This document shows positions 1 through 52,402 of a DNA stretch of 52,402 nucleotides, one piece after another; within the stretch, counting starts at the first letter, position 1, and every line of letters starts with the position of its first letter. The stretch is from Planctomycetota bacterium (GTDB lineage: Bacteria; Planctomycetota; UBA1135; GCA-002686595): assembly GCA_016220035.1 (NCBI GenBank), contig JACRIO010000164.1, positions 1 through 52,402 on the forward strand, in the 5' to 3' direction. The position numbers and the translations under genes are program-made. The notes beneath the pieces are model-generated. The model was not told the DNA's origin and ran no database searches. It saw only the letters and a program-made list of their open reading frames with translations.

Positions 1-895
1 CGCGCGCGCCGGGCTTCTTGCCGGCATGCAGCGCGTGGATGCGCAGCATGCAGAGCTCCACGAGCGCGTCCGCGGCCTCGGTGAAGACCCGGATCGCTTC
101 TTCGTCGCCCGCGGCGGCGCGCACCTCGGGCAGGTCCTCGCTCGAGAGCGGCGCCCCGATCCCGGCGCGCGCGGCGAAGCGCTCGTTGATCGCGCGCATC
201 GAGAGCCATTCCTCGAACACGGCGCCGGCCTTCGACTCCATCTGCCACGCCTTCGGCAGCGTCTGCTTCACCGCGTCGAGCCCGAGGATCTCGCCGCGCA
301 GTTTCAGGGCTTCGGCGAGGCCGGTGCCGCCGCCGAGGTAGTACGCGTTGCCGACGCCGCGCAGGAGGCCCTGCGCATCGCACTCCTCGCCCCAGGCGCA
401 CGCCTCGCCGTCGGAAGCGAGCGTTTGGATCGGGCGCGCGAGCCGCAGCCCTTCCGTCGCGAGTTCGCGCTCGAGCTGCGCGCAGAAGTCCGGCATGCGC
501 GGACCGTTCCTGAGCACGCCGATGCCGCGTCCATCGGCCGTCTTCAGGCCGGGCATGCACATTCCGATCACGACGTCGCGCTCACCCGCCTGCGCCGCGA
601 CGGAGAGGATCGCGCCGGCCGCGGCCTCGACCCACATTTCGCCTTGAAGGGCCTCGATGTCGCTCGGGACGACCTGCTTGCGCTGGAACGCGACGAGCTG
701 CTGGGCGACGGACGCCGGCTCGAAGCCCGCGATGCGCTCGTAGCACGTCGACGCCATCGCGGGACCGGCCGCGAGCTCCAGGGCGCCCTCCTCGGCGAGC
801 ACGAGCACCTGGTGCGCCTTGACCTCGCTCGCGCCGCCGTCGACGCCGACGAGCAGGACGTTGTCGGGGAACGTGGACATGCGGGTCGTGCCCAT
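1..895 (-). CDS. ROK/glucokinase-like sugar kinase, partial (C-terminus off the window)
   Basis: An open minus-strand frame runs from ATG at 895 to the window edge with no stop, giving about 298 residues. The N-terminus reads NVLLVGVDGGASEVKAHQVL, a phosphate-1 type loop of the ASKHA (actin/hexokinase) fold. Near residue 125 is GMCMPGLK followed by RNGPRMPDF, which resembles the G-x-PG-x-N-x-P pattern of ROK kinases. Near residue 200 is a glycine-rich YYLGGGTGLAEAL stretch like the second phosphate loop. ROK proteins are cytoplasmic sugar or amino-sugar kinases, or transcriptional repressors; no helix-turn-helix precedes the kinase region, so a kinase is more likely. The substrate cannot be told. 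A second in-frame ATG at 880 is an alternative start, and neither has a clear Shine-Dalgarno. It is divergent from lemA. Confidence 0.7.
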   Translation of the reverse strand, partial: MGTTRMSTFPDNVLLVGVDGGASEVKAHQVLVLAEEGALELAAGPAMASTCYERIAGFEPASVAQQLVAFQRKQVVPSDIEALQGEMWVEAAAGAILSVAAQAGERDVVIGMCMPGLKTADGRGIGVLRNGPRMPDFCAQLERELATEGLRLARPIQTLASDGEACAWGEECDAQGLLRGVGNAYYLGGGTGLAEALKLRGEILGLDAVKQTLPKAWQMESKAGAVFEEWLSMRAINERFAARAGIGAPLSSEDLPEVRAAAGDEEAIRVFTEAADALVELCMLRIHALHAGKKPGAR

Positions 896-1051
896 TTCGG
901 GCCGCGGCCGCGCCGGTGTCAAGGCGCGCGGCACGGCCGCCTTCGTCGCGGCGAGCTTCGGAAATCCAACGAAGCTCGAATGCCGCGCTCCTTCGCGCAT
1001 ACTGCCCCGCGCCTCGGCGGCGCGCCGAATTTCCCCCATCGCGAGCTTTCC

Positions 1052-1717
1052 ATGATCCCGTTCGATTCCTCTCGCTCCTCGTCTTCGATGCCCGCGCGGC
1101 GCGGCGCCATCGCCAAGGGCTGCCTCGTCGCCGTCGGCGTCGTCGTCGTCGTGCTCCTCCTCGGCGCCGTGCTCGGCATCGGCAGCTACAACGGCCTCGC
1201 CTCGACGCAGGAGAACGCGAAGGCGAAGTGGGCCGAGATCGACAACCAGTACAAACGCCGCTTCGACCTCGTGCCCAACCTCGTGGAGACGGTGAAGGGT
1301 GCCGCGAACTTCGAAACGTCGACGCTCACGGCCGTCACCGAGGCGCGCGCGTCGGTGGGCCGTGCGCAGCTCCCGAGCAACCTCCCCACGGACTCCGCAC
1401 AGCTCCAGGCGTACATCCAGGCGCAGCAGGGGCTCGGGAGCGCGCTCCAGCGGTTGTTCGTGGTGAGCGAGCAGTACCCGCAGTTGCGCGCGACGGAGAA
1501 CTTCAAGGATCTCCAGTCGCAGCTCGAGGGCACCGAGAACCGCATCACGGTGGCGCGGCGCGACTACATCGACGCGGTCCGGGCCTACAACACGAAGCTC
1601 GCGACCTTCCCAGGCAACATGCTCGGCGGGTTCTTCCGCTTCGAGCGCTTGTCGCAGCTCGAGATCGACTCCGCGGAGCGCGCGGTGCCCAAGGTCGACT
1701 TCGGCGAGAAGAAGTGA
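1052..1717 (+). CDS. lemA: LemA family membrane protein
   Basis: A 221-residue protein beginning MIPFDSS. A single hydrophobic segment lies at about residues 25-46, followed by the LemA signature YNGL...ENAKAKWAEIDNQYKRRFDLVPNLVETVKG (about residues 46-83) and a long helical domain. LemA proteins are inner-membrane proteins with an extended helical soluble domain; their biochemical role is poorly known. The reading frame is open far upstream, but the family N-terminus and the membrane segment support the start at 1052. An ATG at 1088 is an alternative. Two TPM-domain genes follow in the same direction, a gene order repeatedly seen for lemA, so the three probably form an operon acting at the envelope. 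Confidence 0.9.
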   Translation: MIPFDSSRSSSSMPARRGAIAKGCLVAVGVVVVVLLLGAVLGIGSYNGLASTQENAKAKWAEIDNQYKRRFDLVPNLVETVKGAANFETSTLTAVTEARASVGRAQLPSNLPTDSAQLQAYIQAQQGLGSALQRLFVVSEQYPQLRATENFKDLQSQLEGTENRITVARRDYIDAVRAYNTKLATFPGNMLGGFFRFERLSQLEIDSAERAVPKVDFGEKK

Positions 1718-1740
1718 CGCGCGACGGAAGACGCGTGCGC

Positions 1741-2562
1741 ATGTTTCAGAAGCTCCTGGTCCTCGTGGTCGCCGCCGTGCTCGGTGGGTTCGCGATCACG
1801 CGCCCGCTCGCGGCGAGCACGGTGCTCCCGGCGATCGTCGCGGACATCCAGGTGCCCGCGAACGACGGTTGGGTCACGGACCTCGCGCACCTCCTCACGA
1901 CCCCGGAGGAGCGCGAGCTCGAAGCCGCCATGGAGGCCTACAAGCGCGGCTCGGGCCACGACATCGCGCTCCTCACCGTGCCCGACCTCCAGGGCCGTTC
2001 GATCGAGGAGTTCGCGCTCGAAGTGGCGCGTGCGTGGAAGCTCGGCGCGGTCGAGAAGCACGACGGCGCGCTGCTCGTCGTCGCGAAGAACGATCGCAAG
2101 CTGCGCATCGAGGTCGGCCGCGGGCTCGAGGGTTCGCTCACCGACGCACGCTGCGCGCAGATCATCCGCAACGAGATCACGCCGGAGTTCAAGGCAGGCC
2201 GTTTCGGGCTCGGACTCCGTCGCGGCATCGCCGCGATGCAGTCCGCCGCCGGAGGTGCGGCGGTCGAGCGGCCGACGGACGCGCCGCGAGCGATCCCCGA
2301 GCAAGCGCCGGAGGTCGGTCTCGACGTCGGCTCTCTCACCTGCGTGATCCTCTTCTTGATCTTCTTCGTCTGGATCCTGAACCGCCTGCGTCGGCTCGGC
2401 GGTGGGCGTTGGACGAGCGGTCGCAGGAGCTTTGGCGGCGGGTCGTGGGGTTGGAGCGTCGGCGGAGGTCGGTCGAGCTTCGGTGGCGGAGGAGGCGGCG
2501 GCTTCAGCGGCTTCGGCGGAGGCGGCGGATTCTCGGGCGGCGGCGCGTCGGGGAGTTGGTGA
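1741..2562 (+). CDS. TPM-domain (YgcG-like) membrane protein with glycine-rich tail
   Basis: A 273-residue protein. It has an N-terminal signal or anchor helix (about residues 4-24) and a TPM domain at about 38-165, with GWVTDLAHLLTTPEERELEAAM, a GHDIALLTVPDL strand and DGALLVVAKNDRKLRIEVGRGLEG. A transmembrane helix follows at about 197-217 (LTCVILFLIFFVWIL). The C-terminus is rich in Gly, Ser and Phe and ends GGGASGSW, as in the YgcG family. TPM domains have been described as phosphatase-like or as envelope assembly factors; the activity here is not known. ATG 1741 starts 23 bases after the lemA stop, and the stop overlaps the next start (TGATG-type coupling). The context suggests a LemA-linked envelope function. 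Confidence 0.87.
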   Translation: MFQKLLVLVVAAVLGGFAITRPLAASTVLPAIVADIQVPANDGWVTDLAHLLTTPEERELEAAMEAYKRGSGHDIALLTVPDLQGRSIEEFALEVARAWKLGAVEKHDGALLVVAKNDRKLRIEVGRGLEGSLTDARCAQIIRNEITPEFKAGRFGLGLRRGIAAMQSAAGGAAVERPTDAPRAIPEQAPEVGLDVGSLTCVILFLIFFVWILNRLRRLGGGRWTSGRRSFGGGSWGWSVGGGRSSFGGGGGGGFSGFGGGGGFSGGGASGSW

Positions 2563-3356
2563 TGATCCACGTGATCGCGATGCTGCTCCAGACCGGAGCG
2601 ACCGACCTGTGGACCGAGGAGCGCCACCCGTGGCTCTTCGAGCTCGCGCGCTGGGGTCCGTACGCGCTCGGCGCGTTGCTCCTGTTCCTCGTCGCGAAAG
2701 CACTCGTCCGTCAGCGCCGCTATCGCGCGCTCTCCGTGCTCGGCGATCGCGATCAAGCCGCTGTGCACGCGGCGCTCGCCGACGCGGAGAAGCGCACCGT
2801 CGGCGAGATCGTGCCCGTCGTGCTCGAGCGCTCCGACGAGCATGCGGGCGCCCGCTGGACGTGCGCGCTCGTGACGCTGCTCGCGTGCAGCACGCTGCTC
2901 GAGGCGCATCTGTCTTGGACGCAGCCGCACTGGCTGCTGCTCGAGCAACTCGGGTTCGGCGCGCTCGGTTACGGGCTCGCGTGGCTGCTCCCGGACCTGC
3001 AGCGCGTGTTCGTGTCCGAGGCGCGTGCCGGCGAGATGGCGGAGGAGCAGGCGCTTCAGGAATTCCATCGCCTCGGACTGCACCGCACCGCGGGGCGCAC
3101 CGGCGTGCTCCTCTTCGTCAGCCTCTTCGAGCGGCGCGTCATCGTGCTCGGCGACGAGGGCGTCGCGTCCAAGGTGAACGAGGGGCACTGGGTCGAGACG
3201 CGCGAGCACGTCCTCGCGGGCATCCGCCGCGGATCGCTCGCGCACGGCCTCGTCGAGGGCATCCGCGCCTCGGGCAAGGTGCTCGCGGAGCATCATCCTT
3301 GGACCGACGGCGATCGGAACGAGCTCCCCGATCGACTCGTCGTTCGCCAACGCTGA
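2562..3356 (+). CDS. Second TPM-domain membrane protein
   Basis: A 264-residue protein whose ATG (2562) shares a base with the stop of the preceding TPM gene, so translation is probably coupled. A membrane segment lies at about residues 32-50 (WGPYALGALLLFLVAKALV). The TPM-like region then has AALADAEKRTVGEIVPVVLERSDEH, and two further hydrophobic stretches fall near 105-150. The C-terminal half carries LHRTAGRTGVLLFVSLFERRVIVLGDEGVASKV, typical of the membrane-embedded TPM subfamily that accompanies YgcG and LemA. The catalytic role is unknown. The stop codon lies inside the first copy of a tandem 58-base repeat. Confidence is high that it is a gene and good for the family. Confidence 0.85.
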   Translation: MIHVIAMLLQTGATDLWTEERHPWLFELARWGPYALGALLLFLVAKALVRQRRYRALSVLGDRDQAAVHAALADAEKRTVGEIVPVVLERSDEHAGARWTCALVTLLACSTLLEAHLSWTQPHWLLLEQLGFGALGYGLAWLLPDLQRVFVSEARAGEMAEEQALQEFHRLGLHRTAGRTGVLLFVSLFERRVIVLGDEGVASKVNEGHWVETREHVLAGIRRGSLAHGLVEGIRASGKVLAEHHPWTDGDRNELPDRLVVRQR

Positions 3357-3468
3357 CGGATCCGCGCGCGCGGTCCGCGCCGGCTTTTCGTCCTCCGTCG
3401 CGGATCGGAGCTGACGGATTCGCGTGCGCGGTCCGTGCCCGCCTTTCGTCCTGCGTCGCGGATCGGAT
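3353..3468. repeat. Tandem direct repeat, two 58-base copies between convergent genes
   Basis: Copy 1 is 3353-3410 and copy 2 is 3411-3468. They differ at 7 of 58 positions by eye. Each copy starts CTGACGGAT; the TGA in copy 1 is the stop codon of the upstream TPM gene, and copy 2 abuts the stop of nagB on the other strand. Each copy has outward arms GATCCGCG (GATTCGCG in copy 2) and CGCGGATC that could pair, enclosing a T-rich step (CTTTTCG or CCTTTCG). It may act as a bidirectional terminator, but it is unusual in being duplicated. Confidence 0.85.
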
Positions 3469-4208
3469 CAGCCCGCGGCGGAGCGATCGACGAGCAGACG
3501 CAGGTCGGGGTGGCCGTGGAGCTGGCTCGCGGGCCAATCGGGGTCGGCCGTCGCGGCGAGCGTGCGCGCGACGAGTGCGCGTTTCTCGGGACCGAAAGCG
3601 AGCACGCGCAGCCGTCGGGCCTCGAGGATCGTCGCGATACCCATCGTGATCGCGTGCGTCGGCACCCGATCGAGCCCGCCGAATGCGGCCGCGGCATCGG
3701 CGCGCGTCCAGGGATGCAGCTCGACGCGGCGCGTGCGCGAAGCACGCTCCGAGCCCGGCTCGTTGAACGCGACGTGTCCATTGCGTCCGATGCCGAGCAC
3801 CAGGAGATCGATCCCGCCCGCGTCTCGAATCGCGCGCTCGAAGTCCGCGCAGGGATCGATGCGGTCCGACGCGCCCGGGGCGCCGACGTTCTCGCCGACG
3901 TCGGGGAAGCCCGTGTTCGCCGCGGGAATGCCGGCGGGGTCGAAGAAGTGCTCACGCATCCACCGGCGGAAGGCGCGCGGATGATCGGGCGTCAGGCCGC
4001 AGTACTCGTCCAGGTTGAACGTCCGCACGCTGGCGAAGTCGAGCCCTTCGTCACGGTGCATGCGCGCGAGCTCGCGGTACAGCCCGGTCGGAGTGTTCCC
4101 CGTCGCGAGGCCGAGGACGGCGTCCGGACGCACGCGCACCAGCTCCGCGACCTCGACGGCGAGCTCGCGCTCCGCCTGGGTACGGGTCCCGAAGACGCGG
4201 CATTCCAT
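3468..4208 (-). CDS. nagB: Glucosamine-6-phosphate deaminase (NagB-like)
   Basis: A 246-residue protein that would convert glucosamine-6-phosphate to fructose-6-phosphate and ammonia in the cytoplasm. Family signatures visible are VLGLATGNTPTGLYREL (phosphate-binding loop), SVRTFNLDEYCGL (catalytic Asp region) and LLVLGIGRNGHVAFNEPGS (active-site histidine loop), with ATHAITMGIATI-like sequence near the C-terminus. The start MECRVFG fits the family; an in-frame ATG at 4226 would add six residues. The gene begins 14-32 bases after the stop of the response regulator on the same strand, so it may be the third gene of a histidine kinase-regulator-nagB operon, an unusual pairing. The stop abuts the tandem repeat shared with the convergent TPM gene. 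Confidence 0.88.
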   Translation of the reverse strand: MECRVFGTRTQAERELAVEVAELVRVRPDAVLGLATGNTPTGLYRELARMHRDEGLDFASVRTFNLDEYCGLTPDHPRAFRRWMREHFFDPAGIPAANTGFPDVGENVGAPGASDRIDPCADFERAIRDAGGIDLLVLGIGRNGHVAFNEPGSERASRTRRVELHPWTRADAAAAFGGLDRVPTHAITMGIATILEARRLRVLAFGPEKRALVARTLAATADPDWPASQLHGHPDLRLLVDRSAAG

Positions 4209-4240
4209 GCTGCGGAGGTCGTGCATGCCCGCGGTGCGCG

Positions 4241-4717
4241 TCAGGCGCCCGTCGAGCTCCTCCGCATCCCGACTTGGAGCTCGGGGTGCGTGTTGTGCTT
4301 CAGCCAGTACTGGCCGAACACGGTGAGCATCTCCTGCAGGTCCTCGAATGCGACCGGCTTCACCAAGTACGAATTGCACCCGGCGTCGTAGGCACGATTG
4401 ACGTCGCCCTGCTCGTGCGACGAGGTGAGCATCACGACCGGGATGCGCCGCAATTCCGGCCGGTTTCGCATCCATGCGAGGAGGTCGATTCCGCTCCCGC
4501 CCGGCATTTTCAAGTCGAGCAGGATCAACCTGGGCAGCGGATTCGCGAGGCGGTCATGGAACGGGGCTTCGCCGCTCAGGTAGGCGCGCGCCTGCGCCAC
4601 GTTCTCCGCCGTGCGCGTCGCGAGCTCGATGCCCGCGCGACGGAGGGCGCGTTGGACCAGGACGATGTCGTTGGGATCGTCCTCGACGATGAGGAGCGGA
4701 GCGCTGTCGTTCGTCAT
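4241..4717 (-). CDS. Single-domain response regulator (Rcp1/CheY-like)
   Basis: A 158-residue receiver domain with no output domain. The acidic pocket is LLIVEDDPND (Asp13/Asp14), the phospho-acceptor lies in LILLDLKMPGG (Asp68), and the conserved Thr98 (MLTSS) and Lys120 (YLVKP) are present. The pattern VEDDPNDIVLVQRAL and the loop before the acceptor Asp are characteristic of small regulators paired with phytochrome-like or PAS/GAF kinases (Rcp1 type). The ATG at 4717 overlaps the kinase stop as ATGA, so the two are coupled and the kinase is its evident phosphodonor. With no DNA-binding domain, output must be through protein contact or a phosphorelay. A second ATG at 4726 is possible. Confidence 0.9.
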   Translation of the reverse strand: MTNDSAPLLIVEDDPNDIVLVQRALRRAGIELATRTAENVAQARAYLSGEAPFHDRLANPLPRLILLDLKMPGGSGIDLLAWMRNRPELRRIPVVMLTSSHEQGDVNRAYDAGCNSYLVKPVAFEDLQEMLTVFGQYWLKHNTHPELQVGMRRSSTGA

Positions 4718-7700
4718 GCTGTGCATTCCGTGGAGGGAAGTTCGATCCAGAATCGGCTGCCTTCGCCGGGTCGAGACTCGACGCCCGCCCGTCCGCCCAT
4801 GCGTTCGGCGGCGCGCCGGACGATCGCGAGCCCGATGCCCGTGCCCGGGTATTCGTTGTGCCCATGCAGACGCTCGAAGGCGCGGAAGATGCGTTCGTGG
4901 TGCTCGGGGTCGATGCCGATCCCTTCGTCCGCGACCCACAGACGCATGCACTCTCCACGCGGTTCGGACCAGACGCGGATCCGGGGCGAGCGGCCCTTGC
5001 GCGTGAACTTCGCGGCGTTGGTGAGCAGGTTCGAGATCGCCTGGACGAGGGTCGGTCCGTGCCCGACCACGCGGTGCAGTTCGGTTTCGATCGTGAGCTC
5101 GGCGCCGCTCGCCTCGAGCACCGAATGCACGAGCGCGCGCGCCTCGCGAACCACGTCCACCGTGGTGAGCGGCTGCGGGATGATCTCCGTCTTGCCCATC
5201 CGGCTGTACGCCAGGAGGTCGAGGAGCATGCGGTCCATGCGCTCGGCCGCCGCGGTCACGCGCGCGAGGTAGTCGATGCCCTCCACGTCCAGACGCTCGC
5301 CGTAGTCTTCCAGCACCGCGGTCCCGAGTCCTTGGATCGTGCGCAAGGGCGCGCGCAGGTCGTGCGAGACGGTGCGGACGTAGCTCTCGAGTTCCTCGTT
5401 GACCTCGGTGAGCTCGAGCGTGCGCTCCAGCACCCGCTGCTCCAATTCCTCGGCGTTGCGCCGGACCTTCTCGTGCAGCCGGATCTGCAGCAGACCGACG
5501 GCGAGAAGGCCGGCGATCTCGCGCCCGAGCAGGATGGCGCTCTCCGCCGGAGGCTGCGTGTTCCCGAAGCAGAGGTTGAAGGTGCCGAGGAGCTGTTCGT
5601 GTGCGATCAGCGGGATCTGAGCGACGGAACGCACCCCTTCCCGAACCAGGATCGGAAAGGTGTGGCTCTTCGCCTGCTGCGCTTCGACGTCGGACACGAC
5701 GACCTCGTGACCGCGCCGCAAGCGGTCGAGATCGTCGAACGGGAACTCGCCGAGCGCGATGCGCTGGCCGGGCGGCACGCGAGTCGGACCATCCGAATCG
5801 ACTGCCGCGAGCGTGACCGATTGATCGGCTTCGTCGATCAACGAGACGCTCGCCCGCGGACAGCCGATGGAGGCCCGCGTCGCCGCGAGCGCGCTCGCAA
5901 GGAGCTCCTCCGACGAACGCGAATGGAGGATCGAGCTCCCGATGCGGTTGAGGATCGCGAGCCGCTCGGAAAGCCGGCGTTGCTCTTCCGCGCGTGCACG
6001 GAGCTGCGTGGCCAAGCGCGCTTGACGCAGACCGACCGCGAGCAGGTTCGCCACCTCGCGCAGGAAGTCGAGCTCGGCCGACTCGAGGCGACCGGCGCGA
6101 CTGCGACCCGCGATGAGCACGCCGAGCAACTGCTCGCCCAGGACGAGCGGTGTGACCGTGTAGGAGCGGACGTTCTCCTGGAGGAGCAGGGCATGGATCG
6201 GCTTGGAAGGGCTCCGCCCCTCGACGTCCTCGACGATCCACGGCTTGCCCTCGAGCAGGTCCTCCACGCTTCCGAGATCCGCTCGCTCGACCGAGATCTG
6301 CGTTCCGACGGGCACCTTGCCCGCTCCGCGCGTCACCTGCGCCAGGACCTGGAACGTGCGCGTGGTCCCGTCGAACAGCAGCATGCTCGCGCGTTGGCAG
6401 CCGAGCACCTCGTGGATGCGTTCGACCGTCGTGAGCGCGATGCCGGCCTCGCTCTGTTCCTCGAGAATGTGGCGGCCGATCAGGTGCAGGGTCTTGAGCC
6501 GTGTCGTCAGGTCCTGCTCGCTCTCGTGCAGTCGCACCTGCTCGATCGCGAGCGCGAGCATGTCCGCGACCTCGCGCAGGAACTTGGCGTCTTCCTCCGG
6601 CAGGCCGCCGACGTGATCGAGGCCCACGTTCAGGGTTCCGTGCAATTGGCCCTGCAGCGCGAGCGGCGCGAGCACCGACGCACGGATGCCCTCCTGCATG
6701 ATCACGCGGACGCATTCCGAGGGTGACTGGAGCTGCGCGAGGTCCTCGAAAGTCGCGATCTCCCCCGACCGGAGCTTCGAGAGCTCGCGTCTCGCCAGCG
6801 ATTCGGAGCCGGTTTCGAAGCCGATCCAGGCCTTCGAGCCTTTCGCTGCGTCGACCGCGATCAGGCGTCCGCCCATCGCGTCGGCATCGAGCAGAGTGAC
6901 GCTGACGCGCGCACACCGCAGTTGCGCACGCACGCGTTCCACGGCCGCGCCGGCGATGCCCTCGATCGTGTCCGATGCGAGAATTGCGCGCCCGATCTCG
7001 TGCAGCGTCTCCAACCGCTTCGTCAGGCGCTTGCGATGCTCCTCCGAGCGCGTGCGCTCGATCACGATGCCCGCCATGCTCGCCGTGAGGTCGAACAGCG
7101 ACGCTTCGCGCAGTCCGGGCTCGTGCGGTTCGCGCCAATAGTAGGAAGCGGTTCCGAGCACCTCGCCGCGCGCGGACAAGACGGGGTTCGACCACACCGC
7201 GCGGACATCGATGCTGTCGAGCAGGTCGCGCACGCTCGCGACGAGCGGGTCCCCGCGCACGTCGCTCACGATCACGCGCGCCTTCGTGACGACCGCGCGA
7301 CCGCAGGGACTCGTGTCGTACCCGATCGGCAGATTGCGCACGACGCTCGTGAATTCGACGGGAAGGGACGGAGCCGCGACGATGCTCAACGACTTCCCGT
7401 CGGAGGATCCGAGCAGGATCGCTCCGCGTGTTCCGAGCATCTGGCGCTCCATGCCGACGATCAGCGTGGAGAGCGTCTCCCCGAGCGGGCGCTCTTCGAG
7501 CGCGAGCTGCATCACCTGTTGATGCGTCGTGGTCACGTTGCGGGCGAGGTGGCGCTCGATCGCGAGCGCCGCCAGGCTCGTCGCCGTCTCCAAGAGCTCG
7601 CGTTCACGCGCTTCCGGTCGGCGCAGTTGACGCCAATACATCGCGAACGTGCCGAGCACTTCGCCTTCGCCCGAGAGAATCGGTTGCGACCAACCCGAGC

Positions 7701-9948
7701 GCAGGCCGTGCTTCGAGAGGAGCGGCCAGAAGGCCTTCATCCGCGAGTCGCACTCGAAGTCCTCGCTGAAGCAGAGCTCCTTCGTGTAGCAGGCGGTACC
7801 GCACGTCCCACTCCCCGGTGCGATCAGGAGTCCGTCGAGCGCCTGGATGATCTCCGGTGCGAAGGACGGCCCCGCGGCCGGCCGCAGGCGCACTCCGTCG
7901 GGATCGCGCAGCAACACGCCGCCGAGCATGCCGGGGACCTGTCGTTCGATGCCGGCGACCAGGTCGTGGAGGATCTTCTCCAGCGGCTTTTCGTCGAGAA
8001 TCTCGCGCAGGATCTCGCGCTGGGTGTCCTCGATCCACCGGGAGTTGCGGCGCGCGAGAGCCAGGCTCGCGATGCTCGCCGCGCTCTCCATGAACTCGAC
8101 TTCGGTCCGTGTCGCGAGCCGCGGCGAACGGAAGTAGAGCGCGAAGGTGCCGAGGACGTCGCGTTCGGTCGACATCACGGGCTGGGACCAGATCGCTCGG
8201 ATGTCGTGCTGCTCGAGGACGCCCAGGAACGGGGTCATCCGCGGGTCGGCGCGCGTGTCGCCGCAAACGACCCGCTCGCGATGCCACGCCGCGGCGCCGC
8301 ACGCCCCGATGTCGGGCCCGATCGGGATCCCGTCGATGGCTGCATCGTAGGCAGGGTCCAATCCGAACGAGGCGCAGGAGCGCAAGCGAGTGCCGTCGCG
8401 GTCGACGAGCAGGATCGAGCTCCGTGAATCGGGCACCAGTCGGTGGAACGTGTGCAGGAGCTCGTCGAACACTTCGGCCGTCGTTGCGCCCGCGGCGATG
8501 CCTTCGAGCAGGCGCTCCTGGATCGACTGCAGCTCCGCCGTGAAGCGCTGCGCCGTCACGTCCTGGACCAACGACAGGATCGAGGTGAACGCGCCGCTCT
8601 CGTCGCGAAGGAGCGAGTTGTGCCAGGTGCAGCTGAGGGTCCGGCCCTCGCGGGTCCGCGCGAAGCCCTCGAACTCCAGGCGCTCCATGCCCTCGTCCCG
8701 CATGCGGGCGAGCGCGGCGGCGACCTCGCCGGTCGTCGAGAGCAGGGCCCTCGGAACGTCGACAGGCACGTCGACTTGCTCCTCGCTTCTCCAGCCGAAC
8801 ATGCGCTCCGCGCCGCCCGACCACCGGACGACGCGCAGATGCTGGTCCCACTCGATCAGCGCGAGCGGCGAGTTGTCGACGTGCGCTTCGAGGCGCTTCA
8901 GCGCGAGGTGCAATGCGCGCTCGACGCTGCGTTCCCGCGTCGTGTCGAGCGTGACCCCGGTGATCCCCGTGATCCCGCTCTCCGTGCGCACGGGCGCCAA
9001 GATCGAATGGAAGTGACGGGTCGCCGTCCCGCTCTCGCGCGAGTATTGGGTCTCGACGGTCTCGCCGGCCATCGCGCGTCCGACGAGCTCGTTCCAGAAC
9101 TTCGTATTCGCGGGTTCGAAGCCCAGTTCGTCGATGGTTTTTCCGACCATCGCGCCGTTTTCGCGCACGCCGTTCGCGTTCTGCATCTGGATCCGGCCGT
9201 CGAGGTCGTGGACCCACACTTCGAAAGGCAGGCTCTCGATCGTCGCGGCGAGGGCGGCTTCACTCGTCTCGGCCCGGCGTCGCGCGGCGCCTTGGGCGGC
9301 CAGGGCCTGCTTCGAGGCGCGATGCAGAAGGAAGAGTGGAACGGGGATGAAGATCAGGATGATCAGGCCGAGCGCGATCATCCAGGGAAGGATCGCGTCG
9401 TGGATCGTCTCGTCGAGATCGGCCTTCGGCGTGAGCGTGACCAGCACGACGCCGTGTTTGCGGGCAGCGACGGCCACGGCGAGCTGCTCCACGCCGTCGA
9501 CGACCACGAGCCCGCTCCAGGGCGGCCCGCCCTCGATCATCGATGGGATGTTCGGCGCTGCGGCGGACCTCAGGGAACCGAACACCGCGGTCGCGGATGC
9601 GCCGACGAGTTCCGGCTGTCCCGAATGGATCAGGATCCTCCCCTCTCGATCGAGCACCGCCATCTGCGCGCGCCGATAGCGCCGGAAGCGTTCGAAGTTC
9701 TCGCGCAGGGTCGCCAGGGATTGCGTGTCGACGGTGGCACCCGGAAGCGCTTCGATCGCGCCGACGCCGGCGACGGCGCCGTGCACCGCGCGCTCGCGCG
9801 AGGACTCGAAGTACTCGCTGTCGCTGCGCACCAGTGCGAACACCCCCACGATCACCGCGCACAGAAACGCGAGCACGCCGATGGCGAACGCGAAGCGTGC
9901 GGTGCGCGCAGCCGCTTGCGTTCCGTTCTCGTGCGGCGTGCGAGGCAT
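4714..9948 (-). CDS. Membrane-bound hybrid-sensor histidine kinase with 2 PAS and 6 GAF domains
   Basis: A 1744-residue kinase. Transmembrane helices lie at about residues 18-40 and 186-208 and bracket a periplasmic sensor region that includes AQMAVLDREGRILIHSG. PAS domains follow at about 230-350 and 355-480, then six consecutive GAF modules to about residue 1500. The first three GAFs share an IG-x-CG type loop (GACGAAAW, GTCGTACY, SPCGRAVV) and the last three form a second sequence class. The kinase core has the H-box SHDLRAPL (His about 1529), N-box NLLTNAAKF, G1 DEGIGI and G2 GTGIGLAIV. It would autophosphorylate in response to several small-molecule or redox cues and phosphorylate the adjacent regulator. 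The start MPRTPHEN precedes the first membrane helix directly. A 17-base palindrome lies just upstream of the ATG. Confidence 0.9.
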   Translation of the reverse strand: MPRTPHENGTQAAARTARFAFAIGVLAFLCAVIVGVFALVRSDSEYFESSRERAVHGAVAGVGAIEALPGATVDTQSLATLRENFERFRRYRRAQMAVLDREGRILIHSGQPELVGASATAVFGSLRSAAAPNIPSMIEGGPPWSGLVVVDGVEQLAVAVAARKHGVVLVTLTPKADLDETIHDAILPWMIALGLIILIFIPVPLFLLHRASKQALAAQGAARRRAETSEAALAATIESLPFEVWVHDLDGRIQMQNANGVRENGAMVGKTIDELGFEPANTKFWNELVGRAMAGETVETQYSRESGTATRHFHSILAPVRTESGITGITGVTLDTTRERSVERALHLALKRLEAHVDNSPLALIEWDQHLRVVRWSGGAERMFGWRSEEQVDVPVDVPRALLSTTGEVAAALARMRDEGMERLEFEGFARTREGRTLSCTWHNSLLRDESGAFTSILSLVQDVTAQRFTAELQSIQERLLEGIAAGATTAEVFDELLHTFHRLVPDSRSSILLVDRDGTRLRSCASFGLDPAYDAAIDGIPIGPDIGACGAAAWHRERVVCGDTRADPRMTPFLGVLEQHDIRAIWSQPVMSTERDVLGTFALYFRSPRLATRTEVEFMESAASIASLALARRNSRWIEDTQREILREILDEKPLEKILHDLVAGIERQVPGMLGGVLLRDPDGVRLRPAAGPSFAPEIIQALDGLLIAPGSGTCGTACYTKELCFSEDFECDSRMKAFWPLLSKHGLRSGWSQPILSGEGEVLGTFAMYWRQLRRPEARERELLETATSLAALAIERHLARNVTTTHQQVMQLALEERPLGETLSTLIVGMERQMLGTRGAILLGSSDGKSLSIVAAPSLPVEFTSVVRNLPIGYDTSPCGRAVVTKARVIVSDVRGDPLVASVRDLLDSIDVRAVWSNPVLSARGEVLGTASYYWREPHEPGLREASLFDLTASMAGIVIERTRSEEHRKRLTKRLETLHEIGRAILASDTIEGIAGAAVERVRAQLRCARVSVTLLDADAMGGRLIAVDAAKGSKAWIGFETGSESLARRELSKLRSGEIATFEDLAQLQSPSECVRVIMQEGIRASVLAPLALQGQLHGTLNVGLDHVGGLPEEDAKFLREVADMLALAIEQVRLHESEQDLTTRLKTLHLIGRHILEEQSEAGIALTTVERIHEVLGCQRASMLLFDGTTRTFQVLAQVTRGAGKVPVGTQISVERADLGSVEDLLEGKPWIVEDVEGRSPSKPIHALLLQENVRSYTVTPLVLGEQLLGVLIAGRSRAGRLESAELDFLREVANLLAVGLRQARLATQLRARAEEQRRLSERLAILNRIGSSILHSRSSEELLASALAATRASIGCPRASVSLIDEADQSVTLAAVDSDGPTRVPPGQRIALGEFPFDDLDRLRRGHEVVVSDVEAQQAKSHTFPILVREGVRSVAQIPLIAHEQLLGTFNLCFGNTQPPAESAILLGREIAGLLAVGLLQIRLHEKVRRNAEELEQRVLERTLELTEVNEELESYVRTVSHDLRAPLRTIQGLGTAVLEDYGERLDVEGIDYLARVTAAAERMDRMLLDLLAYSRMGKTEIIPQPLTTVDVVREARALVHSVLEASGAELTIETELHRVVGHGPTLVQAISNLLTNAAKFTRKGRSPRIRVWSEPRGECMRLWVADEGIGIDPEHHERIFRAFERLHGHNEYPGTGIGLAIVRRAAERMGGRAGVESRPGEGSRFWIELPSTECTA

Positions 9949-9949
9949 C

Positions 9950-9966
9950 GGCGATAGGCTATCGCC
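9950..9966. promoter_or_regulatory. 17-base palindrome immediately upstream of the histidine kinase start
   Basis: GGCGATAG-G-CTATCGCC, with 8-base perfect arms and one central base, sits 2 to 18 bases upstream of the kinase ATG (9948). It occupies the place where a ribosome-binding site would be, and no purine-rich Shine-Dalgarno is seen there. It could be an operator for a dimeric repressor or affect translation initiation. The function is inferred from position only. Confidence 0.5.
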
Positions 9967-10237
9967 CGGGGTCGCCCTCGCAATCCACCATCGGGCCCCC
10001 TTCGGGCGTAGTGGAAAGTCGTCAGGACCGCAGATTGCGTTCTCGTCCCGACCGGGGGCACCGCGCGGCTGGATGGACGCGGGGGTCGCCGCGGCGGTCG
10101 TGACCGAGGGTCCTACTCGCAAACGAGCGGGTTCCAGGGCTCTCGACGTCGGTCGCACGTGCCGGCGGCTTCACGTCGCGCGCCCGCTGAACTCATCCCT
10201 CGCGTGAAGCCCATCTGTGGGCCGCGGGGGACCCGCG
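9967..10237. other. Intergenic region between the respiratory operon end and the kinase gene
   Basis: No convincing gene is seen here; the open frames lack family features. The region should hold the kinase promoter on the minus strand, but no good -10/-35 pair is recognisable. A short GGGCCCCCTTCGGGC-type hairpin occurs near 10003. Confidence 0.5.
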
Positions 10238-10282
10238 AAAAGCGCGCGCGCCGCTCGGGTCGAAGGCCCCGTGCGGCGCGCG
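10238..10282 (-). terminator. Rho-independent terminator of the respiratory operon
   Basis: On the minus strand, 23 bases after the coxD stop, GCGGCGCGCG-like arms (10273-10282 with 10245-10254, a 10-base perfect stem) enclose an 18-base loop. They are followed within three bases by TTTT (10241-10238). Position and shape fit the terminator of the 12-gene operon. Confidence 0.6.
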
Positions 10283-10304
10283 TCGAGCAGGTCGTGGGTG
10301 GGGC

Positions 10305-10631
10305 TCAGCCCCAGCCGCGGCTCAAGTAGTCCTGCATCGTGAACGCGATCAGGATCGAGAACCAGACCAGGGAGCTGCCCACCATGATCCAGACCAGTTT
10401 CTTCGACCACCTGACGTGCATGAAATAGAGCACGACCAGAGTGGCCTTCGTGATGGCGATCACCAGCGCGACGACCGTGTTGTAGGCGCCGAGGTCCATC
10501 TTCGCCGTGATCACCGTGGCAGCGGTGAGCACGAAGAGCACCGTGATGATCCCGAAGTAGAGGGAGAGCGGCACCACGTGGACGTGGTGGCCTCCGTGGG
10601 CTTGGCCGGAGCCGTGTTCGTGCTGGCTCAT
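10305..10631 (-). CDS. coxD: Cytochrome c oxidase subunit IV (prokaryotic COX4 type)
   Basis: A 108-residue protein with a His-rich N-terminus (EHGSGQAHGGHHVHVVP) and three hydrophobic helices at about 24-44, 52-72 and 80-100, including ITKATLVVLYFMHVRWS, the signature of the bacterial subunit IV family (CtaF/CyoD-like). It is a small non-catalytic membrane subunit of haem-copper oxidases. The start overlaps the coxC stop as ATGA. It is the last gene of the operon and is followed by a hairpin terminator. Confidence 0.88.
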   Translation of the reverse strand: MSQHEHGSGQAHGGHHVHVVPLSLYFGIITVLFVLTAATVITAKMDLGAYNTVVALVIAITKATLVVLYFMHVRWSKKLVWIMVGSSLVWFSILIAFTMQDYLSRGWG

Positions 10632-11381
10632 CCGTGGTGATCTCCGAAGTGGTAGCCGAGCAGGTAGATCATCGGGAAGAGGAAGATCCACACGATGTCG
10701 ACGAAGTGCCAATAGAGGCCGGACATCTCGAGCGCGTCGTGGTGCTCGGGCACGAACTCGCCCTTCTTCGCGCGCAGGAAGATCCAGGCCATCAGGCCTG
10801 CGCCGACGAGCATGTGCGCCGCGTGGACGCCGGTCATCGCGAAGTAGAGGAAGAAGAAGATCCGCGCGTGTGGGATCTCCTCGGGGTGCGCCGTGAAGAA
10901 AGGCGACACGTGCGCCGGATCGGACATGAACGTCGGACCGGGCACGAGGTGGTGCTCGAACTTCTCGGCGTACTCGAAGTACTTGACCACGAGGAAGGTC
11001 AGGCCGAAGGCGATCGTCGCGAGCAGCATGATGAGCTGCGTCGGCTTGCTCCCCGTCGCGCCGCCGCGGACGGCGAGCGCCATCGTGAGCGACGACGCCA
11101 ACAGCACGGCCGTGTTCGTCGCGCCCAAGGGCACGTTGAGCAGGTTGCTCGCGTGCGCGAACGCTTCCGGATAGAGGTTGCGGTAGACGATGTAGGCGAT
11201 GAAGAGCCCGCCGAAAAACATCACCTCCTGGGCGAGGAAGGCCCACATGCCGTAGACGGCCGAGTCCCTCTGTTGCTCCAGGTCGTCGAAGTGATGAGCG
11301 AGGCCCGGGTGATGGCCGTGCCCGTGACCGGGTGCGCCGTGGCCCGCCTGCTGCGGGACGGCGACGGGGGCTGCGTGTGTG

Positions 11382-11392
<11 letters not shown>
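10628..11392 (-). CDS. coxC: Cytochrome c oxidase subunit III
   Basis: A 254-residue integral membrane protein with a His/Gly-rich N-terminus ([14 protein letters not shown]) followed by about five to six helices. Recognisable family stretches are [54 protein letters not shown] and [23 protein letters not shown] near the C-terminus. Subunit III does not carry redox centres but stabilises subunit I and proton uptake. It overlaps the end of coxA by 11 bases and the start of coxD by 4, so it is translated from the same transcript. Confidence 0.94.
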
Positions 11393-13042
<1,650 letters not shown>

Positions 13043-13046
<4 letters not shown>

Positions 13047-13984
13047 TGTTTGACTCCGCCCTGAGCCTTCAGGGACTTGATGTAGGCGACGAGCTGCATG
13101 ATCTCTTCCTCGCCCACTTGGCCTTCGTAGGTGTTCATCACGGGCTGGAAGCCCTTCACCACCTTCGCGAGCGGCTTGAGGACCGACTCGCGTATGTACT
13201 CGTCGTTCATGACGACCTCGCCGCCGCCCTCGAGCTGCACTTTCGTCCCATAGACGCCCGTGAGCTCGGGGCCGCGCTGGCCTTGCCCCGCCATGTGACA
13301 AGTGACGCAGCGCAGGTTCTCGAACAGCTTCTGACCGGCGACCTCGGGCGCTTCGCCCGTGTTGCCCGAGAGCCAGCGCTGGTACTCCTCAGGTTCCAGC
13401 ACATAACACTCGCCGATCATGCCCGAGTGCTTGGTACCGCAGTACTCGGCGCACTGGATGTGGTACTTGCCGGGCTTCGTCGCCTGGAACCACATCTCGG
13501 TGTAGCGGCCCGGCACCGTGTCCTTCTTCAAGCGGAAGGCCGGGACCCAGTAGCTGTGGAGGACGTCCTCCGACGTCATCGTGAACCGGATCGCGCGGCC
13601 GACGGGGATGTGGAGGTCGTTGATCTCCTTCTGTCCGGTCGGGTGCTGCACCTTCCACATCCACTGCTTGCCCGAGACGTAGAAGTCCATCACGTCCTTG
13701 GGCGGCTTCGCGGCGTAGAAGTAGACCTTCGCGCCCCACGCGAAGATGCCGATCGCGAGCACGCCCGGGATGAACGACCAGAGCAGCTCCAGCTTGAGCG
13801 AGCCCTCGATGTTGCCCGGCGCGACGCCGGGCTTCCTGCGATAGCGAATCGACAGGAAGAGCGCGGCGCAGAAAATCCCCACCGTCACGACGGTGCTCAG
13901 GATCACGAGGAACCAGTAGAGCGCGTCGACCTGCGGCGCGAACGTCGAGGCAGACGGGGGTGTCAGGGGGAGTTCTTGAAGCAT
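13043..13984 (-). CDS. coxB: Cytochrome c oxidase subunit II with fused cytochrome c domain (caa3)
   Basis: A 313-residue protein with two N-terminal helices (about 21-45 and 66-90) and a cupredoxin CuA domain. CuA ligands are His143, Cys178, Cys182, His186 and Met189 in [15 protein letters not shown], with the acidic residues of [10 protein letters not shown] following. A C-terminal cytochrome c domain has CVTCH (Cys226, Cys229, His230) and a probable Met ligand in [11 protein letters not shown]. The CuA plus haem c fusion defines a caa3 oxidase that takes electrons from membrane-bound or fused cytochrome c. It lies 7 bases after sco and overlaps coxA, and the catalytic domains face the periplasm. 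Confidence 0.95.
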
Positions 13985-13991
13985 GTTGGGC

Positions 13992-14885
13992 TCAGCCTCC
14001 TGCCTGCAACCGCGCCGTGACGCGCTCGCGCCTCAGGTGGATCACCACGTAGGCGATCAACGCGAGGACCGTGAGCACTGCACAAGCTCGGACCGTGTTG
14101 ACGACGGCGAAGCTGTATTTGCCGCTCAGCGGGTCGTAGTGGTAGCAGATCCAGAGGAACAGCTGGTCGGCGAGCGAGCCGACCTTGCCATTGGACGAAT
14201 CGACGATGGAGAGTCGGAGGTCGCGGGGGAGGAAGTGGATCCCGTACAGGTACTTCGAGGACTTCCCCTCGGGCGTCGCGACGACGACGCCGGCCGCGTG
14301 CGCGTACTGCTGGATCTCCGGGTCGTAGGCGTACCGGAATCCGAGCGAAGCGGTCAGCGCATCGACCGACGGGTTGTGCCACGCGTCGGGATCGGTCGCG
14401 TTCGGGTTCTCGGTGCTCTTCGGCGCGACGTTGCGCGCGGGGTCCGCGGTGAGGAAGTGCCACGCGGCCGCGGCGTCGGGCTTGCCGAGCAGCTCGAGAT
14501 ACGCGGCCTTCTTCTCCCGCGCGAGCTCGGGCTTCTCGAGGGGGTTGATCGAGAACGTCACGATCTCGAAGTCGCGGCCGGGCTCGAGGCTCATCTCCTT
14601 CAACCCGTTCACGAGGCCAGTCAAGACCTGCGTGCAGAGCTGTGGACAGCCGAAGTACACCGGCGTCACGAGCACGGGCTTCCGGCCGAAGTAGTCCCCG
14701 AGCTTCACGGCGCGCCCTTCTTCGTCGAGGAAGGCGAGCGAGAGGTCGAGGTCGGCGCCCAGCTTCTGATCGAACGCCACCGCCTCGCGGATGCGCGCGA
14801 CATGCTCGGGGTCGCCCCCGAACGCGGGCGGCGCGCCGAGGAGCAGCGTCGCGAGGACGCAGGCGCTCTGGATCAGGATCTTCAT
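13992..14885 (-). CDS. sco: SCO1/SenC-type copper chaperone for the oxidase
   Basis: A 297-residue protein with an N-terminal signal sequence ending near AFGGD. The thioredoxin-like domain carries the copper-binding CPQLC (Cys80, Cys84) in VTPVYFGCPQLC and a probable third ligand His196 in QQYAHAAGVVVATPEG. A C-terminal membrane helix (about 262-283) is followed by a basic tail, which differs from many SCO proteins that are anchored N-terminally. SCO proteins load copper into the CuA centre of subunit II. The location directly before coxB, 7 bases away, supports this role. Confidence 0.92.
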   Translation of the reverse strand: MKILIQSACVLATLLLGAPPAFGGDPEHVARIREAVAFDQKLGADLDLSLAFLDEEGRAVKLGDYFGRKPVLVTPVYFGCPQLCTQVLTGLVNGLKEMSLEPGRDFEIVTFSINPLEKPELAREKKAAYLELLGKPDAAAAWHFLTADPARNVAPKSTENPNATDPDAWHNPSVDALTASLGFRYAYDPEIQQYAHAAGVVVATPEGKSSKYLYGIHFLPRDLRLSIVDSSNGKVGSLADQLFLWICYHYDPLSGKYSFAVVNTVRACAVLTVLALIAYVVIHLRRERVTARLQAGG

Positions 14886-14928
14886 GCGGGTGGGCGGTTT
14901 CGTTCGTCCGGAGCGCGGTTCGCGCGGC

Positions 14929-15384
14929 TCACTTCTTCTCGTTGGCGACCGGGAGGCCCTTCTTCGCGGTGAGCTCGATGGCCGTCTCGATCGGGATGTG
15001 GGCGAGCTTCTGCTGCGCGTCGATCCAGCCGTAGCTCGAGAGGTGCTCCTGCTCGCGCGCCTTCAGCGCGCCGACCGTCTGCGCCGTGAAGTACGGGGCC
15101 AGGTCCGACGACCACTCGCTCTTGCCGGCGAGGAAGTTCCCCTTCGCGTCGCGCGCGGTCTCGAGGCGTGGCTCGGGCGGCTGCACGCGCTCCTCGGCGA
15201 GCGGGTGCTCGATGTTGCCTGCGAGCGGCACCGGCTGCTGTTGGAACCAGTTCAGGAGCAGCTTCATCCCGTAGAAGCTGCTGGCGCACACGATCGCGAG
15301 GAAGATGAGGAACTGGACGAGCGGACCGATGTGCGCGTCCGTTCGCTCGTGGTCGTTGCCGAGGGCTTGGGTGGTGGTTTTCAC
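14929..15384 (-). CDS. Small single-pass membrane protein in the ACIII-oxidase operon, function unknown
   Basis: A 151-residue protein starting at GTG (15384). It has a hydrophilic N-terminus, one hydrophobic helix at about residues 22-43 (LVQFLIFLAIVCASSFYGMKLLL), then a soluble region with PxPEPRLETARDAKGNF and SSYGWIDAQQKLAHIPIETAIELTAKKG near the end. No haem or metal motif is present. It lies 15 bases after actF and 43 before sco. The C-terminal motif YGWID...IPIETAI resembles small proteins seen beside ACIII and oxidase genes, but I do not recognise a named family securely. The context suggests an accessory or assembly subunit joining the two complexes. Confidence 0.8.
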   Translation of the reverse strand: MKTTTQALGNDHERTDAHIGPLVQFLIFLAIVCASSFYGMKLLLNWFQQQPVPLAGNIEHPLAEERVQPPEPRLETARDAKGNFLAGKSEWSSDLAPYFTAQTVGALKAREQEHLSSYGWIDAQQKLAHIPIETAIELTAKKGLPVANEKK

Positions 15385-15399
15385 GGTGGGCCTCGTGGA

Positions 15400-16593
15400 T
15401 CAGTGATGGGCCGCTTGGGCCTCGGCGTGGATCATCGCGATCTGGCGATTCGTGATCGGACGCGCCTTGAGCAGCCAAGCGAAGAGCGCGACCCAGAACC
15501 CGCCGATGGCGAACGGCATCGCGAGGTCCATCCAGTGCGGGCCGTGGAAGCCGTCGTGGTGGAACGCGGGTCCGATCTGCCAATAGAGGTCGAAGTGGCG
15601 CGCGACGAGCACGATCACCGCGACGCCGACGAGCAGGTGCGCCTGCTGCTTCAGCTTGCGCTGCATGAGCAGGAGGAAGGGCAGGAACCACCCGAGCGCC
15701 ACGAGCGCGATCGCGACGTTTTGCCAGCCGTGGCCGGTGCGGTGCAGATACCACGGCGTCTCCTCGGCGATGTTGCCCGACCAGATGATCAGGTACTGGG
15801 AGAAGCTCGTGTAGGTCCAGAACATCGAAAACGCGAACATCAGCGTGCCGAGGTCGTGGAAGTGCGCCGAGGAGAAGAGCTTTCCGAACTGCTCGTCTTT
15901 GCGCAGCCAAGCGCAGATCACGACCGCGAAGGCGAGCGTCGAGATGCCCTGCCCCGCGACGAAGATCACGCCGTACATGGTCGAGAACCACTCCGGCTCG
16001 AGCGACATGGCCCAGTCGATCACGGCGAACGTGACCGCGAGCACGTGCAGGATGATCATCGGTCCGGCGAGGAAGCGCACGCCGCTGTCCGCCTTCTCGT
16101 CGCCGGTCGCGTCCTTCTTCTTGCCGCGGCTCGTCAGAAGCCAGGCGCAGAACATCCAGATCGCGAAGTACACGAAGATGCGCGCCGTCCAGCCCTCGGT
16201 GTTGAGCCAGAACGCCTTCTTGTGCATCAGCTCGCTGTCCATCGCGCCGGGTCGCGACCACGGATAGAGCTCCTGCATGTTCATCCAGATCGGGAGGAAC
16301 AAGAGGAGCATCAGCGGCAGCGTGCCCATGCCGGCTTGGAGGATGCGCTCGAGGCGCACGCCCCACCGTCCACCAGTCAGGTAATGCAGGATCCCGAAGG
16401 CGAGGCTGCCCAGGGAGAGACCGAGCCAAAAGAGGTACGCGAAAAGGTAGGACTGCAGGAACTGCGGCTTGTTCGCCTGCACGTCCTGCGCGAGACCCAA
16501 CCCGACGCCGATCGCGCCGAGGAGGCCGACGCCGGCCGCGACCTTCATCAGGCCGTCGAGCCGCGCGCGCGAGGAATCGCTGATCGTGTTCAT
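15400..16593 (-). CDS. actF: Alternative Complex III subunit ActF (membrane quinol-oxidising subunit homolog)
   Basis: A 397-residue polytopic protein with about ten hydrophobic segments. Family-like stretches include FLQSYLFAYLFWLGLSLGSLAFGILHYLTGGRWG, SAHFHDLGTLMFAFSMFWTYTSFSQYLIIW and HWMDLAMPFAIGGFWVALFAWLL. ActF is a partly redundant relative of ActC (NrfD fold) in the quinol:cytochrome c oxidoreductase ACIII. It begins 14 bases after actE at ATG 16593 with the typical short N-terminus. ACIII replaces cytochrome bc1 in several phyla and feeds the neighbouring caa3 oxidase. Confidence 0.9.
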   Translation of the reverse strand: MNTISDSSRARLDGLMKVAAGVGLLGAIGVGLGLAQDVQANKPQFLQSYLFAYLFWLGLSLGSLAFGILHYLTGGRWGVRLERILQAGMGTLPLMLLLFLPIWMNMQELYPWSRPGAMDSELMHKKAFWLNTEGWTARIFVYFAIWMFCAWLLTSRGKKKDATGDEKADSGVRFLAGPMIILHVLAVTFAVIDWAMSLEPEWFSTMYGVIFVAGQGISTLAFAVVICAWLRKDEQFGKLFSSAHFHDLGTLMFAFSMFWTYTSFSQYLIIWSGNIAEETPWYLHRTGHGWQNVAIALVALGWFLPFLLLMQRKLKQQAHLLVGVAVIVLVARHFDLYWQIGPAFHHDGFHGPHWMDLAMPFAIGGFWVALFAWLLKARPITNRQIAMIHAEAQAAHH

Positions 16594-16607
16594 GATGCTC
16601 GTGCGGC

Positions 16608-17252
16608 TCAGCGGCCGTGCTCCGTGGAGTGCGACTGCCCTTCCGTGCGGGGCTTGGGATGATCGAGCTCGTCGCGCTGCTCGGCCGACAGGTCGGCGTA
16701 CTGCGCGTTTTGCGAGAGCTGGAGCGCGCGGAGGTACGCCACGATCGCCCAGCGGTCCTCGACCTGGATCCGATCACGCTGGTCGAACATCGCGCCGAAG
16801 CCGTTCGTGATGACGTCGAAGAAGTAGCCCGGCGGCGCCTTCTGCAGACGATCGATGTGGTACGAGGGCGGGCGCTTCATCCCGCGCTGGACGATCATCC
16901 CGTTGCCGTCGCCGACGCTGCCGTGGCACGGCGTGCACTGGATCTGGAAGCGGTCGTGGCCGCGCGCGAGCATGCGCGCTTGCCAATCGGCGCCGCCGCC
17001 GAAGTGCGCGGCGAGCGCGGCGGGGAACGTCTCCGCGGGCTTGCCGTCGATCTTGCCGGTCCAGAGGTGCTCGTCCTCCATCAATTGTCCGCGCGCGACC
17101 GTGCCCGCGACGAGCGGTCGGGCCGAGCGGTGGTCCTTGAAGAGCACCGAACCCGTGAACGGCTTGTGCTTGGGCTGATCGTGCATGTCCTGGCGGCACG
17201 CGGCGGCGAAAAGCGCTGCCGAGGCCAAGAACACGGCGTGGTGGAGCTTCAA
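16608..17252 (-). CDS. actE: Alternative Complex III subunit ActE, monohaem cytochrome c lipoprotein
   Basis: A 214-residue lipoprotein. The N-terminal hydrophobic segment ends in LFAAAC, so Cys19 is the probable lipidated residue, followed by RQDMHDQPKHKP, which resembles the N-terminal region shared by ActE proteins. The haem site is CTPCH (Cys106, Cys109, His110), with later MIVQRGMKRPPSYHI and GFGAMFDQRDRIQVEDRWAIVAYLRALQ, the cytochrome c fold end. The periplasmic haem would receive electrons from the ActA/ActB part and pass them to the oxidase. It overlaps actD by ATGA. Confidence 0.92.
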   Translation of the reverse strand: MKLHHAVFLASAALFAAACRQDMHDQPKHKPFTGSVLFKDHRSARPLVAGTVARGQLMEDEHLWTGKIDGKPAETFPAALAAHFGGGADWQARMLARGHDRFQIQCTPCHGSVGDGNGMIVQRGMKRPPSYHIDRLQKAPPGYFFDVITNGFGAMFDQRDRIQVEDRWAIVAYLRALQLSQNAQYADLSAEQRDELDHPKPRTEGQSHSTEHGR

Positions 17253-17797
17253 TGCGGCACCTCGTCGACGGAGAGAGCCTTCTGGTCGGCGAGGAACCGC
17301 CGCGTGTCGTGCGCGTCGAACTTCGGATCGCGCGAGAGCACGACGAAGAAGAAGCGGTCGTCGCTGCAGCGCGCGAATTTCTCGACGTTGAAGACCGGGT
17401 GGTAGGGCTGCGGCAGGCCGTTGAGGATGATCATCCCGAACACCGCGGTCAGCGATGCGAACAGGATCATCGTCTCGAAGGTCGGGACGACGAAGGCCTG
17501 CCAGCTGTTGAACGGCTTGCCGCCGATGTTGAGCGGGTACTCGAGCACCGAGACCCAGTAGCAGAGGCCGAAGCCGGTCAACACGCCCGCGACCCCGCCC
17601 AGGAAGACGAGGTGTGGGACGTAGTTCTTGTACCCGAGGATCTCCGGCAGACCGTGCAGCGGCGTCGGGGTGTAGGCCTCGATCTCGGTGAACCCGCGCG
17701 CGCGCGCCGCCTGGGCGCAGGCGAAGAGCGCGTCCTTGTCGTCGAACTCGGCGAGGTAGCCGTAGATCGGGGAGGCGTCGTGCTGAGTGTGACTCAT
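17249..17797 (-). CDS. actD: Alternative Complex III subunit ActD (DUF3341)
   Basis: A 182-residue protein with an N-terminal soluble stretch containing YGYLAEFDDKDALFACAQAARARGFTEIEAYTPTPLHGL. Two membrane helices follow at about 63-85 (LVFLGGVAGVLTGFGLCYWV) and 105-127, then HPVFNVEKFARCSDDRFFFVVLSRDPKFD. These match the DUF3341 family, the non-redox membrane subunit ActD. It lies 10 bases after actC and overlaps the actE start. Confidence 0.92.
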   Translation of the reverse strand: MSHTQHDASPIYGYLAEFDDKDALFACAQAARARGFTEIEAYTPTPLHGLPEILGYKNYVPHLVFLGGVAGVLTGFGLCYWVSVLEYPLNIGGKPFNSWQAFVVPTFETMILFASLTAVFGMIILNGLPQPYHPVFNVEKFARCSDDRFFFVVLSRDPKFDAHDTRRFLADQKALSVDEVPH

Positions 17798-17807
17798 GGC
17801 GCGTTCC

Positions 17808-19202
17808 TCAGTGATGCGCGGCCGCGCCGCGGCCGCCCGTGGTGAGACCCGGCTTGTGCGGCACGAGCGCCTTCATCTCCGCGATCGAGATCATCGGGAG
17901 GAAGCGCACGAACAGCATGAAGGCCGTGGTGAAGAAGCCGAGCGTGCCGAGGAACATCGCCCAGTCCCAGCGCGACCCCGCGTACATGCCCCACGACGAC
18001 GGGAGGAAGTCGCGGTGCAAGCTCACGACGATGATGATGTAGCGTTCGAGCCACATCCCGATGTTCACGGACATCGCCACGAAGTAGAGCGCCCAGATGT
18101 TCCGGCGCAGCTTCGGGATCCACATGATCTGCGGAAGGAGGCAGTTCGTGAGCAAGAGCGACCAGTATTGGAACCAGTAGGGTCCCTTGAGTCGGTTGAG
18201 GAGCATGAACTCCTCGTAGGTGCTGCCCGAGTAGAAGCACATGAACGCTTCCACGGCGTAGCCGTAGGTGACGATCCAGCCCGTGGCGAGGAGCACCTTG
18301 GCCATGTTGTCCAGGTGCTTGTCCGTGATCAGGTCGTCCACGCCGTACCAGATGCGCAGCGGGATCGAGAGCGTGAGCACCATCGCGAAGCCCGCGAAGA
18401 TGGCGCCGGCGACGAAGTACGGCGGGAAGACCGTCGTGTGCCACCCGGGGATGATGCCCGCGGCGAAGTCGAAGCTCACCACCGTGTGCACCGAGAGCAC
18501 GAGCGGCGTCGACATGCCCGCGAGGAGCAAGTACGCGGTCTCGTAGCGGTCCCAGTGGCGCGCGGCGTTGCGCCAACCGAGCGCGAGCATGCCGTAGACG
18601 ACCTTCTGGACCTTCTTCGTGGCCTTGTCGCGCAGCACCGCGAAGTCGGGGATGAGGCCGACGTACCAGAAGAGCATGCTCACCGTCGCGTACGTCGACA
18701 CGGCGAACACGTCCCAGATCAGCGGCGAGCGGAACTGCGGCCACATGCCCATCGTGTTGGGAATCGGGAGCAGCCAATACGCGAGCCACGGACGGCCGGT
18801 GTGCAGGAGCGGGTACATGCCCGCGCACATCACGGCGAACACGGTCATCGCTTCCGCGGAGCGGTTGATCGAGGTGCGCCACTCCTGCTTGAGCAAGAGC
18901 AGGATCGCGGAGATCAGCGTTCCGGCGTGGCCGATGCCGATCCACCACACGAAGTTGATGATGTCGAAGCCCCAGCCGACCGGGTTGTTCGGACCCCAGA
19001 CGCCGATGCCCGTGAAGAAGAGGTTGAGCACCGTGAGCCCGAGAAGGCTCGCGAAGATCGCTGCGATCCCCGTGATGGCGAACCATTGCAGCGGGTGCTT
19101 CTGGGTCAGGACGATGCCGCTGATCTTGTCGGTCAGCGTCGCCATCGTGTGGCCCGGACCGATCAACGCGTCCGGGTCGCCGTGATGAGTGGACTGGCTC
19201 AT
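17808..19202 (-). CDS. actC: Alternative Complex III subunit ActC (NrfD-like membrane protein)
   Basis: A 464-residue protein with about ten helices. It carries NrfD/PsrC family stretches, including GFDIINFVWWIGIGHAGTLISAILLLL, IPNTMGMWPQFRSPLIWDVFAVSTYATVSMLFWYVG and VLSVHTVVSFDFAAGIIPGWHTTVFPPYFVAGAIFAGFAMVL. NrfD-fold subunits hold the quinol-binding site, and in ACIII a proton path has been proposed for ActC and ActF. ATG 19202 (MSQSTHH) gives the usual length. A second ATG about 20 codons in (MATLTDK) is also possible. It lies 59 bases after actB and the C-terminus is His-rich. Confidence 0.93.
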   Translation of the reverse strand: MSQSTHHGDPDALIGPGHTMATLTDKISGIVLTQKHPLQWFAITGIAAIFASLLGLTVLNLFFTGIGVWGPNNPVGWGFDIINFVWWIGIGHAGTLISAILLLLKQEWRTSINRSAEAMTVFAVMCAGMYPLLHTGRPWLAYWLLPIPNTMGMWPQFRSPLIWDVFAVSTYATVSMLFWYVGLIPDFAVLRDKATKKVQKVVYGMLALGWRNAARHWDRYETAYLLLAGMSTPLVLSVHTVVSFDFAAGIIPGWHTTVFPPYFVAGAIFAGFAMVLTLSIPLRIWYGVDDLITDKHLDNMAKVLLATGWIVTYGYAVEAFMCFYSGSTYEEFMLLNRLKGPYWFQYWSLLLTNCLLPQIMWIPKLRRNIWALYFVAMSVNIGMWLERYIIIVVSLHRDFLPSSWGMYAGSRWDWAMFLGTLGFFTTAFMLFVRFLPMISIAEMKALVPHKPGLTTGGRGAAAHH

Positions 19203-19261
19203 GCCTTTGCGGGGGGGTGGCTGTTTTCGGGCTGATGGCGCGCGGGACGCGCCAAGGTGGA

Positions 19262-22200
19262 TCAGGCCGAGGGTTCCAGTTCCGGGTTGGGATTCGTGAC
19301 CTTGCCGAGGAAGGTCGTGCGCGGGAACGTGTTGAGCTCCGCGAGCAGGCCGTAGTTGTGCGGCTCCCGCTTGAGCGCGGCGACCTGACTCGTCGGCTCG
19401 TCGACGTTGCCGAACGTGATCGCGTCCGCGGGGCAGACCTGCTGACAGGCGGTGACGATCTCGCCGTCCTGCACTTTCCGGTTCTGCTTGTGCGCCGAGA
19501 GGCGCGCGCGGTTGATGCGCTGGACGCAGTAAGTGCACTTCTCCATCACGCCGCGCGAACGCACCGTGACGTCGGGATTGCGGCCGAGCTTGAGCGACTC
19601 CGTCGAGTAGTCGGAGTACAGGAAGAAGTTGAAGCGCCGCACCTTGTACGGGCAGTTGTTCGCGCAATAACGAGTGCCGACGCAGCGGTTGTACGTCATC
19701 TCGTTCAGGCCTTCGGGCCCGTGCGCCGTCGCCGCGACCGGGCACACCGTCTCGCACGGCGCGTTCTCGCACTGCATGCACGGGATCGGCTGCACGTGGA
19801 TCTTCGGGCGTTCGCGTTCGCCGTCGAAGTAGCGGTCGATGCGGATCCAGTGCATCTCGCGGCCGCGCAGGATCTCCTTCTTGCCAACGACGGGGATGTT
19901 GTTCTCCGACTGGCAGGCGACGACGCAGGCGTTGCACGCGGTGCAGGCATTGAGGTCGATCACCATGCCCCACGCGTACTCGCCGCGCGCGTGCTTCGCG
20001 TAGATCGACGTCTCGTGCTCGCCGTGACCTTCGCCGTGGCGCGCCGATTCCTCCGCGGTCATGTAGTGCGCGTCCGGCGCCTGGCGGAAGCGGTCGATCG
20101 TGCCCACGCGCAGCACGTCGTCGCGCCGTGCCGCAATCGGAATGCCCTCGGGCGTCACGTCGAGCCGGTCGTGACCCTGCGTCGACGCGAGCACGTGCTT
20201 CTCGCCCGTGTTGCGCACGCTCAGGCCACCGACGGCCCACGCGCCCGCGGTCGTGCGCAGCGCGTAGGCGTTCGAGCCGAGGTCCGTCGCGAAGGAGCCC
20301 GCGCGCTTGCGCCCGAAGCCGAGCGCGATCTGCACGGAGTCGTCCGCTTGTCCGGGCTGGATCCACGCCGGAGCGGTGATCTTCCGTCCGCCCGCCTCGA
20401 GTTCGACGACGTCGCCCGACTTCACGCCGAGGCGCTCCGCCGTCGCCGGAGAGATCTGCGCGACGTTGTCCCAGGTGAGCTTCGTCAGCGGCTTGGGGAG
20501 CTCCTGCAACCATCCGTTCAGCGCGAAACGCCCGTCGTGGATCGATGGATCGGGCGTGAACGTGAGCTCCATCGACGGCGCGGCGACCGCGGGGAGCTGC
20601 AGGTTCTGGAGCTCGGCCGCGATCGCGCTTCCTTGCGAGTTCGCGAGCACGCCGTCGTGCAGCACGCGCCGCCACTTCGCCTCGAAGCCGTCCGCGCCGA
20701 GCTGCTTCTGCCACTGCTCGCGCACGAGGTCGTAGGCGCTCATCGTGCCCTTGTCGAGCATCAGCGCGAACAGGTCGTGCGCGGTCTTGCCGTTGTAGAG
20801 CGGCAGGATCAGGGGCTGCACGATCGACAGCGTCCCGTCCGCGGCGCGTCCGTCGCTCCAGCTCTCCAGGAAGTGCGCCGCGTTGACGTGCCAGTCGCAC
20901 CCCATCGCGGTCTCGTCCTGATAGAGCCCGTGGTGCGCGCGCAGCTTGACCTTGGCCAGCGCACCGGCGAAGTCGAGCTCGGCGGGAGCGGTGTAGACGG
21001 GGTTCGTCTCGCTCACCAGGAGGAGCTGCACGGCGCCGGAGTTCATTTCCTGCACGAGCTGCTGGAGACCCTCCGCGTGGCCCGCGGGCTGGAATTCGGC
21101 CGGCGCCACGTGCACGAGCGTCTTGCCGACGTTGCCGAGCGCCGCGTTCATCGCGTGGGCGAGCGCGTGCACGTGCGGCGGCTGTCCGCTGCCCGCGACG
21201 ACGAGCGACGCGCCCTTGTGCGCTGCGAGGTCCTTCGCCACGGCCTGCGCGAACTTGTCCATGCGTGCATCGGCACCGTCCGCGCCGGTGACGTTCTTCA
21301 CGCCGAGCGCGCGCGCGACCTTGCGCGCGAATGCGTCGATCTCGCTCGAACGCAGCGGGAGATGGTGGTCGGCGCTGGCGCCCGTGATCGACGGCGCGCT
21401 CTCCGCGACGTAGAGGCGGTTCATGTCCACCACGCCGCCGCCGCGCACCTTGCGGCGCTTCGCGAAGGCCTTCGTGTTGCGCACGCCCTCGGGTCCCGAG
21501 AGGAAGTCGGCCTCGAGCGACAGCACGACGCTCGCCTTCGCGAAATCCGGGAGCACCTGCACGTCGCGACCGAAGGCCTGCATCGCCCCGCGCCGCGCGT
21601 TGTCGCGGTTCACGGGCTCCCACACGACCCAGCGCGCCTTCGGGAAGACCGCGAGGACCTGCTGGATCTGGCCGGCCAGTGTGGGCGAAACGACGGCACC
21701 GGTGAGGATGCGGAGGCCCGCGCCCTGCGCGGCCGATTGTTCGCCGAGCGCCGCCTTCAAGCTCGCCGCGAAGTCGTTCCACGTCTTGATCGTCCCGCGC
21801 TCGGTGATCGTCTGCGACCGCTGGTTGTCGTAGAGGCCGAGCACCGTCGCCTGCGTCATCGCGTCGGTCGCGCCGAGGCTGCCCGAGTGCAGCTCGTTGC
21901 CCTCGATCTTCGTCGGCCGGCCTTCGTGGCTCTCGACGACGAGCCCGATCGCGCCCGCGGCCCACGGCATCGTGGTCGCGAAGTACATCGGCTTGCCCGG
22001 CAGCGTCGTCTCCGGGTTCTTCGCGTAGGCGTAGATCGTCTCCTTCGGCTGGCGCGTGCACGCGGCGGTGACGCCGGCGAGCGCGAGCGACGCGCCCATG
22101 AGCTTCATGAACTCGCGGCGTTGCGGCGGATCCTGGAAGACGTGCGACTGTGACGGGTACTCGCGCGCGAGGAACTGCTCGAAGGTCTCGCCGCCCTCGA

Positions 22201-22333
22201 CCTCCTCCAAGCTCTTCCAGAAGCGTTTCGCGCCGCGCACCGGTGCTTCCGCGGTCCCCTGGAGCTCGTTCGCCGTCGACTCGGTCATGGAGGAGCTCCC
22301 CTCGGAGGCCTGGGCGTCGTGGGTCGTGCTCAT
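19262..22333 (-). CDS. actB: Alternative Complex III subunit ActB (molybdopterin-like plus iron-sulfur fusion)
   Basis: A 1023-residue periplasmic iron-sulfur subunit. The twin-arginine-like QRREFMKLMGASLALAG (Arg72-Arg73) followed by a hydrophobic stretch suggests Tat export. Residues from about 100 to 700 resemble the molybdopterin oxidoreductase fold that in ACIII carries no molybdenum. The C-terminal region holds four ferredoxin-type cysteine clusters beginning at about residue 797: CTACNACVVAC, CMQCENAPCETVCP, CVGTRYCANNCP, and CTYC paired with CQQVCPADAI. These would form the [4Fe-4S]/[3Fe-4S] chain from quinol to the haems. The ATG overlaps the actA stop as ATGA. The single fused chain (B1+B2) is the common ACIII form. 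Confidence 0.94.
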   Translation of the reverse strand: MSTTHDAQASEGSSSMTESTANELQGTAEAPVRGAKRFWKSLEEVEGGETFEQFLAREYPSQSHVFQDPPQRREFMKLMGASLALAGVTAACTRQPKETIYAYAKNPETTLPGKPMYFATTMPWAAGAIGLVVESHEGRPTKIEGNELHSGSLGATDAMTQATVLGLYDNQRSQTITERGTIKTWNDFAASLKAALGEQSAAQGAGLRILTGAVVSPTLAGQIQQVLAVFPKARWVVWEPVNRDNARRGAMQAFGRDVQVLPDFAKASVVLSLEADFLSGPEGVRNTKAFAKRRKVRGGGVVDMNRLYVAESAPSITGASADHHLPLRSSEIDAFARKVARALGVKNVTGADGADARMDKFAQAVAKDLAAHKGASLVVAGSGQPPHVHALAHAMNAALGNVGKTLVHVAPAEFQPAGHAEGLQQLVQEMNSGAVQLLLVSETNPVYTAPAELDFAGALAKVKLRAHHGLYQDETAMGCDWHVNAAHFLESWSDGRAADGTLSIVQPLILPLYNGKTAHDLFALMLDKGTMSAYDLVREQWQKQLGADGFEAKWRRVLHDGVLANSQGSAIAAELQNLQLPAVAAPSMELTFTPDPSIHDGRFALNGWLQELPKPLTKLTWDNVAQISPATAERLGVKSGDVVELEAGGRKITAPAWIQPGQADDSVQIALGFGRKRAGSFATDLGSNAYALRTTAGAWAVGGLSVRNTGEKHVLASTQGHDRLDVTPEGIPIAARRDDVLRVGTIDRFRQAPDAHYMTAEESARHGEGHGEHETSIYAKHARGEYAWGMVIDLNACTACNACVVACQSENNIPVVGKKEILRGREMHWIRIDRYFDGERERPKIHVQPIPCMQCENAPCETVCPVAATAHGPEGLNEMTYNRCVGTRYCANNCPYKVRRFNFFLYSDYSTESLKLGRNPDVTVRSRGVMEKCTYCVQRINRARLSAHKQNRKVQDGEIVTACQQVCPADAITFGNVDEPTSQVAALKREPHNYGLLAELNTFPRTTFLGKVTNPNPELEPSA

Positions 22334-22992
22334 CGGTGGCAGGTGGCGCAGTTGGTCCGGCTCTGGACGTGGTTCTCTTCCTTCAACTTCAGGCCGAGCT
22401 CTTCCTGGCTCACCCCGAGCTCCTTCACCGGGTCCCAGCCCATCGTGAAGACCTTGTCCTTCGGTCGGAGGAATTTCTCCGGCGCGCGGTGGCAGGCGAG
22501 GCACCACTCCATGTTCAAGGAGTTCTCGCGCATCATCAGCGGCATCTTGTCCACGCGACCGTGGCAGCTCTCGCAGCCGACGCCCTTGTTCACGTGGATC
22601 GAGTGGTTGAAGTAGACGAACTCGGGGAGGTCGTGCACGCGGGTCCACTCGACCGAGGTGTCGTTGCGGTAGCTTTCGCGCACGGGCTCGAGGATCGGCG
22701 CGTCCTTCCAGACGACCGAGTGGCAACCCATGCACGTCTTGCTCGGCGGGATGCCCGCGAAGGACGACTCCTCGACCGAGAAATGGCAGAAGCGGCAGTC
22801 GATGCCCAGGCTGCCGACGTGGTGCGTGTGCGTGAACTGAACGACCTGGTCGATCGGCATCGACTGCGTGTTCACGTACGTCGTGCGGTTGATGTTGATC
22901 GTGGCGAGCCCCAGCGCGGCCACCACGAGACCGGCCACGACGATCGAGGCCTTCGAGAGGGTGTTGCTGCTTTTGGGGAAAACCTGAGCCAT
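22330..22992 (-). CDS. actA: Alternative Complex III subunit ActA, pentahaem cytochrome c
   Basis: A 220-residue protein with an N-terminal membrane anchor (about 16-36) and five CXXCH haem sites: CRFCH (66-70), CMGCH (87-91), CESCH (140-144), CLACH (164-168) and CATCH (215-219). Additional histidines (HTHH, FNHSIH) are likely distal ligands. This is the usual five-haem ActA with one N-terminal helix facing the periplasm. It is the first gene of the operon; the promoter lies about 100 bases upstream and actB follows with ATGA overlap. Confidence 0.95.
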   Translation of the reverse strand: MAQVFPKSSNTLSKASIVVAGLVVAALGLATININRTTYVNTQSMPIDQVVQFTHTHHVGSLGIDCRFCHFSVEESSFAGIPPSKTCMGCHSVVWKDAPILEPVRESYRNDTSVEWTRVHDLPEFVYFNHSIHVNKGVGCESCHGRVDKMPLMMRENSLNMEWCLACHRAPEKFLRPKDKVFTMGWDPVKELGVSQEELGLKLKEENHVQSRTNCATCHR

Positions 22993-23094
22993 CGGCTACG
23001 GACCTTGGGGGGGTCGACGGTAGGAGGATGCGTGGTTGGCTACGGCGCCCTGCGCGGATGGACGGATTGCGCCGGGCCTGAAAATGAGGCTGGG

Positions 23095-23123
23095 GTTATA
23101 GGGAGTCGCCGTGTTCGGGGCAA
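23095..23123 (-). promoter_or_regulatory. Sigma70-type promoter of the ACIII-caa3 operon
   Basis: On the minus strand a -35 hexamer TTGCCC (23123-23118) and a -10 hexamer TATAAC (23100-23095) are separated by 17 bases. Transcription would start near 23088 and leave a leader of about 95 bases before actA. It is the best promoter-like sequence seen in the window. Confidence 0.6.
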
Positions 23124-23492
23124 GAAAGGGCCCGTACGCACCGCGACGTATCCGCCGGGGATCTTCGAGGTCGCTTCGAGCCCCGAGAACCGCAACGCGC
23201 GCAGAGCCGAGCACACGCGCGGACGATCGACAGGTGACGGGATCGTGACCCGCGCCGCGCGACGCACTCCAGCACGGCGGCGCGGCGGAGTGCGAGACGA
23301 TCGAGCGCGCGCGGAGCGACGTGAGCGGACCAGCGCGCTCGCGCATTCCATGAAGAGGAGGCGAGCCTGCTGGTGCGCGGAGGCGACGGCGCCCGCACGG
23401 CCGAGAGCGAGCGCCCGGTGCCAAGCCGATGCCGAAGGCCGGGGCTGACCGGTGATTGGAGCCCGAGTGACCTCGATCTGGGCCGCAAACGG
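23124..23492. other. Intergenic region downstream of the B3/B4 gene
   Basis: No convincing gene. An inverted repeat CGCACTCC (23263-23270) and GGAGTGCG (23287-23294) with a 16-base loop could terminate the minus-strand B3/B4 transcript, although it lies about 200 bases after that stop and lacks a T run. Confidence 0.45.
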
Positions 23493-24137
23493 CTATTCGA
23501 CGCGCAGCTCCACGAGGTCCGTCCGCGCCCCCGCGCGCTCCAGCACCTGCCGGTACCACGCGACCACCCGCGCCGTCCGGCCGGCGAGCTCCCGCGTCCC
23601 CCACACGACCGACAGCGTGCGGCGGGTCGCGGCGTTCGTCTTCGTGCGTTGCGCGTCCTTGACGGCGTTCGCGCACGGCCCCGCGGCGTCGAACAGGCAC
23701 AGGAGCCCGCCGATGTCGATCACCTGTCCCGCGGCGTTGAACACGTAGCTCGCCCCCTCCGGCGGCGTCGCGATCGAGCGGGGTTCCGCGGCTCGGTCGA
23801 GGTCGACCACGCTGATCGGCAACCCCGAATGATAGGAGACCGCATTGCAGGCATCGACGGCCGCGTTGATGGCGGGGACCTTGCCCTCGGGGACCGCGGC
23901 GAGCAGGTACTCGCTCGACGGTTTACCGCGCCCCGTGGGCTTGTAGCCGCCGTGGCGGAGGAGGTCGCGCACCGCCTTGCGCACGGCGTCGTCGGTGGCG
24001 ATCGGCGCCGCGGCGCCGGCGAGGAAGAGCGCCGCGACTTCGGGCGACGGCGGGACGCCTTCGAGCGCGACGGGGAACTCGGTGACGAACGCGCCCGCGT
24101 CGAGCGCGGGATGGGCTTCGATCCGCAGGGTGAGCAT
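23493..24137 (-). CDS. B3/B4 tRNA-binding domain protein (PheT editing-domain-like)
   Basis: A 214-residue soluble protein. The central region has GYKPTGRGKPSSEYLLAAV, VPAINAAVDACNAVSYHSGLPISVVDLDRA, ASYVFNAAGQVIDIGGLLCLFDAAGPCANAVKDAQRTKTN and VVWGTRELAGRTARVVAWYRQVLERAG, which match the B3/B4 domain of phenylalanyl-tRNA synthetase beta subunits in stand-alone form (COG3382-like). Such proteins may edit mischarged tRNA or bind amino acids, but the substrate is unknown. The ATG at 24137 gives the expected family start MLTLRIEAHPALD. The next gene, DUF2071, lies 56 bases upstream on the same strand and may be cotranscribed. Confidence 0.8.
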   Translation of the reverse strand: MLTLRIEAHPALDAGAFVTEFPVALEGVPPSPEVAALFLAGAAAPIATDDAVRKAVRDLLRHGGYKPTGRGKPSSEYLLAAVPEGKVPAINAAVDACNAVSYHSGLPISVVDLDRAAEPRSIATPPEGASYVFNAAGQVIDIGGLLCLFDAAGPCANAVKDAQRTKTNAATRRTLSVVWGTRELAGRTARVVAWYRQVLERAGARTDLVELRVE

Positions 24138-24193
24138 GGCGCGAAGAGGATACTCGGCGCGGCCGTCGACTCGATGCATGCGCCGGCCGCGAA

Positions 24194-24949
24194 TCACACG
24201 CGCCGCGGCGGCCAGATCAACACGTCGAGGCGGCGCGCGAAGTGCAGCAGCTCCGGCGCGCCGTGGACCGCGATGCCATGCGCCGCGGGGAGCGTGTTCG
24301 CGCTCCATTCGGCCCACCCGGGCTGCAGCGGCCACGGTGCATGGTGGATGTCGGCGCGGAGGAGCGCGCCGACGTCCGTCCGCGCGTAGAGACAGTAACG
24401 CTCCGTCAGCCAGTGCTCGAGCGTGCCCGGCGAGCTCGCGTACACGGCTCCGCGCGGACCGTAGCGGAGCTCGACCCGCGCGGGCGGCGTGCCCGCGTGC
24501 GTGCGCTCGCTCGCGTACTCGACGTCGTCGCCGACAGCGCGACAATGCATGCGCGCGTCGTGGTAGGGCAGGTGGAAGAGCGCGCGCGCCGTGCGCACCG
24601 CGAGCGCGTGCTCCGCCTCGAGCGCGAAGAACCACACGCCGCCGTCGCCGCGGTGCCGGACGTAGGTGCGCAGGTTGAGCTCGGCGAACGCGCTCAGCCC
24701 GGGCAGCGCGGGCAATCCGCGCGCGCGGATCCCGCTCATGCGGAAGGGCACGACGCCGACCCAGGCCGCGCCGTCGAACGTGTCGAGCTCGAGTTCGCTC
24801 GGGACGAGCGCGCGCATCCGCGCCGCGTCGACGCGCCAGTGCGCGAAGAGCAAGTCGTGCCAGGTCTGCTCCATGACCCACGCACCGCTCGGGACCGGCC
24901 ACGGACGATGACCGGCGAGCGCGAGGAGCGGATGGGTCATGCGCGGCAT
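24194..24949 (-). CDS. DUF2071/YqjF-like protein
   Basis: A 251-residue protein. Family features include VMEQTWHDLLFAHWRVDAARMRALVPSELELDTFDGAAWVGVVPFRMSGIRARGLPALPG, then FAELNLRTYVRHRGDGGVWFFALEAEHALAVRTARALFHLPYHDARM and ASSPGTLEHWLTERYCLYA. The YqjF/DUF2071 family has an acetoacetate decarboxylase-like fold and no established reaction. No membrane segment is seen. A start at 24940 (MTHPLLAL) is equally plausible; neither has a clear ribosome-binding site. It is divergent from the MFS gene with about 63 bases between. Confidence 0.83.
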   Translation of the reverse strand: MPRMTHPLLALAGHRPWPVPSGAWVMEQTWHDLLFAHWRVDAARMRALVPSELELDTFDGAAWVGVVPFRMSGIRARGLPALPGLSAFAELNLRTYVRHRGDGGVWFFALEAEHALAVRTARALFHLPYHDARMHCRAVGDDVEYASERTHAGTPPARVELRYGPRGAVYASSPGTLEHWLTERYCLYARTDVGALLRADIHHAPWPLQPGWAEWSANTLPAAHGIAVHGAPELLHFARRLDVLIWPPRRV

Positions 24950-25012
24950 TGTGCCGAGCGCGTGGTGTCGCGCGCGACGCCCGTTCCGCCGCTCCGCGCG
25001 ATCCCGTAGCGT

Positions 25013-26305
25013 GTGCCCGTGATCGGACTCGTCCAGCGCAACCCGGCCTTCCGCAGGCTTTGGCTCTCGCAGATCGTCAGCCAGACCGGCGACTGGCTGA
25101 ACCGCATGGCGTGCATCGTGCTCATCGGCCGTCTGGGCGGCGATTCGGCGGCGCTCGGCGCCTTCTTCGGGGTCGAGCTCGCGCTGCGCCTCATTCCGCC
25201 CGCGCTGCTCGGCCCGCTCGCGGGCCCGCTCGCCGACCGGATCTCGCGGCGCTTCCTCATGGTCGCGTCCGATCTCGTGCGCGCGCTGATCGTGCTGGGC
25301 TTCCTGTTCGTCGACGAGCAGGGCGAGCTCGGTCTCCTGTACGCGTTGGTCTTCCTGCAGATGGCCGCGAGCGTGTTCTTCGACATCGCACGCACGGCCG
25401 CGCTGCCCGACACGGTCTCGCGCGCGGAGCTCTTCGACGCGCACGCGCTCTCGGCCGCGACGTGGAGCGTGATCCTCGGCGTCGGCGCGCTGCTCTCGGG
25501 CCTGCTCGTCGGATGGCTCGGCGTGCGCGCGGCCTTCCTCGTCGACGCGGCGTCGTACGTGGTCAGCGCGCTGTTCCTCATGGGGATGTCGCTGCCCGCG
25601 CCCGCGAAACGCTCGGAGCCCTTCCTGTGGAGCGAGATCGTGCGCTTCACGGACTTGCGCCGCGGTTTCGCGCACGCGCGCGAGCTCGGCATCGTGCCCG
25701 TCCTGTGGACGAAGACCCTGTGGGGCGGCGCCGGCGGCTTCCTCGTCATCCTGTCGCTCGCGGGCTCGGTGCGCTTCGGCGAGTCGTCGGCGGAGGGCGC
25801 GGACGCGCACGCGACGGGCGCCCTTTTCTCCGCGCGCGGAATCGGCACGTGGATCGGGCCGATCCTGCTCGGACGCCTGCTCGGCAAGGAGGACGCCGCG
25901 CTGAAGAAGCAGATCCTGCTCGGCTTCGCCTTCGCCGCCGTGGGCTACGCGGCGTTCGGCTTCACGCACGGCCTCCTGTTCTCGTGCCTCGCTGTCGGCT
26001 TCGCGCACTTGGGTGGAAGCGCGCTCTGGGTCGCATCGACGATCCTGTGGCAGCGCCGTGTCGCGGACTCCTTCCGCGGCCGCGTGTTCGCGTTCGAGTA
26101 CCTCGGCATGTGCATCTCGTTCGCCGTGTTCGGACAGCTCGCGGGGCTCTTGTTCGACGCGACGCACTCGCTCGCGATCACGGTGTGGGCCGTGAGCGCG
26201 CTCGTGTTCGTCCTCGGACTCGTGTGGGCATGGAACGCGCGCACCAGCACGCTTCCCGCGCCGGTGCCCACGCTGGTCGAGGATCCGCCCGAAGGCGAGC
26301 ACTGA
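25013..26305 (+). CDS. Major facilitator superfamily transporter (exporter-like, MFS_3)
   Basis: A 430-residue membrane protein with about ten to twelve hydrophobic helices. The start FRRLWLSQIVSQTGDWLNRMACIVLIGRLGGDSAALGAF is typical of the enterobactin exporter-like group. The loop between helices 2 and 3 reads PLAGPLADRISRRFLM, the MFS motif A (G-x-x-x-D-R-x-x-R-R) region, and SFRGRVFAFEYLGMCISFAVFGQLAGLLFD is in the second half. GTG at 25013 or GTG at 25019 is the start. The substrate is unknown. The C-terminus PVPTLVEDPPEGEH is soluble. It is probably transcribed alone from the short divergent region. Confidence 0.86.
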   Translation: MPVIGLVQRNPAFRRLWLSQIVSQTGDWLNRMACIVLIGRLGGDSAALGAFFGVELALRLIPPALLGPLAGPLADRISRRFLMVASDLVRALIVLGFLFVDEQGELGLLYALVFLQMAASVFFDIARTAALPDTVSRAELFDAHALSAATWSVILGVGALLSGLLVGWLGVRAAFLVDAASYVVSALFLMGMSLPAPAKRSEPFLWSEIVRFTDLRRGFAHARELGIVPVLWTKTLWGGAGGFLVILSLAGSVRFGESSAEGADAHATGALFSARGIGTWIGPILLGRLLGKEDAALKKQILLGFAFAAVGYAAFGFTHGLLFSCLAVGFAHLGGSALWVASTILWQRRVADSFRGRVFAFEYLGMCISFAVFGQLAGLLFDATHSLAITVWAVSALVFVLGLVWAWNARTSTLPAPVPTLVEDPPEGEH

Positions 26306-26346
26306 GCTCGTCGAGGCGCGGCCGGCGCGTCGTTCGGCGCGTTGAA

Positions 26347-26496
26347 GCGCGCGTCCCCGCTCGCGCGGGAAACTCGAGCGCGGGGCGAGCTCACCGAACA
26401 GCACGTCCGCATGTGCCCGCTGGCGCGGGGAACTTTCGCGTCGGTCGGTTCCCGCCGCGATTCGAGGCCCCAAGTCCTCGCTCGCGCGGAGAACTC
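26347..26496 (-). CRISPR. Degenerate type I-E-like CRISPR relic, three repeats
   Basis: On the minus strand three 29-base units begin at 26496, 26435 and 26375, so the period is 61 and 60, as for 29-base repeats with 31-32-base spacers. Unit cores are GAGTTCTCCGCGCGAGCGAG, AAGTTCCCCGCGCCAGCGGG and GAGTTTCCCGCGCGAGCGGG. Positions 2-20 of the second are identical to the well-known E. coli type I-E repeat, and the others match about 19-20 of the first 22 positions. The 3' ends of the units have diverged and the intervals (26376-26406, 26436-26467) are unrelated to each other. No cas gene is in the window and no fourth unit is convincing. I read it as an eroded, inactive array. Confidence 0.62.
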
Positions 26497-26670
26497 CCGT
26501 GTTCGGATCGGCGCGGGCGCTGGACCCCGCCCCGACGCCCTCGAAGCGATCGACTTTCTGGGGTCCGCTGCACGCGACCGTTCCGGGCCGAGCCCATGCC
26601 GCGGGAGATCCGGTGCGCGCTCCCGGGCGGGAGCCCGCAGGCCGGAGGTCCTGGAATTCCTTTCCGGCCC

Positions 26671-26702
26671 AACGGCCGCCCCTCGCCACCCGGCCGTTTT
26701 TT
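26671..26702 (+). terminator. Rho-independent terminator, plus strand
   Basis: AACGGCCG (26671-26678) and CGGCCGTT (26691-26698) form an 8-base perfect stem with a 12-base loop, followed by a run of six T (26697-26702). The nearest plus-strand gene, the MFS transporter, ends 365 bases upstream, so the transcript would run through the CRISPR relic, or an unannotated RNA ends here. Confidence 0.65.
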
Positions 26703-26869
26703 CCTGCCACCCTGGCCGATGCGGCGTCGCAAGTGGCTGCCTTTTAGGATTTTGCATTGACAGGATGGGTGTAGGAATTTCCAATCATGGGGAGTTCCCA
26801 ATGCCCCGTCTCGGTCCAGGACCGCGGCGGAGCCCCTCGTCCCGGGCCAGGGGTCCTGAGCGCACCACC

Positions 26870-29488
26870 ATGATTCGACACCACTCGACTGCTCCTTCGT
26901 CTCTCGGCCGCTTCGGCGCCCTCCTGTGCGTCGCGCTGACCAGCGCGGCCGCGGCGGCGCAGAGCCGCACCTACACGCTCGACGCCGACTTCGCGGAGGG
27001 CGTGCTCACGAGCGTCAACTTCACGGCGGTTCACGATCAACTGCAGCTCGACGTCGCAGCTGGCGGCGGCTCGCTCGACTTCTGCGCGGTGTCCGCGACC
27101 GGCCGCAACACGCTGGTGCGCTTCGACGCCAACACGGGCGCGATCCTGGGTGAGTACCGGACGGCGCCGCAGGGGCTCGCGGGCAACCCCTCCCGCACGT
27201 CGATCGACGCCGCGGGCAACGTCTGGGTCGGCAACCGCGACGAGCAGTCCGGCGGCCTCGGCTCGGTCGTCCGCATCGGCGTCTGCGTCGGCGGAACGCG
27301 CGTCGACTCGAACGGTCTGCCGAACCCGAGCGGCGAGTTCCTCGCTCCCCCCTTCCTCTACAGCACCTGCGTCGACCGCAACGGCGACGGGCTGATCCAC
27401 ACCTCGCGCGGCATCGGGAACGTGCTCGCGTGGCCGAACATCACGGACGGCGCGGGCGGTCCCGACGGCATCGTCCAGGACGCGGCCGACGAGGCGATCC
27501 AGATCTTCCAGCGCACCACTGGAACTCGAGTGCGCCACGTCTCCGTCGACGGCAGCGGCGACGTCTGGGTCGGCGGCTACCCGAACTTCCCGACCGCGTT
27601 CAACAAGATCAGCGGCGTGAACGGCGCGATCTTGAGCTCGTTCATCCCGCCCGGCTGCGGCGGGCAGGGCGGCGTGATCGATCCGCTCGGCCGCATCTGG
27701 TCGGCGAGCCCGAGCGAGCAGACGATCCTGCGCTACGACACGAACACGAGCACGGGCACGTGCATCTCGCTCGGCGCGGGGCTCATCCTCCCCCACGCCC
27801 TGGCGCGCGACAGCCAGAACAACATCTGGTCGATCCAGGAAGGCACGTTCACCGTCGCGAAGATCAACGCCGCAGGCGCCGTCCAGGCGGGCTTCCCGCG
27901 CCGGCTCGGCGGAGCCGCCGACCACCCCACGATCGCGGTGACGCCAGCGAACGACCACGTCTGGGTCAGCCGCTCGGGCACGACCAACTCCTCCATCTTG
28001 CGCCTCGACAACAGCGCGAACCTCCTGTCGACGATCAGCCTCGCGCCGAACGGACTCGACGCGCGCGGCATCTCCGTCGACGCGAACGGCAAGGTGTGGG
28101 TGACGAACTTCACCACGAACAACGCGCAGCGCATCGACCCCGCCATCGGCCCGAACGGCCTCGGTGCGGTCGACATGACGGTCGACCTCGGCGCGGGCGC
28201 GACGCCGTACAACATCGGCGACTTCACGGGCCGCATCACGCTGGGCTCGATCCAGCCGAGCGGCAACTGGACGGTGATCTACGACAGCAACGCGACGAAC
28301 ACGCAGTTCGGCACGATCCGCTGGAACGCGTCGGTGCCGGCGAACACGAGCTTCGGCGTCGCCTACCGCGCCGCGAACTCCGTCGCCGCACTGTCCGCCC
28401 TGCCCTACGTCCCCGCGGTGAACGGCCAGGCCTTCACGGGCGTCTTCGGACGCTTCATGCAGGTCAAGGCGGACTTCACGCGCGCCAATACGACGATCAC
28501 GGCGACGCCGGTGCTCACCGACCTCACGATCGAAGCCATCCAGGCCCCGCCGCCGCCGCCCGTGTGCGATCCGGCGCAGCGCGTGCCGGGCAGCTTGCTC
28601 GTCTACCCCGAATTCGACAACCGCTTCGGCGACACGACGCTGCTCACCGTCACGAACGTGGACGGCGAGGGCAGCGACGTCAACGTGGAGTTCGTCTACA
28701 TCGGCAAGCGCGACGCAAACGGCAACCCGCTCGACTGCCTCGAGGTGAACCGCACGCGGCGCCTCACGCCGAACGACACGCTCTCGCTGATCACGCGCAA
28801 CGACAACCCCAACCAGTCGCAGGGCTACGTCTACGCGTTCGCCAAGAGCCGAACGACGGGCCAGGCGATCGTGCACAACGCGCTGATCGGGCAGGCGCTC
28901 GTGATCGACGGCATCGAGTCGCTCGACTACTCCTACAACGCCTACTCGTTCCTCGCGCTCGGCAACGAAGGCGAAGCGACGGATCGCGACGGTGACGGGA
29001 TCCGCGACCTGAACGACGTCGAGTACCAGTGCGCGGGCGACGAGACGCTCATCCCGCGCTTCCTGGGACAGGGCAAGGGCGTCCACAGCAGCCTCGTCCT
29101 GATCAACCTCACCGGCGGCGCCCGCTTCGAGGCGACGCTCGACTTCCTCGCGTTCAACGACAACGAGGAGGCGTTCTCGGGACAGATCGTCTTCCAGTGC
29201 TGGGACAAGCTGGAGCTCGGCGAGATCTCGCAGGTCTTCACCGCGGGCTTCCTCGAGACGACCGGGCATGCGCCGCAGGAGAACGTCCAAGGCGTCGAAA
29301 CGGGCTGGTTGCGCATCGACGGCAACGTCGCGCAGTCCTCCGCCACCAGTTTCGACGACCCCGCGTTCCTCGCGCTGCTCGTCGAGCGCGTCGGCAACTA
29401 CACGGTGGCCGACCTGCCGTTCGAGACCGGGTCGCAGACCAACGGTGACTTGCTGCCGCGCGGAGTGCTCGGCGACACGAGCCCGTGA
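26870..29488 (+). CDS. Secreted beta-propeller protein (NHL/Vgb-like) with calcium-type motif
   Basis: An 872-residue exported protein. The start MIRHHSTAPSSLGRFGALLC begins a signal peptide cleaved near AAAAAQS. Residues about 60-420 contain recurring blade motifs such as GNVWVGNRD, GDVWVGGYPNF, NNIWSIQEGTF, DHVWVSRSGTT and GKVWVTNFTT, spaced 40-70 residues apart, as in virginiamycin B lyase-like or NHL propellers. A beta-rich region follows, then a Pro-rich linker (APPPPPVCD) and a C-terminal part with DRDGDGIRDLNDVEY, a thrombospondin type 3/EF-like calcium loop. An upstream in-frame ATG at 26801 has a good GGGGAG ribosome site but would add 23 non-hydrophobic residues. The likely role is extracellular or cell-surface; no enzyme activity can be assigned. 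Confidence 0.83.
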   Translation: MIRHHSTAPSSLGRFGALLCVALTSAAAAAQSRTYTLDADFAEGVLTSVNFTAVHDQLQLDVAAGGGSLDFCAVSATGRNTLVRFDANTGAILGEYRTAPQGLAGNPSRTSIDAAGNVWVGNRDEQSGGLGSVVRIGVCVGGTRVDSNGLPNPSGEFLAPPFLYSTCVDRNGDGLIHTSRGIGNVLAWPNITDGAGGPDGIVQDAADEAIQIFQRTTGTRVRHVSVDGSGDVWVGGYPNFPTAFNKISGVNGAILSSFIPPGCGGQGGVIDPLGRIWSASPSEQTILRYDTNTSTGTCISLGAGLILPHALARDSQNNIWSIQEGTFTVAKINAAGAVQAGFPRRLGGAADHPTIAVTPANDHVWVSRSGTTNSSILRLDNSANLLSTISLAPNGLDARGISVDANGKVWVTNFTTNNAQRIDPAIGPNGLGAVDMTVDLGAGATPYNIGDFTGRITLGSIQPSGNWTVIYDSNATNTQFGTIRWNASVPANTSFGVAYRAANSVAALSALPYVPAVNGQAFTGVFGRFMQVKADFTRANTTITATPVLTDLTIEAIQAPPPPPVCDPAQRVPGSLLVYPEFDNRFGDTTLLTVTNVDGEGSDVNVEFVYIGKRDANGNPLDCLEVNRTRRLTPNDTLSLITRNDNPNQSQGYVYAFAKSRTTGQAIVHNALIGQALVIDGIESLDYSYNAYSFLALGNEGEATDRDGDGIRDLNDVEYQCAGDETLIPRFLGQGKGVHSSLVLINLTGGARFEATLDFLAFNDNEEAFSGQIVFQCWDKLELGEISQVFTAGFLETTGHAPQENVQGVETGWLRIDGNVAQSSATSFDDPAFLALLVERVGNYTVADLPFETGSQTNGDLLPRGVLGDTSP

Positions 29489-29534
29489 CCGCGGGCGGGC
29501 GCCTCGGCCCGTGACGATGGATGGGATTGCCGAT

Positions 29535-29564
29535 GAGGCCCGGCCGTGAGAGCGGCCGGGCCTC
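29535..29564 (+). terminator. Strong hairpin after the propeller gene
   Basis: A 12-base perfect stem, GAGGCCCGGCCG (29535-29546) with CGGCCGGGCCTC (29553-29564), and a 6-base loop lies 46 bases after the stop. There is no T run, so it may be a U-less terminator or a transcript-stabilising structure. Confidence 0.55.
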
Positions 29565-29735
29565 GCCGCTTCCGTGGGGCAGCGGCGGTCCACGCTCGCG
29601 CGCCGGGCGTCGAGCCGCGCGCCCGCGACGAACGGTGTGAGCTCGCGCCGCTCCCCTTTCATTGGCGGCGCGCGCCGCGACGGCACTACACTCGCGACCG
29701 ACGCTCGCGTCGACGAGCGTCTCCGAGGCCATGCC

Positions 29736-30200
29736 ATGCACGTGCTCCGCTCTCTCCTCCCGTCGTTCCTCGCCCTCTCGTTCTTCGCCGCATGCACGAC
29801 GACCGCGTCCATGCGCGACATGCGTGGTAGCACGGCCGAGGGCGCGGTCGCTGCCGACACGCACGCCGTGTTCGAGGTCGCGACCGCCGTCGTGAACGAG
29901 CACGTGCCCAAGGACGCGTCGCGCGAGTCGCGCACGGAGTGGGTCGCGCTCGGCGGCTCGACGGACACGGTGCAGACCTGGAGCGACGGCGGCACGGACC
30001 AGTTCCGCGAGAAGGGCACGCTGCACGTGAAGCTCGCGCAGGGCTTCCTGCACGTCGAGGTTCGGCGCGATGCGTCGCTCCCCGCGCCGACGATCGTGCG
30101 CGTGCGCGTCCACGAAGTAGGCGGCGCAACCGGCGACGCCGCGTTCGCGCGCGAGCTGCTCGACGCGATCACGGAACGCGCGCTCGGCGGCTCCAAGTGA
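29736..30200 (+). CDS. Small putative lipoprotein, function unknown
   Basis: A 154-residue protein. The N-terminus MHVLRSLLPSFLALSFFAAC is a lipoprotein signal with a probable lipidated Cys20. The remainder has a predicted mixed alpha/beta pattern: VFEVATAVVNEHVPKD, WVALGGSTDTVQTW, GTLHVKLAQGFLHVEVRR and IVRVRVHEVGG. I do not recognise a family. Strand-like repeats of alternating hydrophobic residues suggest a small beta-sheet domain on the periplasmic side of a membrane. It is convergent with the transglutaminase-like gene; its stop lies within one copy of a 60-base-period tandem repeat. Confidence 0.72.
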   Translation: MHVLRSLLPSFLALSFFAACTTTASMRDMRGSTAEGAVAADTHAVFEVATAVVNEHVPKDASRESRTEWVALGGSTDTVQTWSDGGTDQFREKGTLHVKLAQGFLHVEVRRDASLPAPTIVRVRVHEVGGATGDAAFARELLDAITERALGGSK

Positions 30201-30287
30201 CCGCGAAGAGCGGACCGAGCTTCAGCGGCTCCTGAGCGCGCGCTCTGAGCCGCGAAGGGATCGCGGAGCGCGAACCGGGCGTCAGCG
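30197..30287. repeat. Imperfect tandem duplication with 60-base period
   Basis: Read on the minus strand, 30287-30257 and 30227-30197 match at about 24 of 31 positions, each beginning CGCTGA. The following bases also share GAGCGCGCG in phase. The repeat spans the stop codons of both convergent genes (lipoprotein stop at 30198-30200, transglutaminase stop at 30282-30284). Confidence 0.5.
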
Positions 30288-31937
30288 CCCCTCGAACCAC
30301 GCCTTCACGGCCGTGAACAGCTCCTCGGCCTTGGCCGCGCTCTTCTCGGCCGGGTCGAGCACCAGGAAGACCGACCGAGCTCCGTGCTCGGGTGCTTTCG
30401 CGAGCTCCTCGAAGTTCGCGCGCGCCTCGTTCTCGATCGCGGTGATCGCGTTCGAGTCGAGGAAGTGCGTCGAGAGGAGCTCGCTCCCCTGCCAGCAGCC
30501 GTCCGCGCCCATGCGGAAGTTCGCGGCGACGTCGGACGAGCCCTCGACGTAGAGCGGCACGTCGAACGGCGAGCGCTCCGAGTCGGGGTAGACGATGCGC
30601 AGGACGAGGCTTTCCGAGTCCTTGTACGGGAACGCGGCGCCGGTCGATTCCATGCGGCTCCAGCCGAGCGCGCTCGTCCACGCTTCGACGATGTAGTGCT
30701 CCTGCAGACGCGAGCCGAGCAGATCGCACGCGAGGATGCGACACGGAACGCCGGCGGCGATGAACAGCGACGCGGCGACGTTGGCGTAGCCGGTGCAGAC
30801 GGCCTTGCCGCTGTCGAGGCACTCCTTCGCGCCCTGGCTCGCGCCGCCGTCGTACTTCAATCTCTCGCGCAGCGCTTTCGCGAGGTCCGTGGTGAGCGCC
30901 TGAAGATCCTTGCGCGCGAACGCCGACGCGAGCTTCCTCACCGCCGCGTCGTCGACGTCGACGCCGGGCGCCGCCTTCAAGTGCGGTGCGACGTCCTTCG
31001 GCACCTTGGCCTTCACGGGGAGCGCGACACCCGCTCCGTCGGACACGGGACGATCGCGGAGCAAGGTCAGCGTCTCGACGGTGATCGCCACCTCGTCACC
31101 GGGCTTCAACGCCTCGAAGAGCACCTTCAACGGCCGGTTCTCGCGCTCCTTCACGACCTGCAACGCCGCGACCCTTCCTTCGGGCTCGCTCTTCACGCGC
31201 ACGGCGAGCGGCGTCTCGCCGCCGATCGGGAACGGGATCGAGAGCGCGATCCACGCCTTGTCCGTGCTCGCCTTGGCCTTCACGCGGTAGTCGCCCCGCG
31301 CGACGGCGAGCTTGCACGCCGTGCCCTTCACGTCGGAACTCGTGAGCACGGCGTCGTCGAACGAAGCGCTGCAGGGCCCGAAGACGCCGAGGCGCGTGAG
31401 CACCTCGGTCGCGCCCTCGGGCACCGCGGCGTCGAGCGTGAGCTTCGTCCAACCCTGCACGTCGACGAGCCGCTTCGACTGCACCATCTCGCCGCCGTCC
31501 TTCTCCGAAGGCACGACGAAGAAGAGCACGAGATCGGCCGCGCCCTTGCCGCCGGGGTTCGCGTCGACGCGCGCCCACGCCTCGAAGTGGAGTCCGTTGA
31601 CGCCCTTCCCGATCGAGACGCTCTGCGTGAACGAGGTGTACCCGCCCGTGTACTCGACCACGACCGACGCGCAGCGCTTGCCGCCGTGCGGCGCGTCGGT
31701 CGAGGCCGTGAAGACGGGCGCGGGCTTGGCGAGCGCTGGCGGATAGACGGTCATCCAACCGCCGACGCTCTTCCCGCCGGCCTCGCAGTCGCCGTTCTCG
31801 AGCAGGTTCTTGCCGCTGCCCGCGTGCGCGCTGACCGCCGCGGTCAGACCGAAGACGAGCACCGCGAGCGTGCGCACTCCGCGCCCCGCGAGCCCATGCG
31901 CGGCGGACGCCGCGCGGTTTCGAAGCACGCCGATCAT
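30282..31937 (-). CDS. Secreted transglutaminase-like protein with N-terminal carbohydrate-binding-like domain
   Basis: A 551-residue exported protein. The ATG at 31937 has an excellent ribosome site (AGGAGGAGGATCC). A signal peptide is cleaved near VSAHAG. Residues about 43-200 begin NLLENGDCEAGGKSVGGW and look like a CBM4/9-type or other galactose-binding-like jelly roll. A linker domain follows. The transglutaminase core has the nucleophile Cys381 in KAVCTGYANVAASLFIAAGVPCRIL and His414 in QEHYIVEAW. The position of the usual third residue reads WSRMEST, so Glu430 or nothing replaces the Asp. It may be a protease or cross-linking enzyme acting outside the cytoplasm, or a non-catalytic relative. 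Confidence 0.83.
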   Translation of the reverse strand: MIGVLRNRAASAAHGLAGRGVRTLAVLVFGLTAAVSAHAGSGKNLLENGDCEAGGKSVGGWMTVYPPALAKPAPVFTASTDAPHGGKRCASVVVEYTGGYTSFTQSVSIGKGVNGLHFEAWARVDANPGGKGAADLVLFFVVPSEKDGGEMVQSKRLVDVQGWTKLTLDAAVPEGATEVLTRLGVFGPCSASFDDAVLTSSDVKGTACKLAVARGDYRVKAKASTDKAWIALSIPFPIGGETPLAVRVKSEPEGRVAALQVVKERENRPLKVLFEALKPGDEVAITVETLTLLRDRPVSDGAGVALPVKAKVPKDVAPHLKAAPGVDVDDAAVRKLASAFARKDLQALTTDLAKALRERLKYDGGASQGAKECLDSGKAVCTGYANVAASLFIAAGVPCRILACDLLGSRLQEHYIVEAWTSALGWSRMESTGAAFPYKDSESLVLRIVYPDSERSPFDVPLYVEGSSDVAANFRMGADGCWQGSELLSTHFLDSNAITAIENEARANFEELAKAPEHGARSVFLVLDPAEKSAAKAEELFTAVKAWFEGR

Positions 31938-32039
31938 GGATCCTCCTCCTGCGATCTCTCGATCGAGCCCCAACTCCGGTCTCGCTCCCCTGCGATCGAC
32001 AGGATAGCCACCCTTCGACGCGAGGCCCCGCCCCGACGG

Positions 32040-33209
32040 CTACCCCGCCCCCGGCCAGAGGCGCTTCGTCGCGAGTTCCTCATGGAAGCGCTCGACCGGG
32101 AGCACCTCGATGCCCGACTTCGTCACGAGCGGCCGCTCGCCGCGGTAGACGAGGATCCGCCGCACGAGGTTGGGCAGACCCTCGATCGCCTCGAGCCCGC
32201 GCAACTCGTCCGGACCGACGCGATCCCCGGCCTTCGCCTCGATCGCGAGGTGCTCGCTCCCCCGCCGGAGGACGAAGTCGACCTCGGTCTTGATCGCCTC
32301 GGAGGGCGCCCAGTAGCCGATCTCGTCGTACAGGTCTTCGTAGTCGTCGTGGATGCGCAGGAGGTTCGCGACCCAGCCCTCGAACAGGGCGCCGAGCTCC
32401 GCGCTGGTCGGTGCACCGCGGTCGCCGCGCACGGCGCGCGCCACGCCCGCGTCGAACCAGTAGAACTTCGGGTTGCGCTTCTCGCGGACGCGCAGCTTCG
32501 CTTCGAAGGCCGGCAGCCGGAAGGCGACGAGCGTGTCCACGAGGATGTCGACGTAGCCCACGACCGTCATGCGCGCGACGCCGGCGTCGCGCGCGAGGCT
32601 CGCCGCGTTCATCACCTGCCCGTGGAAGAGCCCCGCGACGCGGAGGAAGCGCGCGAAGGCCGGCAGATTGCGCACGAGCGCCTCGGCACGGATCTCCTCC
32701 CGCAGGTACGTCTCCGCGTACACGACAAGCGCCTCCTCCGGGTGCGGCGATGCGCGGATGACCGGCAGCGTGCCGTGCACGAGCGCGGAGTCGAGGTCGA
32801 ATGCCGCGCCGAGCTCCGCCGGGACGAATGGATGGAGATCGCGGCGGAGCGCGCGGCCGCCGAGGAGGTTCGTGCTCTGCGCCTTCAGCTTGCGCGCGCT
32901 CGACCCGCAAAGAACGAAGCGCAGGCGGCGCTCCTCGATGAAGCGGTGGGCTTCGTTGAGGAGCTGGGGCAGCCGCTGGATCTCGTCGACACAGACCGTG
33001 GTGCCGGGAGCCAACGCCCGGAGCGCGTCGCCGAAGGCCTCCGGACGCGTGAGGTAGTCGTGGTAGAGGCGTTCGCTGAGGAGGTTGAAGCGGACGGCCT
33101 CCGGGAAGGTGCTCCGCATCCAGGTGCTCTTCCCCGTGCCGCGCGGACCGAACAGGAAGAAGGACTGCTCGGGCGGCTGGACGAGGCGTCGGACTTCGAT
33201 GTCTGACAT
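32040..33209 (-). CDS. AAA ATPase with DUF4143 (C-terminal nuclease-like domain)
   Basis: A 389-residue protein. Walker A is GPRGTGKST (about 21-29) and Walker B is TTVCVDEIQRLP (about 69-80), followed by RFVLCGSSARKL (sensor) and the LLGGRALRRDLHPFVPAEL motif typical of this family. The C-terminal DUF4143 region carries AIKTEVDFVLRRGSEHLAIEAKAG, a PD-(D/E)XK-like pattern with Asp and Glu-x-Lys. Such ATPases are widespread as single genes with no agreed function, and some have been suggested to act in DNA or defence-related processes. The gene is isolated, the start codon lies inside an inverted repeat, and codon use is like its neighbours. Confidence 0.88.
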   Translation of the reverse strand: MSDIEVRRLVQPPEQSFFLFGPRGTGKSTWMRSTFPEAVRFNLLSERLYHDYLTRPEAFGDALRALAPGTTVCVDEIQRLPQLLNEAHRFIEERRLRFVLCGSSARKLKAQSTNLLGGRALRRDLHPFVPAELGAAFDLDSALVHGTLPVIRASPHPEEALVVYAETYLREEIRAEALVRNLPAFARFLRVAGLFHGQVMNAASLARDAGVARMTVVGYVDILVDTLVAFRLPAFEAKLRVREKRNPKFYWFDAGVARAVRGDRGAPTSAELGALFEGWVANLLRIHDDYEDLYDEIGYWAPSEAIKTEVDFVLRRGSEHLAIEAKAGDRVGPDELRGLEAIEGLPNLVRRILVYRGERPLVTKSGIEVLPVERFHEELATKRLWPGAG

Positions 33210-33248
33210 GTCGCCGTCATTTTACGGCGTAATTTGACGGCGACCTGT
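33205..33248. promoter_or_regulatory. Long inverted repeat over the DUF4143 ATPase start (possible operator)
   Basis: Arms GTCGCCGTCA (33210-33219) and TGACGGCGAC (33235-33244) are perfect, with outer GACA/TGTC (33205-33208, 33245-33248) pairing around one mismatch. The 15-base centre, ATTACGCC-like, is itself nearly symmetric (TTAC-GGC-GTAA). The ATG (33209) overlaps the outer arm. A -10-like TATAAC at 33291-33296 (minus) lies about 80 bases upstream, so the palindrome would fall in the leader. Confidence 0.55.
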
Positions 33249-33962
33249 CATGGATGTCGGTCCGCGGTGGAAGCGTGAGCACAAGCGCCTGTTATATAGT
33301 GACTTGTGGATGCCGTCCGCACTTCGATGGACGCCCCTGGCCGGGACTGCCTTCCGCTCTCGGGCGCTCCTGGGAGGGGACCGGACCGCGTCTACCCCCG
33401 AGCGAAGACCACCCTCGGTGAGTGCTCGACCCGCAGTGGCTCGACCGTCCTGGAGGGGTGCCATGACGACGTCGAGTCCGCCGACGTGCAGGGAAGGGTT
33501 GGCGCTCGTGGGCCCGACTGGGCACATCCCTGACTTCCCATGGCCTCCTCGGATCCGTGTCTCCGCGACGGCAGACGGGCCTCTGCACGTCGAGCGCCGC
33601 GAGCAATGACTCGGAGCGGTGGAATAGCCCTCGAGCACCGACCGAGCATGAGGACGGCCGCGCGACGCGAGGTGTCGAGCTTCGACCACCCGCTGCTCGG
33701 GTCCGCGAAGCCGTGGTGGCTGCCGACGGCGGGGAGCACCAGGGAGGCAGTTCGAGGAGAGACAGGCGGCTCGCGTTGGGTCGGCGCGATCGCTGCGGTC
33801 ATCGCGGTGAACGTCGCGTGTGTCGGGTAGCTCGAGGACAGGAGCGCCAGACTTCCATGGCTGGGATCACCACGCGATCGAATGGACTGTGCGCGGAGCA
33901 CGGGCTTGGAGCCTCGCCGTGCTTGCGCCGGGCGAGGTGGTTTCCCGCCCGTCACGCTCGTG
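33249..33962. other. About 700 bases with no convincing gene
   Basis: The open frames in this stretch are rich in Ser, Arg and Pro with no domain, no signal and no ribosome site. One plus-strand frame (33540-33830) ends in a short hydrophobic stretch (VGAIAAVIAVNVACVG), but nothing else supports it. A TATATA cluster near 33293 is the only clear AT-rich element. It may be a decayed gene or mobile element remnant; I see no transposase motif or terminal repeats. Confidence 0.45.
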
Positions 33963-34006
33963 GAAACGAAACGACCCCGCTCGCTCGGTGAGAGCGAACA
34001 GGGTCG
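33963..34006 (-). terminator. Rho-independent terminator after the Flp pilin gene
   Basis: On the minus strand a 15-base stem (34006-33992 with 33986-33972; two G-T wobbles) encloses the 5-base loop TCACC and is followed by TTTCGTTTC. It lies 40 bases after the pilin stop. Confidence 0.75.
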
Positions 34007-34045
34007 CATTCGATTCGATCGGCGCCGCGGAGCGCCGACTCTAGG

Positions 34046-34375
34046 TCACTGGTTCGAGCCGCTCGGATCCGTGATCAGGCCGCTCGTGTCCGTGCCGAGG
34101 TTGTCGCCCATCGTCTGGTTGCCGACGTCGTCGGCGAGACCGATGGTGCCGTTGTCATTCTGCGTCTTGACGACGCGGCCGGCTTCGATGATGCCGTTGT
34201 CTTCGGCCTGAGCGCCGGGGAGGATTGCCGCGGACTGCGCCATCATGCCGGCCGTCTTGTGGCCGAAGATGGAGACCGCCGCGACCGCGACGAGCGCGAC
34301 GCCGGCGACGATGAGGCCGTACTCGACGAGAGCCGCGCCCCGCTTGCTGCGACGGGTTTGGGTGAAGAGCTTCAT
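34046..34375 (-). CDS. Flp/Fap-type pilin (Tad pilus major subunit)
   Basis: A 109-residue prepilin. The leader MKLFTQTRRSKRG is cut after Gly13, giving the mature N-terminus AALVEYGLIVAGVALVAVAAV, with Glu at +5 and Tyr at +6 as in Flp pilins. The C-terminal half is soluble, rich in Asp, Asn and Gly (TQNDNGTIGLADDVGNQTMGDNLG), longer than the usual 50-70-residue Flp pilin. A purine-rich AAGGAA lies upstream of ATG 34375. It has its own terminator downstream and 147 bases upstream, so its dosage may be set separately from the assembly genes. It is polymerised by TadA with TadB/TadC. Confidence 0.88.
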   Translation of the reverse strand: MKLFTQTRRSKRGAALVEYGLIVAGVALVAVAAVSIFGHKTAGMMAQSAAILPGAQAEDNGIIEAGRVVKTQNDNGTIGLADDVGNQTMGDNLGTDTSGLITDPSGSNQ

Positions 34376-34522
34376 GTGTGAGTTCCTTCGAATCGTTGAG
34401 GAGAAGAGAGATGTCTTGGGTGACAGCAAGATGATCGATGGGCACGCGAGCGCTGCCGGCACGCATGCCGCGGGTTCAGGCGGGGGGGCGCGGTTTCTCG
34501 CCCTGCCGGGCAAGTTGGGCCG

Positions 34523-35227
34523 TCATTGTACCCCCCCTTCCGCTTTCCTGCCGGCCAGGCGGGACCTGGCGGGCGCGAAGTCGGGGTTCGTTGCGAGCGC
34601 GACCTCGTAGGCCGCGATGGCGCCCTTCGGGTCGCCCTTCGCCTCGGCGATCAAGCCGCGGTTGTAGGCGACGCGCCAGGGGGCCGCGCCGAGCTGCTCC
34701 GCCGCGGCGAGCTCGCGTCCAGCGGCGTCGTAGTCCTTCATCAGGTAGTACGTCGCGGACAGCGCCTCGCGCACGCGCGCGTGGTCGGGCGTGTAGGACT
34801 TCTGCGTCTCGAGCAGACGCTTGGCGAAGGGTAGATCGCCCTCGCGGATCGCGACCTGGCTGCGCAGCACGGCCGCATCGGCGTGGATCGGCTCGATCGA
34901 GAAGAGCCGGTCGCAATAGCTCTGGCACTTCTGGTACTCGGCGTGATCGAACGCGAGCACCGCGTTGGCCATCAACGTCGGCACGTGGCGCGGGAACTCG
35001 ATCGCGAGGCGCTCGACCTCGTTCTTCACGCGCTCCGCGTCGACGAGGATGTGGCTCGTGCCGTCGCCCTGGTCATGGTGCGACTTCGCGTGCTCGTAGC
35101 TCTCCATCAAGTCCGCGAGCCGCTTGTCGGGATTGGCCGACTGCGGGCGATGCCCCCAGTCGTTCGAGATGCACGCGGTGAGCGCGAGGAGCGCGAGGGC
35201 CGGGAGGAGCTTCATGGAGTGCTTCAT
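34523..35227 (-). CDS. TPR lipoprotein (TadD-like)
   Basis: A 234-residue protein. MKHSMKLLPALALLALTAC is a lipoprotein signal with Cys19. The remainder is helical with tetratricopeptide-like repeats (YQKCQSYCDRLFSIEPIHADAAVLRSQVAIREGD, AKRLLETQKSYTPDHARVREALSATYYLMKDYDAAGRELAAAEQLG, AYNRGLIAEAKGDPKGAIAAYEVALATNPDFAPARSRLAG). In Tad systems TadD is a TPR lipoprotein needed for secretin assembly or stability, so this is the probable homolog. GAGGAA precedes ATG 35227 at six bases; ATG 35215 is alternative. It lies 8 bases after the secretin gene. Confidence 0.83.
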   Translation of the reverse strand: MKHSMKLLPALALLALTACISNDWGHRPQSANPDKRLADLMESYEHAKSHHDQGDGTSHILVDAERVKNEVERLAIEFPRHVPTLMANAVLAFDHAEYQKCQSYCDRLFSIEPIHADAAVLRSQVAIREGDLPFAKRLLETQKSYTPDHARVREALSATYYLMKDYDAAGRELAAAEQLGAAPWRVAYNRGLIAEAKGDPKGAIAAYEVALATNPDFAPARSRLAGRKAEGGVQ

Positions 35228-35235
35228 GGTGTTCC

Positions 35236-37716
35236 TCACTGCTTCGCCGGCGCCGGCTTGGCGGGCTGCGTCATCTCGCTCGTGTCGGGGAACGCCCACA
35301 ACGGCGCGTCCCGCGGCGCTTCGCGCACGATCACCGGGTTGACGACGATCACGAGCTCGCGGTCGTCGTCGCCGTAGCTGTATCCCTTGAAGAGCGCCCC
35401 GAGGATCGGGATGTTGTGCAGGAACGGCGTCTGGTTCGTGTTGTCCGTGCGCGCGCGCGACGTCAAACCGCCGATGAGCAGCGTGGCGCCGTCGCGCATG
35501 CGCGCGCTGGTGCGCAGCGAGCGCTCCTGGAACGCCGTCGTCGCGAGCGACTGCCCCGTCGATTCGCGGATCTGCCGCGTGAGGTCGGAGTCGGGCTGGG
35601 ACACGGACGGGACGACGTCGAGCGTGATCATCCCGTCTTCCTCGACGAGCGGGCGCACGCTCAAACGGATGCCGAAGTCGCGCTCCACCGTCTGGTTCAG
35701 GATGCCCGAGACTCCGCCGGCCTGCGTGTTGCCGCCGGTGCCGCCGAACTGGGTCACCACCGAGTTCTGGATCGGGACCGTGCCGCCGACGCCGAAGAAG
35801 GCGAGCTCGCCGGAGAGCACGGTGAGCTGCGGGCTCGACAGCGACCGCGCGATGCCTTCCTTCTCGAGCAGCGAGAGGAGCGAGTCGATCTGCACGTGGT
35901 TGCCCGAGATCTGCAGGCGGTTCGAGAGCCCGCCGCCGAGGAACGAGAGCACGTTGCGGATGTCGGGGTTGTCCACCGGCGTCGCATTCGGATCAGGCTG
36001 GAACTCGCCCGTGACCGGGTTCTGGACGAAGGCCGGATCACGCAGCGTCGAGCCCGTCTTGAAGTCCGTTACGGCGCCCGACTGCTGCGAGTTCCACGTG
36101 AGCAGCGCCGTGCGGTTGATCTCGTAGAGCTTGATGTCGACCCTAACCTGAGGAATATCTTCAACCTCGATAAACGACATCAGTCTCCCACCAAGCAAGG
36201 CGAGAGCTTTGGCTCGTCCAATATTCGACTGGATGTTGTTCTCCAGTAGCGAGAGCATACCTGCGCCAGAGGCACCACGCGAACCACCACCTGCGCCAAG
36301 GATGCCAGAGGCCGCGGTTCCCGAACCTGCGGACCGAGACGATGAATCTGTCGCTAGCGCACCAGACTCATTGGCGACGACCTTGATACTACCAATGCTA
36401 CCGGGGTCGCCGGCAGGCTGTGCGTCCTTCTCGGTCACGGAGTAGGACCCATCGAGGTGGTATGTAGTCGTGACCTCCTTGACCTTGAGCTTCCTGAGGA
36501 GCTCTTGTTCGTGGTTCCAAACGACTGATCCGGCCACCATCAGGGTCTTGACAAGAAGTTCCTGACTCCGGACATGCCCTCTCAGTACTGTTGATCCATT
36601 TACGTACTGGACGCTCACGTTGATTGCGCCTTGGGCTCGAATTGCTCGCTCAAGTTCCCAACGGAAGCCGCGCCGCACGCTGATTCGATCGTGAATCCGA
36701 GGCCCCAATTTCGGCCGACTCGAACTCGTCAGTTTGGAAACCGAGCCCGACAAGCCGTTGAGCTGACCGGCGGCCGCGTTCATCGCCCCTCCGCCAGGGA
36801 GGGGCGCAACAACACCCGCATCTGCCTTCGTTACCTGATCGAAGGAATACGTCTCTGACGTGACGACTTGGTCGATCTTCCACTTGTCCGTGAGGACTCG
36901 CTCCAGCTTCTCGATTATCTCCTCCCTCCTCCAGTCGTCGTCAACTGCCCCGTAGATGACAAACTGGTCGAGATCGTCGTTTGGAGTGGAGCCATGCATG
37001 ATGCGATCAACACGGTCGATTCGATCGCGTTCGTCGCCAGCCTCAGAACCGTCAAGCAATTCTTCTGCCGCACGTTTGAGAATGTCCTCGAGCTGCGCGC
37101 CTCTGGCATATTCGACAATGATGAGGTTTATCACCTTGCCGCTGACACGGTCACCCTTGTCGCCTGACTGTTTAGATCCAAGGTATCGCGTAGCGGCGTC
37201 TTCAGCGGCCTTCGCCCTCTCGGGCGACGCAACGGACCCCTGCAGGACCACAGCGTCACGGTCGGGGGCAATCGTCACGGAAATGCCCTTGTCAATCGCA
37301 GCAATGGCAGATTCGAGGATGGAGATGTCCCTCTGGACCGTCACCATGAACTGTTCGTTTCCGCCCCCGACGTACCAAACCGTCACGCTCGTCCGGCCGA
37401 CCTTGGCACCGTTGAGCACGACGTCGCGCTTCGTCGGAGAAGCGACTTTGATGATGTCAGGGCTCCCGACGGCAACCTTCTCGATGTCCTTACTGAACGT
37501 GAGGTAGGCGTCGCTCGCTTCAGTGATCGGGCGGATCTCCTTGGAGCGCTTGCCCGCTACGAGCATCTCGACGAGCCCCGTCCCCGCCTCCTGCTTCGCG
37601 TTGATCGCCGGCACCGCCGCGCCCAGCCCTGCAAGGAGCAGCGCTCCGCCCGCGATCGAGCTCATGCGGGTCTTCTTCTTGGGCTTGACGCCCTTCATCG
37701 CATCCAGCATCAACAT
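35236..37716 (-). CDS. Tad pilus secretin (CpaC/RcpA-type), mosaic gene
   Basis: An 826-residue outer-membrane secretin, long for CpaC (often 450-600). GGAGG precedes ATG 37716. A signal region lies at about residues 23-45. The CpaC N-terminal domain (LVEMLVAGKRSKEIRPI through VTVWYVGGG) is at about 53-135 and a BON-like repeat at about 140-210, followed by a long central region with a second BON-like stretch (INVSVQYVNGSTVLRGHVRS) and a Ser/Gly-rich linker. The secretin core begins near VRVDIKLYEINRT (about 530), with IARSLSSPQLTVLSGELAFFGVGGTVPI and TLLIGGLTSRAR...IPILGALFKG. DNA coding for residues about 64-528 is near 55% G+C, against about 70% on both sides. Confidence 0.88.
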   Translation of the reverse strand: MLMLDAMKGVKPKKKTRMSSIAGGALLLAGLGAAVPAINAKQEAGTGLVEMLVAGKRSKEIRPITEASDAYLTFSKDIEKVAVGSPDIIKVASPTKRDVVLNGAKVGRTSVTVWYVGGGNEQFMVTVQRDISILESAIAAIDKGISVTIAPDRDAVVLQGSVASPERAKAAEDAATRYLGSKQSGDKGDRVSGKVINLIIVEYARGAQLEDILKRAAEELLDGSEAGDERDRIDRVDRIMHGSTPNDDLDQFVIYGAVDDDWRREEIIEKLERVLTDKWKIDQVVTSETYSFDQVTKADAGVVAPLPGGGAMNAAAGQLNGLSGSVSKLTSSSRPKLGPRIHDRISVRRGFRWELERAIRAQGAINVSVQYVNGSTVLRGHVRSQELLVKTLMVAGSVVWNHEQELLRKLKVKEVTTTYHLDGSYSVTEKDAQPAGDPGSIGSIKVVANESGALATDSSSRSAGSGTAASGILGAGGGSRGASGAGMLSLLENNIQSNIGRAKALALLGGRLMSFIEVEDIPQVRVDIKLYEINRTALLTWNSQQSGAVTDFKTGSTLRDPAFVQNPVTGEFQPDPNATPVDNPDIRNVLSFLGGGLSNRLQISGNHVQIDSLLSLLEKEGIARSLSSPQLTVLSGELAFFGVGGTVPIQNSVVTQFGGTGGNTQAGGVSGILNQTVERDFGIRLSVRPLVEEDGMITLDVVPSVSQPDSDLTRQIRESTGQSLATTAFQERSLRTSARMRDGATLLIGGLTSRARTDNTNQTPFLHNIPILGALFKGYSYGDDDRELVIVVNPVIVREAPRDAPLWAFPDTSEMTQPAKPAPAKQ
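36130..37525. other. Low-GC segment inside the secretin gene
   Basis: Nine 60-base lines sampled by hand between 36181 and 37500 contain 50-65% G+C (mean about 55%). Lines at 35461, 35641, 35821 and 37561 contain 67-73%. Codons in the segment more often end in A or T. The 3' edge of the gene's low-GC block falls at the conserved VRVDIKLYE motif; the other edge falls near RPITEASDAYL. The frame is continuous. This suggests allelic replacement by recombination. Confidence 0.7.
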
Positions 37717-37998
37717 GGCGAAGCCTCCGAGCGCGCGGGCGCTCCTCGCTCGTTCAGCCGTCGGTCGGGGTCGCATGGGGGTTGGCTCCAGGTGTCGGTC
37801 TCGGTGCGCGGCGCCTCGAACGCCCGGCTGAGGACGGCTTTCGGGGCCGTCCGACTCCGGACTCGGTGCGCGTGGGGGTGGGGAAACTCGGCGTTTTTTT
37901 CGGACTCGGTCGTGGGGTGTGGGCGCGGAGTGCTCCGCGCGCCGCCTGCTCGCCGCGCTCGTGCGCGACGTGCGTGGTTCATCGCGTGGTGCGAATCG

Positions 37999-38931
37999 TC
38001 ACCGCTGCGTCACGCCTCCGGCGAGCTCGATGAACTTCATGAAGATCGGGCCGAGCGTCACCACGAAGATCCCGGGGAGGAAGCAGATGACGAGCGGGAA
38101 CACGAGCTTCACCGTCAACGCCTGCGCGAGCATGTTCGCGTCCTCGCGGCGGCGGTTGCGCAGGTCGTCGGCTTGGATGCGCAGCACGTTCGAGAAGCCG
38201 GCGCCCACTTGTTCGGCCTGCACGAGCGCGGACACGAACACGGACATCGACGGCACCTCCAGCCGCTGCGACAGCCGCCGGAAGCAGTTCACGCGCGCGA
38301 TGCCGGACAGGATCTCGAGCTGGAAGGTCTGCAGCTCCTGGATGAGCGGGCGGTTCTTCTTCTGCGACTCGATCACCTTGTCGAGCGCGCTGTCGAACGC
38401 GAGGCCCGACTCGCTCATCGTCGCAAGCAGGTCGAGCGTCGTCGGCAGGTCCTGCTCGACCAGACGCACGCGCTTCTTCCGCTCGGAGTTCACGATGATC
38501 CACGGCGCCATGGCCCAGATCACGCACAGGATCCACGGCCCCGCGATGAGGATGGGCGTCGCGAGGTCGCCGATGCCGCCCGGGACGTCGTTCGCTGCTC
38601 GCACGGAGGACGCGATCAAGCCGCTCCCCTGCCAGAAGACCGCGACCGTCATCCCCGCGCCGACGCACAAGGCCGTCGCGAGCGCGAACAACGCCGGCGC
38701 CGCGTCCGAGCGATACCCCGCGAGGTAGAGCCACCGCACGAAGAAGTTCTTCTTCGAGGGATCGTCCTCCTCCTCGATGCGCCGCTCCTCCAGCGCGTCG
38801 TCCTCGGCCCACACGCGGCGCAGGATCTGCTGGCGCCGCCGCATGCGCAGCAGCAGCCAGCCGCCGACGCCGAGGATCACGACCCACAGCCCGAGCAGCC
38901 ACCACAACCGATTCGATGCGTCGATGTTCAT
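37999..38931 (-). CDS. tadC: Tad pilus inner-membrane protein TadC
   Basis: A 310-residue type II secretion GspF-family protein. An N-terminal helix at about 9-29 is followed by a charged linker (RRVWAEDDALEERRIEEEDD), paired helices near 70-105 and 125-145, the cytoplasmic domain with LVEQDLPTTLDLLATMSESGLAFDSALDKVIE and RQRLEVPSMSVFVSALVQAEQVGAGFSNVLRIQADDLRNRRREDANMLAQALTVKLVFPLVICFLPGIFVVTLGP at the C-terminus, which is the conserved family block. It works with TadB as the platform for the TadA motor. It starts at ATG 38931, 5 bases after the tadB stop region. Confidence 0.92.
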   Translation of the reverse strand: MNIDASNRLWWLLGLWVVILGVGGWLLLRMRRRQQILRRVWAEDDALEERRIEEEDDPSKKNFFVRWLYLAGYRSDAAPALFALATALCVGAGMTVAVFWQGSGLIASSVRAANDVPGGIGDLATPILIAGPWILCVIWAMAPWIIVNSERKKRVRLVEQDLPTTLDLLATMSESGLAFDSALDKVIESQKKNRPLIQELQTFQLEILSGIARVNCFRRLSQRLEVPSMSVFVSALVQAEQVGAGFSNVLRIQADDLRNRRREDANMLAQALTVKLVFPLVICFLPGIFVVTLGPIFMKFIELAGGVTQR

Positions 38932-38936
38932 GGCGG

Positions 38937-39791
38937 CTAGAACTTCAGTTGGGAGAGCTTCGTGATCCAGACGAGGCCGATGGCCTGCAGGACCATCGCG
39001 CCGGCGGTCACGTTCGCGCCGAACGGGTGCTTCAAGAAGCCCTCGAACTGCTGCGGGTTCGTGCGCCACATGAGCAGTCCGAGGAAGTAGGTGATGCCCA
39101 CGATGCCGATCACCGACGCCTGCGCCTCCGTCGACTGCGAGCGGATGCGCCGCGAGATCTCGATGCGATCGCGGATCGCGCGCCCGACCTGTGACAAGGT
39201 CGGCGCGAGGCTGCCCCCCACTTCGCTGTGCACCGCCATCGTCGTGCTGAAGAGGCGGAACGTCTCGAGCGGGACGCGGATCGTGAAGTCCTCCCACACC
39301 ATGTGCGGGCTCTCGCCGTAGCGCAGGCGCCCGAGCACTTCCTGGATCTCGGTCTGGATCGGCTTCTGCGTCTCGCGCGCGGCGCTGTCGAGCGCTTCGC
39401 TCGTGCCCGCGCCGGCCGAGAGCGCGCCGACCATCAGGTCGATCGCGTTCGCGAGCTGGTTCTCGAGCTTGAGCGAGCGCCGCGCGGCGAGCTGCTGCTC
39501 GAGGATCCACGCCATGACGCCGGTGATCACCCCGAGCGACACGCCGTAGACGAGTTCGAGGCGGAACAGGAACACGATGGCGAGGCACACGGCGAGGCCC
39601 ACCGCCCACGGCGCCCACAGATAGCGGCGCAGCGTCGGCGAGAGCGTGACCTCGTACTCGCGCTTCTCGCGGCCCTCGATCTCGGTGTTCAGCCGATCGC
39701 GCGAGATGCGACGGATCCTCTGGACGCGCCAGGCATACCAGAGCGCGCCCGCTCCCGCGGCGGCGCCTCCGCCGATGAGGACTTCAGACAT
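38937..39791 (-). CDS. tadB: Tad pilus inner-membrane protein TadB
   Basis: A 284-residue GspF-family protein. N-terminal helix at about 6-22, helices near 58-95, then LENQLANAIDLMVGALSAGAGTSEALDSAARETQKPIQTEIQEVLGRLRYGESP and VPLETFRLFSTTMAVHSEVGGSLAPTLSQVGRAIRDRIEISRRIRSQSTEAQASVIGIVG, the conserved TadB block, and C-terminal helices. ATG 39791 (MSEVLIGGG) overlaps the tadA end by 8 bases; a GTG at 39797 is the alternative. It pairs with TadC to form the inner-membrane platform. Confidence 0.92.
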   Translation of the reverse strand: MSEVLIGGGAAAGAGALWYAWRVQRIRRISRDRLNTEIEGREKREYEVTLSPTLRRYLWAPWAVGLAVCLAIVFLFRLELVYGVSLGVITGVMAWILEQQLAARRSLKLENQLANAIDLMVGALSAGAGTSEALDSAARETQKPIQTEIQEVLGRLRYGESPHMVWEDFTIRVPLETFRLFSTTMAVHSEVGGSLAPTLSQVGRAIRDRIEISRRIRSQSTEAQASVIGIVGITYFLGLLMWRTNPQQFEGFLKHPFGANVTAGAMVLQAIGLVWITKLSQLKF

Positions 39792-41217
39792 CTGCACCGT
39801 CGTGCTTCTGGAAGATGTTCAGGGGCACCTCGACGCCGCGATCGCGCAGGTCGTGCACGAGCTTCGGGACGATGCCCGTCGCGGAGAAGTCGCCGATCTG
39901 CTTGCGGCCCTGACGGCCGGTCTGCTGGTACTTGAAGACGTCCTGGAGGAGCGGCGTGCCGTTCTCCATCCCGGTGATCTCGGCGATCGACTCGATGCGG
40001 CGAACGCCGTCGTCGCAGCGGCGCACGTGCACGATGAAGTGGAGCGCGCTCACGATCTGCTCGCGAATGGCGCGCGAGGGCAGCTCGAGCCCCGCCATGA
40101 GCACCATCGTCTCCAGGCGGTTGAGCGCGTCGCGCGGCGAGTTCGCGTGCACGGTCGTCATGCCGCCGTCGTGGCCGGTGTTCATCGACTGGAGCATGTC
40201 CAGCGCTTCCGCTCCGCGGCACTCGCCGACGATGATGCGGTCGGGGCGCATGCGCAGCGCGTTGATCACGAGGTCGCGCGCGGTCACGACGCCGCGACCC
40301 TCGATGTTCGGCGGACGCGTCTCGAGGCGGACGATGTGGTCCTGGTCGAGCATGAGCTCGGCCGTGTCCTCGATCGTGACGATGCGCTCGCTGTCCGGAA
40401 TCGACTCCGCGAGCGCCCCGAGCGCCGTCGACTTGCCCGCGCCCGTGCCGCCCGAGATCAGCACGTTGCGCCGCGCGCGCACGGCGTGCTCGAGGAAGAT
40501 CATCATCTCCTTGTTGAACATCCCGAGGCGCATCAGGTCCTCGCGCTTCAAGCGCTGGCGCCCGAAGCGGCGGATGGAGAGGGTCGGGCCGTCGATGGAG
40601 ACCGGCGGCACGGTCGCGTTCACGCGCGAGCCGTCGGGCAGGCGCATGTCCACCATCGGAGCGCCCGAGTCGATGCGGCGCCCGACGCGGGCGGCGATGC
40701 GCTCGATCACGCGCAGGATGTGTTCGTGGTCGCGGAAGCGCACGTCGGTGAGCGTGAGTCGCCCGAAGCGCTCGACGTAGATGCGGTCGGGCGCGTTGAC
40801 GAGGATGTCCGTCACCGCCGGATCGGCCATGAGCGGCGCGAGCGGGCCGACGCCGAGCGTCTCCTGCGTCAGTTCCTCCGCGAGGCGCTCGCGCTCCTCC
40901 GTGTTGAGCGGGATGTTCTCCGTCTGCAGCACATGGCTGACGAACTCGGTGACGGCGCGCGCGATCGCGTCCTCGCCCGATCCGTACATGCTGCGCTCGC
41001 CGATCTCGTCGAGCAGGCGCGCGTGGAGCCGCGCCTTGATCGAGAGGTAGTCCACGCCCGGACCGCGCGCGCCCACGGGCGCGCCCGGGGTCTCGCGGTT
41101 GCGGGCGTAGTCATGGTTCGGGTCGCGGTCCTCCTGGCGCAACCTGGCGTTGACGTCCGTTGCCATGTTGCGCGTGAAGCGCGCTCGAAGCCGGTCTCGA
41201 TCGATCGGTTGATCCAC
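39784..41217 (-). CDS. tadA: Tad pilus assembly ATPase TadA (CpaF)
   Basis: A 477-residue secretion ATPase that powers pilus polymerisation at the cytoplasmic face. The N-terminal domain has ETLGVGPLAPLMADPAVTDILVNAPDRIYVERFGRL. Walker A is ISGGTGAGKST (about 255-264), the Asp box IVTIEDTAELML, Walker B RPDRIIVGECRGAEALDMLQSMNTGHDG and the His box MTTVHANSPRDALNRLE all follow in order. GTG 41217 gives the longest start; MATDVNAR (41166) is another. It is 41 bases after cpaE and overlaps tadB. Confidence 0.94.
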   Translation of the reverse strand: MDQPIDRDRLRARFTRNMATDVNARLRQEDRDPNHDYARNRETPGAPVGARGPGVDYLSIKARLHARLLDEIGERSMYGSGEDAIARAVTEFVSHVLQTENIPLNTEERERLAEELTQETLGVGPLAPLMADPAVTDILVNAPDRIYVERFGRLTLTDVRFRDHEHILRVIERIAARVGRRIDSGAPMVDMRLPDGSRVNATVPPVSIDGPTLSIRRFGRQRLKREDLMRLGMFNKEMMIFLEHAVRARRNVLISGGTGAGKSTALGALAESIPDSERIVTIEDTAELMLDQDHIVRLETRPPNIEGRGVVTARDLVINALRMRPDRIIVGECRGAEALDMLQSMNTGHDGGMTTVHANSPRDALNRLETMVLMAGLELPSRAIREQIVSALHFIVHVRRCDDGVRRIESIAEITGMENGTPLLQDVFKYQQTGRQGRKQIGDFSATGIVPKLVHDLRDRGVEVPLNIFQKHDGADV

Positions 41218-41258
41218 GGGGGGTTCTTCTCGTCAGCTCGGGGGGTTCGGGGCCTGCC

Positions 41259-42524
41259 TCAGTTCGCCAGTCGCGGGTTCGAGGCGGTGCCGAAGCCGGG
41301 CTCAGCCCGGCGGACTTTTTTTGCCGCTTGCTCTTCGGGGGTCGTCTCGCGCTCGTGCTGCGGCGCGAGCTCGGCGGTGACCAAGTCGTCGACGACGCCC
41401 TTGATCGCCTTGCCGAAGCCGAAGAGCTGCGTCGCGTGCAGCACGTAGGGCTGACCGGTGTTGAGCGCGGTGATCAGCTTCTTCTGGTACGGGAGCTCGT
41501 GGTCGACCGCGCGGTCGAGGCGACCCTCGACGTCGGCGATCGAGAGCGTGCCCGGCGCCTTCTCGAAGTTGTTGTTGAGGATCACGCGCGTGCGCTCCTT
41601 CGGGAACCCGAGGTGCTCGAGCACCGGGAGCAGGCGCGCCGCGCCGACGACGTTCGGCACCGTGTTCTGCACGACGACGTACGCGCGGTCGGAGAGGTCG
41701 AGCACGGCCATGATCAGGCCGTCGAGCATCGGGAACGTGTCCACGAGGACGTAGTCGTACGAGCGCCGCGCGAGCGTGATCGTGCGCGACATCGCCTCGT
41801 CGTCGATGTCCGCCGCGTCGACGGCGTCGATCGGGGCGGCGAGGAGGTCGAGCCCGCACTCGTGGCGTACCGCGAGCTTGCGCACGAGCGTCTCGTCGAG
41901 CCGCGCCTTCTCGCGCGCGGCGCTCGCGAGACCCGTCGAGGGCGTCAAGTCGAGCATCGGCGCGCACGAACCCAGGTGCAGCGAGGCGTCGATCAGGAGC
42001 ACCTTGCCCGGCGGCAGGCGCTTCGCGAGCGCGCAGGCGACACTGACCGAAACGGTCGACTTGCCGACGCCGCCCTTGTTGCTGACGATCGAGATCACCT
42101 TGCCCATCTCCTTCTTCTGCTCCGCCGGGCGGCGCAGGAGACGGTCGAGGAGCTGCTGCATCTCGGGCACGGTCAGCGGGCGGCGCAGGAAGTCCTGCAC
42201 CTGCGCGCGCATCGCCTCGATGATGATCTGGTGCTCGTTCTCGCCGAACCCGAGGTTCTCGGGCCGGTAGAGCGCCACCACCGCGGTGCCCGGAGCGACC
42301 GCGCCGATCTCCTCGGCGAAGGTCTTGAGCGAGCGCGGATCGGCTTCGATCTGCACGCACACGATGTCCGGCCGCCGGTTGCGCGCCGCTTCGATCGCCT
42401 GACGCGAGGACTGCACGAAGTGCAGCACGGGGCGCCAACGACGCAAGGAGGCAACGGCCGCTTCGATCTCGCCGCGCAGCAGGGGGTCCGAGCCGACGAC
42501 GAGGATCTGGGGAGTGGTTTCCAT
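41259..42524 (-). CDS. cpaE: Pilus localisation ATPase CpaE/TadZ
   Basis: A 421-residue protein. Residues 1-130 form a receiver-like atypical domain (ILVVGSDPLLRGEIEAAVASL...IVCVQIEADPRSLKTF) without the full phosphorylation pocket. Residues about 140-370 form a ParA/MinD-type ATPase with the deviant Walker A VSNKGGVGKST (about 147-157), LLIDASLHLGSCAP and YDYVLVDTFPMLDGLIMAVLDLSD. TadZ/CpaE proteins direct Tad pilus machinery to the cell pole. It is followed 41 bases later by tadA. Confidence 0.92.
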   Translation of the reverse strand: METTPQILVVGSDPLLRGEIEAAVASLRRWRPVLHFVQSSRQAIEAARNRRPDIVCVQIEADPRSLKTFAEEIGAVAPGTAVVALYRPENLGFGENEHQIIIEAMRAQVQDFLRRPLTVPEMQQLLDRLLRRPAEQKKEMGKVISIVSNKGGVGKSTVSVSVACALAKRLPPGKVLLIDASLHLGSCAPMLDLTPSTGLASAAREKARLDETLVRKLAVRHECGLDLLAAPIDAVDAADIDDEAMSRTITLARRSYDYVLVDTFPMLDGLIMAVLDLSDRAYVVVQNTVPNVVGAARLLPVLEHLGFPKERTRVILNNNFEKAPGTLSIADVEGRLDRAVDHELPYQKKLITALNTGQPYVLHATQLFGFGKAIKGVVDDLVTAELAPQHERETTPEEQAAKKVRRAEPGFGTASNPRLAN

Positions 42525-42542
42525 GTGGATTTCGTGAGTGGA

Positions 42543-44207
42543 CTACCGCACCAATGCGGGAGCGAGGACGGAACCGATCCGGACGTCTTGCCAGCGACCG
42601 GAAAGGGGCGGAGGAGGATTGGGTATCGGGAGTGGTGTCATGGGGTAGGTGAAGTTCCTCGCGTAGGAGAACACGACGTCCCACTCGGCTTGACTCATCC
42701 CAATAGGAAGCGAACCGCGCGTGATGGTCGCGGACGCATTGTCGGGCGCGACGAGGATCGGCGGCGGATCGTCGTCACGAGTGTCGAACTTGAATGTGAA
42801 ACGCAACTGGTTCGCCATAGGGAAGGAAAGCGATCCGTAGCCGAATCCAATTACACGCTGCGACGATGTCCCGGAGGCCCCGACGATCGTTCGATAGATT
42901 GGGAAGTACGCATAAAGAAGCTGGCCTGGGCTTCCGGCAAGGGCTCGGATCTCGGCAAACACCTGCGCAACCTCGCTGGCCGTCATCGGGTTCGGCCCCG
43001 TCGTGAGATCCGTTGGAGCGAAGTCGCCAATTGTGCCGCCGTCATGCATCAGCTGGCCGACGGTCACGCCTTCTTCCAGCCCATCCTCAGGCTCGTTAGC
43101 TTCTTGGTGAGCTGCGTGGAGGGCGCCACCCGCGTCGGTCGTGAAGTTCCAGTATCTACCGGTGACCCCGGTGTCGGCTGCGCAGGTGGCGCTACCAACG
43201 AGCTCTCCCCAGAACGTCTCGAACGAGAAAGCGATCGAGAACCACTCGCGCTCTCCCGAGGCGTTCACATGCCAATACCCGACCCCAAACACGGGCTCGT
43301 TCCCATCTTCTCTGCGCTGGTTCAGCACCGGGGATCCGTCGGCCTTCCGCGGCGGCGGGCCAATGCGCAACGCAGGCCGAGCTGAGGCGATCGCGACGGC
43401 TCGAAGGGTCAATCCCTCCGTGCGCGGGTTGTATCCCGGCCCCGCAGCGTGGATCGAGGTTCCCATGCCAAAAAGGAACGGCAGCGTCGCACCGCGCGAA
43501 CTGATCGAGTCGACGTGGTCGAGCGGGTTGTCCCCAGATGTACGACGCAGTCGGACGAGCATGCCCAGTGCATTCCAACTTCCAGAGTTGTTGAACCCCG
43601 TCGGAAGGGCAGGCGTGAAATCGGCGCGCTCGTAGGTTTCATCCTCTGCATGTTGCGTTTGCGAATTGAAGCTCCCACTCACGATGTCCCCACACGCCGC
43701 GTTGCGTGTGTTCGACTGGAGCTCCGGATCGTCGATCCACCTCTCCGATGCATTTGCGGTGCTTTCGTCGGGGATCACGATCAGCGCCGAAGCATTGGCC
43801 TCACCGATCCCGCCCTCGAGGCGCATGACCGGGCCTGCACCGAAACGCTGCCCATCGGAATCGTCCGCGGGCAGCGCCCCGCGGTACGGGTCGGAGAATG
43901 CGATCCCGCCGGTCGGGTGAAGGTCGTCGTCAAGCACCTCGCGCACAAGCTCAGAGACGATCAGCCGCCGATGAAGGTTGCTCACCGGTCGATAGACGTC
44001 GTAGTCACGCCGCCGCACACCCTCGAGCGCCGCCGTGTCAGCGGCGGCCTGCATCTGCGCCTGCCCAAGCGACGCAAACCCAAGGTCCACCGTGAGCGCC
44101 GCGATCCCGAGCATCGCGAAGACGAGCACGGCGAACAACACGAGAGCCACGCCGGCCTTCGTGTCGTTCGGGGTACGCATCGGTCGCAGGTAGCGCAGGA
44201 TCTTCAT
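42543..44207 (-). CDS. TadG-like pilus assembly protein
   Basis: A 554-residue protein with an N-terminal anchor at about residues 18-40 (GVALVLFAVLVFAMLGIAALTVDLGF) followed by GQAQMQAAADTAALEGVRRRDYD, the N-terminal signature of TadG/Flp pilus assembly proteins. The rest is a long extracytoplasmic region rich in Asp, Asn and Pro with no recognisable domain, ending in a Pro-rich segment PLPIPNPPPPLSG. It lies between cpaB and cpaE. Most of the coding sequence for the extracytoplasmic part is lower in G+C (about 50-63% in sampled lines) than cpaE and tadA. The signature is short, so the name is less certain than for the other tad genes. Confidence 0.8.
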   Translation of the reverse strand: MKILRYLRPMRTPNDTKAGVALVLFAVLVFAMLGIAALTVDLGFASLGQAQMQAAADTAALEGVRRRDYDVYRPVSNLHRRLIVSELVREVLDDDLHPTGGIAFSDPYRGALPADDSDGQRFGAGPVMRLEGGIGEANASALIVIPDESTANASERWIDDPELQSNTRNAACGDIVSGSFNSQTQHAEDETYERADFTPALPTGFNNSGSWNALGMLVRLRRTSGDNPLDHVDSISSRGATLPFLFGMGTSIHAAGPGYNPRTEGLTLRAVAIASARPALRIGPPPRKADGSPVLNQRREDGNEPVFGVGYWHVNASGEREWFSIAFSFETFWGELVGSATCAADTGVTGRYWNFTTDAGGALHAAHQEANEPEDGLEEGVTVGQLMHDGGTIGDFAPTDLTTGPNPMTASEVAQVFAEIRALAGSPGQLLYAYFPIYRTIVGASGTSSQRVIGFGYGSLSFPMANQLRFTFKFDTRDDDPPPILVAPDNASATITRGSLPIGMSQAEWDVVFSYARNFTYPMTPLPIPNPPPPLSGRWQDVRIGSVLAPALVR

Positions 44208-44261
44208 GGTGGTGGGGGGCTTTCTCTTCTTCTTGGAGCCGCGTGTGGCCCTCTGCGTGCA

Positions 44262-45194
44262 TCACTTGGGCTGGTCGTCGCTGTCGCCCTTGGGCACAGG
44301 CACGGACGTGCTCTTGCCGCCTTGGATGACCTGGATCGTGTCCATCTCCGGCGCGCGCTCGGGCTCGGCGAGGTCGGCGTCGCCGGCACCGGGCTGGCTC
44401 GGGCGGATGAACACTTGGAGCTTGGCCCCGACCGCGATCGCATCGGTCAATGGATCCGCCTCCGAATCGGCGACCTGGATGAAGACCTTCTTGCCCTTGC
44501 GCTTCGTCATGTCGGGCGGAAGCGGAAGGATGACCCGCGCGTTGCTCACGAGGAGGCGCTTGGTCGTGTCCCAGGCACGCTTCTCCGCCTTGGCACGCTC
44601 GGCATCCGGCGACACGAAGCGCGAGTCGGCGGGACTCGCACTGGACTGCGACTTCATCGGCATGGTCGCGTAGATGTCGATGCGGTCGCCAAGGACCATA
44701 TCATCGAAGCCCTCGACCTCTTGCGGGTCGAGCCAGACACCCCGCGTGCCCTTTTCGAGCGCGGAAGCAGGGCCGGGCCGCGTGCCCTTGGGCATGAAGT
44801 CCGACTCGGTGAACGAGTAGCCCGGCACCTTCTCGCGCTTCAGCACGCGCCCGAAGTAGCTCGTGATGTCCTTGCCGAGGATGTGGCCCGCGGTCTTGGC
44901 CTTCTCCTCCTCGATCCACCTCACGACGAAGTCCTTCGTCTGCGGGTGGAGCATGTGCTCCTTGGTGAGTGCCGTGTACGGCTCGATCAGCCTCACGCTG
45001 ATCGGCACGGCAACCTTGCCCGCGTGGTCCTCGTCCTTCTCACGCGCCTGCACGCTCTTGCCGCCGAACAACGAGCCTTGCCCGACGAGGAGCAAGGTCC
45101 CGACGGCGCCGGCCGCGCCGACGATGATGAGGAGCAGCACGAGCAACACACTCATGCCGGAGGTCCGTCCGCGCTTCTTCTGTTCTTGTGCCAT
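44262..45194 (-). CDS. cpaB: CpaB/RcpC-like pilus assembly protein
   Basis: A 310-residue protein with an N-terminal membrane helix (about 14-40, SVLLVLLLIIVGAAGAVGTLLLV), then a SAF-like region (KVAVPISVRLIEPYTALTKEHM, ILGKDITSYFGRVLKREKVPGYSFTESDFMPKG) and a beta-rich C-terminal domain with LGDRIDIYATMP, RVILPLPPD and AIAVGAKLQVFIRP. CpaB proteins sit beside the secretin channel. Order with tadE, tadG-like and cpaE genes on both sides supports the Tad role. Spacing to neighbours is 48 and 54 bases. Confidence 0.87.
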   Translation of the reverse strand: MAQEQKKRGRTSGMSVLLVLLLIIVGAAGAVGTLLLVGQGSLFGGKSVQAREKDEDHAGKVAVPISVRLIEPYTALTKEHMLHPQTKDFVVRWIEEEKAKTAGHILGKDITSYFGRVLKREKVPGYSFTESDFMPKGTRPGPASALEKGTRGVWLDPQEVEGFDDMVLGDRIDIYATMPMKSQSSASPADSRFVSPDAERAKAEKRAWDTTKRLLVSNARVILPLPPDMTKRKGKKVFIQVADSEADPLTDAIAVGAKLQVFIRPSQPGAGDADLAEPERAPEMDTIQVIQGGKSTSVPVPKGDSDDQPK

Positions 45195-45242
45195 GGGGAT
45201 CGTCTCGTGGTTCGGTCTGGGGATCGGAGGACGCGGGGGGCG

Positions 45243-46226
45243 TCAGCGGGAGAACACCTCGCGCCGGAACATGGACTGAGCGGAGATGAGGCGGCGGAAG
45301 GGGCGCACTTCCTGGCCCAGCGCGAACTGCCTTCCCAGACCGTAAGGCCCGGAGTACGTGTTGTTTCCGCCGGAGGCGCTCCCGAGCAGGGCGGTCCCGT
45401 CCGGCGTCGAGGCCGCGTTCACCGCTCCGTCGTCGGCCTGGATCGGCGTGTTCACGCCGGTGCCGGCGGGCAGGAACGCGCTCATCGACGCCGCCTGGAA
45501 CGGGTAGTTCACGCGCAGCGCCACCATGCCGCGATCGCGCCCGGTCGAGGTCATGCTGAACGGCGCCGCGGCCGGATCGGTTGCGTACTCGGCCGGACGC
45601 ACCTCCTCGACGACTGCGACCCATTCGATCGTCTCAGCGCCGCTCGTCGAATCGCGGGACACGACTTTGGGAATCGCGACCGTGTACTCGTACGCGTTGA
45701 AGGGGTCGCCCGGGTTGTAGTTCTCGTTGCGCAGGATCGCGCCCGGGTAGTGGAAGTACTCGCGATCGCCCCCGCCCAGGGTGAGTCGCTCGCGGATCAT
45801 CAGCGGCGTGAGCATCCGGTTGAGTGCCGGGAAGTTGTCGATGCGCTGCTGGAACGTGACGTCGTCCATGTCCGTCGTGTCGAGCACCAACAGGCCCGGG
45901 TCGAAGATCCGGTCGCGCACGTCGGGATCGCGCAGGGCGTCGTCGAAGGTCGCCGTCGCCGGCAGCTCCGCCAGCGCCAGCTCGCGCGCCCCCACGCGCG
46001 CCGCGTTCAGGATCGCTTGCTGCGAGAACACCATCCGGCCCAGCTCGACCGTGGCGGCGAACAGCAGGTAGAACGCCAGCGCGATGCAGGCGAACTCGAC
46101 CAGCACCGCGCCGCCGCGGCTTGCGCGCGCGCGTATGCGTGAACCCGCGGCAGGTGCGGATGGAGTGCGGCCGAAACGGACCCGGAGGCCCGCCGCGGAA
46201 GGTCGCGTGGTCTTGGCGGCCGACAT
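45243..46226 (-). CDS. TadE-like minor pseudopilin
   Basis: A 327-residue protein. The basic N-terminus ends in SRGGAVLVEFACIALAFYLLFAATVELGRMVFSQQAILNAARVGARELALAE, the TadE signature with a Glu in the hydrophobic stretch and the following helix. A long C-terminal extracytoplasmic part (about 230 residues) is not typical in length for TadE, usually near 200 in total. It starts at ATG 46226 with several Arg and Lys before the processing-like GG. It is the first gene of the tad operon and its promoter should lie in the region above 46226. Confidence 0.83.
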   Translation of the reverse strand: MSAAKTTRPSAAGLRVRFGRTPSAPAAGSRIRARASRGGAVLVEFACIALAFYLLFAATVELGRMVFSQQAILNAARVGARELALAELPATATFDDALRDPDVRDRIFDPGLLVLDTTDMDDVTFQQRIDNFPALNRMLTPLMIRERLTLGGGDREYFHYPGAILRNENYNPGDPFNAYEYTVAIPKVVSRDSTSGAETIEWVAVVEEVRPAEYATDPAAAPFSMTSTGRDRGMVALRVNYPFQAASMSAFLPAGTGVNTPIQADDGAVNAASTPDGTALLGSASGGNNTYSGPYGLGRQFALGQEVRPFRRLISAQSMFRREVFSR

Positions 46227-46834
46227 GAGTGGTGTTGGGGAAGTGGTGGGTGCCCCGCGGAGCGCGAGCACGCTCCGAACGAAGCTGGGTATGGATCGCT
46301 GCCGTCGCCGCCGCCGGGGAGCTCACCCGACGACAGCCCGATACCGCCGAACCCCACTCTCAGCCCTGCCGTCCGCGACCACCGGGGGGAGTGCCCCGCG
46401 AACATCCATGAGCACGAGAACCGAGTCCTGCAGCTCGCTTCCGGCAGGCGCCATTCTACAGAGGTGGGCTTTCTCCGCTTTTTCCAGGTGCCCGCGAGAT
46501 CGCCGACCGACGCAAGCCGTCGGCGCTTCTCGAATTAGGAAGTTGCAAAAACTGTCACTTCCCACGTCGCTGGGGTCAAACGCCCCCTGAATTCCCGCCG
46601 AGCGCACTTCAGGTGGCCTGCATCACAGATTCCAAGCTGGTGTCACCCAAGGCCTTGCATCACCTCGAACTAGGAATTTCTTTCCTGGTCTCCGAGCGCC
46701 CTGCCGAACCGCGCCGAGCCTCCGTCGCGCGTGCGACGCGTGCGGAGCCGAAGCGGAGGAAGCCCCGCATCGCGCTCACGACGCGGCGTGCCTCCGTCTA
46801 TGCTGCGCGGCTCGACGCGTCCGCGCGCACTCCG
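46227..46834. other. Intergenic region between the tad operon and the radical SAM gene
   Basis: No convincing gene. It contains AT-richer elements: TTAGGAAGTTGCA (46535-46547), and CTCGAATTAGGAA (46529-46541), repeated with one change as CTCGAACTAGGAA (46664-46676). TAGGAATTTC (46671-46680) is also found before the propeller gene. A TAGAAT-like -10 on the minus strand lies at 46458-46453. These may be promoters or regulator sites for both divergent units. Confidence 0.45.
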
Positions 46835-48934
46835 ATGGAAGCCCTCCTCGTCCACCCGCCGTTCGCGGATCCGACCCAGCCCTACCTGAGCCTCCCCACC
46901 CTCAAGGGCTGGCTGCGCGCGCGCGGGCTCGACGCGCGGGTGCTCGACCTGAACGTCGAGGCGGCGCACTGGCTCTTCGAGCCCGAGCAGCTCGACCACG
47001 TCGGCCGACGCCTCGGCGCGCGCTTCGTCGACCTCAACCGGACGCAGGCGCTCTCCTTCGACCAGCAGCGGGAGTACCGGGCGCTCGTCGAGTGCCGCCC
47101 GAAGATCGAGCACGCGATCGGCGCCGATCCACGCATCCCGGACGTCTTCCAGAAGCGCGAGCACTTCTACGACGCGGCCGCCTATGCGCTCGCCCGCCGC
47201 AAGGTCGAGGGCTACTTCGAGGCGCTCTCCGCCGCCTTCTGGCCGTTCCGCTTCGGCTTCAACCAGTGCACGCACAACGTCGTGCCCTGGAGCTTCGACC
47301 TGCTCGAGGAATACGCGACCGGTGCGAAGAGCCCGCTTTGGGGCTTCTACGACGCGATGTTCCCCGACATGGGGACGTTCGACTGGAGCGAGGGAAAGCT
47401 CCCCCCCGTCGACCTGACGCAGGTCGGCTTCGTCGGGATCTCGATCGTCTTCCCGTCGCAGATCCCGGAGGCGCTGCACCTCGCGCGTTTCCTGAAGCAG
47501 CGCGCGCCGCACGTCTTCGTGATGCTCGGCGGCCCCGGCATCCACCAGGTCGCGATCCACCTCGAGGAATCCCTGCGCCTGCGCTTGCTCGCCTTCGCCG
47601 ACGCGATCGGCGTGTTCGAGGGCGAAAAGACGCTCGAAACGCTGCTCCCGCGCGTCGCGAGCCTCTCCGCCACGACGAGCCCGAGCGAGCGCTTCGAGCT
47701 GCTCCGCGACGTGCCCAACCTGATGTGCGTGGACCCCGCGCTCGAGTCGGTGCACGTGGGTCCGCGCTGGAGCCTCGACCTGCGCGAGGCGGAGCCGCCC
47801 GACTACTCCGACCTCGACCTCGACCGCTACTGGGCGCCGAGCCGCACGCTGCTCTACGCGCCGACGCGGGGGTGTTACTGGGGCAAGTGCTCGTTCTGCT
47901 ACTACGGTCTCGCCGAAACGGCGACCGCGAAGTATCGCGAGATCCCGCCCGAGCAGGCCGCGACGGAGCTCGGCCAGCTCTCGCGCCGCTACGGCGTCAA
48001 GAACGTCTACCTGTCGTGCGACGTGCTCTCGCCCGTATACGCGGTGAAGCTCGCGCAGGCGCTGATCGACAAGGGCGTGAAGCTCCGCTGGTCGAGCGAC
48101 CTCAAGATCGAGGCCTACTTCACGCCCGAACGCTGCAAGCTGCTCTTCGACTCGGGCCTGCGCTCCGCCGCGTTCGGCATCGAGTCGGGCTCCGACCGCA
48201 TCCTCGAGCTCATGCGCAAGGGCGTCGATCGGAAGACGCTGACCGACGTGAACCGCGCCTTCCACGACGCGGGCGTCGCGACGGAGTGGATGACGTTCAC
48301 CGACCACCCCGACGAGGCGCTCGACGAAGCGCTCGACACGGTGCACTGGATCGAGGAGCAGAAGGACCACGTCGACCTCTTCATCGTCGGCAAGTTCGGC
48401 CTCGAGGCCGGCTCGCACATCGCGCAGGAGCCCGCGCGCTACGGCGTGCGCAAGATCTACTGGGCGGACGGCGACGAGCTGCGGCTCTACGCGCTCTTCA
48501 CGCACAAGGGCGGCCGACGCGGGCGCGAGGTCGACCTCGCGATCGAGCGCGAGATCGACCGCGTCGGCGCCGAATGGGACCTCCATCCCTATCCCTGGGC
48601 CGGCGCGAACTCGACGCACCACACCTTCCTGCACTTCCTCGAGTTCGGCCCGCGCGTCTTCAAGACGCACTTCCAACGCGCGCACGCTGCGCTGCGCGGC
48701 AAGCTCCCCGACCCGCCCGTCGCGCACATCGAGGGCCTGCGCGAGAAGATCCGCTTCAACCCCGAGCGCATGGCCGAGAACGAGCAAGCGTTCTTCGCCG
48801 ACTACCTGGAGCGCGCGCTCTACACCACGGTCCCCGCGCGCGGCGGCGCGAAGAGCGACGTCGCGCCGCTCTCGCTCGCCGACTACGAAGCCGCGGCGGG
48901 CGAGGTCCGGCTGCTCTACCCCGGTCTGCGCTGA
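46835..48934 (+). CDS. B12-binding-type radical SAM protein
   Basis: A 699-residue enzyme. The N-terminus MEALLVHPPFADPTQPYLSLPTLKGWLRARGL is a cobalamin-binding-like fold, with GISIVFPSQIPEALHLARFLKQ and VFVMLGGPGIHQVA near 210-245. The radical SAM core has YAPTRGCYWGKCSFCYYG with Cys347, Cys352 and Cys355, so the motif is CX4CX2C rather than CX3CX2C. Later are SDLKIEAYF, GIESGSDRILELMRKGVDRKTL and VATEWMTFTDHP. A C-terminal region of about 180 residues (HPYPWAGANSTHHTFLHF) follows. It would use a [4Fe-4S] cluster and SAM; the substrate is unknown. The gene stands alone and is divergent from the tad operon. The start was chosen for the conserved N-terminal fold. Confidence 0.88.
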   Translation: MEALLVHPPFADPTQPYLSLPTLKGWLRARGLDARVLDLNVEAAHWLFEPEQLDHVGRRLGARFVDLNRTQALSFDQQREYRALVECRPKIEHAIGADPRIPDVFQKREHFYDAAAYALARRKVEGYFEALSAAFWPFRFGFNQCTHNVVPWSFDLLEEYATGAKSPLWGFYDAMFPDMGTFDWSEGKLPPVDLTQVGFVGISIVFPSQIPEALHLARFLKQRAPHVFVMLGGPGIHQVAIHLEESLRLRLLAFADAIGVFEGEKTLETLLPRVASLSATTSPSERFELLRDVPNLMCVDPALESVHVGPRWSLDLREAEPPDYSDLDLDRYWAPSRTLLYAPTRGCYWGKCSFCYYGLAETATAKYREIPPEQAATELGQLSRRYGVKNVYLSCDVLSPVYAVKLAQALIDKGVKLRWSSDLKIEAYFTPERCKLLFDSGLRSAAFGIESGSDRILELMRKGVDRKTLTDVNRAFHDAGVATEWMTFTDHPDEALDEALDTVHWIEEQKDHVDLFIVGKFGLEAGSHIAQEPARYGVRKIYWADGDELRLYALFTHKGGRRGREVDLAIEREIDRVGAEWDLHPYPWAGANSTHHTFLHFLEFGPRVFKTHFQRAHAALRGKLPDPPVAHIEGLREKIRFNPERMAENEQAFFADYLERALYTTVPARGGAKSDVAPLSLADYEAAAGEVRLLYPGLR

Positions 48935-48953
48935 ACCCCGACGGGCACCCGGC

Positions 48954-50705
48954 TCACTGCCACGGCGCCGGGTTGGGCCGCACGGCGATGCCGTTGCCGC
49001 CCGTGTCGGTCGCGCCCGCGAGCGAGACCTTGCCCGTCGTCGTGGTGACGAGCGGCACGTCGCCGACGCGCGTCCGCGTGGTCACGTCGATGACCGAGAC
49101 GTAGTTCTCGAACTTGTGCGAAACGTAGGCGTAGTTGCCGCCACCGGCCTTGGGCCCGAACGCGACGCCGTGCGCGCCGCTGCCGGTCGGAATGTTGGCG
49201 ACGATCGCCGATGCGGGATCGGGGTAGCCCGTGACGTCCAGCGCGCGCGCGACGTCGATCACCGAGACCTGCGTGCCGTTGGCCGCGAAGATGTAGCGGC
49301 CGTTGGGCGTGAAGGGCACCTGGATCGCGCCGCCGGCCACGGGGATGTCGCGGACCTTCGCTTGGGCGACGAGGTCGTAGAGCGACACGCTCTTGTCGAG
49401 CAGGCTGCCCGAGGCGCCCAGCGTCCCCGCTGCGTTGGCCGAAGCTCCGAGCGGGTGCATCCCGGCCGGGAGGCAGGCGGTCTCGGTCAAGGTCGCCTCG
49501 TCGATGATGCTGAAGGTCGAGTCCATCGAGTTCGACGTCACGAGCTTCCCGTTCGCGTACCAGATGCCGTGCGGCCCGTAGCCGCTCACGACGGCCGCCG
49601 GCGGCATCATCGTCGTCCCGCACGGCGCCTCCGGCCCGCTCGCCTGCGTGAAACGCCGCACGTGGTGCGAGCCCTCGATGCTCACGTACCAGTAGGTGCC
49701 GTTGAAGTCGCTCGTGACGTGCGCAGGCGAAGCGCCGCCGACGCAATCGCTGCCGATCAAGGTCTTCGTGTTGGCATCGATGCGCGAAAGCGTCGTGCCG
49801 AACCAGTTCGTGACCAGCGCCTGGTTGCCGCCCGCGCCGAACCAGAGGTTGTGCGGGTTGTTGCCCACGGGAATCGTGCTCGTCACGGTCCACGTCCCCG
49901 TGTCGATCACCTGGATCACGCCGTCGGTCCCGCGCGCGGGCCAGTCCTGGAATTGCGCGCAGACCCACACCTCGCCAAGGCCGGGGATCGCGGGCGGCGG
50001 CATCGGCGTGTGCAACGAATACGTCGGCGGCGTGAAGCCCTGCCCCACGTGGATTTCGCCGCGCATGTAGGGGTGCATGCCGCACAAGAACGTGTACTTC
50101 CCCGCCTGTCCGAACTGCTGGTAGTAGACGCCGCCGGGGCCGAGCTGACCGGAGTTCGCCCCGCGCCGGCCGTGCGACGTGAGCCAGGACAGTTCGACGG
50201 CCGGATGGTAGGTGCGACCGCCGTTCACGAAGCGCACGGTGTCGCCCGGCTGGATCGTGACCTGCAGCGGGCTGAACCACGGATCCTCGTCGAGGATCGT
50301 GACCGTGGTCTGGTACGCCGGCTCGGGCACGTAGGAGCCCGGGAGGTTGGTCACATAGTCCACGAGCAGATCGAGCTCCTCGTCGGAGATCTCGTGCATC
50401 GGGAACGCCGGCATCACCGGGAGGATCCCGTTGCGCACGCGCCATGCGATGTACGCCGTGGGATCGCCGGCGACCTGCGACGCGAAACGCGTCGGATCGA
50501 CCCACGAGACGCCGCCCATCCCGAGCGCGCCGTGACACGTCGCGCAGTTGGCGCGAAAGATCGCCTCGGGGGCGCGCGGCGGATACTTCTGGTCCGGCGT
50601 CGCCGGCGCGTGCGTTCCGGCCGGCGCCCATTGCGTTTGCGCGCTCGAAGGCGGGGCGGTGAGGACGGAGAACGCAAAGGCACAAAGGGCCAGGAAACGC
50701 AGCAT
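48954..50705 (-). CDS. Exported cytochrome c-cupredoxin-beta-propeller fusion protein
   Basis: A 583-residue secreted protein. Signal peptide at about 1-22 (to SSAQT). A monohaem cytochrome c domain has CATCH (Cys54, Cys57, His58), with a probable Met axial ligand in ILPVMPAFPM. A type 1 copper domain follows with ligands His167, Cys208, His211 and Met214 (FLCGMHPYMRGEI). A beta-propeller begins near residue 240 with recurring blades such as GVIQVIDTGTWTVTSTIPVG, SVIDVARALDVTGY and YVSVIDVTTRTRVGDVP, as in YVTN or cytochrome cd1-like propellers. It may transfer electrons in the periplasm or carry a redox-linked binding function; no catalytic site is evident in the propeller. ATG 50705 begins the signal. 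Confidence 0.85.
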   Translation of the reverse strand: MLRFLALCAFAFSVLTAPPSSAQTQWAPAGTHAPATPDQKYPPRAPEAIFRANCATCHGALGMGGVSWVDPTRFASQVAGDPTAYIAWRVRNGILPVMPAFPMHEISDEELDLLVDYVTNLPGSYVPEPAYQTTVTILDEDPWFSPLQVTIQPGDTVRFVNGGRTYHPAVELSWLTSHGRRGANSGQLGPGGVYYQQFGQAGKYTFLCGMHPYMRGEIHVGQGFTPPTYSLHTPMPPPAIPGLGEVWVCAQFQDWPARGTDGVIQVIDTGTWTVTSTIPVGNNPHNLWFGAGGNQALVTNWFGTTLSRIDANTKTLIGSDCVGGASPAHVTSDFNGTYWYVSIEGSHHVRRFTQASGPEAPCGTTMMPPAAVVSGYGPHGIWYANGKLVTSNSMDSTFSIIDEATLTETACLPAGMHPLGASANAAGTLGASGSLLDKSVSLYDLVAQAKVRDIPVAGGAIQVPFTPNGRYIFAANGTQVSVIDVARALDVTGYPDPASAIVANIPTGSGAHGVAFGPKAGGGNYAYVSHKFENYVSVIDVTTRTRVGDVPLVTTTTGKVSLAGATDTGGNGIAVRPNPAPWQ

Positions 50706-51039
50706 GTCGGGCCTCGGGTGTTGGACGATCGCGGAGTCGAATGAACCCTATCCCCGTCCCGAGAAGCTCACGATACGCCCGCTGGTGTACCGCCTCCGGC
50801 CGACCGCTGCGTAAAAAGGAGCACGCGCGGTCGAGAGTTTCCTACGCATCGCGTCGCGCGCGCGACCTGCCCCGCCGAGTCGGTGCAGGGCGGGGCTCCC
50901 TTCGGCGAGATGGCACCGTGAGGACCATCCGCGCCAGCCCGGACACGTCCACGCCGGGTAGAGTCGGTCGAGCACGCAACAAGTGCATCCCGCGCGGCCA
51001 TACCACCCAGAACGCCTCCCCAACTCCACCCACTCCGCC
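50706..51039. other. Divergent intergenic region with a hairpin
   Basis: No gene seen. GCCCCGCC (50869-50876) and GGCGGGGC (50889-50896) form a perfect 8-base stem with a 12-base loop. Promoters for the two divergent secreted-protein genes should be here; GTAAAAAGGAGC near 50811 is the only AT-rich element. No strong promoter is recognisable. Confidence 0.45.
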
Positions 51040-52332
51040 ATGCGTACTCCCTCCGCCGTCTTGCTGTCCTGCCTCGCAGCCGCCCCCGCGACGGCCTTCC
51101 AGTCCGTGCACGTCGTCAACGGCGGAACGGGCTCGGCGCTACAAACGGCGATCGACGCCGCGGCGAGCGGCGACACGGTGCTCGTCCATGGCGGGGGCTT
51201 CGGGTCGATTTCGATCCAGGCCAAGTCGCTCACGCTGATCGCGGAGCCGGCGCACGGGACTGCGTTGAACTTCCTCACGATCGGCTCGATCGCCGCGGGC
51301 CAACGCTGCGTCGTCGCGGGCTTCGACATCACTCCCAACTCGCTCGCGCCGGCCGTGACCGTGCTCGTGTGCGGCGGGAGCGTGCGCCTCGAGGACGTCC
51401 GTGCCCAGGGAACGGTGAACAGCTCGGTCGACGCGCTCGTGGTCTCGGGGTGCGCCGACGTCGCATGCGTGCGCAGCGTCTTCGCCGGCGGCTCGCAGAT
51501 CCCGACGCCTGGCCCGAACCAAACGCCGAGCTACGCCGCCGGACGCGGCGTCGTCTGCCAGGGAAGCCAGCTCGCGCTCTACGAAAGCACCATGAGCGGG
51601 GGCGACGGACAGAACGACCACTTCATCAACACGGTCTTCGCCGGCTCGGGCGCGGGCGCGGGAGGCTCTGCGCTCGAGTGCGACGCGACCTCGACCCTGC
51701 TGGCGAGCCGCTCGTCGTTCACGGGTGGCAAGGGTGGGACGGGGCGCGGCCTGACTTGCGCGCACCTCCCCTGCGGGCTTGCGCCGACGCCGGGCGCCGA
51801 CGGCGGCGCTGGGATCCTCGCGATCGCGGGCGCGAGCGTTTCCGTGCTCGACTGCGCCGCGCAAGGCGGAATGGGGGGCGTTGGCGGTTCGGGCGGGCAG
51901 TGCTGTCCGCAGACGACGTGGCCGCCCGGCTCGAACGGTCAACTCGGCGCCGCCGAGCAGGGCGCGGTGACCCACTTCGCGGGTGCGGGCACGGCGCTGG
52001 TGGCTCCGAGCGTCGTGCGCGTCGGCAACCCGCTCGCGCTGTCGATCCAAGGCACGCCGGGCGACGTGATCTTCCTCGCGGTGTCGGGCCAGACGCGCTT
52101 CGCGTTCGATCCGTTCTACTCGGGTGTGTTCCTCTTCGGGCCCGCGGCGCGGAGGAGCTCGTTCGGCGTCGTGCCGGGGAGCGGCACGCTCGGGGTCTCG
52201 ATCCCGGTCGGCACGCTGCCCGGCGGCGCGCAGTCGGCCGTGCGCTACCTGCAGGTGCTCGCGCGCGATCCCTCGGGGCAATTGCGGCTCGGAAGCCCGG
52301 CGGTCGTGACGCTCCTCGACCCGAGCTTCTGA
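51040..52332 (+). CDS. Secreted right-handed beta-helix-like protein
   Basis: A 430-residue exported protein. Signal peptide MRTPSAVLLSCLAAAPATAFQS. The N-terminal half is beta-helix-like: ALQTAIDAAASGDTVLVHGGGFGSISIQAKSLTLIAEP is the opening typical of pectate-lyase-like folds (parallel beta-helix), followed by VRLEDVRAQGTVN and DVACVRSVFAGG turns. Cys-rich and Gly-rich loops follow (GGVGGSGGQCC). The C-terminal domain from about 330 (SIQGTPGDVIFLAVSGQTRF through RYLQVLARDPSGQLRLGSPAVVTLLD) resembles a compact beta domain I associate with planctomycete secreted proteins; that resemblance is from memory. The substrate or partner is unknown. Confidence 0.78.
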   Translation: MRTPSAVLLSCLAAAPATAFQSVHVVNGGTGSALQTAIDAAASGDTVLVHGGGFGSISIQAKSLTLIAEPAHGTALNFLTIGSIAAGQRCVVAGFDITPNSLAPAVTVLVCGGSVRLEDVRAQGTVNSSVDALVVSGCADVACVRSVFAGGSQIPTPGPNQTPSYAAGRGVVCQGSQLALYESTMSGGDGQNDHFINTVFAGSGAGAGGSALECDATSTLLASRSSFTGGKGGTGRGLTCAHLPCGLAPTPGADGGAGILAIAGASVSVLDCAAQGGMGGVGGSGGQCCPQTTWPPGSNGQLGAAEQGAVTHFAGAGTALVAPSVVRVGNPLALSIQGTPGDVIFLAVSGQTRFAFDPFYSGVFLFGPAARRSSFGVVPGSGTLGVSIPVGTLPGGAQSAVRYLQVLARDPSGQLRLGSPAVVTLLDPSF

Positions 52333-52347
52333 GCGCGGCCGAACCCC

Positions 52348-52370
52348 GCGTGCACGCCCTTCGTGCACGC
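52348..52370 (+). terminator. Hairpin after the beta-helix gene
   Basis: GCGTGCACG (52348-52356) and CGTGCACGC (52362-52370) form a perfect 9-base stem with a 5-base loop, 15 bases after the stop. No T run follows, so this is a probable but not certain terminator. Confidence 0.5.
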
Positions 52371-52402
52371 CGGACTTCGCGCGCGAACTCGGTGTCCACC
52401 CG

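Follow-up and report, generated by a model that had tools for sequence, protein, structure and literature searches.

A probable type I-E CRISPR array relic in a Planctomycetota genome

The organization of a locus carrying short, regularly spaced units was analyzed in a stretch of 52,402 nt, hereafter the window, from a 4.78-Mb Planctomycetota genome. An initial annotation made from the sequence had described this locus as an eroded type I-E CRISPR array without cas genes. The units lie on the minus strand, in the 564 nt that separate an MFS transporter gene from the next gene. The elements are distributed as follows:

25013..26305, plus strand: MFS transporter gene, flanking the array; syntenic in the closest relative, where the array is missing
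26347..26375, minus strand: unit 1, 3'-most in the crRNA sense, GAGTTTCCCGCGCGAGCGGGGACGCGCGC
26376..26406, minus strand: spacer A, 31 nt, ACGTGCTGTTCGGTGAGCTCGCCCCGCGCTC
26407..26435, minus strand: unit 2 (middle), AAGTTCCCCGCGCCAGCGGGCACATGCGG
26436..26467, minus strand: spacer B, 32 nt, CCTCGAATCGCGGCGGGAACCGACCGACGCGA
26468..26496, minus strand: unit 3, a probable eroded I-E repeat, 5'-most in the crRNA sense, GAGTTCTCCGCGCGAGCGAGGACTTGGGG
26870..29488, plus strand: gene for a large, secreted-looking propeller-type protein, flanking the array; syntenic in the closest relative

The neighbouring genes, classified by Pfam, are ordinary chromosomal ones; the array flank is GC-rich, and no anomaly was seen in the local base composition. 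By inspection, a terminator-like sequence (AACGGCC-14 nt-GGCCGTTTTTT, 26671-26702, plus strand) was seen whose loop exceeds the reach of the terminator scan and which probably ends the MFS transcript. The array is antisense within the MFS 3' untranslated region, upstream of this sequence. A motif resembling GGATG--AGGA-TTCCAAT, visible by eye upstream of the propeller gene both in the window and in the closest syntenic relative (G006), is perhaps a conserved promoter. Rfam scans returned chance matches only and none to a CRISPR-repeat family; a weak Guanidine-III riboswitch match at 26800-26864 (minus strand; 19.2 bits against a gathering score of 36, E 0.57) is probably also due to chance.

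The three units are found exactly where they had been annotated, with start-to-start distances of 61 and 60 nt on the minus strand. Their 23-nt cores are identical at 19/23, 20/23 and 18/23 positions in pairwise comparison, i.e. a sum of 57/69. From unit to unit, column identity is 82% for positions 1-22 (the hairpin core), 57% for positions 23-29 (the 5'-handle part), and only 29-31% in the 30 columns flanking the units on each side. This drop sets the unit at about 29 nt, the type I-E length, and indicates that the intervals (32 and 31 nt in a register anchored on GAGTT) are unrelated to each other, in line with the initial annotation. The repeats are not near-identical, as those of an active array would be: pairwise identities range from 78 to 87%, which argues for a relic. 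All three are mutated, each differently, and some changes break stem pairs; the stem of unit 3 carries one C-A mismatch. The hairpin of unit 3 folds at -11.8 kcal/mol (z -1.5, not significant), and fold energies of the units are ordinary for their composition (z -0.6 to -1.5). No leader or promoter was found on the minus strand upstream of the first repeat, a consensus scan being weak evidence on this point.

The significance of the triple was evaluated by a background scan for any three 23-mers spaced 55-65 nt apart, in which likeness to CRISPR repeats was not used. No triple reached a sum of at least 51 in 3.14 Mb of simulated Markov-1 sequence, compared with 57 for the array. A sample of 372,877 bases from the same genome gave a single marginal triple (sum 51), and 211,560 bases from relatives gave one unrelated periodic site (sum 54). 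The triple is thus far beyond chance.

To place the units among known repeats, their 22-nt cores were aligned with intact type I-E repeats: 19 to 21 of the 22 positions are identical, the value for unit 3 against the GCGA-loop core of the Klebsiella repeat being 21/22. The announced match over 19 consecutive positions (AGTTCCCCGCGCCAGCGGG) was recovered in unit 2 (26434-26416, minus strand) and is shared with the E. coli repeat. The period, spacer length and palindromic core are all those of type I-E, as had been proposed. Within the window, I-E core matches of at least 20/22 are confined to these three sites, and the best one in the 373-kb sample of the same genome is 18/22. A two-unit pattern with a free interval of 36-46 nt was then scanned over 257 Gb of prokaryotic genomes. 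It retrieved 12 loci, and 12/12 are regular 61-nt I-E arrays with repeats starting GAGTTCCCCGCGC, hosted by Enterobacterales, Actinobacteria and one Oscillospiraceae MAG; being strict, the pattern misses the array of the window, whose units are mutated. With the arrays of Enterobacterales and Actinobacteria (repeat GAGTTCCCCGCGCSAGCGGGG-...) the locus shares the repeat start, the palindromic core and loop, the 29-nt unit, the 61-nt period and the 32-nt spacer. It differs from them in having only three units, each separately mutated, no leader and no I-E cas genes found, and the 5'-handle part of its units resembles none of the reference repeats compared.

Type I-E systems of the phylum itself are a poorer match. 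Cas7e is present in 17/392 genomes of the phylum, whose I-E repeats mostly form one distinct subgroup (GTCTTCCCCACGC--GTGGGGGTGAACCG-like). Arrays of this kind share with the locus the general layout and the 61-nt period but belong to another repeat subgroup: the five repeats compared have 12-16 of 22 core positions in common with the units. The repeat type is thus enterobacterial/actinobacterial rather than that of the organism's own phylum, which suggests a probable arrival of the array by horizontal transfer from another lineage. This likely foreign origin goes beyond what had been annotated.

We examined the distribution of the units in the genome and in related genomes. The total number of core matches in the genome is 46, against 35 for a reversed control pattern, and the only unit matches with 0-1 mismatch that lie near one another are these three. 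They are thus not members of a dispersed palindrome family, the alternative that had been raised against the CRISPR assignment. The second alternative, intervals conserved among relatives as ordinary sequence, was not borne out either: the sequence that follows the orthologous gene in relatives lacks the array. The two-unit pattern revealed no other array in 61 relatives, nor in the 154 genomes of the order besides this one, and no intact array with this repeat was found in the genome itself or in the 154 genomes of the order. In G006 the order DUF2071-MFS-propeller is kept without the array, and the gap from the MFS gene to the next gene is about 205 nt, i.e. about 360 nt shorter than in the window. 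This intergenic region may be taken as the best approximation of an empty site, from one distant relative at 58% protein identity.

The search for cas genes agreed with the initial annotation. Models of Cas1, Cas7e, Cas6e and Cas8e gave no match at E<=0.001 in the genome, and the Cas3 model gave only matches below the cut-off; this model also responds in all 14 control genomes. In the family, 81 genomes were searched and Cas7e was found in none. The assembly is 83.7% complete in 341 contigs, and cas genes could sit in the missing part; the I-E cas genes are likely absent from the genome.

The origin of the two spacers was then considered. Nothing convincing was found for spacer A in phages, in viral contigs or in its own genome. 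Neither spacer had a phage BLAST match below E 0.07, the two-unit pattern and exact words of the spacers were missing from 2.9 million viral contigs, and the plasmid search gave weak partial matches only (about 74-89% identity). No good spacer match was found elsewhere in the window. When the array was used as a DNA query against the genome, only one other place was found: the region of spacer B (26438-26470) is identical at 30/33 positions to a [2Fe-2S] ferredoxin gene of the same genome (contig C137, 7363-7395). This gene adjoins one with an IspH-like product (4-hydroxy-3-methylbut-2-enyl diphosphate reductase). The match spans exactly 33 nt and ends abruptly at both sides; 33 nt is the length of the E. 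coli I-E prespacer. With a repeat end set at 26470, two bases before the GAGTT-anchored one, the match is preceded by AAG, readable as a PAM; the GAGTT-anchored register places GGG next to the match and leaves two bases of spacer B mismatched. A BLAST E-value of 6e-6 was judged too optimistic, as several other 231-nt segments of the window reach 46-48 bits against the 373 kb, and pairs of ungapped 33-mers between the 52-kb window and 373 kb of the genome were therefore counted. There were 10 pairs at 28 identities, 3 at 29, and the ferredoxin match alone at 30; the corresponding chance expectation for the full genome, with two spacers and a few offsets taken into account, is about 0.002-0.003. 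A relative's ferredoxin gene was rejected as the source, orthologous loci in relatives matching at 22/33 at most. According to Stern et al. 2010, as cited in PMC6990116, about 0.4% of spacers are self-targeting, a value that the prior for one true case in two spacers exceeds only slightly. A spacer B derived from the host genome, a possibility that the initial annotation did not raise, is suggested by these counts as somewhat more likely than a chance match.

Several explanations of the locus were weighed. Chance periodicity in GC-rich DNA could be invoked, as the genome has 68% G+C with abundant CG words, and as the number of core matches with 2 mismatches is near that of the control; but the triple score was neither approached in the simulation nor reached in the 373 kb of real sequence, and it is exceptional even when I-E likeness is left aside, which makes this the least probable of all explanations, with next to no weight. 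A different kind of hairpin element, such as a protein-binding or RNA-processing site of the MFS 3' untranslated region that became I-E-like by convergence, would account for a stem core better kept than the rest of the unit and for the position between the MFS stop and the terminator-like sequence. Against it, the genome holds no further copies, the fold energies are ordinary, and convergence would hardly combine a GAGTT start with 29-nt units and a 61-nt period; we regard it as improbable, if slightly less so than the others.

Three further explanations would keep the array or its RNA in use. The array might still be served in trans by cas genes lying in the missing 16% of this fragmented assembly. 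The absence of Cas7e from the 81 family genomes, the different mutations and broken stem pairs of the three repeats, and the lack of an intact array with the same repeat make this extremely unlikely. A regulatory guide is also conceivable, by analogy with the CreA genes of CreTA modules, where degenerate repeats outside a normal array flank a partly self-matching spacer (PMC8501985, PMC9458426); such repeats would yield a small RNA with which Cascade represses a chromosomal gene. The hairpin core better kept than the handle and the match of spacer B to a host gene go in this direction. However, Cas7e, Cas8e and Cas6e were not found in the genome, so that such regulation is unlikely. Moreover, CreA acts by a short seed on a nearby toxin promoter, whereas here the match covers 33 nt within a coding sequence on another contig, with no adjacent matching promoter seen and no other good spacer match in the window, and the minus strand has no promoter-like site; we consider this very improbable. 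Finally, a domesticated CRISPR remnant, in which the hairpins are under selection and spacer B, without type I-E Cas proteins, targets the ferredoxin gene as guide or antisense RNA, would be as unlikely as continued use in trans.

In our view the locus is very probably what is left of a type I-E array that no longer functions, with three repeats and two spacers on the minus strand, and the diverged, inactive array that had been proposed is the best-supported reading. A type I-E array would have reached the lineage from outside; the cas genes would then have been lost, or the array would have arrived without them, and it would have shrunk to three repeats that now drift between the transporter gene and an unrelated gene. 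As the I-E cas genes searched for were not found, the repeats would have drifted and crRNA would be neither made nor used. Spacer B was possibly copied from the host ferredoxin gene, in which case self-targeting could have favoured the loss of cas genes. Autoimmunity from self-targeting is a reported reason for cas loss in other bacteria (PMC6990116), and it may have acted in this lineage. A comparable case is the orphan array left after cas loss in Lactobacillus acidophilus NCFM which, as cited in PMC6990116, is also cas-less with a possible self-matching spacer; the locus studied here differs in that the repeats themselves are decayed and two spacers are left. Some observations count against a relic: only three units are present, all are diverged, no leader is recognised and no Rfam CRISPR-repeat family matches. 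Erosion is also uneven (core 82%, handle 57%), unlike uniform neutral drift, although the sample is small. The greater divergence of the handle might result from chance with so few units, or point weakly to selection on the hairpin; no other observation hints at a retained function.

Cas-less and decayed arrays are well known, and in this respect the locus is an ordinary genomic fossil. Its interest comes from the repeat type, foreign to the sampled I-E loci of the phylum and otherwise enterobacterial/actinobacterial, in a family with Cas7e in 0/81 sampled genomes, and from the possible self-derived spacer. If the ferredoxin match is real, it would be a natural case of self-targeting tied to the loss of a CRISPR system.
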